Below, piece by piece: positions 1 to 33,077 of a DNA stretch of 33,077 nucleotides. The notes below the pieces were generated by a model that saw only the letters and a program-made list of their open reading frames with translations, did no database searches and was not told where the DNA came from. The stretch is from a virus: the IMG/VR virus record IMGVR_UViG_3300010966_000046, positions 1 through 33,077 of that record; one strand, 5' to 3'. The translations under genes were made by a program, and so were the position numbers. How positions within the stretch are numbered: position 1 is the stretch's first letter; each line of letters begins with the position of its first letter.

Positions 1-239
1 GAGGGATCGCCGGGGTAATAGTGGTCAGCTGTGAACGGGTCATCAGGCTTACGGCCTAACCCACAAAGCCAACAGACTGTGGCTGTATCTCGCACCTGCT
101 TGGCTTGCTTGGCGTAATTGCCTTTGTAATGAGGTCTAGTAGCGTTTCTAGTTGCATCTGCGACCTTTTGGCAGGTGTCGCATAGTGACGGGTTCCTATG
201 TAGTGCCTTGCATTTTAAACACGGCTTGTTAAACGCCAC
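1..239 (-). CDS. HNH endonuclease, 3' end cut by the window edge
   Basis: Open reading from a GTG at 239 to the left edge, 79 codons visible with no stop. It has two treble-clef-like cysteine pairs (C7/C10 and C20/C23), then CWLCG (C56/C59) and TADHYYPGDP (D72, H73), the usual start of a phage HNH domain. The last part (normally AHR.CN) lies outside the window. The start overlaps the end of the Ntn hydrolase by 11 bases and has AAGG six bases upstream, which decides for the GTG. HNH proteins of this type commonly sit just before small terminase genes, where they help packaging-end cleavage. This fits a permuted genome in which the right-edge genes follow. Function is inferred from motif and position. 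Confidence 0.75.
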   Translation of the reverse strand, partial: MAFNKPCLKCKALHRNPSLCDTCQKVADATRNATRPHYKGNYAKQAKQVRDTATVCWLCGLGRKPDDPFTADHYYPGDP

Positions 240-783
240 GCATTACCTTGCCGTTGGTGTAGCTCCGATACTGGTCTACCGTTCCCCTTGTATTTGGATC
301 ATGCATTGAAGCTGCTTCCATAGCCCGTAAGGCAGATAGGTCATGGTTCTTATTCCAACCAACTAGGTACTGCTTATCAGTTAATGAGCCAATGGCTAAC
401 TCTGCGCCTGATCCAATAGCCCAATAAGGCTTGGCTGTAAGAACACTAAAGTTCTCGCTTATTAGGAATGATTGACCATGTGTAACAAGTACGGCTTCTG
501 CTTCCATTTCGTCATCTTTAACGGTGTCAGCTATTAAAGGAATGACCTTAGTAACTAACCACTTCATCCAGTTGCCTGACCTAACTACGTCTAACGGTGG
601 CTTTGGGTACTCAATCGAATACTGCAACTGATCGCATACCCTTGCGCTCCCGGCTACTCCAATGAGCCATGTGTCTTGTTGCACTATCTTGTGCATGTCA
701 GGATGAATAAGGTTTGAGGTTATGCCTTGATCTGCCGTGAGTGTTGCGAAGTTGTTTCCCGTTGTTGTAATGATCGTGGTCAT
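229..783 (-). CDS. Proteasome/HslV-like Ntn hydrolase
   Basis: 184 aa. The N-terminus MTTIITTTG resembles HslV and proteasome beta subunits once Met is removed, exposing a Thr as the possible N-terminal nucleophile. Counting that Thr as 1, an Asp falls at 17 (motif TAD), as in the HslV active site. A Lys occurs at 31 (DMHKIV) against 33 in HslV, and WLIGVAGS matches the FAGG/VAGS turn before the first helix. Length is close to that of HslV (about 175 aa). No ATPase partner (HslU, Mpa) is in the window. It overlaps the methyltransferase upstream by 4 bases and the HNH gene downstream. It could cleave host or phage proteins, or be an Anbu-like peptidase; the substrate is unknown. The fold call rests on motif reading only. 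Confidence 0.65.
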   Translation of the reverse strand: MTTIITTTGNNFATLTADQGITSNLIHPDMHKIVQQDTWLIGVAGSARVCDQLQYSIEYPKPPLDVVRSGNWMKWLVTKVIPLIADTVKDDEMEAEAVLVTHGQSFLISENFSVLTAKPYWAIGSGAELAIGSLTDKQYLVGWNKNHDLSALRAMEAASMHDPNTRGTVDQYRSYTNGKVMRGV

Positions 784-1913
784 AATAGTTTGCCTTGCTG
801 TTCCTCTAGCGCGTGTTTGATTCTAGCGTTAGCAATAGCAACGTAATCAGGGTCTAGCTCACAGCCAATAAAGTTAAATCCCTCTAACATTGCAGCCTTA
901 CCTGTTGAACCTGAACCTGTGAACGGGTCTAGGACTGTTCCGTTAGGCGGTGTTACTAACTTAACTAAATAACGCATTAGGTCAGTTGGCTTTACAGTTG
1001 GGTGATGATTAGCTCTAACATTTACGCCCCTGTTGCGTGGGTTATTACCACCAACATCACCAATCTTGCGTGACTCATCTTGTTGCTTTTGCTCAAAGTC
1101 ATCAAGCCCGGCATTGCGGTCTTTTTTTGAAGCCTTAGCGCAGTAGAAGAACCTAGCCCAGTCCTCATCTAATCCATCGTGAATAAAGTTTGCCGGCCAG
1201 CGTCCTGAGTTTAGTTGCCCAATTTCTACGGTTCCATTGATACCTTCACCATAAATGCCGTTTGATGTTCCTTCAGGCTTTGATGCTTTGAATGTGCCAC
1301 CTTCATTACCAACCCTTGATCCGTCAATGTTCAGCCCACCTGTTCCATAAATGATTACGTTTGCTGCAACTGTTCCAATCAAAGGCTTACGAGCCATAAC
1401 GATAGGTTCGTGTGCTGGCTTAAGTGCTGTCCCCCAGCCTGCCCATTGCTTTGCTTTATCTGTTGTTGGCTCAGTTACCTTTGCTGTTGCGTTTTCTTTG
1501 TGACCGTTAAATGTTCCATTGCCACCAATGCCATAAGCAGGTACTTCAGACAATACTTTTACTTGAACATTGCTTTGTTTATCTATTGCTTTGCTTACAT
1601 CCAATGACTTTGGAAATCCTGAACCATAGACCCACATAATCTGGTCGCGTATTTCAAAACCTGCATCTTCAATAGCGCAAGCCATACGGTGATAAGTGCG
1701 AGAACCACTAAAGGCAAGCAAGTGACCACCGGGCTTTAGAACTCTAAGTGCTTCATCCCACATACGAACGCTGTAAGCAATTCCAGTTGAGTCCCAAGAC
1801 TTACCCATAAAGCCAAGCTCATAAGGTGGATCAGTAACAATAGAGTCCACGCTGTTAGCTGGCAGGCTACGCATAATCTCAACACAGTCACCATTGCGCA
1901 GGTCGTAGTTCAT
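780..1913 (-). CDS. DNA methyltransferase (DPPY class, probably N6-adenine)
   Basis: 377 aa. The catalytic motif IV TDPPY is at residues 27-31 near the N-terminus, and the SAM-binding motif I DPFTGSGSTG is near residues 329-338. HPTVKP precedes motif I, as usual in class beta enzymes. The middle part (about 110-290) is Gly/Asn-rich and probably holds the target recognition region. No restriction endonuclease lies next to it, so it is probably a solitary phage methylase that protects phage DNA from host restriction. DPPY favours N6-adenine methylation, but some N4-cytosine enzymes share it. The start overlaps the preceding hypothetical gene by 4 bases (ATGA), and it is coupled to the Ntn hydrolase downstream. 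Confidence 0.9.
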   Translation of the reverse strand: MNYDLRNGDCVEIMRSLPANSVDSIVTDPPYELGFMGKSWDSTGIAYSVRMWDEALRVLKPGGHLLAFSGSRTYHRMACAIEDAGFEIRDQIMWVYGSGFPKSLDVSKAIDKQSNVQVKVLSEVPAYGIGGNGTFNGHKENATAKVTEPTTDKAKQWAGWGTALKPAHEPIVMARKPLIGTVAANVIIYGTGGLNIDGSRVGNEGGTFKASKPEGTSNGIYGEGINGTVEIGQLNSGRWPANFIHDGLDEDWARFFYCAKASKKDRNAGLDDFEQKQQDESRKIGDVGGNNPRNRGVNVRANHHPTVKPTDLMRYLVKLVTPPNGTVLDPFTGSGSTGKAAMLEGFNFIGCELDPDYVAIANARIKHALEEQQGKLL

Positions 1914-2206
1914 AGTTTCATTCCATCTGTTAGGTGTACGCCGTATCTAACTAGGTCAGCTGCTGACTGCATCCCAGATAAGTATTCATTCGTTATAGAT
2001 GAATCACCCAGTACGCGGTAGGCAGCCATTGCTTCTATCTCTGCATCTAAAACGGATGCTATTGCCATTCGTGTTATGCCCACGCTTAGGCTCATACGCT
2101 TAATGCTTGCTTCTAGTTTGTCAATGTCTGCTTCTGGTTTGTTCTTTAGAGCAGAGCGCACCAAGTCATTGTGAATAGTCACGCCAACAGTATCTGTCCA
2201 GTTCAT
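1910..2206 (-). CDS. Hypothetical helical protein
   Basis: 98 aa, not recognised. It looks mostly helical, with a possible amphipathic stretch around residues 28-50 and a GMQSAADLVRYG segment near the C-terminus. There is no Cys, no membrane segment and no clear catalytic motif. The stop overlaps the methyltransferase start by 4 bases, so the two are probably translated together. It follows the 37-residue Cys/His mini-protein after a short gap. No function is assigned. Confidence 0.75.
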   Translation of the reverse strand: MNWTDTVGVTIHNDLVRSALKNKPEADIDKLEASIKRMSLSVGITRMAIASVLDAEIEAMAAYRVLGDSSITNEYLSGMQSAADLVRYGVHLTDGMKL

Positions 2207-2218
2207 GCGCTTAGTCTA

Positions 2219-2332
2219 TTAAGGTCTAAGACTTGATTTGTCTATTGACACATTGGCAGCCTGTAAACATTCCCAGTAACTCTCGTGGTCTTGTGTATCA
2301 CAACCAGCGCGACAAATTCCGTTAGATTCCAT
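2219..2332 (-). CDS. Cys/His mini-protein (37 aa)
   Basis: A 37-residue ORF starting at ATG 2332, which overlaps the PP-loop gene stop (TGATG). It contains CRAGC, then DTQDHESYWECL. The pattern CxxxC...QDHxSxxxCL recurs in actinobacteriophage small proteins, as far as I recall, and the Cys/His spacing suggests a zinc-binding knuckle. It fills an otherwise empty 125-base gap and keeps the overlap coupling of the operon, which supports it being real. Role unknown. Confidence 0.65.
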   Translation of the reverse strand: MESNGICRAGCDTQDHESYWECLQAANVSIDKSSLRP

Positions 2333-3135
2333 CAGTCATCCTCATAGTCTGTAAAGCATCCACATCCACCAATGTCTAAGTCATCAAATAGTTCTGGTTG
2401 CTGTTCTTTGCGTTGTCTAATAACGGTCAATGGCAAACGCTTTGTTTCACCATTTATAGTTTCTTTAAGTATTGAAACTTCGCCTAGCTGATCTTGCATT
2501 AACAATTCTTGATGTTCCCATTCAGCAAATCGTTCAGGCATTACATCTAGAAGTTTCTTGAACTGTGCTTGTCCAGCTCTAACGCAACCACCACCACAAT
2601 TATTATGAGCAAATCCCATTGCATAAAGTCGCGGTGGTTCTAAACTTTCTGACTTTGCCCATTCAATTAAGTCTTGCTTATTGAAGTAAGGCGCATCAGT
2701 TAGTGGTGCTTCTGCTTTATACGGTAAATAGTTGCGCACAATAGATGGCAACCGATGAATCTCTGACCAGTCAATTCCAACATAGACAATTGTTTCATTT
2801 GGGTCGCAGTTAGCTTCAAGCCAATTTCTTGCAGGCTTCTGTTTGAGAATGTGAGAGCAGTTAGCAAGTCTTGAATTTCCAAGAAACTTTTTATCTCTAA
2901 AGACTTCCCAGATGTTTCTGCCATCCATTACAGTTACAACTGTTGCGCCTATGTTTGTTGCTGCATCTTTAATAAATCTGTAAGTATCTTCATCTTCGCC
3001 TATGTGTGGATTGTCTGTGTGACCTTTGACGTCACTAAATAACAGAGTCACATCATCAGAACCAAACTTTTCGACTACTCGCTTTGCTGTTGCCCATGAT
3101 CCAATCCCACCACTAAACATAACAACGTGTTTCAT
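2332..3135 (-). CDS. PP-loop ATPase, PAPS reductase-like
   Basis: 267 aa. The ATP-pyrophosphatase PP-loop FSGGIGSW is at residues 7-14. NCSHILKQKPARNWL (93-106) resembles the CysH/PAPS reductase helix. It also has NNCGGGC (C180, C184) and GGCGC near the C-terminus (C258, C260), so C93, C180, C184 and a C-terminal Cys could bind an Fe-S cluster or zinc. Family members activate a carbonyl or sulfate by adenylation; DndC (DNA phosphorothioation), TtcA (tRNA thiolation) and PAPS reductase are relatives. The phage substrate is unknown. The gene sits between HNH and DNA methylase genes, so nucleic acid modification is a reasonable guess. Overlaps flank both ends. Confidence 0.8.
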   Translation of the reverse strand: MKHVVMFSGGIGSWATAKRVVEKFGSDDVTLLFSDVKGHTDNPHIGEDEDTYRFIKDAATNIGATVVTVMDGRNIWEVFRDKKFLGNSRLANCSHILKQKPARNWLEANCDPNETIVYVGIDWSEIHRLPSIVRNYLPYKAEAPLTDAPYFNKQDLIEWAKSESLEPPRLYAMGFAHNNCGGGCVRAGQAQFKKLLDVMPERFAEWEHQELLMQDQLGEVSILKETINGETKRLPLTVIRQRKEQQPELFDDLDIGGCGCFTDYEDD

Positions 3136-3416
3136 TAGTCATCCCAACTATTCTTAAGCCAACCCTCAGCCTTACCTTGTGCCGGGTTCTGCGTTATGAA
3201 CGTATGACACGGCCTACATAACAAAGCTAGGTTATCCCTGTCCACAATGCTTCCACCTCTAGCGCGTGTCTTAATCTCATGCACATCAGTTGCGTAAGCC
3301 ACAGAGCAACGCTGGCAAGGTGGGAAGTCCCGTAGTAGTTCCTTAACCAACCTGCGCCGTTCTGTGGCGTACAGGCTTTCCATTTTCTTAGAGCGCGGTC
3401 TTATGGGCTTAGTCAT
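3135..3416 (-). CDS. HNH endonuclease (small)
   Basis: 93 aa with a complete HNH fold signature: CQRC (34-37), DVHEIK with H46 and E47, RDNLALLCRPCH with N62, C67, C70 and H71. The two CxxC pairs form the structural zinc site; H46 and H71 are likely metal and catalytic residues. The N-terminus is basic. It lies between the zinc-ribbon gene (8-base overlap) and the PP-loop gene (1-base overlap). It may be a free-standing homing-type nuclease or a helper in recombination; nothing tells which. It is a second HNH gene besides the one at the left edge and differs from it in motif spacing. Confidence 0.85.
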   Translation of the reverse strand: MTKPIRPRSKKMESLYATERRRLVKELLRDFPPCQRCSVAYATDVHEIKTRARGGSIVDRDNLALLCRPCHTFITQNPAQGKAEGWLKNSWDD

Positions 3417-3672
3417 TGAACGTGGTGTCCCTGACTATTGAAGCGCATCTAAGTTTCATCATTTCCATACCCATTTTTATAGACGGGTCTGAATGACTTA
3501 ACTCAATAGCATTTATGGCTTCTAGTAACGTGTCGCGGTATGCCTGCAAGCTCTTGTTCCTGTAACAGCTAGGGCATAAAACGTACTGCCGTTGCAACTC
3601 CCAGACTGTCCACCAGCCATCCGTTTGCTTGGATGACCGGTGGCAGTTGTTACAGGTTTGCTTATCAGCCAC
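3409..3672 (-). CDS. Zinc-ribbon protein
   Basis: 87 aa. CNNCH (C7, C10) and LCPSC (C33, C36) form two CxxC knuckles with about 22 residues between them, a classic zinc-ribbon layout, followed by a helical C-terminus. The conserved-looking WWTVWELQRQYVLCPSC segment resembles short nucleic-acid-binding zinc proteins. The start overlaps the preceding membrane protein gene and the end overlaps the HNH gene. No more specific role can be given. Confidence 0.75.
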   Translation of the reverse strand: MADKQTCNNCHRSSKQTDGWWTVWELQRQYVLCPSCYRNKSLQAYRDTLLEAINAIELSHSDPSIKMGMEMMKLRCASIVRDTTFND

Positions 3673-3895
3673 GGCGATTTTCTAAATCGTCTTTGAATGA
3701 ACGCTGAAGATTATCCGTGTATGAATACTCACGATCTAGAGCTGCAAAGATTGGTTCCATTGAGTCAGTCTGACCGTTTAGGTACTCAAGCCATTCCTTG
3801 TGCTGTAAAGCCTGATGATGTTGAGCCAACCGATACCCGGCAAAGAATACCAAAATGCTCATAGATGCTACTGAAAGAATTAGGGCAATAATCAT
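3665..3895 (-). CDS. Small membrane protein with cytoplasmic tail
   Basis: 76 aa from ATG 3895, chosen because ATGA overlaps the SSB stop; a GTG at 3901 would add two residues. Residues 1-22 are a hydrophobic segment ending in a Tyr/Arg boundary (GYRLAQHH), so one transmembrane helix or signal anchor is likely. The rest is charged and probably helical. It sits downstream of SSB in an early operon. Role unknown. Confidence 0.7.
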   Translation of the reverse strand: MIIALILSVASMSILVFFAGYRLAQHHQALQHKEWLEYLNGQTDSMEPIFAALDREYSYTDNLQRSFKDDLENRRG

Positions 3896-4266
3896 AACCA
3901 CGGGTCACTTTCTGGTGCTGTTGTCTTTGCTTTGGATGCCTTGACCACTGCTGCAATTTCATCAGCTGTAATCTCAACGGTTGTACGCTCAACGCCGTTC
4001 TTGTCCTCGTACTTTACGACCTTGCATTTACCTACTACTAGGATTGGCTGACCCTTTTTGAATGTGTCACCTGCTGCTTCAGCTAATCCACGCCAAAGAA
4101 CAATGTCAAAGTAACTAGTGTCACCGTCTGACCATGTGCCGTCTTGTGCTTTCTTACGCTCATTGCAAGCAATGCGCATCTTGCAACGGCTTACGCCTGA
4201 TGCAGTTACTTGGAAATCTGGTTCAAAAACCAAGTTCCCGGTTGCTGTGATTGTTGGTAGTGCCAT
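3892..4266 (-). CDS. ssb: Single-stranded DNA-binding protein
   Basis: 124 aa OB-fold SSB: MALPTITATGNLVFEPDF at the start, CKMRIACNERK, TSYFDIVLWRGLAEAA and KGQPILVVGKCKV follow the usual order of SSB strands. The C-terminus ESDPWL is an acidic tip like the DDIPF tail through which SSBs recruit replication and repair proteins, but ends in WL rather than PF. The linker is very short compared with bacterial SSB (about 170 aa). It starts in a TAATG overlap with the WhiB gene and is coupled to a membrane protein gene downstream. It belongs with RusA and the Rad52-like protein in the recombination module. Confidence 0.93.
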   Translation of the reverse strand: MALPTITATGNLVFEPDFQVTASGVSRCKMRIACNERKKAQDGTWSDGDTSYFDIVLWRGLAEAAGDTFKKGQPILVVGKCKVVKYEDKNGVERTTVEITADEIAAVVKASKAKTTAPESDPWL

Positions 4267-4598
4267 TAGATTGCTCCTGCTTCTCTTTGTCGCTCACGGT
4301 ATGTGCGCGAATTCTTAGCTTGATTTGTTTCTACTTGAAACGTGTTCTTGTATTCTTCATCTATCCGTATTGCTGTTATCCCAAAGAACTTGCGCAACTG
4401 CACACGATCCTTGTCTGATGTTCCTGCCCACCAGCCCTCGACTTTCACCTTTAATGAATACTCAAGGCAGTCATCAAAGATTGGGCAACGTAGGCAAGTC
4501 TTTTTAAGTAAGTCCTCAATTTTGGGACTCATGTTATTGGTTGGAAAGAACAATTCAGGGTCTAGCCCAATACAAGCTGCGCCGTCTGTGTTAAACAT
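4266..4598 (-). CDS. WhiB-like Fe-S transcription regulator
   Basis: 110 aa from ATG 4598, which has GAGG six bases upstream. The four cluster ligands fit WhiB spacing: C9 in GAAC, then CLRC (C35, C38) and C44. FFP follows the first Cys, and GWWAG (55-59) takes the place of the usual G[VI]WGG turn. The basic C-terminus (RKFF, RTYRERQREAGA) can bind DNA. WhiB proteins are restricted to actinobacteria and their phages and act with the primary sigma factor, so this gene is the best evidence for the host group. It overlaps RusA upstream and SSB downstream. It is divergent from the second WhiB at 6639-6977. Confidence 0.88.
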   Translation of the reverse strand: MFNTDGAACIGLDPELFFPTNNMSPKIEDLLKKTCLRCPIFDDCLEYSLKVKVEGWWAGTSDKDRVQLRKFFGITAIRIDEEYKNTFQVETNQAKNSRTYRERQREAGAI

Positions 4599-5010
4599 CC
4601 TGCACCTCGCTTGCAATTATTTGACAACCAATTCTGTCTGTGGCGTACTGCTTAGATGCGCTCACAGCTATTACAAGAGCATCATCCGTATAAAGACCAC
4701 CAGTTGTAAGCCCGTCAAATGTAGAGCGAATTAACTTGTCTAGATCAGGCTTCACACTAGGCCATTTACGGCTAACAGTCTTTGGTCTAGGTAAATAAAA
4801 CACAAGCCCTATTTCCACCGGTGTAGTTATAGTCCATTGCTCTGCATTAGGCCATTTACTAGCTCGATACTCTTGCGTTTGAGCTGCAACGGCTTCGCGC
4901 CAAGGCTTAACCTTTTTGCTTGATTCAACTAGGACTACACGACCATTCTTAACAAAGCCATTTTTAGAACCTTGTGGTGCTGGTTCGCCCTCAACAAAAT
5001 AGTTAATCAT
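4591..5010 (-). CDS. rusA: RusA-type Holliday junction resolvase
   Basis: 139 aa from ATG 5010. The core KPDLDKLIRSTFDGLT with D89 and D91, followed by LYTDDALV with D110, matches the metal-binding Asp spacing of E. coli RusA (70, 72, 91). The N-terminal EGEPAPQGSKN is also typical. It cleaves four-way junctions as a dimer, resolving recombination intermediates before packaging. Length (RusA about 120 aa) is normal. It overlaps the small membrane gene upstream by 8 bases and WhiB downstream. It works in the same module as the Rad52-like annealing protein and SSB. Confidence 0.92.
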   Translation of the reverse strand: MINYFVEGEPAPQGSKNGFVKNGRVVLVESSKKVKPWREAVAAQTQEYRASKWPNAEQWTITTPVEIGLVFYLPRPKTVSRKWPSVKPDLDKLIRSTFDGLTTGGLYTDDALVIAVSASKQYATDRIGCQIIASEVQDV

Positions 5011-5152
5011 CACTAACCACTAACCGTAATTGCGCTACTAAAGCATCTTGCTGTTCTTGAATCTGGCGCGGTAATGATTGCGCGAAAGCCATTATTAGCA
5101 TTCCAAAGAATCCACCTAGTAGGAATAAGACTGCTCCCAATACAAAGCTCAT
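5003..5152 (-). CDS. Small one-TM protein (49 aa)
   Basis: Starts at ATG 5152, overlapping the Rad52-like gene stop (ATGA). Residues 2-25 are hydrophobic (FVLGAVLFLLGGFFGMLIM), then a Gln-rich helical tail RQIQEQQDALVAQLR. It is a probable membrane-anchored protein with a short cytoplasmic coiled-coil-like tail. It fills a 135-base gap and keeps the overlap pattern on both sides. Function unknown. Confidence 0.65.
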   Translation of the reverse strand: MSFVLGAVLFLLGGFFGMLIMAFAQSLPRQIQEQQDALVAQLRLVVSDD

Positions 5153-5712
5153 GCGCCTAACTCAACTTTCTTATTGTCAAAGATAAGTCGTAGGTTGCGC
5201 TTTTCTGCTTCTGTAAATGTGCCACCCTGAATAAGTGGGACTACCTCAGTCAGTTCAATTAGTGAACCGGCATTACCGATACGCTCAATCATCTTTTGAG
5301 TAGCTGTGCTTAGTTCCTTAGTGGCTTTAGGTGCTGGTGTTGTTTCTGCTGGTGCTTCCTTAGCCCATAGGTCAAGTGCTACGCCATATCTCATGGCTGC
5401 GTTCCTGACGGCATTTCCAATTGCCGATTTTTTCTGATCGTACTTATCTCTAGTTGCTGGTTCACCGTAGCCGTACCGGGTAACACCGCAAACAGTTAAT
5501 TTGATCCATAGACCACCGTTTTCATCAAACTTAGGCAAACCAGAATCATCAAATGCGACTGGCTCCCAGTTCCATGTTGGGTCTACCTTAAGCAAGCGAT
5601 CAGTTACCCAAGCGTGGCTAACGTAATCTAATTGCAGTCCACCTGTCGGTAGCTTTTGAATCTGCTCTTTAGGGAACGGTGCGCGTAACGCATCCTGTTG
5701 TTCTTGTTTCAT
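5149..5712 (-). CDS. Rad52-like single-strand annealing protein
   Basis: 187 aa. LRAPFPKEQIQKLP, then LDYVSHAWVTDRLLKVDP, WNWEPVA, GLWIKLTVCGVTRYGYG and AIGNAVRNAAMRYGVALD are characteristic of phage Rad52-type annealing proteins. The conserved fold ends near residue 115. A Pro/Ala-rich linker leads to a short helical C-terminal domain (about 130-187). The protein anneals complementary single strands during phage recombination. SSB and RusA are in the same operon; a partner exonuclease is not visible in the window. It starts in a TAATG overlap and is coupled to a one-TM gene downstream. Confidence 0.85.
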   Translation of the reverse strand: MKQEQQDALRAPFPKEQIQKLPTGGLQLDYVSHAWVTDRLLKVDPTWNWEPVAFDDSGLPKFDENGGLWIKLTVCGVTRYGYGEPATRDKYDQKKSAIGNAVRNAAMRYGVALDLWAKEAPAETTPAPKATKELSTATQKMIERIGNAGSLIELTEVVPLIQGGTFTEAEKRNLRLIFDNKKVELGA

Positions 5713-5834
5713 TAGCTGACTCTCTTTGGTGGGATGTTTTTGAATCCGCGCAAGTGAGCCATTTTGACTTCCTGACCACGAATTCTGATTGCTAGTGGTG
5801 CTTTGTTACTTTTGTTTTGCCATTTAATTTTCAT
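5712..5834 (-). CDS. Small basic protein (40 aa)
   Basis: ATG 5834 overlaps the previous stop (ATGA), and its own stop overlaps the Rad52-like start (TAATG). The product is 40 aa and strongly basic (MKIKWQNKSNKAP, PPKRVS) with no Cys and no membrane segment. It probably binds nucleic acid, which is inference from charge only. The double overlap supports real translation. Confidence 0.55.
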   Translation of the reverse strand: MKIKWQNKSNKAPLAIRIRGQEVKMAHLRGFKNIPPKRVS

Positions 5835-6052
5835 GCTTTGTCCTTTGTCTGTTGAATGTTCTGAATCTTGCTGCGTAGCGTGATGAAGTCTTGCTTGCTC
5901 ATTTTGCTTGTATCAAAAGTTTTACCAAGCAGGGCTGACATAAATTCAATCTGATGCGCTGGATGTGTAATTCCTAAGTATTCAAGCATTTTTCTAATCT
6001 TGTGCTTTTGATCTAGTGATGCGCGTTCCATCCCAAAAGGTACGAATCCCAT
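5831..6052 (-). CDS. Hypothetical small helical protein
   Basis: 73 aa. SLDQKHKIRKMLEYLGI, then GKTFDTSKMSKQDFITLRSKI, resembles the small helical domain (KQ..I..LL..LG....LS..DA..LI..L) often attached to phage recombination proteins such as RecT or exonucleases. Here it stands alone, two genes upstream of the Rad52-like gene. A recombination accessory role is a guess. An internal Met at residue 8 is an alternative start. The start overlaps the membrane mini-gene (TAATG). Confidence 0.65.
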   Translation of the reverse strand: MGFVPFGMERASLDQKHKIRKMLEYLGITHPAHQIEFMSALLGKTFDTSKMSKQDFITLRSKIQNIQQTKDKA

Positions 6053-6174
6053 TAGTTACCACCTAGCGCGTACCAAGTACCCATAAACAGAATCCAAATA
6101 ATTGAAATGACTATTCCTGCTTGCAACAATGTGCCAAGAAATTTAGCTCGTGGTGTCCAGTTCCAGTTACGCAT
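6052..6174 (-). CDS. Small one-TM protein (40 aa)
   Basis: ATG 6174 lies inside the end of the 68-aa gene and the stop overlaps the next start (TAATG). The product has a basic N-terminus (MRNWNWTPRAKFLG), then a hydrophobic helix about 15-33 (LLQAGIVISIIWILFMG). It is likely an inner-membrane mini-protein; the role is unknown. Confidence 0.6.
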   Translation of the reverse strand: MRNWNWTPRAKFLGTLLQAGIVISIIWILFMGTWYALGGN

Positions 6175-6373
6175 TTTTCAACTCCATTTCTAAAACGTAT
6201 TTAAAGGCAAACTCTTTTGCTTGCGCGTAGCTGTTGGCATAAGCAACAGTTTCAATTTGAGCTTCATCAAAGATGTACCAGCAACAACGACATTCATTCT
6301 GTCGCGCCCATAGAACGTCAGTTCCAACTACGCGATAGCCACCGATTGAGTCTTTTACTGCTTTGAGTTTCAT
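6167..6373 (-). CDS. Hypothetical protein (68 aa)
   Basis: 68 aa, not recognised. A vicinal ECRCCWYIF segment and a helical C-terminus (AYANSYAQAKEFAFKYVLEME) are the visible features. The layout resembles small phage proteins with a beta-hairpin followed by a helix. It starts in a TAATG overlap with the zinc-ribbon gene and overlaps the one-TM gene. No function is assigned. Confidence 0.65.
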   Translation of the reverse strand: MKLKAVKDSIGGYRVVGTDVLWARQNECRCCWYIFDEAQIETVAYANSYAQAKEFAFKYVLEMELKNA

Positions 6374-6516
6374 TAGGCACCAACCTTTGAAAGATGAGCT
6401 GGTGCAGCATCACAATTTAAGCATGGTTGTTCAGAGCCATACTGACCCCACATAGCTTCATCTTCATAGCCACATTCATCACATTTAACATTTACTTGCT
6501 TTGGCATTTTTATCAT
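6373..6516 (-). CDS. Zinc-ribbon mini-protein (47 aa)
   Basis: 47 aa, first gene after the 6517-6638 leader. KCDECGY (C12, C15) and PCLNCD (C32, C35) form two CxxC knuckles, a compact zinc ribbon. AAGGA lies nine bases before ATG 6516; ATG at residue 4 is an alternative. The stop overlaps the next start (TAATG). As the leading gene of an early operon it may be a small regulator, but that is inference. Confidence 0.7.
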   Translation of the reverse strand: MIKMPKQVNVKCDECGYEDEAMWGQYGSEQPCLNCDAAPAHLSKVGA

Positions 6517-6638
6517 TGCTTTGTTTCCTTAATCCAAGAACCTTGCGGTTCGCCTTATGTGTATAACGTAGCATCTTTTGGCAGACTTGTGCGCCATTTA
6601 AGGTAACTATTTGATAACGCGCCGTTCGTACAAATGTT
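6517..6638 (-). promoter_or_regulatory. Leader of the recombination operon, with hairpin
   Basis: A 122-base non-coding gap between the WhiB stop and the zinc-ribbon start. On the minus strand GTTATACA (6567-6560) is a possible -10 region, with no clear -35. ACATAAGGC (6560-6552) then leads straight into a hairpin with a 5-bp stem and GCAA tetraloop (6551-6538, GAACC-GCAA-GGTTC). The hairpin would lie close to the 5' end of the transcript and could stabilise it. The other early leader (9875-10001) has the same elements. Confidence 0.45.
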
Positions 6639-6977
6639 CTAATTTGTGTAGGCGTAAACCCTTAAAAACCGCCGTCTTTCTAGGCGTTCTTTAGGTAGCT
6701 TTGGGGACTTGCTTAATTTGTAGCGTTCATCAGGTGTCATACCGCCCCACATGCCCCATTTCTCATCTAGGCCAATCTCTAGGCAGAACCCCGATACCGG
6801 GCATTCCTCGCACATTCTTTTGGCTATGGCGTACAGGTGAGGTTCGTCATCAGGTGGAAAGCAGGTATCAGGTGGAGCATCTTTGCAAGCTGCTGAATAC
6901 ATCCACGAATCCGGCGCGGTACAGATTAGGCACATACCTGAATCCAGCCACGCTTCATGGTCGCAATCTTTGAGCAT
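6639..6977 (-). CDS. WhiB-like Fe-S transcription regulator
   Basis: 112 aa. AACKDAPPDTCFPPD (C31), CEEC (C56, C59) and C65 give the four WhiB ligands, and GMWGG (75-79) is the canonical turn before the basic C-terminus with KLPKERLERRRF. There are four additional cysteines: C5, MCLIC (C16, C19) and C39. That N-terminal part looks like a separate zinc knuckle, unlike most WhiB proteins. The ATG at 6977 has AGG directly next to it, a poor ribosome site; a start at residue 15 or 26 would lose the knuckle. It could repress host WhiB targets or switch phage gene expression. It ends right before the 6.5-kb leader. Confidence 0.88.
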   Translation of the reverse strand: MLKDCDHEAWLDSGMCLICTAPDSWMYSAACKDAPPDTCFPPDDEPHLYAIAKRMCEECPVSGFCLEIGLDEKWGMWGGMTPDERYKLSKSPKLPKERLERRRFLRVYAYTN

Positions 6978-7004
6978 CCTGCCAGTATGTCAGCAGAACT
7001 ATGA

Positions 7005-7172
7005 CTAGCGCAAAGAACCACAAACTGAGCAAGTCAAGAATTCCTTTTTATACATCTTCACCTTGAGGTCTTGGCTAACAGCCATCCACCCAATCATGTT
7101 GGTATCACCAGCACATTTAGTGCAGACAATTTGGTGCGTAATGATCTGCACCCAAAACAATGTTCTACTCAT
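7005..7172 (-). CDS. Zinc-ribbon protein (55 aa)
   Basis: ATG 7172 lies inside the end of the helicase-loader-like gene (8-base overlap). VCTKC (C17, C20) and TCSVC (C48, C51) make a zinc ribbon with 27 residues between the knuckles. It resembles small phage zinc proteins of unknown role. About 27 bases separate it from the WhiB gene downstream. Confidence 0.7.
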   Translation of the reverse strand: MSRTLFWVQIITHQIVCTKCAGDTNMIGWMAVSQDLKVKMYKKEFLTCSVCGSLR

Positions 7173-7506
7173 TTATCAGACCAATGTTCTTTAGTTGCTG
7201 CCTAACTGCATCTGGCATCCCCTGCGACTTAGGGCTTGAACCAATAGCTCGCACATTGTCTATGTCGTGCTGGCGTGATCTATGAGCAGTCCACATGGCG
7301 TTAAGGTGTGCCGGCATAAGTGAATCAGTTGCTGATTTGTAATGCCTGCCAATTGCATCACGGGCAAACTCAAAGGTCATTGCTTCACTTAGTGCAAGTG
7401 ACCAACCCTCGACTTTGGCTCTAAACGCATTTTCATCAGCTGCACCTAGTCGGGCATCTATGGCCATTGCGATAGTTAGAACCTGACCAATCTCTAGTTT
7501 GTTCAT
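7165..7506 (-). CDS. Putative replicative helicase loader (G39P-like)
   Basis: 113 aa, mostly helical. The pattern ILT..D.R....AFRAKVEGWSLAL, FARDAIGRHY and LMPAHLNAMW resembles the N-terminal domain of the SPP1 G39P helicase loader family, in which a helical domain is followed by a flexible tail. The tail here is SSPKSQGMPDAVRQQLKNIG. Position supports this: it follows the initiator gene with an ATGA overlap, as lambda P follows O. No helicase is seen in the window, so it would load the host DnaB. The assignment is by pattern and context and needs a structure comparison. Confidence 0.5.
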   Translation of the reverse strand: MNKLEIGQVLTIAMAIDARLGAADENAFRAKVEGWSLALSEAMTFEFARDAIGRHYKSATDSLMPAHLNAMWTAHRSRQHDIDNVRAIGSSPKSQGMPDAVRQQLKNIGLINE

Positions 7507-8276
7507 TGCTCTAGTTCCTTTGTGTCATTAGCTAAGTTACTTAACCAGCTAAGAGTTTGAGTCACCTTAGATTGCTTATTACCGCGCTGTGCTGCCAAAC
7601 GCAGTTGGTCGTATTGCTTGCGCAGTTTCGCTGGACTCATAATGTTGCCACGCCAAAAGTCATCAGCCTGACACCACTCAATCGCTTTGGTGATCTGTTC
7701 CCATGAGCGTTCATCTATTCGATTAAGGCGTTCCATGTCGCTTAACCATTTATCCGTAACTGCTGGTCGCTTTGAACCGTTGCTTTCAATTAGGTCTGCT
7801 AAGAGATTACAAGCCTGATGATTCTCGACACCGTAGGTGCGAGATAGTTCATTGGTTCTTAGTTCTATATGGTTATTAGTTTGTTCACCACTGGTGGGTA
7901 TAGGGGTATCCCCACTGTTGGGTATAGGTGTACCCACTGGTGAGCATAGGTATCTGCAATTAGTAACGCTTGCTGTGTGAACGTGATACAGGTTTGAAGT
8001 CCAGTCACCGTCTTTATTCTTCCGGTTGATCTGACACAAAGCACCCATTTCAATCAGTTCTTTTTTAGCCCTATCCATTGTGTTAGGTGATGTGCCTAAC
8101 TGCTCTGATAGTTTCCGGCGCGACCAGTAACTTGTACCTCGCTTGTTATCCCCATTCTTGCGCAGCACTAGATAAAGTTTTATAGCCGTAGCTGAAACTT
8201 CAGACTCAAATACCCAGTTGGGAATCTGTTGGAACGGTAAAGGCTCAACGTGTATTTCTGCTTTGTCGTTGTCCAT
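7503..8276 (-). CDS. Replication initiator (lambda O-like architecture)
   Basis: 257 aa from ATG 8276 (TAATG overlap with the previous stop). Residues about 18-105 form a winged-helix domain: IPNWVFESEVSATAIKLY, then SRRKLSEQLGTSPNTMDRAKKELIEMG with a clear recognition-helix pattern. Residues 108-130 are a Pro/Gly linker (SPVGTPIPNSGDTPIPTSGE) encoded by three DNA repeats. The C-terminal part (140-257) is helical with WLSDMERL, WCQADDFWRGN and SPAKLRKQYDQL, as in phage replisome organisers. It probably binds the repeats inside its own gene and, with the downstream loader candidate, opens the origin. Confidence 0.75.
   Translation of the reverse strand: MDNDKAEIHVEPLPFQQIPNWVFESEVSATAIKLYLVLRKNGDNKRGTSYWSRRKLSEQLGTSPNTMDRAKKELIEMGALCQINRKNKDGDWTSNLYHVHTASVTNCRYLCSPVGTPIPNSGDTPIPTSGEQTNNHIELRTNELSRTYGVENHQACNLLADLIESNGSKRPAVTDKWLSDMERLNRIDERSWEQITKAIEWCQADDFWRGNIMSPAKLRKQYDQLRLAAQRGNKQSKVTQTLSWLSNLANDTKELEQ
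7847..7956. other. Probable replication origin: three iterons and an AT-rich stretch
   Basis: Three tandem repeats begin at 7888, 7912 and 7934 with spacing of 24 and 22 bases. Each starts CCACTG[GT]TG[GA]G and continues [TC]ATAGG. The first two contain inverted arms (GGGTATAGGGGTATCCC; GGGTATAGGTGTACCC). Directly downstream in gene direction lies an AT-rich run (7887-7847). The repeats sit between the DNA-binding and C-terminal parts of the initiator gene, the same order as in lambda O. The repeats are seen; the origin function is inferred. Confidence 0.6.
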
Positions 8277-8581
8277 TACAGATTCTCTTGCAGCTCTACA
8301 CGCGACCACTTAAGGCGTAAGGCATCTATAACTGCTTGACGTTCTAACTCAGGCAAGTTAGCAATTTCATCTAGGCTAACTTCAACCATTTCAGAACCGC
8401 ATAAAAACTCTAGAACGGCAACCATTACTAATTGGTTGGCATCAAATTCAGGGCTGTCAATGTTGTCTACAACTTCCCAGACCTTAACCCAATCAACCGG
8501 AGTAACGGCATCATGATTAGCAAACAGTTTGTGGTCTGCCATCCATGTAGTTTGAACCAGCTGTTCGCTAGGTGTTTTCAT
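8276..8581 (-). CDS. Hypothetical protein before the initiator
   Basis: 101 aa, not recognised. It is acidic and helical: TPVDWVKVWEVVDNIDSPEF, then VSLDEIANLPELERQAVIDALRLKWS. AGGAG lies upstream of ATG 8581, which overlaps the RHH stop (ATGA); its stop overlaps the initiator start (TAATG). Coupling to both suggests a role in replication control, but that is inference only. Confidence 0.7.
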   Translation of the reverse strand: MKTPSEQLVQTTWMADHKLFANHDAVTPVDWVKVWEVVDNIDSPEFDANQLVMVAVLEFLCGSEMVEVSLDEIANLPELERQAVIDALRLKWSRVELQENL

Positions 8582-8736
8582 TGCTTTGCTCCTGTCATTA
8601 GTTCAATTGCTGAACGGATCACTTGACTTACGTTTGCATTGTGTTGGTGCGCCCATTGTCTAACCGCAAGCATCTGCTCGCTGTTAAGTCGCAGGGCAAC
8701 TAAATTGTCTTTGTTTTCTTTCTGTTCGTCAGCCAT
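8578..8736 (-). CDS. Ribbon-helix-helix DNA-binding protein
   Basis: 52 aa from ATG 8736, chosen for AAAGGG six bases upstream; it overlaps the Mom-like stop. NLVALRLNSEQMLAVRQW forms the beta strand and first helix, and NVSQVIRSAIEL the second helix, the Arc/CopG pattern. Such dimers bind short operators, and palindromes exist nearby (9916-9925). It could autoregulate the early operon. No toxin partner is adjacent, so it is unlikely to be an antitoxin. Confidence 0.75.
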   Translation of the reverse strand: MADEQKENKDNLVALRLNSEQMLAVRQWAHQHNANVSQVIRSAIELMTGAKQ

Positions 8737-9406
8737 TGCTAACCCTTTCTTTTGGATACGGCTGTATCTCATACCGCAGGTCTTTAAGCATTTGTTTGCG
8801 TTGAGTCTTTGACCCAGATAAATAAATGTAACGGTGCTTTCTTGATCTGTCTATAAAGTAAACATTCTCTGCGCCGTACTTTTCTATGAGTTGCTTATTA
8901 GTCAAACCGTGTGCATAGGTCGCGTGATGCTGATGCTCTAAACCTCGAACCACTGGATCACGAAACTTGCTGCTCAGTCCTGTGTATAGAAAGTTAGTGG
9001 CCTGATAAACAATGCCCTCATGGTTCTGCTTTGTATCTGCGTAGCTGACCACAATAGTTGGCTTTGGCAGTAGCTTTAATGATGCGCCTACTAAACGGCT
9101 GGCTTCATGTGGCAAGTTATTAACTAGCACTAACCGATTGAGTTCTAAGACATGCTCTGCCCAGTGATCACCACAGACACCGCGCAACAAAGTAGATGAG
9201 GCTGGCGTTCCATAAGTTACAACTCCAACTAGATGCCCAGCTAAAAACAATCCGAATGCGTAACTGATTGACGGTCTGCGCTTTGCATAATGCACATTCA
9301 GAATTAGGTACTCAGCATCTTGCGCTTGTATAGGTGCTACTGAGTAACCGTCTAGAACGTCAAAGAAACTTGACTGCCACTGCATCTGTTTATGACTCGC
9401 AGTCAT
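8729..9406 (-). CDS. Mom-like adenine modification protein
   Basis: 225 aa. ILNVHYAKRRPSISYAFGL (35-53), VGVVTYGTPAS (60-70), ELNRLVL (88-94), ASRLVGASLKLLP (102-114) and SYADTKQNHEG followed by YQATNFLYTG (121-143) follow the order of the phage Mu Mom family. Mom is a GNAT-fold enzyme that converts adenines in phage DNA to a bulky N6-acetamido/carbamoylmethyl form and blocks host restriction enzymes. ATG 9406 overlaps the previous gene by 17 bases; ATG 9385 (MQWQSSFF) is an alternative. The RHH gene follows with overlap, perhaps as a regulator; Mu also controls mom tightly. The family call is from memory of its motifs. Confidence 0.75.
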   Translation of the reverse strand: MTASHKQMQWQSSFFDVLDGYSVAPIQAQDAEYLILNVHYAKRRPSISYAFGLFLAGHLVGVVTYGTPASSTLLRGVCGDHWAEHVLELNRLVLVNNLPHEASRLVGASLKLLPKPTIVVSYADTKQNHEGIVYQATNFLYTGLSSKFRDPVVRGLEHQHHATYAHGLTNKQLIEKYGAENVYFIDRSRKHRYIYLSGSKTQRKQMLKDLRYEIQPYPKERVSNG

Positions 9407-9632
9407 CTACTAAACCATCTTCAATGTCGTTCATAACTTCATCCCAAAGTTCAGCTTTGGTCATGGTGTGACGGTCAAATTCATAACACAAGACTCCACA
9501 TAAATTAGATTCCCAGAACTTGCCCTGTGGCGCAAGTATTTCAATTTCTTCATAATCGTATTTGCCGGGGTCTTGAGTTAATAATGCGCCTAGCTGATCT
9601 AGTGCCTTAATAACTTGTTGTTTTGTTGCCAT
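9390..9632 (-). CDS. Hypothetical acidic protein
   Basis: 80 aa, not recognised. N-terminal helix TKQQVIKALDQLGALL, then NLCGVLCYEF with two Cys, and a very acidic end (WDEVMNDIEDGLVDDCES). AGGTGA lies before ATG 9632. It overlaps the Mom-like gene start. Strong acidity could suggest a DNA mimic or inhibitor, but nothing specific supports that. Confidence 0.65.
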   Translation of the reverse strand: MATKQQVIKALDQLGALLTQDPGKYDYEEIEILAPQGKFWESNLCGVLCYEFDRHTMTKAELWDEVMNDIEDGLVDDCES

Positions 9633-9634
9633 TG

Positions 9635-9874
9635 TTACTCACCTGCCTTAATTGCTTTGTATTCTGCTTTGTCTATTTCAACTACTGGAACAACTTGCAC
9701 GATCATCTTTCCACCATGAGCTAATTCAAGTGTTGAGTGATATGTGACTTTAGGAAAGTACATAACACCTTTAGCGTTAGTGCCAGCGCGGAAAGTCGCA
9801 AACGCGTAGCTGTTGTTCTCTACTCGTCTAACTTCTGTACCAAATTCAAACTCTGCTTTGTAATACTTTGTCAT
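9635..9874 (-). CDS. Hypothetical protein, first early gene
   Basis: 79 aa, not recognised. Beta-rich start (YYKAEFEFGTEVRRVENNSYAFATF), then VTYHSTLELAHGGKMIVQVVPVVEI and a short helix. AGGAG sits six bases before ATG 9874. It is the first gene after the 9875-10001 leader and so likely among the earliest expressed. Role unknown. Confidence 0.7.
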   Translation of the reverse strand: MTKYYKAEFEFGTEVRRVENNSYAFATFRAGTNAKGVMYFPKVTYHSTLELAHGGKMIVQVVPVVEIDKAEYKAIKAGE

Positions 9875-10001
9875 TTCTAGCTCCTATGTCCTAGAGGATC
9901 GCTCCTCGCCTATGTAATGATCATTGCACACCTGTATAACAAATGCAAGTCTATTTGGAAAAAGCTTAAAAAGCGCGTGTCTAAAGGGTTTTTGGGCAAA
10001 A
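9875..10001 (-). promoter_or_regulatory. Early leader with palindrome and GNRA hairpin
   Basis: Non-coding DNA between the 10.02-kb terminator and the first early gene. On the minus strand, in order: GTTATACA (9940-9933), a perfect palindrome AATGATCATT (9916-9925, extending to a 16-bp near-palindrome at 9913-9928), ACATAGGC (9915-9908), and a 5-bp hairpin with GCGA loop (9907-9894, GAGGA-GCGA-TCCTC). It probably contains the early promoter and an operator. I cannot fix the -35 and -10 boxes. Confidence 0.5.
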
Positions 10002-10039
10002 GTAAACCCACCGCACAAAGCATAAGACGGTGGGTTTAC
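10002..10039 (-). terminator. Rho-independent terminator at the end of the late operon
   Basis: A perfect 12-bp inverted repeat, GTAAACCCACCG (10002-10013) and its complement at 10028-10039, with a 14-base loop. On the minus strand it is followed by TTTTG. It lies 14 bases after the stop of the 73-aa gene and separates late from early genes. Confidence 0.85.
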
Positions 10040-10053
10040 GGCTTAGGGATTAC

Positions 10054-10275
10054 CTAAAGCTGCGCAAGCCTGTTTAGTCTAGCGCGTAAGTGTGCCAAAT
10101 ACACAATTGCATCATCCAATTCTTCAACAGTTTCTTTAACTATCTGCTCACCGGATTTAACTTCAATTGACTGTTGGTTGCCATGACTGTATTGCTCATC
10201 ACCTGTACCCATAATGCGTGAGCGCAACGACTCAACACAGCGCGTAACTTGGTCAGCTAATTCTTCACTTGTCAT
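10054..10275 (-). CDS. Hypothetical helical protein
   Basis: 73 aa. Helical N-terminus (SEELADQVTRCVESLRSRIMG), a middle with possible disorder, and a C-terminal helix EELDDAIVYLAHLRARLNRL. That helix is like small actinophage proteins with an E.DD motif, reminiscent of MazG-type nucleotide hydrolases but without their full set of acidic residues. It is the last gene before the terminator and overlaps the 35-aa zinc protein. Confidence 0.65.
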   Translation of the reverse strand: MTSEELADQVTRCVESLRSRIMGTGDEQYSHGNQQSIEVKSGEQIVKETVEELDDAIVYLAHLRARLNRLAQL

Positions 10276-10372
10276 GGACTAACCTCACTTCACCGCATAC
10301 CCGGCACGTTTCATAATCGCCCTCTGTTGATCTGACGTATAGCCAATCATGGCTACAAGATTTTGGCATCAT
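10265..10372 (-). CDS. Zinc-knuckle mini-protein (35 aa)
   Basis: ATG 10372, with GGTGGG just upstream, overlaps the phosphoesterase end by 20 bases. The stop overlaps the next start by 11 bases. The product has CSHDW (C6, H8), then TCRVCGEVRL (C23, C26): a C-x-H plus CxxC pattern that can hold one zinc. An alternative reading frame (10294-10357) gives only 21 residues without such a motif. ATG 10369 is a second start. Confidence 0.65.
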   Translation of the reverse strand: MMPKSCSHDWLYVRSTEGDYETCRVCGEVRLVHDK

Positions 10373-11537
10373 CCCACCTACCTTGTCCGACTGTTAGCGT
10401 GAGCATCCCTGCTGGTGCAGCTTGCCCTGATGAATTCTCGAACCATTGTGAACCGCCGTCTAACGCAGGTGACTGAATCCAAGTCTTGCGCCCTGACTGC
10501 TCAATTCTTAAATGGTGATAGTGACCAGATAGAAGCAACGTAGCTTCACCTATGTCTTGTTGCCCGTGTGCCATGTTCTTCCACCACTCAACTGCTTTAC
10601 CTCTGCATTGGTGACCGTGAATAAGACCCACAACAGTTCCAGCCATGTCTAGCGTTACTGAAAGTGTGTCGTATTTAGGGAACACGAAACTAACGTGCTT
10701 GTAATCGGGATGATCAGCAAGCGCATCTGCAACGGCTGAAGCTGCATCAAGTGCGAATGAATCCGTGTAGGTGGTTGCCATTGAGTTTCCTACGCGCACC
10801 GCTTCATCATGGTTACCGGGAACGCAAGGCACAATCACGCGGTCAGCTAATGGCGCAAACGTTTTAACCATGTGCAAAAGCAGTCTGCGATAAACACGAA
10901 TCTGTGAAGTTAGGTCTAGGTCTGTGCGCCAGATGTGCTTTCCGCCCTGCGAGTTCATGCCCTCGATACAGTCACCGAGAGTCGGTAGATAGATCGTGTC
11001 AATCTCACGGCCTGCCTTGCGCAGCTCTTTGAGTCTGGCAACGGCTAAATCGGTCTTGTGTAAGACATTCTTAATAATGCCCTCAGAACCCTCACCGTCA
11101 ATCTTTCCAACCTGTGTGTCTGCAAGTACCACAACATAGGCTACGTTGCTTACAGACCCCTTTACGGGCTTCCTAGGGGTATTGCTGGGCTTCCACTTCC
11201 CAACTATGTCCAGAAGTTCCTGAACGTCTACCTGAACAGAGCCACTAGACGGAACAAACGTAGCTCTAAACGACTCAAGCCATTCGCCATCCCACCTTTG
11301 CCACTTGCTACGGCGTAAGCCTGTGATGCGCCACTTGGCAGGGTCTAGTTCAAACTCAGCTAGAAGTTCAGCGTGATCAGGTTCATCCCCTGCTGGTCTA
11401 GGGACTGACTTTAGAATGCCACCTGTTGAGTCATACTCAATGCCGGGTTCAAATCCAGCAGGAATAGATTTAGCAACGCGCTTGCGCTGTTCGTCATCCC
11501 CTAGCTTTGATAGATCGTTAGTAAGACTCATGGGCAT
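10353..11537 (-). CDS. Calcineurin-like metallophosphoesterase
   Basis: 394 aa. The C-terminal two thirds show the metallophosphoesterase motif order: LADTQVG (138-144), LPTLGDC (184-190), GNHDE (241-245), LIHGHQ and SGHYHH. The N-terminal about 125 residues (with WRITGLRRSKWQRWDGEWLESFRATF) form a separate domain often attached to actinophage members. It probably hydrolyses phosphodiester or phosphomonoester bonds; a DNA-end or nucleotide substrate is possible. GAGGG six bases before ATG 11537 supports this start, which overlaps the HTH gene by 10 bases. The HTH and phosphoesterase pair is common in actinophages. Confidence 0.85.
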   Translation of the reverse strand: MPMSLTNDLSKLGDDEQRKRVAKSIPAGFEPGIEYDSTGGILKSVPRPAGDEPDHAELLAEFELDPAKWRITGLRRSKWQRWDGEWLESFRATFVPSSGSVQVDVQELLDIVGKWKPSNTPRKPVKGSVSNVAYVVVLADTQVGKIDGEGSEGIIKNVLHKTDLAVARLKELRKAGREIDTIYLPTLGDCIEGMNSQGGKHIWRTDLDLTSQIRVYRRLLLHMVKTFAPLADRVIVPCVPGNHDEAVRVGNSMATTYTDSFALDAASAVADALADHPDYKHVSFVFPKYDTLSVTLDMAGTVVGLIHGHQCRGKAVEWWKNMAHGQQDIGEATLLLSGHYHHLRIEQSGRKTWIQSPALDGGSQWFENSSGQAAPAGMLTLTVGQGRWDDAKIL

Positions 11538-11770
11538 TTACATCCCTCTAGGTTGGTGTTGCGGTTACGGTGTCGGTTGATTGTTTGCCGGCTTATCTTG
11601 TAGCCGTTCTTATTTAGAATCATTGCCAAATTAGTAGGGCTTGAATCAGGGTCATCTAGTGCTTTGTTTAGTGCTTTGGCTTCATCTGTCTTAAGGGTTT
11701 TGATTATTTCTGCAATAGTGCAGGTTGCTTTCTTATGTTTCACGTTCTCTAAATCGTCAAGTAAGGCCAT
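11528..11770 (-). CDS. HTH DNA-binding protein
   Basis: 80 aa from ATG 11770 (AAAGGTGG upstream). The C-terminal half reads NLAMILNKNGYKISRQTINRHR, a helix-turn-helix of the kind that pairs with the phosphoesterase gene in actinophages. It ends in a CKC motif after the recognition helix. An inverted repeat lies in the gap just upstream (11786-11801) and could be its operator. It may regulate the late operon or help packaging as a small DNA-binding factor; both are inference. Confidence 0.75.
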   Translation of the reverse strand: MALLDDLENVKHKKATCTIAEIIKTLKTDEAKALNKALDDPDSSPTNLAMILNKNGYKISRQTINRHRNRNTNLEGCKCP

Positions 11771-11785
11771 TGTGACCACCTTTCG

Positions 11786-11801
11786 TCTAGATAAGTCTAG
11801 A
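11786..11801. promoter_or_regulatory. TCTAGA-TAAG-TCTAGA dyad
   Basis: Two TCTAGA palindromes separated by four bases, giving a 16-bp dyad with 6-bp arms in the 33-base gap between the one-TM gene and the HTH gene, just before its ribosome site. It is a candidate operator for the HTH protein or a small RNA hairpin. Confidence 0.4.
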
Positions 11802-11812
11802 GCGCAAGTCCG

Positions 11813-12094
11813 TCAGTTTGTTGTTTTTTTGGTGCGTGTCGCAGGCTTAGTAACTATTTCCTCAATTGAATTAAGGCGATAATCAAGGTCACCAACACGG
11901 GCTTCAATGCGATTAACTGTGTTGATTAGGTCAGGCAAGGATTTGCCACCATTGGCATTTGGGTTCAAAGGGTAAGTAGCTGTATCTATGTAAGCCTTGA
12001 TTGGCTTTACAACTACCCACTTAACAAACAAACCAACAGCACCGGCAATTGTCGTTAGTGCTGCTGCATACTGAGCGATTAAAAGAATAGACAT
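11813..12094 (-). CDS. One-TM protein with coiled coil, lysis-associated
   Basis: 93 aa. Residues 1-28 hold one hydrophobic helix (IAQYAAALTTIAGAVGLFVKW). The tail has a predicted coiled coil, INTVNRIEARVGDLDYRLNSIEEI (about 58-81), and a basic C-terminus (RTKKTTN). This topology resembles DUF2746-type phage membrane proteins that lie beside lysins and may act as holin or antiholin. It starts in a TAATG overlap, next to the endolysin cassette. Function is inferred from topology and position. Confidence 0.65.
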   Translation of the reverse strand: MSILLIAQYAAALTTIAGAVGLFVKWVVVKPIKAYIDTATYPLNPNANGGKSLPDLINTVNRIEARVGDLDYRLNSIEEIVTKPATRTKKTTN

Positions 12095-12489
12095 TATGAA
12101 ATTGCCAACTTAGTTTCTCTTGTTGTTACAGTTGCCTTGCCGTTTGCCTTAACCATAAAGACAACAGGCTGACCCTTAATAGCTTGAAACATCCAAGTAT
12201 CTTTAACAAAGGTTTTGCCACCCTTATTAAGTGTCTTGGTTTCGTAACCTGTTGCATCGTTAATGCCGGCAGGATCGCGCACCCATTTAATAACTAACTC
12301 AGTTGCGCCACCAATTTTAGGTGAGTCAATGTTTAGGTAAGCAGACCACAATGCGCCAGTCTTACTTGATTCAGTAGGCACTAATGGCATCTTGCCACCG
12401 GCTTCAATGATTACCCATGTATTAGGTTTCAGAACCTGCGTAGGCGGTTTGCTCTTTGCATCTGACTTACGGCTTATGTATTGGCTCAC
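12094..12489 (-). CDS. Unknown basic protein in the lysis cassette
   Basis: 131 aa from GTG 12489, chosen because GTGA overlaps the endolysin stop and GGTGG lies eight bases upstream; GTG 12501 is possible. The first 20 residues are basic and Ser/Lys-rich (YISRKSDAKSKPPT). The remainder is beta-rich (TWVIIEAGGKMPLVP, ELVIKWVRDPAG, VVFMVKANGKATVTTRET), like a small Ig or jelly-roll-like domain. It has no membrane segment or catalytic motif. It might bind cell wall and aid the M23 lysin, or be a virion protein. Confidence 0.6.
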   Translation of the reverse strand: MSQYISRKSDAKSKPPTQVLKPNTWVIIEAGGKMPLVPTESSKTGALWSAYLNIDSPKIGGATELVIKWVRDPAGINDATGYETKTLNKGGKTFVKDTWMFQAIKGQPVVFMVKANGKATVTTRETKLAIS

Positions 12490-12911
12490 GCTTTTAACCA
12501 CCTATGAGGATTGACATGTTTCTTTGGATTCCAAGTACGACTTGCAAGAATTTGAAAGTGCAGATGCGGAGCTGTGGAATTGCCAGTTGAACCTGACCAA
12601 CCAACAAGGTCACCTTTAGAAACTTTTTGACCAACAGCAATTGCAACTTTAGATAGGTGACAGTAACCAGCCCAAAGACCAGCATCACCATTCTTGAACT
12701 TGTCGTTGTCCACGATAACGTGCAAACCGAAAGATTTTCCCCAGCCCTTGCGGAACTTATGAACGCCAGAATGAACTACAACGCCAGACACAGCTGCATA
12801 AACAGGCGTTCCAACTGAAGCCCTGCCGTCAATGCCTTTGTGAATCTGACCGTTCTTGTATTTCACACCGTAGGGAAATGTTGTCACCCATGCTTTAAGC
12901 GGATAAGCCAC
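12486..12911 (-). CDS. M23 endopeptidase endolysin
   Basis: 141 aa, a single M23 domain. IHKGIDGR supplies the zinc ligands H24 and D28, YCHLS supplies H85, and APHLHFQ gives H116 and the third ligand H118. It cleaves peptidoglycan cross-bridges. It has no signal peptide, so it needs a holin, and no separate wall-binding domain. GTG 12911 overlaps the holin stop (TAGTG), so translation is coupled. The basic unknown protein follows with overlap and might provide binding. Actinophage lysins are often larger and multi-domain, so this minimal form is notable. Confidence 0.88.
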   Translation of the reverse strand: MAYPLKAWVTTFPYGVKYKNGQIHKGIDGRASVGTPVYAAVSGVVVHSGVHKFRKGWGKSFGLHVIVDNDKFKNGDAGLWAGYCHLSKVAIAVGQKVSKGDLVGWSGSTGNSTAPHLHFQILASRTWNPKKHVNPHRWLKA

Positions 12912-13126
12912 TATTCATCAACGCCTATGTCGGTTCCGAATCTGGTATCAGCTGGGTTAAGCCATGACACAAGAACCGGCAGGGATGAAGCTAGTGCAAT
13001 GCAAACAGCAGGATGCAGGTTTAGATCGTTAGCGTTAAGGATTACCCAACCCAAAAGACCTGCACCAAAGGTGCGTAGAAATGATGCGATTGGTGATGTT
13101 GCGAACCAGATTTGTAACTGTTCCAT
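12911..13126 (-). CDS. Putative holin, two TM segments
   Basis: 71 aa from ATG 13126. Hydrophobic segments lie at about 16-33 (FLRTFGAGLLGWVILNA) and 40-58 (HPAVCIALASSLPVLVSWL), with a polar acidic C-terminus (DTRFGTDIGVDE). Two membrane helices directly before an endolysin fit a class II holin. A longer reading to 13222 would run into the end of the fibre gene, has no ribosome site, and I do not use it. The stop overlaps the endolysin GTG. Confidence 0.7.
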   Translation of the reverse strand: MEQLQIWFATSPIASFLRTFGAGLLGWVILNANDLNLHPAVCIALASSLPVLVSWLNPADTRFGTDIGVDE

Positions 13127-13130
13127 TTGA

Positions 13131-13739
13131 TTACGCTGCTTCATAAACAACAACGAAAGAAATGACGTTACCACTTGCCCAAGTACCGGGAACAGTTGCA
13201 GCAATAGTTGCATTGACCGCATAAGTACCTGCGGTGTTTTGAGCTACAAAGTTTACGGTTGTTGTTGTGTTGATGTAACCAAGTCCCGGATAGATAGAAC
13301 CACCAGCACCAAGATTAACGGCGAATGGTTGGTTCAAAGTTCCTGATTTAGCGGTAACAGGCAAAGTTAATACGGGACTGCCAACAAACGTAGTTCCAGC
13401 ACCAGCAGTAAACTTGCAACGCCAGATAACTGTCTTACCAATTTGTGTATAGAACGAATCATACGTTCCAGCACCAACACCCCAAGCAGTAAGTGTTGGA
13501 GTGAATGAAGTCCAAGCACCAGTAGGCAACGCTGGAACCCAAGCAGAACCGTTGTAATAATCAACTTCATCTGTGTCAGTTGTAACGGATAACATTCCCT
13601 CAGTTGGTGTAGCAATAGCTGATGAACGTGCAGCATCATTAGCAAAGACCATTGTTGTTTGATCCATCAAATAATTTTGCACATCAGATGCCGTAAGTAC
13701 ATCACCTGCTGTAAAAACTTTTCTGCCTAAGCCTGCCAT
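13131..13739 (-). CDS. Tail-fibre-type protein, paralogue of 13921-14466
   Basis: 202 aa. The N-terminus (AGLGRKVFTAGDVLTASDVQNYLMDQ) and EGMLSVTTDTDEVDYYNGSAW are typical of siphovirus tip and fibre proteins. The C-terminal module (about 78-202), starting WTSFTPTL, then YTQIGKTVIWRCKF and ending WASGNVISFVVVYEAA, matches the neighbouring gene's C-terminus. The shared beta-rich module likely trimerises and contacts the host surface. AGGAG precedes ATG 13739. Late tail operon, just before the holin. Confidence 0.75.
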   Translation of the reverse strand: MAGLGRKVFTAGDVLTASDVQNYLMDQTTMVFANDAARSSAIATPTEGMLSVTTDTDEVDYYNGSAWVPALPTGAWTSFTPTLTAWGVGAGTYDSFYTQIGKTVIWRCKFTAGAGTTFVGSPVLTLPVTAKSGTLNQPFAVNLGAGGSIYPGLGYINTTTTVNFVAQNTAGTYAVNATIAATVPGTWASGNVISFVVVYEAA

Positions 13740-13743
13740 TGTT

Positions 13744-13911
13744 TTACTCCTGTGTTGTTTCTGTGTTTAAGTTTACGGGTTGATCTGTTTCAATTGCATT
13801 GCCAAAAGCATGACACAAACTGCACTCAACTGGATTAGTTGGGTTTGCCAAATAAACAGGGTTGATGTTGTTTTCGCATTCCTCTGTCGGACAAGTAAAA
13901 ATCCAAATCAT
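13744..13911 (-). CDS. Zinc-knuckle mini-protein between fibre genes (55 aa)
   Basis: ATG 13911 has AAGGA six bases upstream and lies nine bases after the first fibre gene. FTCPTEEC (C7, C12) and ECSLCH (C30, C33, H34) make a possible zinc site. It lies in an otherwise empty 181-base gap, and its end contains the ribosome site for the next gene. A role in the tail tip or fibre assembly is possible but unproved. Confidence 0.65.
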   Translation of the reverse strand: MIWIFTCPTEECENNINPVYLANPTNPVECSLCHAFGNAIETDQPVNLNTETTQE

Positions 13912-13920
13912 TTTGATTCC

Positions 13921-14466
13921 TTATGCAGCATCGTAGGTTGCCGAAATAGTGAAGTAATCACCAGTAGCCCAAGTCAATGGAATAATTGCAGTGATGTTTG
14001 CTCGCCCAATATAGCCCGGCGCAGCTGAAATATAGCCAAGAGTGCAAGTTGTTGTTGTGCTTGTGGTGTATTCCCAAAAAAGATTATATAAAGATCCACC
14101 TGCAACCGATGCTCTGCCTAACCACAATGGATTGCGATTAGATAAAGATGCCACAGGTAAAGACATAGTTAATGTTGTGCCTTTTGTAGTTGTAGTGCCG
14201 ATCACAAATTTGGCAGACACATGAATAGTTTTACCAATTTGTGTGTAGACAGCATCCCATACGCCGTTGCCATTTAACCAACCACCTGAAAGTGTTGGAG
14301 CGTATGTTTTCCAAGCAGCACCAGTGCCGTTAATTATGTAACCCTCAATGGCTTCAATCGCATCGTTGGCGTTCGTGTGTTGCGCTGAATGACTTGGACT
14401 GTTTAACGAATCGTTTGAAACAGGATTAGTCAAAGCATCAACGCTAGTTGGAAAGTTAGTTGCCAT
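13921..14466 (-). CDS. Tail-fibre-type protein, paralogue of 13131-13739
   Basis: 181 aa from ATG 14466 (AAGGA upstream). The N-terminus ATNFPTSVDALTNP with SPSHSAQHTNANDAIEAIEGYI is the typical phage tip/fibre attachment segment. The C-terminal module, WKTYAPTL, YTQIGKTIHVSAKF through WATGDYFTISATYDAA, parallels the neighbouring fibre protein. Probably a trimeric beta-structured receptor-binding or tip protein that attaches after the minor tail protein. Confidence 0.75.
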   Translation of the reverse strand: MATNFPTSVDALTNPVSNDSLNSPSHSAQHTNANDAIEAIEGYIINGTGAAWKTYAPTLSGGWLNGNGVWDAVYTQIGKTIHVSAKFVIGTTTTKGTTLTMSLPVASLSNRNPLWLGRASVAGGSLYNLFWEYTTSTTTTCTLGYISAAPGYIGRANITAIIPLTWATGDYFTISATYDAA

Positions 14467-14475
14467 CAAGAATCC

Positions 14476-15783
14476 TTAGTATGCGAGAACGTAGCCAAAT
14501 TGCTCTGACCCGTCATAGTTTATCAGTGGTGCATCGTAAGCGGTTGTTGCTGAATCGTAGATAGGCAACGAGCCACCCAAGCGACCATAGATGGCGTTGT
14601 CCAAAATAATAGGGAAACTGGAAACAGAACCCAAGTTAAATGTTAATTCGTGGCGGTCAATGCCAATGTCATTCCTAATACCGGTAACAATTGCATACTG
14701 ATTTATAGCTGAACCAATTTTGTTAGGCGTAAAGATCACGTTGATAACATCAGCAATTTCAATGTTCAGCAGGTTGTCTACTTCTGTTGGTGTCTTGTCA
14801 TGTAAGGCAACCGTGATTTCGTTAATGCGCAGTTCAGGTTCGTCATACAGACCGACCAAATAACTTGCTAGAGCTAGGGCTTCTGTATTGCTAGTCAATA
14901 GAACGCCGTCAATGGAATAAGCAGCAACACCGTAGGCAGCCTGTGACGTAAATGAATCCGCAACCTGTGGCGTTCCACCTGCTCTAGTAATCGTCACGCG
15001 GTTGTAAAGGTTCTCTGAACCATAGACAACGCCAATGTTGGTATAACGAATTGCATTAACCGTTGCATCATCAGCAAAGGTAATGGTTGTTGTAAGCGGT
15101 GGAATGGTTACGCGGTTCTTGAAAGTGACTAATCCTGAACGGTCAATAAACAACTGCCCGTTCTCTGTTGTTTCCACTAGCTGTAAATACTGCAAAGCGT
15201 TAGCGTTCTCTGGCACAACATCGGCTTGCAAGGTGGTTAAGCCTGTTGCAATGTTGCGGTTAGCAATAGGCCAAGCAACCTCAGGTCTGTTAAGAATTGC
15301 AGTTATACGAGCAGAACTCAACTGACTTGTTGTAGTAAATGAATCTAGTTCAGCAGCTGACAAACGTAGGAAACCATCAACGGCAGACACGCTTGCGTAA
15401 GACTTACCTGAAATGTCGTAGGTCAAATCCCAGTCATCTATGAACCCGGTAAATACACGCTCACCGTTTGTTTCAATTGCAATTGGTTTGCGTGGCAGAA
15501 TCTGCGTGTAGTACGGGCTGGAAGTATTGAACGGATCAAAGATACGGGAATCATTGTGCAGGGTTACAGATGCGTGACCTGCTGTGTACCTGTCTAGTTC
15601 ACGCGACTTGCCACGATCAACAGAAACAGATGAAACGTATTGCGTAACATCTGTTAGAACATCGCCACCAAGAACATAGACAGAATCTAGTTTGCCTTTA
15701 GTCGTGTCATTGAGAGTAAATAAGTTGCCACCAGATGCAGCCAAGTCAAAGCCAATGTAAACCTTAGTTGTTGGAGTTGCCAC
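14476..15783 (-). CDS. Minor tail protein (distal tail/hub type)
   Basis: 435 aa, starting at GTG 15783 in a TAGTG overlap with the tape measure stop. VSVDRGKSRELDRYTAGHASVTLHND and RVFTGFIDDWDLTYD are features of actinophage minor tail proteins; IRINEI-type and HELTFNLG segments near the end are also common. It is probably the tail tip hub or a distal tail component that joins the tape measure to the fibres. No enzymatic domain is seen. Confidence 0.8.
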   Translation of the reverse strand: MATPTTKVYIGFDLAASGGNLFTLNDTTKGKLDSVYVLGGDVLTDVTQYVSSVSVDRGKSRELDRYTAGHASVTLHNDSRIFDPFNTSSPYYTQILPRKPIAIETNGERVFTGFIDDWDLTYDISGKSYASVSAVDGFLRLSAAELDSFTTTSQLSSARITAILNRPEVAWPIANRNIATGLTTLQADVVPENANALQYLQLVETTENGQLFIDRSGLVTFKNRVTIPPLTTTITFADDATVNAIRYTNIGVVYGSENLYNRVTITRAGGTPQVADSFTSQAAYGVAAYSIDGVLLTSNTEALALASYLVGLYDEPELRINEITVALHDKTPTEVDNLLNIEIADVINVIFTPNKIGSAINQYAIVTGIRNDIGIDRHELTFNLGSVSSFPIILDNAIYGRLGGSLPIYDSATTAYDAPLINYDGSEQFGYVLAY

Positions 15784-18029
15784 TACGCACTCGCAAAGAC
15801 AGGGCCACTCACGCGCTCATAACGCTTAATAATGTCTACGATTTCACGGCCTATCTGATTACCGTCTGCGCCCATACCTGCATTTACAGTTAGGTTAATT
15901 GTGTTGCCCATACCTGAATTGCGACCTGATAAAGGAACAACGGCTTCAGGCCCGGCTTCACCAATTAGAGCTAGTGTCGGCTTGCTAACAATGCCACCAG
16001 ATGCCAAAGCAGGAACATTTAAAAGTGAGTTCACTTGACCGACTTGTTTCTTACTTAGCTTGCCCTTGTCCAATGCCTTTTGTAACGCCTGTGGAATGCT
16101 TGCAACGCCACCACCAACATTGAACCCAGCACGTTTTAGGGCTGTAATGAATCCAGCAATCATTGCTTCACCCTGAGTAATGCCAGCCTGATAGAACTGT
16201 TGCGCACCTGCTTGCCCTAATGCTTGAGCTGCTGATTTAACGCTTTCTAGAAGTTGGTTAGTTTCATTTATTGCGCTTGATCCACCTGCAATAAGTTGGT
16301 CTGCAATCTTGCCACCAGCATCCGCGCCTGCTGTTAATACTTGCTGAATACCAGTTTCAGATAATCCCATAGCAATAAGTTGCTTGATCTTGTCAGCAAA
16401 ACTAATTGCGCCCTGTGCTTGCTTGCGTAGGTCACCTAAGAATGAACCTGTGGTTGCACTTGCAGCTTCACCAAAGTTAATTAAGCCCGTGATTGAATCA
16501 GCTACGCCAGAAGCAAAAGACTGAAAGGCATCAGTTGCAGCAGTTAATTTCTCACGGGTAACAGTTAGCCTGTCATTCATTTGACCCAAAGCATTAGATA
16601 CAACTTGAGATAATGAACTTACCTTTTTGGAAGCCTTGCCTGCTGCGCCTACTGCACCTGATAATCCAGCACTTGCATTAGGAACTTTAACTGCAATTGG
16701 TGCGGTTCGTTTCCGCTTAACATCCATGATGCCAGCGTTTTCTTGTTCATCAGCTGCACGAGAAGCTGCAAGAGCCACGGCATTTAAAGTAACAATGTTG
16801 CCAGCAATTTTTTGATTGGCAATGTAAGCAGCATTGCCCATGTTTCTAAATGCTTGAACGCCATTAGATTCCATAAAGCGAACAGTCTTATCTGTTGCCC
16901 CGGCTTCTATACGCATTTCTATTAACTTGCCAATTACTAAACCAAGACCAACAACAAGCAGACCTACGCCTGTGCTTGCTAATGCGGTTCTAATTGAAAC
17001 GGCTAGAATCTTAAAACCAGCTGCGCCATACAAGGTTGCAATTCTCATGGCTGTAAGAGCAGAAGTAATTGCAGCAACGATTGGTGGGCCAACAGCAAGT
17101 GCGACCATTGCAATTTTCATTCCAATTAAAGCAAGAACTACTTCCTTAATTACTTTGCCTAGCCCGGTCATGTTGCTTAACAGATTAGAAATTTCAACAG
17201 CAGCAGATTTAAAGCCACCAGTAACACCTTGTTCACTAAATGCTTTGGCTGTGTTAGAAATTGCTGGCAGTAAATCTTTATTAAATGCTGTTACAAGGTT
17301 AAGAACAACAGGCAAAAGTGCTTCACCAAAACCAGTCTTTGCATCTTCTAAACCTGCTTTAAGAAACTTCAATTGGTTGGCAAGTCCACCAGCAGTACGG
17401 GCTACGTCACCTTGAGCTAATGCGCTGTCTTTCATAATCAAGGAATAAGCAGCTTGAGTTTTGATTAGTTGTGGCAGTGTGCCTTTTGAGGTCTTGATTA
17501 AACCTATTCTTAATGCTTCCTCTTTAAGGCGTGTTTCATTTAGTGCAATACCAAAACGCTTTAGCGGTTCTGTTTCACCAGATAAACCTGAACGCAATGC
17601 TAGTAAAGCATCTTCAATTGACACGTTGTTAAAGGAAGCAAGATCAGCAGCAAGAGTAACAAGCGACTGCGACATTTTGGCAGACTCTTGTTCGCTAACT
17701 CCAAAGGCTCTAAACAAGTTGCCGTAAGTTCCAGCAGCTTCTAGTGCAGCTTGCTGACTAACGCCTAATGCCGTTGCAGTTGTTTTAGACCAGTCTTGAA
17801 TTTGTTTAGCGTTATTACCAAATACAGTATTTGACTTAGCAATAGATTCAGAAAGATTAGATGCAGCCATAACCGTAGACTGCAAGCCTTTAACAACTGC
17901 TGCAATACCTATCCCGGCAAACGCGGTCTTAAGTAGATTGGCTTCCTTGCCTATACCTTGAAAGGAATTTCTAGCTTGATTGACACCTTTAGGATCAAAG
18001 GTTGAAAGGATAGGAAAGATTACAGCCAT
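15783..18029 (-). CDS. Tape measure protein
   Basis: 748 aa, the longest gene here, so the tail should be fairly short (roughly 110 nm by the usual 0.15 nm per residue). The N-terminus is helical and Ala/Asn-rich with LSESIAKSNTVFGNNAKQI, typical of TP901-type tape measures. Hydrophobic segments lie at about 290-330 and 350-370. The C-terminal SKPTLALIGEAGPEAVVPLS is a hallmark of phage tape measures. No lysozyme or peptidase domain. AAAGGA precedes ATG 18029. Confidence 0.95.
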   Translation of the reverse strand: MAVIFPILSTFDPKGVNQARNSFQGIGKEANLLKTAFAGIGIAAVVKGLQSTVMAASNLSESIAKSNTVFGNNAKQIQDWSKTTATALGVSQQAALEAAGTYGNLFRAFGVSEQESAKMSQSLVTLAADLASFNNVSIEDALLALRSGLSGETEPLKRFGIALNETRLKEEALRIGLIKTSKGTLPQLIKTQAAYSLIMKDSALAQGDVARTAGGLANQLKFLKAGLEDAKTGFGEALLPVVLNLVTAFNKDLLPAISNTAKAFSEQGVTGGFKSAAVEISNLLSNMTGLGKVIKEVVLALIGMKIAMVALAVGPPIVAAITSALTAMRIATLYGAAGFKILAVSIRTALASTGVGLLVVGLGLVIGKLIEMRIEAGATDKTVRFMESNGVQAFRNMGNAAYIANQKIAGNIVTLNAVALAASRAADEQENAGIMDVKRKRTAPIAVKVPNASAGLSGAVGAAGKASKKVSSLSQVVSNALGQMNDRLTVTREKLTAATDAFQSFASGVADSITGLINFGEAASATTGSFLGDLRKQAQGAISFADKIKQLIAMGLSETGIQQVLTAGADAGGKIADQLIAGGSSAINETNQLLESVKSAAQALGQAGAQQFYQAGITQGEAMIAGFITALKRAGFNVGGGVASIPQALQKALDKGKLSKKQVGQVNSLLNVPALASGGIVSKPTLALIGEAGPEAVVPLSGRNSGMGNTINLTVNAGMGADGNQIGREIVDIIKRYERVSGPVFASA

Positions 18030-18037
18030 GATTGCAC

Positions 18038-18553
18038 CTATCCTTTAAGTTTTCGATTATAGTCTTTTGCTAGTTTTCTAATTGTACCGCGCACCGAATC
18101 TTGAATGTATGGAAGTTGTCGTTCAGCAGCAGGGTAGACGTATCTGGATGCGTTACCTTTTGCATTAAGAGCGCGAATCATTGCGCGACCTGATGCCGTT
18201 CTACCTTTACGCTTACGACCTGACATGTCAGCAATTTGGAATGCAGCTGAACCTTGTGCGTATTTAGCTTGTGCGCCGGCAACAATAGAAACCAATGATG
18301 TTCCCTGACGTTCAGCCTTTTTAGAAAAGTCTGTTTTTATTCTGACCTTTACGCCTGCTGGATTCCAAGCTGTACGCCCATTGTGAACCATGCCAGATAA
18401 CGGTGCTTCACTTGGGATGTTATTTCTAACTGCATCAGCAACAGGTTTTGCGCCAGTTCTCAAATCTCTACGCGCTTGCTTGACTATTTCGTTGTCTATG
18501 CCTTTTAAGGTTCTAGTCATTTCAGCAATACCAGTAACGCGCACAGATAACAT
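18038..18553 (-). CDS. HK97 gp10-like head-tail/neck protein
   Basis: 171 aa. MLSVRVTGIAEMTRTLKGIDNEIVKQ and RTGAKPVADAVRNNIP are typical of the HK97 gp10-like family, with a basic middle (GRKRKGRT) and C-terminal RYVYPAAERQLPYI. Its place is odd: it follows the tail assembly chaperone and precedes the tape measure, while gp10-like genes usually lie before the tail tube gene. The start overlaps the frameshifted chaperone stop (TAATG). Confidence 0.7.
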   Translation of the reverse strand: MLSVRVTGIAEMTRTLKGIDNEIVKQARRDLRTGAKPVADAVRNNIPSEAPLSGMVHNGRTAWNPAGVKVRIKTDFSKKAERQGTSLVSIVAGAQAKYAQGSAAFQIADMSGRKRKGRTASGRAMIRALNAKGNASRYVYPAAERQLPYIQDSVRGTIRKLAKDYNRKLKG

Positions 18554-18953
18554 TAGTTCCCCTGACTATTCTTCCAGCGCAGATACATTCCCATTGTAAA
18601 AAGCATACGCTCAGATTCACCCATTAAAACTGACGGAGCAATGCCAGTTTCACAGGATAGATAAGCCAAATACCAATGTTGGGATGAGTCACCCAACCCA
18701 ATTATTTTGGGCTTTCTTCACTCGCTTCAATGGTGTCTACTTCATCGCACCAGTCCTCAAACGTCTTTTTGGTTTTACCCTGACGTTCTAGCCAATGCCA
18801 TGCAAGCCACAATAGATCGGTAATGCGGAAATCTGTTTCAAGCGCAGCGACACTTTTAGTAAACTTGTCCTCAAATGCAACAAGGTCACGCGCCGTAGCA
18901 GATACTTCCTCTACCGTCTTATCATTAAAAGTAACGCGCAGGTTGATCTTCAT
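18553..18953 (-). CDS. Tail assembly chaperone, -1 frameshift product
   Basis: A slippery heptamer C CCA AAA (18711-18705) precedes the 0-frame stop. A -1 slip continues for 50 codons to the stop at 18555-18553 and gives a 133-aa fusion. The added part (WYLAYLSCETGIAPS, then SERMLFTMGMYLRW) has the composition of a chaperone T domain. A 6-bp hairpin, GTTGGG/CCCAAC (18697-18692 and 18683-18678), starts seven bases after the heptamer. The G/GT frameshift is conserved in long-tailed phages. Confidence 0.85.
18702..18953 (-). CDS. Tail assembly chaperone, 0-frame product
   Basis: 83 aa from ATG 18953 (KINLRVTFNDKTVEEV). The helical core ITDLLWLAWHWLERQ plus WCDEVDTIE is typical of actinophage tail assembly chaperones (gpG type). 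They coat the tape measure and help tail tube polymerisation. The gene ends SPK-stop over a slippery heptamer. Upstream there is only weak Shine-Dalgarno sequence, so coupling to the major tail gene is likely. Confidence 0.85.
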   Translation of the reverse strand: MKINLRVTFNDKTVEEVSATARDLVAFEDKFTKSVAALETDFRITDLLWLAWHWLERQGKTKKTFEDWCDEVDTIEASEESPK

Positions 18954-18955
18954 GG

Positions 18956-19363
18956 TTAAGCAGTAGCCCGTGTGACTGTGCCTGTTGTAGGCCATGTGAC
19001 TGAGAATGTTGCCAAGTCACCGACAGATGCAGCGTGTGGAGTGTAAGAGTTTACAAGGCAAGCAGCTGTGTATGACGGGTTGGTTGCACTAACAGTTGCA
19101 GAAGTTGGTGTGATGACAACAGTTGCAACCGTGTTAAACAATGGGAACAAAGTGGCATCTACTTCAGCTGCGCCAAATCCCTGCATGAACTGCAAAGTTA
19201 CAGAGCCAGTTTTAAGGCCACCAATGCGTTCACGGAATGTTCCACCGAATGCGGTTGTTTCTAATTCATCGGACTCAAGTGCTAGTTCTACTTGGTTTAG
19301 GAAAGTAGATAGGTTGGTTCCGGCTACGGTTACCTTGTAATCCGTTGCTGCAAATTTTGGCAT
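18956..19363 (-). CDS. Major tail tube protein
   Basis: 135 aa. AGTNLSTFLNQVELALESDELETTAFG and RERIGGLKTGSVTLQFMQ are typical of siphovirus tail tube proteins of actinophages, with a C-terminal beta-rich domain (LATFSVTWPTTGTV). It polymerises into the tail tube around the tape measure. GGGAG precedes the ATG. It lies before the tail assembly chaperone, as usual. Confidence 0.85.
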   Translation of the reverse strand: MPKFAATDYKVTVAGTNLSTFLNQVELALESDELETTAFGGTFRERIGGLKTGSVTLQFMQGFGAAEVDATLFPLFNTVATVVITPTSATVSATNPSYTAACLVNSYTPHAASVGDLATFSVTWPTTGTVTRATA

Positions 19364-19378
19364 TTCTTTGTTGCTCCC

Positions 19379-19786
19379 TTAGTCTGCGTAGCAGAGAACT
19401 ACGAACTCTGCCGATAAATAGTTTACCTCACCAACAGTTAGTTCCCCATAGTTACGCATGTCTGTAACTCTGAGATCGAACGCCTTGCCGGCAAGTGTCT
19501 TATCTGATTCTATCGCTAGTTTTATGCTGTTAGCCCCGGTGCTTGAAATGTAGGAATCTATGTTGCTCTGACCGCTACGTTCTGAAACTCTGCCAACAAT
19601 TACTTGCACAGAGAATGTATAGGTTTGCATTCCTCTATGGAATGTTTCATCATAATTAACGCTAATTGGAAACACAATGGCAACTGGTGGGTTGATGTTG
19701 TCAGGCTGGAAGTCTGAAACTCTTAACCCTGTAATCGTGGTTAGGTTTGTTTTGATCCCAGCGCGTAGCTCTGAAATAGAAGCCAT
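19379..19786 (-). CDS. Tail terminator/neck protein
   Basis: 135 aa. SISELRAGIKTNLTTITGLRV, PVAIVFPISVNYDETFHRGMQTYTFSVQVIVGR and the C-terminal AEFVVLCYAD match the pattern of siphovirus tail terminator proteins, which cap the tube and join it to the head. Placed between connector and tube genes, as expected. The start overlaps the connector stop by one base (TAATG). Confidence 0.75.
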   Translation of the reverse strand: MASISELRAGIKTNLTTITGLRVSDFQPDNINPPVAIVFPISVNYDETFHRGMQTYTFSVQVIVGRVSERSGQSNIDSYISSTGANSIKLAIESDKTLAGKAFDLRVTDMRNYGELTVGEVNYLSAEFVVLCYAD

Positions 19787-20391
19787 TAAGCAAAGTTCCT
19801 AACCCGGCGATAAGGCGCAACCAACTGCTCAACATCAGGGTCAAGATAACGGCTAACGCGCATTGCGCCCATGTCACCAAATCCAGCAATGCCAAGTGGT
19901 GAATCTAAACGCTTGAAGATACGACTGGATTGAATAATGCAAGCCTGAGTAATTGAAGTTGGAACAGATGCCCAGCCAAAAACTGCTGTTACCTTAACAA
20001 GTGCTTCATCACCTGACACAGGGAATAGGTAGTTATTGACTGCGCGAATGCGTGTGTATGGAACAGCAAGCCCGTCTACGTTTCCGTTAAGTGGCTCTAG
20101 CTGATAGTCACCAACTGCCCATGTTGTATCAAATACACTATTGCCATTAGCGGAAGTTTGTAGAGTTAATGCCGTGCTTGAAACATCGTCAATCTGAGTA
20201 ACAAAAGAATCACTTGCTGCGTAGTAGCGCGTAGCCGTTCCAGATGAATAAAAGTAACGCCCAGCGTGACCGTCAATTGCGCGTGATGCTGATTCAACTG
20301 CCATTTCTAGCAGGCTGTCATCTACTGCATCTGAAATGCGTAAAGCTGCTTTAACCTGTGCAAGCGTGGCGTAGCCGTTTGTAATTGCCAA
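19786..20391 (-). CDS. Head-tail connector (adaptor) protein
   Basis: 201 aa, probably from TTG 20391 (AGGAG five bases upstream). YATLAQVKAALRISDAVDDSLLEMAVESASRAIDGHAGRYF is the helical signature of the gp6/gp15-type head-tail adaptor. VPYTRIRAV and VKVTAVFGWASVP follow, with a C-terminal VAPYRRVR. It forms a dodecameric ring below the portal. It is the first structural gene after the sugar cassette. Confidence 0.85.
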   Translation of the reverse strand: MAITNGYATLAQVKAALRISDAVDDSLLEMAVESASRAIDGHAGRYFYSSGTATRYYAASDSFVTQIDDVSSTALTLQTSANGNSVFDTTWAVGDYQLEPLNGNVDGLAVPYTRIRAVNNYLFPVSGDEALVKVTAVFGWASVPTSITQACIIQSSRIFKRLDSPLGIAGFGDMGAMRVSRYLDPDVEQLVAPYRRVRNFA

Positions 20392-20415
20392 TGGAACTCC
20401 TAAGTCTTAACTATT

Positions 20416-21276
20416 CTACTTGCGTTCTGTTAATGCCCTACGGATTCCCTCACGCAAACTAATCTGAGGTCTGAAATACTGATGCGATAAATGCGGATCA
20501 CCTACGCGATACTGCACCCCTGTTGGCTTTGTAATTATGTGATTGAACTCAGGGTCAATGCCGGCTTCCTCACAAACCATTTTTGCCAATTCGTTAAAGC
20601 TAGTTGGGAAGCCTGAGCATAAATTGAATGTCCCAATGTACTCTGTCTGAACGTGCCAAAGCACAGCCTGAACAATGTCCTCAATGTGGATGAAGTCGCG
20701 CACCTGTTCCCCATTGCCCCAAATGTCAAACACTTTAACCCCGGCTAATGCGCGGTCAATGAAACTAGGAAACGGATAATCAGAATCTTGGTCTGAGCCA
20801 TAACCTGAGAACGGCCTAAAGATAAACATCTTGGAATCGGTTACAAACTGCGCTAAGTATTCGCCAGTCAGTTTTGCCCAGCCATAAGTTAGGTCAGGAT
20901 TCTTAACCGCATTAAGGTTTAGATCGTATTCAGCCAATCTATTTAGACGGTGTGTTTCCTGTAACTCAATTGGATAGGCAGCTGAACTGGAGAAGTAAAC
21001 CACATTTACGGGTTTTGTCTTTTGCACCCAATTAAAGAACTCTGCATCTATTGACAGGTCAGTTGCTACCGATAAAGGCTCACCCTCGATAGTGGCACGA
21101 CCACCAACAATGGCTGCTAAGTGAATGACCAAATCAAACTGTTCGCTGTTGGTCTTAAAGAAATCTCTGCAATCGTTTCCGTCTTTTAGGTCTATGCCTG
21201 TTATGTCGCTATCTGGCAAAGCCTTAATAAAGTTGCGACCAACAAAGCCCTTATGCCCGGTGATTAAAATTTTCAT
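20416..21276 (-). CDS. NAD-dependent NDP-sugar epimerase/dehydratase
   Basis: 286 aa, extended SDR fold. Rossmann motif TGHKGFVG (6-13), catalytic SSSAAYP (96-102) and YGWAK (Y131, K135). It resembles GDP-fucose synthase or UDP-glucose 4-epimerase relatives. The C-terminal part binds the nucleotide sugar. It is the last gene of the sugar cassette and supplies a modified sugar for the glycosyltransferases. The precise sugar cannot be told. Start overlaps the methyltransferase by 4 bases (ATGA). Confidence 0.85.
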   Translation of the reverse strand: MKILITGHKGFVGRNFIKALPDSDITGIDLKDGNDCRDFFKTNSEQFDLVIHLAAIVGGRATIEGEPLSVATDLSIDAEFFNWVQKTKPVNVVYFSSSAAYPIELQETHRLNRLAEYDLNLNAVKNPDLTYGWAKLTGEYLAQFVTDSKMFIFRPFSGYGSDQDSDYPFPSFIDRALAGVKVFDIWGNGEQVRDFIHIEDIVQAVLWHVQTEYIGTFNLCSGFPTSFNELAKMVCEEAGIDPEFNHIITKPTGVQYRVGDPHLSHQYFRPQISLREGIRRALTERK

Positions 21277-21818
21277 TTACATACCCAAATCTGGTAGTCG
21301 TAGTAATAGGTTTGTTCTAGTTCCAATAGTTCAAAAGACACAATCTCAAAGCCTGCTGACTCCAGTAGCTCTTGAATCCCTGCCTTATCCCAAGCCCAAT
21401 AGTGTTCCTCATTAACGTCATCCCATTTAGCGTGAGGAGTTGTAAGCAATAGGTACTTGGTTTTCTTGCGTATCTGTGCAAGTACCTCAGCAGGGTTATC
21501 TAAATGCTCTAAGGTTTCTGAACAAATGTATAAGTCCACATCAGGTATCTGTTCAATCGTTTGTTCAATGGCACCTGTAAATTGGTACTTAGGTGCATAG
21601 TCACCAATGTAAGTTTTATCCAACCCAAGCGCAATAATTATGAACGCATCACCAGCTGAAAGATCAGCTACGGATTTAACCCCGTCAATTGCTTGTGCAA
21701 TCTCTAGAGTTCTATTGACCCTAACTATGTGATCTTGCCAAGCCGTGTGATCGTGTGGCGTTGCATAAATCTCTGCCAGTCTTTGATCAGAATGCTTAGG
21801 TCTTAATCTGGTAATCAC
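21273..21818 (-). CDS. Class I SAM methyltransferase
   Basis: 181 aa from GTG 21818 (TAGTG overlap). SVADLSAGDA is a divergent motif I (usual D.G.G.G), and CSETLEHLDNPAEVL and LLLTTPHAKW match small Rossmann methyltransferases (Methyltransf_11/23 type). WAWDKAGIQELLESAGFEIVS is a typical C-terminal part. In the sugar cassette it probably methylates a sugar hydroxyl, which is inference from context. The missing glycine-rich motif may weaken SAM binding. Confidence 0.8.
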   Translation of the reverse strand: MITRLRPKHSDQRLAEIYATPHDHTAWQDHIVRVNRTLEIAQAIDGVKSVADLSAGDAFIIIALGLDKTYIGDYAPKYQFTGAIEQTIEQIPDVDLYICSETLEHLDNPAEVLAQIRKKTKYLLLTTPHAKWDDVNEEHYWAWDKAGIQELLESAGFEIVSFELLELEQTYYYDYQIWVCK

Positions 21819-22492
21819 TACCAAGCCTTGACATTCTCAACGTCATTACTAAATTCTGTTGCTAGGTATTCAGCAAAGATAGCCTGATCGCCATTGTGCA
21901 TTTCAGGATTGTTTACAGCTGCGTATCTATCGTCATGCTCTGCCTTGCCATTTGTGTAGTGCAGATGTTCAAGGATTACATCTGGCAAGTAGTTCACGTT
22001 CTCTAAAGCGTGACCCATTGCAAGCCAATAGTTATCTAGGAACAAATGCTTTAAAGCTGGCGGTGACATAAAGCCCGTAGCCCTAATGATCTTGCTAGAC
22101 ATAACTACGGCAGTTGGCAAATTCTCACCTTGTAGTAAATCGTTTCCGTATGCAATGCCCGGCTCTGTGCCAATAGCTTCTGCAAGTTTCATGTCCCAAC
22201 CACCTGTGCGCGGTAGGTGATCGTCACCCATAAAACAGATGTAGTCATAGTCAGGCGCAAACCATAAAGCCCAATGGTTAAGAGTGCCGTTCATTCCCAT
22301 ACGGTCTGCAATAACAACTTTGACGTTATCTAGCCCTGTTGTTTCGTGCATAAGTCCTGCGTAGGTTTCAACATCATCTGCATCTATTGCAAACACAACT
22401 TCTGTAAAGTCTGCCGTTGCGTTAATGGCTTCAAATAATCTAATCGCGTTATCGTTGCGACCCCGTGTGGGAATGATAGTAAGCATTCTCAT
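21818..22492 (-). CDS. GT-A type glycosyltransferase
   Basis: 224 aa from ATG 22492, chosen for its ATGA overlap. MLTIIPTRGRNDNAIRLF is the nucleotide-sugar binding start of GT2-like enzymes, and FMGDDHLPRTGGWD (87-100) holds the metal-binding Asp pair in DxD position. LDNYWLAMGHAL could contribute to acceptor binding. The enzyme is soluble. It probably transfers a sugar onto a protein or a growing glycan. Confidence 0.85.
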   Translation of the reverse strand: MRMLTIIPTRGRNDNAIRLFEAINATADFTEVVFAIDADDVETYAGLMHETTGLDNVKVVIADRMGMNGTLNHWALWFAPDYDYICFMGDDHLPRTGGWDMKLAEAIGTEPGIAYGNDLLQGENLPTAVVMSSKIIRATGFMSPPALKHLFLDNYWLAMGHALENVNYLPDVILEHLHYTNGKAEHDDRYAAVNNPEMHNGDQAIFAEYLATEFSNDVENVKAW

Positions 22493-23292
22493 TGTTGTAC
22501 CAGTTTCCAAAATGTATCCCCTGCTTTATCTATCATGTGGCGTAACGCATCTGCATCATGCCAATCCTCAACGCTGGTAATTCCAACATTGTCGTTTGTG
22601 TGAATCCTGCAACCTGAAAGCACCGCTTCCATAACTGCCCTGCATTCTGACTCAAAGGCTAATGGCAGGTGAACAAACCATTCCACTCTTGCCATTGCAT
22701 CTAATACATGTTCACGCGGTACATCGCTAAGAGCTTTAAATTCGTAGCCTGCCTGAGCTGCCCAAGCGTGAGCGCGTAGCTGACCTTTTAACGGATGATT
22801 CCTAGCAGCCCATAATGCAATCGGTTTCTTGTCTAAGTTGTCGTAGCACTTGCTGGTGTCGAAGTAGCTTAGAACCTGCGCGGTCTTGCGTGGTTTAGTC
22901 CAAGCCAATTCCCTGCGCATGTGTGCCGGGGTATGGGTTACGAATAAGCGAGAACCACGAATCAAGGCGTTAAGTCCTGCGCGTGGTGTTTGTAGGTGAT
23001 GCACAAAAACGAATGGGTCATACTCGCCTAATTGAGTTAGTTGCTGATCAGAGAATGAATCTGTGCCTGTAACCACTATGGAATCGAATTGGTGTATGTC
23101 GTGTGTATCGAATGTGTATGGGGTAACAATCTCAATCTCGTAGTCCAAAGGTGCTTGCAGACGGTATTCGTAGTCTGACATTTCTGCGCCACCTGCAAAC
23201 TGCCCCGTGAATAGCCCTGTGGAGTTCACAGAGCCATCCAGAGCCACGTTAGTAGTGTTCTCTATGTGATGTGTGTACCAGCCGATTTTCAC
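22489..23292 (-). CDS. GT-B type glycosyltransferase
   Basis: 267 aa. ALWAARNHPLKGQLRA and the ESECRAVMEAVLSGCRI motif (E..EA form of GT4 enzymes) mark the C-terminal nucleotide-sugar-binding domain. The N-terminal domain is short (MKIGWYTHHIENTTN). At 267 aa it is much shorter than usual GT4 enzymes (350-400), so its acceptor domain is reduced. The start overlaps the upstream glycosyltransferase by 4 bases. Confidence 0.75.
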   Translation of the reverse strand: MKIGWYTHHIENTTNVALDGSVNSTGLFTGQFAGGAEMSDYEYRLQAPLDYEIEIVTPYTFDTHDIHQFDSIVVTGTDSFSDQQLTQLGEYDPFVFVHHLQTPRAGLNALIRGSRLFVTHTPAHMRRELAWTKPRKTAQVLSYFDTSKCYDNLDKKPIALWAARNHPLKGQLRAHAWAAQAGYEFKALSDVPREHVLDAMARVEWFVHLPLAFESECRAVMEAVLSGCRIHTNDNVGITSVEDWHDADALRHMIDKAGDTFWKLVQQ

Positions 23293-24470
23293 GCCGTAGG
23301 CCGTTCTGTGCCTTTTGAACCCAATACCTTTAAAGCAGGTTTCCAGTATTCGTTAAACACGGTGTCTGCGTTATACGCCTTTGCAAAATCTTGCGCCTTT
23401 TGTGAGCGACCTCTACCACGTTGATAAGCCTGTTCTAGAGCATCAACAATTGCTGGAACGCTAGGCATATGAAACCAGCTAGATTGAGGTGCATCCCATA
23501 ATGGCTGACCGTCAATTAACCAGCCGTCACCAACTAGCTCAGTTGAAGCTGCGAATTCAGAAACGATTACAGGTGTACCGCAAGCCTGCGCTTCAACAGT
23601 TGGAACGCCAAAGCCCTCACCGTATGAAGTTGCAAGTAGAACATCCATAGCCGTATAAATGGTTGCCAATGTTGGCTGATCTATACCGGTTCGTAATGTG
23701 TACGGATCCATGAAAGCGTATTGGTGTTCAGGGATTCCAACGGATGTAATTAGTTCTTGAAGTTTGATGCCACCTAATGAGCCAAGTGCGTCTGTGTGTA
23801 AATAAAGAACTGCGTCATCGTGCATCTGAGCAAACATAGAGAACGCAAGAATGTTCTCACCAAATGCCTTGCGATTAGGACTTACGCCTTTATTGGCTGC
23901 GTTCATTCCTACAACAAATCGATCCTCGCCAATACCTATAAAGTCGCGCCCTGTTGTTCCCTTATGGCGTTTCATTGGTTTGAATGTGGACTCAACAGCG
24001 TGTGGAATGTATAGCGATTCAATGCCTACGTTTTCTAGCATCGCTTGTCCGTATTCGCTCATGGCAATAGGGGTAACAAAGTCTTGCCTGCACCATTTGG
24101 CAACAGCTGGCGGTGCTGGCAAGTGATCTATTGGAACCCAACTAGCAACATTCCAATCACCCCAACGTGGGCCTTTAAGAACCCAAGCATCATAAAGCGT
24201 AAACAGAATGTGATTTTGCTTTGGATTATGTTCAGTCCAATTAAACATATGTGCAGGGATAACGTCATTGGAATACATATCCGCGCCACGTTGATAAATG
24301 GGCATCCCGTTCCATTCAGTATTGGAACCCTCTAAACCGTAGTTGTTAAAAATTGCTACGTTGTGACCCATTGCTTTCATACGGCTAGTCACTTGAGCCG
24401 TTTGCATCCCATAGCCTGTGTTAGCCCAAGGCGCGTTAGATACCCAACCAATACATAAAGAATCTTGCAC
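23289..24470 (-). CDS. GT4 family glycosyltransferase
   Basis: 393 aa, GT-B fold. IGWVSNAPWANTGYGMQTAQ forms the N-terminal donor-acceptor loop, and EGFGVPTVEAQACGTPVIVS is the GT4 EX7E-type motif near the C-terminus. GTG 24470 has AAAGGA seven bases upstream. It is the first gene of the cassette and follows the capsid terminator, so it probably has its own promoter. Related enzymes in phages decorate virion proteins or alter host surface sugars. Confidence 0.9.
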   Translation of the reverse strand: MQDSLCIGWVSNAPWANTGYGMQTAQVTSRMKAMGHNVAIFNNYGLEGSNTEWNGMPIYQRGADMYSNDVIPAHMFNWTEHNPKQNHILFTLYDAWVLKGPRWGDWNVASWVPIDHLPAPPAVAKWCRQDFVTPIAMSEYGQAMLENVGIESLYIPHAVESTFKPMKRHKGTTGRDFIGIGEDRFVVGMNAANKGVSPNRKAFGENILAFSMFAQMHDDAVLYLHTDALGSLGGIKLQELITSVGIPEHQYAFMDPYTLRTGIDQPTLATIYTAMDVLLATSYGEGFGVPTVEAQACGTPVIVSEFAASTELVGDGWLIDGQPLWDAPQSSWFHMPSVPAIVDALEQAYQRGRGRSQKAQDFAKAYNADTVFNEYWKPALKVLGSKGTERPTA

Positions 24471-24518
24471 AGATAATCCTTTGTTCGCAGATAAAAGAAA
24501 CCTACCCTAATTCCTGCT

Positions 24519-24565
24519 AAAACAAAAGCAGAACCCCACCAAGCCTGCGCTCCCGGTGGGGTTCT
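24519..24565 (-). terminator. Strong terminator after the major capsid gene
   Basis: Perfect 11-bp inverted repeat, AGAACCCCACC (24530-24540) and complement (24555-24565), loop of 14 bases. On the minus strand it is followed by GCTTTTGTTTT. It ends the capsid transcript and separates it from the sugar cassette. Confidence 0.9.
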
Positions 24566-24584
24566 ACGTTTTGGGGTTTCCTAA

Positions 24585-25775
24585 TTAGGAAGCTGCACCT
24601 TGGAAGAACTTAACGTGCGAGTTCTGAATAAGGTTGCCATCGGCGCGCATCGTGATTCTGAACGAAATTAAATCGTTCTGGAATGCGTAATCATCGGAAC
24701 GATCTACGCGCAATCCACCAACGGTGCGTACGAAGTAGCTTGGCAAGTGACCAAACAAAACCGACTTAGCGGAAGTTGCTGGATCAGCCATAGCTGGGTT
24801 TTCGTAAACTTCGTAACCAAGAATAAGGTCACGCTTGTCACCTGATAGAGCTGGTGAGAATACATAGTTTCCAGCGGTGTCCTTTAACTTACGAACAGCT
24901 GCAATGGACTTTGCGTTCATCATGAAGCCAGTTCCCGGTAGGGTACGACCTGCTGTATCAACGCTGTAAACCAAGTCAATTAGGTTGTCTGCGGTGAATG
25001 CACCAGATACTGCGGTTGAACCGGTGATGCCTGAACCAGCAGCAGTAACGATACCTGTTGGCTGTACTGTTCCTGTTCCAGTTGTTAGTGCGCCATTGAC
25101 TGCGAAGCCAATTGCGTTACCAGCTTGTTCTGAAAGGAATCCAAGGATATCTACGCCTGCATCGGATACCATTTCACGGCTTACCTGAGTTAGGAATGAA
25201 TACTTGTATGCACCAAGAGTCTTGAACGCATTGAATGTTGGATCACTTTCACCAATTGCATTACCCTCAGATGTAACCGTACCCGTAGAATACGCACTTA
25301 GTGAAGGTATCTGGAGATTTTCTCCCCCTGCTGTGTTAATGATTGTTGATGTTTCTAGAAGTGGACCGATTTTTCTGGCCAACATAACAACATTGTCATA
25401 AAATGACGTAGGCACGGGACTGCCAGTTGAAGTCTTTAGAACATCACGCTTTTCAAATGATGCGCTACGGATTTCACCACGAGCTAGGGAACGGATAAGT
25501 TCTGCATCGTCAATTGCTGGAACAGCAAACGCTGGCTTAACTTGTGTTTCAAAACCCTTCATGGCTTCAGCAGCGCGTTCTTCGCGTTCTGTTTGTGCCT
25601 TGATGGTGTCAATTACCTGTGAACGCTGATCAAGGTCTGCCATGATGCGATCATAAGTTTGGTTTTCTTCGCCGGTAAGTTCGCGCTTTTCAGCTGCTGC
25701 TGAGTCGAGAAGAGCCTTTGCTTCTTCCCAAGCCTTTGCACGAGCTTCCGCTTGCTGACGGATGTAGTCAGACAT
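24585..25775 (-). CDS. Major capsid protein (HK97 fold)
   Basis: 396 aa. Residues about 1-105 are a helical coiled-coil delta domain (SDYIRQQAEARAKAWEEAKALL), the internal scaffold removed by the prohead protease. The mature part has TGSPVPTSFYDNVVMLARKIGPLLETS, VSREMVSDAGVDILGFLSEQAGNAIG and C-terminal GLRVDRSDDYAFQNDLISFRITMRADG, typical of the HK97 fold. AGGAG precedes ATG 25775. It lies between two terminators, so it can be expressed alone at high level. Confidence 0.95.
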   Translation of the reverse strand: MSDYIRQQAEARAKAWEEAKALLDSAAAEKRELTGEENQTYDRIMADLDQRSQVIDTIKAQTEREERAAEAMKGFETQVKPAFAVPAIDDAELIRSLARGEIRSASFEKRDVLKTSTGSPVPTSFYDNVVMLARKIGPLLETSTIINTAGGENLQIPSLSAYSTGTVTSEGNAIGESDPTFNAFKTLGAYKYSFLTQVSREMVSDAGVDILGFLSEQAGNAIGFAVNGALTTGTGTVQPTGIVTAAGSGITGSTAVSGAFTADNLIDLVYSVDTAGRTLPGTGFMMNAKSIAAVRKLKDTAGNYVFSPALSGDKRDLILGYEVYENPAMADPATSAKSVLFGHLPSYFVRTVGGLRVDRSDDYAFQNDLISFRITMRADGNLIQNSHVKFFQGAAS

Positions 25776-25880
25776 GTGGACTCCTAAAGTCTTAGATTGG
25801 ATTGGGTCTTACAGTTTCTGCGTGGCTCCACGACAGTAGCGCACCTATGGCTCCACAGAATGCTTATCTAATTATGGCAC
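25776..25880 (-). promoter_or_regulatory. Leader/promoter region of the major capsid gene
   Basis: A 105-base gap after the protease terminator. On the minus strand CATAAT occurs just after the T-run and could be a -10 box, but I see no matching -35. GTGGAGCC occurs twice, and the second copy lies within CGTGGAGCCACG, a short dyad. A promoter is expected here because of the upstream terminator. Confidence 0.4.
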
Positions 25881-25920
25881 AAATAAAAACAGACCCAGAT
25901 GCTTCCCCACATCCGAGCCT
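25881..25920 (-). terminator. Terminator between protease and capsid genes
   Basis: AGACCCAGATG (25891-25901) and CATCCGAGCCT (25910-25920) pair over 11 positions when read as minus-strand RNA, with three G-U pairs (A-C mismatches on the plus strand). GTTTTTATTT follows. It lies 16 bases after the protease stop. Its orientation is clear because only the minus transcript pairs well. Confidence 0.75.
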
Positions 25921-25936
25921 GTTCTTTGTATTTAGA

Positions 25937-26644
25937 TTAGAACGCTTTTAGCATTAGGTCAAGTTGCTTACGCTTAATCTCAAGCATATCTACTGCACTT
26001 GGTTGATCTGAACGAATCTTATTTACAACCTCAGCAATTAGGTCTGCGTGTTCTGCTTCTAAAGTTTCGCCTGCTTCTAGCTTTGTAATGGCTTCACTTA
26101 AAGCGTCTACATCTACGGCGGTACGTTCTGCCAAAATGTCTAGTGAACGAACGCTTGCAGTTGTTGCTTCATAGGCAGGGAATCCAGTAACAATGGAAAC
26201 CTCATGCAAACGCACCTGATGAAGTTCACGGGTTGCGCCGTCTTGACTCCAAGCATCACCCTTTGGTGGAACGCTAAAGCCAAATGACATTGAAGAAACA
26301 TCGCCACGTTTCATAAGAACCGATAGGTCGCGCCCTGCGCTAGTGTCTGGCAATTCAGCCTGAGCAAGTAGACCGCGTGAATCCTCAGTTAGTTTAAGAG
26401 TTCCAGCGCGTGTAGAGCCAAGAACAACATCTGTGTTGTGGTTCATAAATAGCTTGATTTCGTTACGCGATTTCAATGAACGTTTAAATGCACCCTCACG
26501 GATAACCTCTGTGAACGGTAGCGGTTCTGACGGGCTATTGAATACAGCTGCATAGCCTGTAAAACTCATGCCATCGCTTGATGCTTCACCGTTACGAATG
26601 TCAAACTCAACGGTATTAACTCGGCGTTCTACATTGGTGGTCAT
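25937..26644 (-). CDS. Possible internal-start product: protease domain alone
   Basis: ATG 26644 (residue 314 of the fusion) has GAAAGG seven bases upstream, within the linker just before the protease domain. Translation there would give a 235-aa protease, the normal length for this family. The site is seen in the sequence; its use is inferred. Confidence 0.45.
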   Translation of the reverse strand: MTTNVERRVNTVEFDIRNGEASSDGMSFTGYAAVFNSPSEPLPFTEVIREGAFKRSLKSRNEIKLFMNHNTDVVLGSTRAGTLKLTEDSRGLLAQAELPDTSAGRDLSVLMKRGDVSSMSFGFSVPPKGDAWSQDGATRELHQVRLHEVSIVTGFPAYEATTASVRSLDILAERTAVDVDALSEAITKLEAGETLEAEHADLIAEVVNKIRSDQPSAVDMLEIKRKQLDLMLKAF

Positions 26645-27583
26645 TGACTGCCTTTCGTCTTTGTTTAAGTTTAGCGCGATTGAACGCCATTTCTCATTTT
26701 GTATGTCATTAACTGAGCGTTCTTCATCTGGATCGTTTTCATCTGACGGAACTTCTGGAACGTCTGTTACATCTAGTGCAGTAATTCCTAGTTCACGGTA
26801 GACCTTGCGATTGGCAGGGTTGTTATCTATGGCAATGATTACGTTGTATTCCTGCAATAACTTTTCTGCCGTTGCCTTTTTAAATTCTGGAGTTTGTGCG
26901 CTACTGCCCGGATTCATAAATAAACGGTCATAGTAAATACCTAAAGAATCAAGTTCTGCAACCGTTGCATCCCGTGTTGAATCGTTGCGACCTGTGACAA
27001 TAAAGATTTCAGTATCTTCCATGTCATCTATGTAGTTATACGTTTTCTCAATCAACCGACCACCTGAAATAAGCGTTCCGTCAATGTCCACAATTACAGC
27101 TAATGGCCCTGACTCAATGCGTAGAGAATCCTCTTCATCATCCTGCATTTCATCATCTTGCATTTCGTCTTGGCCTTGATACTCAAACTTAGTTAGTGGC
27201 GCAAAACCCTTAAGCACAAACTGTTGAGTTTCAATTAGTTCGTTTTCATTCTTTGTGTAAACCTGAATAGTCGCAATAGGTGTGTTCTGTGATGCGCTTA
27301 CGCTTCCACCCAAAGGATTAGTAACTTCACCAAATGTTGAAATGGAAGTTATCTCGCCGTACATGGTGTTGCCACCATTGTCCCAAAACACATAATCGCC
27401 AACTTCAAGCTCACCATTAAGTGCGCGTTCGCCACCGGGTTCCATGTCCTCAGCTAGTGAAACTGCAAGCATCTGATCTATGGCTGCTTGCTTAGTTGTA
27501 TGACAACCCATAACTTCGCCATCCTCTTTAACGGTAGCCCAACCTGTGCAGTCAGGGGATTTATCTGTGATGAAATACGGCAT
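25937..27583 (-). CDS. HAD phosphatase-like domain fused to HK97 prohead protease
   Basis: 548 aa from ATG 27583 (TAATG overlap). Residues 1-55 (MPYFITDKSPDCTGWATVKE) resemble a segment found at the start of some actinophage protease/capsid proteins; 58-130 is a beta-rich domain. An acidic repeat linker (QDEMQDDEMQDDEE) leads to a HAD-like domain: VDIDGT (D166, D168), IVTGRN (T197), EFKK (K235) and IDNNP (D253), all four HAD motifs. A second linker leads to an S78 prohead protease (about 324-480) with FMNHN (H382) and GDVSSMSFGF (S433). The protease cleaves the capsid delta domain. The HAD role is unknown. Confidence 0.88.
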   Translation of the reverse strand: MPYFITDKSPDCTGWATVKEDGEVMGCHTTKQAAIDQMLAVSLAEDMEPGGERALNGELEVGDYVFWDNGGNTMYGEITSISTFGEVTNPLGGSVSASQNTPIATIQVYTKNENELIETQQFVLKGFAPLTKFEYQGQDEMQDDEMQDDEEDSLRIESGPLAVIVDIDGTLISGGRLIEKTYNYIDDMEDTEIFIVTGRNDSTRDATVAELDSLGIYYDRLFMNPGSSAQTPEFKKATAEKLLQEYNVIIAIDNNPANRKVYRELGITALDVTDVPEVPSDENDPDEERSVNDIQNEKWRSIALNLNKDERQSMTTNVERRVNTVEFDIRNGEASSDGMSFTGYAAVFNSPSEPLPFTEVIREGAFKRSLKSRNEIKLFMNHNTDVVLGSTRAGTLKLTEDSRGLLAQAELPDTSAGRDLSVLMKRGDVSSMSFGFSVPPKGDAWSQDGATRELHQVRLHEVSIVTGFPAYEATTASVRSLDILAERTAVDVDALSEAITKLEAGETLEAEHADLIAEVVNKIRSDQPSAVDMLEIKRKQLDLMLKAF

Positions 27584-27849
27584 TAGTAAAGTGTCTGCCT
27601 TAACCAAGTTACAAGGTGTGAGCCTGTTTCGCTTATTGCATAAAGAGCTTCACCGGGATTAAGGGTAATTTCTAGGCTGTCTAGTTTCTGAATACCCAAG
27701 CCATTAGTTATAGAAACATCACCATTGCCAATAAATAAAACCTTTGTGTTATCCATGTTATGAATGTGCAGGTTTGATGGATTAGTGGAAACTCCGTCAA
27801 TCTGAATTGGGATAGTTCCTACTGTTGTTTGACCAGTTGAAATAGCCAT
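27583..27849 (-). CDS. Hypothetical beta-rich virion protein
   Basis: 88 aa, not recognised. Beta-rich pattern (TVGTIPIQIDGVSTNPSNLHI, KVLFIGNGDVSIT, LDSLEITLNPGEALYAIS), like small phage head-decoration or cupin-like proteins. It starts in a TAATG overlap and its stop overlaps the fusion protease start. The location in the head operon suggests a capsid-associated role. Confidence 0.7.
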   Translation of the reverse strand: MAISTGQTTVGTIPIQIDGVSTNPSNLHIHNMDNTKVLFIGNGDVSITNGLGIQKLDSLEITLNPGEALYAISETGSHLVTWLRQTLY

Positions 27850-27950
27850 TACTCCGTCACCTCATCTGGCAGTTCAATAATTTCCACAATGTTGTCATTT
27901 GGCTTTGTAGGATCGTATCCACCAAAACCGTAAACTACTGTTAGTCCCAT
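27849..27950 (-). CDS. 33-aa mini-protein
   Basis: MGLTVVYGFGGYDPTKPNDN, then an acidic tail (NIVEIIELPDEVTE). ATG 27950 and the stop both lie in TAATG overlaps. No family recognised. The double overlap in a head operon supports real translation. Confidence 0.55.
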   Translation of the reverse strand: MGLTVVYGFGGYDPTKPNDNIVEIIELPDEVTE

Positions 27951-28111
27951 TATGCAGACCTCAAAAAAACTAATGGAACGACGCTGGTTGTAAGCACAAT
28001 AGTTCCAGCATTAGCCAATGCCCCAGAAACCGATGATTGAACCCACATAAGATTAACGGTGCTAAGTCCTGTGCCTGAATTATGTGGCATATTAAAAAGT
28101 GGCCCTGCCAT
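27950..28111 (-). CDS. 53-aa head operon mini-protein
   Basis: ATG 28111 overlaps the previous stop (TAATG), and so does its own stop with the next start. It is 53 aa with a hydrophobic C-terminal half (GALANAGTIVLTTSVVPLVFL). It could be a short beta-stranded virion peptide or membrane-associated. Not recognised. Confidence 0.55.
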   Translation of the reverse strand: MAGPLFNMPHNSGTGLSTVNLMWVQSSVSGALANAGTIVLTTSVVPLVFLRSA

Positions 28112-28458
28112 TAGCGCGTAACCTCTGGGTCAAGTGTCAAGTTACCTTGAATGAGTCGCGTTACAGCTGAACCAGCAGAAACAAGTTCTAGATCATAAAC
28201 GTATTGACCAACGGGAACACCAGCCGTAGTTGCAGCTGTTGCTTCAACCAAGATAGTTCCAGCAGTTCCACCTAGCGTGATGCCTGAACCTGAGGTGAAA
28301 CTTAGAACGGTAGTTGCCGTGTCAAAAGTATCTCTGACCTGCATACGCGCTGTGTAGCTTGTTAGGTTTACTGGTGACCCAGATACATTCCAAGTTAGGT
28401 TAAGGTCAAAGGTTGCACCTTGATACATGGTTACGTTATAGATTGCTGGCTGTTGCAT
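28111..28458 (-). CDS. Beta-sandwich virion-associated protein
   Basis: 115 aa. YQGATFDLNLTW, NLTSYTARMQVRD, then GQYVYDLELVSAGSAVTRLIQG and PEVTR form the pattern of a small Ig-like phage protein seen in head/neck or baseplate-associated genes of many phages. No catalytic residues. It lies just after the portal gene, so a head accessory role is likely. Confidence 0.7.
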   Translation of the reverse strand: MQQPAIYNVTMYQGATFDLNLTWNVSGSPVNLTSYTARMQVRDTFDTATTVLSFTSGSGITLGGTAGTILVEATAATTAGVPVGQYVYDLELVSAGSAVTRLIQGNLTLDPEVTR

Positions 28459-28460
28459 TT

Positions 28461-29816
28461 CTAAACCTCATAAACAGACTGTGGTGCTTCAGGGTCAATT
28501 TGGGCAATACCTTGCAACATAACGCTTGGAACGCCTGTATGTTCTATTGACGGCAAGCCTAGAGCTTCAAGAACAGCAGCAGGGTCAAAGCCAGTAGTAA
28601 CAAGCCTTTGAGCCATAAGAACTTTACGGTCAGTTTCAACGAGTGCAGCAGCAGCCAAATCCACGTTAGCCAAAGGTACACGATAAACGTCACCACCTTG
28701 AACAGGTCGCAAGTCCTCGAATCTTCTAATGTCATTGACTGAAAGAAATCCTGCCTGTGAACCGATTGAATAGCCATTCATTCTGGTAGCAAAGTCACCA
28801 CGAAGCAGACCGTCTACATTAAAACGAATAAACGCATTATCTGGTAGCAATGCGCTGTAAGCATCCTCAATCTTAGCTATGTATGGGCGCAAGGTATGAG
28901 TAACAAAGTTAATGCCATTTTGTTCTACTGATGCGTAAGACATTGCACCCGGTGTTGTAACGCCAATCATGTGCGGTGGAACGCGGAAGATTCGCGCAAC
29001 TTCCTCAATGGCAAGTTTGCGACTATCTAGCATCTGGGCTTCATCAGGATTAACGCCAGTTCTTACAAATTTTGCGCCACCTGTAAGTAGTCCAGTCTTA
29101 TGAGCTTTGCGGAATCCGTCATGGCGGTTACTGAATGAATCAACAAGTTGTTTAGCTTGATCGCTCTTTAGGTCTTGTGGGGTTTCAATAATTCCCTGAG
29201 TAGTTGCACCCTGACCAAAGAAACGTGCTGCAAAAGATTGCAAGGCACTAGATAAACCTAGATTGTCTTTTAGCTCTGTAACACGCGACATACCGCGCAG
29301 ATCGCCAGCCTTGCGCATTTCTGTAATCTGCAACATATCACGCTTGCTAACTGGAACATCTTGGTTTTCGTCAATGATGTATTCAATTTCACGAGTACGA
29401 ATGTTACGAGTTACGGTCACGCGGTTAGGCGCAATACAAACTAGGTTTACTACGTCACCACGGTTATCACGGAACACGCGAACAAAAGCGTTACCGTCTA
29501 GCAATAGGGAAATAAGAACTTGCTGATAATGCTCAGAACGTAATAGGTCTACGTCTGGTCTTTGAATCCATGACGGCTGAGGTCTAAAAGGTACGCGGTC
29601 ACCATCTACCCTGCGGAAACAATCAACTGGCAAAGTGCTGATTGTGTCAGAAATTAAAAGAACACAAGCGTAAAAGGCATTTATTTTCATTGCCTGTGTC
29701 TGGTCAATGTTTGCACCTGATTCGGTAGTGAAAGCAAACGAATCGCCAGCACCCCAGATTGACTGGAAACTAATGGCGCGTTCCTCTTTATTACCGCCGG
29801 TCAAATTACCAAGCAT
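28461..29816 (-). CDS. Portal protein (HK97 type)
   Basis: 451 aa. KINAFYACVLLISDTISTLP, HYQQVLISLLLDGNAFVRV, the stem-region FRVPPHMIGVTTPGAMSYASVE and THTLRPYIAKIEDAYSALL are the usual HK97-family portal motifs. It forms the dodecameric ring at one vertex through which DNA is pumped. ATG 29816 overlaps the small membrane gene's stop (TAATG). Confidence 0.95.
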   Translation of the reverse strand: MLGNLTGGNKEERAISFQSIWGAGDSFAFTTESGANIDQTQAMKINAFYACVLLISDTISTLPVDCFRRVDGDRVPFRPQPSWIQRPDVDLLRSEHYQQVLISLLLDGNAFVRVFRDNRGDVVNLVCIAPNRVTVTRNIRTREIEYIIDENQDVPVSKRDMLQITEMRKAGDLRGMSRVTELKDNLGLSSALQSFAARFFGQGATTQGIIETPQDLKSDQAKQLVDSFSNRHDGFRKAHKTGLLTGGAKFVRTGVNPDEAQMLDSRKLAIEEVARIFRVPPHMIGVTTPGAMSYASVEQNGINFVTHTLRPYIAKIEDAYSALLPDNAFIRFNVDGLLRGDFATRMNGYSIGSQAGFLSVNDIRRFEDLRPVQGGDVYRVPLANVDLAAAALVETDRKVLMAQRLVTTGFDPAAVLEALGLPSIEHTGVPSVMLQGIAQIDPEAPQSVYEV

Positions 29817-29953
29817 TACTTGCCTTTCTCAAATGCGATACCGACAAGCAAAATACTTACGCCAGCTGCGACTATTCCTAATGGCAGGATGAATAAACCT
29901 AAACCTAATGAGATTGTTGCTAGACCAACGACTTGCAGGATAGACGGGATCAC
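29816..29953 (-). CDS. 45-aa hydrophobic membrane protein
   Basis: GTG 29953 with AGGAG seven bases upstream; the stop overlaps the portal start (TAATG). Almost the entire chain is hydrophobic (LATISLGLGLFILPLG, VSILLVGIAFEKGK), enough for two short membrane helices. Its place between large terminase and portal is unusual. Role unknown. Confidence 0.65.
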   Translation of the reverse strand: MIPSILQVVGLATISLGLGLFILPLGIVAAGVSILLVGIAFEKGK

Positions 29954-29962
29954 GCAAAACTC

Positions 29963-31477
29963 CTAGAAGCTAAAGAACTGTGGCACAACGGGTTCTTCTC
30001 TTGAAACAGTTGCCCTATCAAATCCTATGATACTAGCAACGGCAGCATCTATCTTTCGTGGCGAACCGCGATGCTCTTTCACAATGCGTGGCCCTAATCT
30101 GTCGGTCTTAACAACTGCGTTTTGCAGGTGTCTTAGTAATAGTGGGTTACCGTCATGCGTTAGTTTGTTTGAAACAACGGCATCATAAAACTTGGCACAA
30201 GCTGGAACCATACGAGCAGGGGAAGTGCTAGGCCATTCCACAATAGGGAAACCTGCTTCATCCAGCACCTGCATAGTACGTTGCCAACGGAAAGGGTCAC
30301 AAGCAATTTCTCTTACGTTATGAGTTGAGCAGAATTCAATAATCGTGTTTTCAACTTCCAAAATGTCTACGCGCCAATCATCTACATCTTCAGGCTGCTT
30401 CTCCCAAGCCTTAACCATAAAGACGTATGGCTGTTCCTCAACGGTTACGCCAATGATTACGGAAGCATCACCGCTAAACGAACCGTCAAAGCCTAAGACA
30501 ACTGGTGTGTCTGGACTTATCTCACGCTGAACTTCTAGCTGTTCCCACGCACCGTTAGGTAGCCATGCGGTCTGACTGCTTACCCATTGGTTGCAACGCT
30601 TAGTTCTAAATTCCGCTTCTGGAGTTCTCTTAACCATTGCTGCAAAATCTTTAGGGTCGTTTAGGTCACCATAGGCAGGGTTGGCATCTTTCCAAGTCTG
30701 CTCTAGGTGGTGGTCTGCTTCTGCTTGTGCTTCCCACCAAGCCATAAAAAATGTTGGGTCATCTATTTCTTTACGAGCTACCTTTTGCCCATACTGATAA
30801 AGGCTGTACGCGATTGAATCTTGACCAGTTGAGTCTGCCTTTACCCCGGCAGTTGTAACTGCAATAGCCATAGGTTCGCGCCTAGCACCCATACCAAGTT
30901 GCATAACATCCCAGAGTTCACGATTAGGTGCAGCGTGTAATTCATCGAATAGAACGGTTGTTCCAGAAAGACCCTCTTTGCTGTAACTTTCACTTGAAAG
31001 AACGCGATACACAGAACCAGTAGCAGGAACTTCAATTGCATCACGGTAGACGTTGCATAGTTCCTCAAGTTCAGGTTCTGCTTGAATCATTTTCTTAGCA
31101 TCACCAAAGACGATACGGGCTTGCTCTTTGTCAGCTGCACAGGAATAAACTTCACCACCATTAGGCCCCATGATCAAAGACCAAAGTGCAATGCCAGAAC
31201 CTAATGCCGACTTCCCGTTCTTTCTCGGTGTTCCTATGAGGGCTGTTCTATGTCTAAACTTTCCGTCAGGCCCTACAGCAAACAAGTGACGCATTAACTC
31301 TTTCTGCCATTCGCGTAGTTGCATTCTTTCGCCAGCATCACCGGCAACTGTTTCCTTAGTTTGAATAGCAAAGGTATCTATGAAATCTGCAACTTGCCAG
31401 CCACGAGATTTTGTTAGGGCTGCTTTGTTTACAGGTGTTAGCCAAGTTGGAGGCCATGACTCAATTTTGGTTGGCAC
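29963..31477 (-). CDS. terL: Terminase large subunit
   Basis: 504 aa. Walker A TPRKNGKS (83-90), Walker B TTVLFDE (173-179) and a coupling region around 200-212 make the packaging ATPase. The nuclease domain starts GFDGSFSGD (D331, D337), with a further acidic site in CDPFRWQ and KIDAAVASIIG near the end. Terminase_1-type family. GTG 31477 overlaps the small subunit by 17 bases. With the small subunit and portal it packages DNA. Confidence 0.96.
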   Translation of the reverse strand: MPTKIESWPPTWLTPVNKAALTKSRGWQVADFIDTFAIQTKETVAGDAGERMQLREWQKELMRHLFAVGPDGKFRHRTALIGTPRKNGKSALGSGIALWSLIMGPNGGEVYSCAADKEQARIVFGDAKKMIQAEPELEELCNVYRDAIEVPATGSVYRVLSSESYSKEGLSGTTVLFDELHAAPNRELWDVMQLGMGARREPMAIAVTTAGVKADSTGQDSIAYSLYQYGQKVARKEIDDPTFFMAWWEAQAEADHHLEQTWKDANPAYGDLNDPKDFAAMVKRTPEAEFRTKRCNQWVSSQTAWLPNGAWEQLEVQREISPDTPVVLGFDGSFSGDASVIIGVTVEEQPYVFMVKAWEKQPEDVDDWRVDILEVENTIIEFCSTHNVREIACDPFRWQRTMQVLDEAGFPIVEWPSTSPARMVPACAKFYDAVVSNKLTHDGNPLLLRHLQNAVVKTDRLGPRIVKEHRGSPRKIDAAVASIIGFDRATVSREEPVVPQFFSF

Positions 31478-31910
31478 GAGATCGCAGTTCCTCTAGTTTT
31501 GAAGCACGTTTGACTTCAGCTACGCCAAGTCTTGAACGGTCTGTTGGTGTGAATCCAAGCAACGACAAGTTGGCAACCAGTTGTCTGTCTAGTTCGCGCA
31601 ATGACTTGCGTTCATCTGGTCTGTTGTTTTGTAATACTTGAATGCGTAAGTTGCGTCGTTCATCTAGTAGCTCACAGGTCATAAGCAGAATCTCAATGTC
31701 AGTTAATGGGCTTAACCATGTTTGACCCATACCCCAGATGCGTTCCCACAGTTCTGTGCCGGCAGAACCTAAAGGTCTGTTTGGTTCAGGTATGTCATAA
31801 GCAGACGGCAACAGCACAAGTTCTTTTTGGTCTGGCAATGTGCGCTTGCCGGGATTACCAGCAAGGCGTTTTTGTTCAATTGGTTTTGGTGGTCTGCCAC
31901 GCGGAGCCAT
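31461..31910 (-). CDS. terS: Terminase small subunit (P27 family)
   Basis: 149 aa. The N-terminus APRGRPPKPIEQKRLAGNPG and KRTLPDQ are the P27 family signature, followed by a helical core (LWERIWGMGQTWLSPLTDIE, RSLRELDRQL-type) and GFTPTDRSRLGV near the C-terminus. It recognises the packaging site and activates TerL. GAGGA lies before ATG 31910. Confidence 0.93.
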   Translation of the reverse strand: MAPRGRPPKPIEQKRLAGNPGKRTLPDQKELVLLPSAYDIPEPNRPLGSAGTELWERIWGMGQTWLSPLTDIEILLMTCELLDERRNLRIQVLQNNRPDERKSLRELDRQLVANLSLLGFTPTDRSRLGVAEVKRASKLEELRSRANQN

Positions 31911-31912
31911 GA

Positions 31913-33077
31913 CTATTCCTCTACGAGTTCAGCAGTCTTACCTGTGTAAGATTCCCAACGCTTAATAATTACATCACAATACTTTGGATCAAGTTCCATT
32001 GTAAAACATCGTTTGCTTAATTGTTCACACGCGATCAAAGTTGTTCCAGTCCCACCAAATAAATCTGTTACTGATTCAACAAAATCTAATTTTTCTATTA
32101 TCCACTTTGGGAAAGCTAATGGGAATCCTGCTTTATGTGTATCAGCATTTTCGTTATTGGAATTGTTTTCAGTTTCTATTACATTTGAATATTTACTCTG
32201 CCATTGTGCAGGAAACCCACGAGTTTTATTATCTTTTGAAAATGCAAAAACGTATTCCCATTTTGTATTAAATGCGCCTTTAACTATGTTTGGTGGGCAG
32301 GTAGATTTGTTCCAAATTAAAATGTCTTTCAAATAATCTACAAAATGATTTTGAAATCTAATGAGTGGTTTTCTATTATGAGTTAGTAGCTGTAAATTAA
32401 CAAAACAATAATCACTTATTTCAATTGCGTTTTCAGTAGTTTTTACTAACAGTTGAAGAAAATCATCATCGCTTAATTCATCAGAACTATTTTGGTATTT
32501 GTTTTCAAATCCATTCACAATCCCGTTTAGATGCGAATTTTTGTTTGCGTTATATGGTGGTGACTGCAAAGTGATGTTGGTTCTGTTTCCACCTAATAAT
32601 TTCGCTATTGAATCTTTATCAGTTGAATCACCACATAACACTCTGTGATTTCCTAGCTGCCATAAGTCACCGAGTTTTGTTCTAGTTGGAACATCGTCAA
32701 AATTCAAGGGTTGTTCATCTTCTGGAATTGTAGGCGGTTGCAAATTCTCAAAACCTAGTTCTTCAAGTTCCCAACCATTCGCATCTAGTTCAAGTAACTG
32801 ATCTGACAGAACCTTGTCATCCCATTCTGCGAGTTCGGCGGTGCGGTTATCAGCCAACGCAAAAGCCTTAATTTGATCCCAAGTCCAACCAACAGGAGTG
32901 CGAGCAATAGCAATCTCCGACCAACCCAAAGACTTCGCAGCTTCAAGTGTGCCGTTGCCAGCAACCACGATTGAGTCAGGCGTAACCACAATTGGTTTAC
33001 GTTGCCCGAACTTTTCTAGTGAGCTACTTATTGCCTTTAGGTTCTTGCCGTCATGCTTGCGAGCATTGGCAGGATCA
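31913..33077 (-). CDS. ParB-domain/DNA methyltransferase fusion, 5' end cut by the window edge
   Basis: Open to the right edge. The visible 388 codons begin DPANARKHDGKN and FGQRKPIVV, then VVAGNGTLEAAK, a ParB/sulfiredoxin-type DNA-binding/nucleotidase domain (first about 130 residues). The methyltransferase domain follows with TQSPPYN-like LQSPPYN as motif IV and DLFGGTGTT as the SAM motif near the end. SPPY is typical of N4-cytosine enzymes. The region 32200-32640 is strikingly AT-rich (two 60-base lines counted at 27-28% G+C). Phages often carry such fusions before the terminase genes. GTG 32989 is not the start, since the frame is open upstream. Confidence 0.88.
   Translation of the reverse strand, partial: DPANARKHDGKNLKAISSSLEKFGQRKPIVVTPDSIVVAGNGTLEAAKSLGWSEIAIARTPVGWTWDQIKAFALADNRTAELAEWDDKVLSDQLLELDANGWELEELGFENLQPPTIPEDEQPLNFDDVPTRTKLGDLWQLGNHRVLCGDSTDKDSIAKLLGGNRTNITLQSPPYNANKNSHLNGIVNGFENKYQNSSDELSDDDFLQLLVKTTENAIEISDYCFVNLQLLTHNRKPLIRFQNHFVDYLKDILIWNKSTCPPNIVKGAFNTKWEYVFAFSKDNKTRGFPAQWQSKYSNVIETENNSNNENADTHKAGFPLAFPKWIIEKLDFVESVTDLFGGTGTTLIACEQLSKRCFTMELDPKYCDVIIKRWESYTGKTAELVEE

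Follow-up and report, generated by a model that had tools for sequence, protein, structure and literature searches.

Prohead protease gene with a fused HAD phosphatase-like domain and a conserved internal start in a virus of probable aquatic actinobacteria

Prohead protease and a HAD phosphatase-like domain share one open reading frame (ORF) in a viral sequence of 33,077 nucleotides (IMG/VR record IMGVR_UViG_3300010966_000046, analyzed over its whole length and called the window below), and a start codon inside that ORF, conserved in most relatives, would yield the protease by itself. Here, we report the analysis of this gene, from which, judging by the conservation of the internal start, both a long and a short product are very probably made. 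We think it fairly likely that such a dual-product gene serves to load an enzyme into the prohead by way of its long product. The gene, its parts, and its neighbors are listed below (AF2, AlphaFold2; SD, Shine-Dalgarno).

25937..27583, minus strand: fusion ORF of 548 amino acids (N domain, beta barrel, acidic linker, HAD, linker, S78), from translation, Pfam/PHROG, AF2, and 66 contigs
27449..27583, minus strand: N domain, residues 1 to 45, common to nearly all relatives and phage phiPsal1 (AF2 pLDDT, 72 to 87)
27176..27403, minus strand: beta-barrel domain, residues 61 to 136, tudor/SH3-like, from a profile match and AF2
27113..27175, minus strand: acidic linker, residues ~137 to 157, DEMQDDEMQDDEED, from the sequence; disordered (AF2 pLDDT, <50)
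26735..27106, minus strand: HAD phosphatase domain, residues 160 to 283, with D166, D168, T197, K235, and D253
25937..26644, minus strand: S78 prohead protease, residues 314 to 548, from Pfam, alignment, and fold match
26651..26656, minus strand: internal SD GAAAGG (codons GAA AGG), from conservation
26642..26644, minus strand: internal ATG, start of the predicted 235-amino-acid protease (residues 314 to 548), from conservation and a free gene in contig L117
27583..27849, minus strand: upstream gene of 88 amino acids, unassigned function, whose stop overlaps the long-form start as TAATG
28461..29816, minus strand: portal protein, upstream, with homologues at the same position
24585..25775, minus strand: major capsid protein, next gene downstream

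The long ORF starts at ATG 27583 and lies between the portal and major capsid protein genes, the usual place of prohead proteases. Peptidase_S78 was found by Pfam at residues 327 to 480 (E value, 4e-43; 147.9 bits against a cut-off of 21); H382 and S433, which we take to be the catalytic His and Ser of the S78 site, are invariant in 37 homologues, and T4 gp21 (5jbl) matches the protease domain (Z score, 10.5) in an AF2 model of the full ORF built with 37 homologues. A preliminary description made from the letters of the window had placed protease and HAD domain in one ORF, which Pfam and PHROG profiles and the same pairing in one ORF in 66 other contigs (one of them, L083, a bacterial metagenome-assembled contig) now confirm. 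The acidic linker that it described is present and disordered in the model, as is a second linker (residues 283 to 337) between HAD and protease. Its N-terminal beta domain holds for the barrel but not as a single domain, as a separate N domain precedes it; the Hva1_TUDOR match of the barrel is weak in the window and significant in a relative (L043; PF11160, 6.9e-6). A further domain, “Y” (PHROG 2859), is frequent in relatives and absent from the ORF of the window.

The HAD domain was confidently modeled (AF2 pLDDT, 82 to 94), and its closest structure is the T4 polynucleotide 3'-phosphatase (T4 Pnkp; Z score, 17.3; 1.8 Å over 118 residues), followed by Pnkp1, Nir2 LNS2, and lipin, with class B/C acid phosphatases also close and many HAD structures matching at Z scores above 10. 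Structure prediction thus upholds the HAD fold proposed earlier and places it in a PNKP-like clade. PNKP is also the best Pfam HAD match (HAD_PNKP, PF25109, residues 162 to 273; E value, 3.4e-7), marginal at 30.9 bits against a cut-off of 27.6, with relative L037 at 26.9 bits against the same cut-off, and PHROG 415 (polynucleotide kinase) matches the fusion ORF (7e-18). A profile of the HAD family run against the PDB retrieved Pnkp1 (1e-7) and T4 Pnkp (5.8e-5); a profile was needed, as phmmer with a single HAD sequence against the PDB gave no match. Nucleotide searches with the HAD regions of L141 and L109 gave no match.

All four HAD motifs lie where the preliminary description put them: D166, D168, T197, K235, and D253 are invariant in 37 fusion homologues (49 to 88% identical to the window), and the catalytic residues are also invariant in 30 HADs, including portal-fused and stand-alone ones, with dN/dS for the domain at 0.04 to 0.18. 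In the divergent relative L109, E replaces the motif IV Asp. Motif IV reads D-[ND]-[ND] and is DN in nearly all HADs aligned, whereas T4 Pnkp has DD. Because DN at motif IV occurs in active HAD phosphatases of the SCP/FCP type, activity is likely, and we regard the domain, on its conserved residues, as probably an active phosphatase. Positions D254 and D278 of T4 Pnkp, presumably essential, are not conserved in the HAD domain, which leaves a polynucleotide substrate no more than possible; Pfam and PHROG found no kinase domain on the fusion protein, and no ligase is attached either. The likeness to polynucleotide phosphatases noted earlier therefore stands in the closest fold, and the suggested role in end repair is weakened by the DN of motif IV, the shorter stretch between motifs I and II, the lack of kinase and ligase, and the other fold neighbors; nucleic-acid ends are a doubtful, tentatively held substrate.

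The internal ATG at 26644 was found with its GAAAGG, as described earlier, the spacer between SD (26656 to 26651) and ATG being 6 nucleotides, and start and SD are conserved in most of 30 sequence clusters. Relatives fall into groups whose members are related, and the following counts do not equal independent events. Group I always has ATG with GAAAGG (or GAAGGG) six bases upstream; the Arg codon of its SD is AGG (AGG usage, 5%) except in three genes with Gly as GGG, so that the change from Arg to Gly keeps the SD. Group II has Val in the same column, encoded by GTG in 13 of 13 (GTG makes up 17% of Val codons), with the SD in another codon phase (GAAAAGGA). Group III starts at TTG, three codons earlier, in 14 of 14 (TTG makes up 31% of Leu codons), and L048 has GTG. 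The eight codons of SD and start have the highest synonymous conservation of 157 windows tested (0.89 versus a mean of 0.55).

When all in-frame starts are ranked by SD energy, the junction start comes first in 27 of 50 distinct genes and second of 16 in the window. Synonymous shuffles over the 30 clusters gave a combined Fisher P value of 1.6e-6, which is indicative only, as the clusters are related, and most clusters have no equal start in any other window upstream. Three clusters (L089, L090, and L108) lack the internal start and three more (L097, L106, and L107) have a weak one, 6 of 30 in all, and those fusions may make the long form alone. The earlier proposal of two products from one gene is thereby strongly supported. 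For the long form, the TAATG overlap with the upstream stop makes translational coupling probable.

Several module orders occur among the fusions: N-HAD-Y-S78, N-barrel-HAD-Y-S78, N-HAD-barrel-Y-S78, N-HAD-DUF5824-Y-S78, N-Y-HAD-S78, and, in L106, N-Dps-HAD-Y-S78 (ferritin match, 4.7e-18). Relatives without HAD were also found, with the N domain kept, and the modules exchanged at this cassette comprise HAD, Dps, DUF5824, tudor-like, Cys-rich, and ART-like domains. HAD also occurs as portal-Y-HAD-MuF (L067 to L069) and portal-HAD-Y (L122 and L123; portal, 7e-42); more than one event of attachment to head proteins is thus very probable. Stand-alone HADs of the same family lie within ~1 kb of a Dps/ferritin-like gene in L071, L120, L121, and L066; in L106, these two modules are joined to the protease in one protein. 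No head protein was among the INPHARED HAD matches from cultured phages that were listed (part of 335 records), a point against head loading; their annotations were polynucleotide kinase or a related kinase/phosphatase, ATPase, and hypothetical protein.

The two halves of the fusion also occur apart. In L117, which overlaps L023 at 100% identity, the N-HAD-Y half runs into an ART-like domain without a protease, so the front half can exist apart from the protease; the gene order is N-HAD-Y-ART-like, putative zincin, zeta-toxin-like kinase (3e-17), a small gene, S78, and capsid protein. The free S78 protease of this contig has 235 amino acids, is 66% identical to the short form of the window, and begins at the same point; the predicted short form thus exists as a free protein elsewhere. 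In L110 to L116, the N-domain protein (N-Cys-Y; N-Y in L113 and L114) and the protease are separate genes. The ART-like label is tentative (Pfam ART-PolyVal E value of only 0.044; mean AF2 pLDDT of 46 for the L023 domain), and the second gene of L017 and L023 is called a zincin only on a HEWGH motif read by eye. Three consecutive proteins of L017, L023, and L117 (the ART-like fusion, the putative zincin, and the zeta-like kinase) carry the motif RHLPGxHxQxxHGxGG, placed close to or at the point where the enzyme domain is joined; it is possibly a shared targeting or processing signal.

The window carries two WhiB genes, and whiB has been described as an actinophage hallmark (PMC10202952), which points to an actinobacterial host, probably aquatic actinobacteria. 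Among cultured phages, Pontimonas phage phiPsal1 (MG835450; major capsid protein, 47% identical) is the closest relative. Its prohead protease shares the N domain, S78, a TTG at the site of the internal start, and the gene order but lacks HAD, having instead a Cys-rich stretch (HIPIP-like, weak) and a Y domain.

Compared with the caudovirus S78 protease (PF04586, PHROG 80), the protein is alike in its catalytic His and Ser and its position between portal and major capsid protein, and the PHROG 80 profile already covers the N domain; it differs in the HAD between N domain and protease and in the internal start. T4 Pnkp is alike in predicted fold, motifs I to III, and an Arg after motif II, but the HAD of the window is shorter between motifs I and II, has DN at motif IV, is fused to a head protein, and stands without a kinase. 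In phage lambda, the nested C/Nu3 genes likewise yield two in-frame products, a long one with the protease and a short one begun internally; there the short product is the scaffold, whereas here it would be the protease itself. Nudix domains fused to MuF, portal, and capsid-processing serine peptidase are predicted to be packaged and injected (PMC9503650), MuF and portal effector fusions have been described (PMC5512222), and a further paper belongs to the same field of polyvalent proteins and virion-packaged effector fusions (PMC5576092). Such fusions resemble ours in placing modular, exchangeable enzymes on head proteins, and the relatives with HAD between portal and MuF do so too. The principle of enzymes on head proteins is thus published; in the literature searched, which covers the field in part, we found no description of a HAD phosphatase on the prohead protease together with an internal start that is conserved.

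In the mechanism that we propose, initiation at 27583, coupled to the stop of the upstream gene, would give the long protein, and initiation at the internal ATG 26644 with its own SD would give an ordinary 235-amino-acid protease. The short form would carry out head maturation; the long form would co-assemble through its protease domain and so bring N domain, barrel, and HAD into the prohead. There the protease would cut the flexible linkers and leave the enzyme inside the virion, from which it may pass into the next host together with the DNA, HAD being one of several exchangeable modules in the cassette. Conservation of the fusion in 66 contigs suggests HAD as head-loaded cargo, fusion of the same modules to portal-MuF and portal in other phages supports placement in the prohead indirectly, and, by analogy with the effector fusions above, packaging of the long form seems somewhat the better guess. 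We infer the release of the enzyme by protease cleavage; its delivery to the cell with the DNA, again by analogy, is possible but a little doubtful. More generally, and tentatively, the protease of these actinophages could be a cargo vehicle in which the internal start sets the ratio of plain to tethered protease and an enzyme (HAD, Dps, or others) is carried, freed, and delivered.

The HAD domain might instead act in the infected cell late in infection, on substrates such as nucleotides, the ends of nucleic acids, or a phosphorylated host factor; the fusion would then be translational only, with HAD perhaps cut off by the protease and never packaged. Such a role would suit the disordered linkers on both sides of HAD, the N-HAD half made without protease in L117, and the stand-alone HADs of large phages (L071 and L121), but we think it rather unlikely, since repeated fusion to S78, portal-MuF, and portal is difficult to account for unless localization to the head is of benefit. 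That the N-terminal half is structural, a scaffold-like part or regulatory propeptide whose HAD fold binds without catalysis, is improbable: its place N-terminal to a protease working inside the prohead and the conservation of the N domain in proteins without HAD agree with the idea, yet every HAD catalytic position is invariant, the module can be absent, moved, or paired with unrelated enzymes, unlike a structural part, and L117 has the protease without the front half.

Compatible with head loading, but on the unlikely side, is a 3'-phosphatase that heals DNA ends, either packaged or incoming, or the ends of RNA cleaved by host defense. For it speak the nearest fold and profile matches, T4 Pnkp and the Pnkp1 of the Pnkp1/Rnl/Hen1 RNA repair complex, and the best Pfam HAD match; the motif IV sequence, the changed D254 and D278 positions, the missing kinase or ligase partner, and the nearness in fold of LNS2/lipin and acid phosphatases argue against it. 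That a frameshift error produced the fusion by chance, or that the gene is decaying, could be argued from the ORF split by a frameshift in L054 and from the separate genes in L110 to L117, but such an artifact, sequencing error included, is ruled out by the 66 contigs, the invariant catalytic residues, and the low dN/dS of HAD. The frameshift in L054 (ORF at 3799 to 5395) falls within the protease.

Loading of HAD through the long product would tie an enzyme of head assembly to the route by which these phages, whose hosts are probably aquatic actinobacteria, load virion enzymes, and it suggests why PNKP-like phosphatases recur on head proteins. Tethering to the protease with self-releasing cargo, if true, would be a natural capsid-loading system. 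The two products would have predictable N termini, and HAD peptides would be expected in virions, so that this reading is directly testable.

Between the capsid and head-tail genes, the window holds a block (20416 to 24470) that encodes at least two glycosyltransferases, an epimerase of nucleotide sugars, and a methyltransferase with a weak match, possibly for virion or DNA glycosylation; glycosyltransferases directly after the capsid gene were also found in phiPsal1 and other relatives. A Mom-like DNA modification protein (8729 to 9406; PHROG 1384, 3e-53), a PAPS-reductase-like gene (2332 to 3135), and methyltransferase-like ORFs assigned by eye (780 to 1913 and 31913 to 32989) together suggest DNA modification. 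An HslV-family peptidase homologue (PHROG 1040, 3e-20) lies at 229 to 783.
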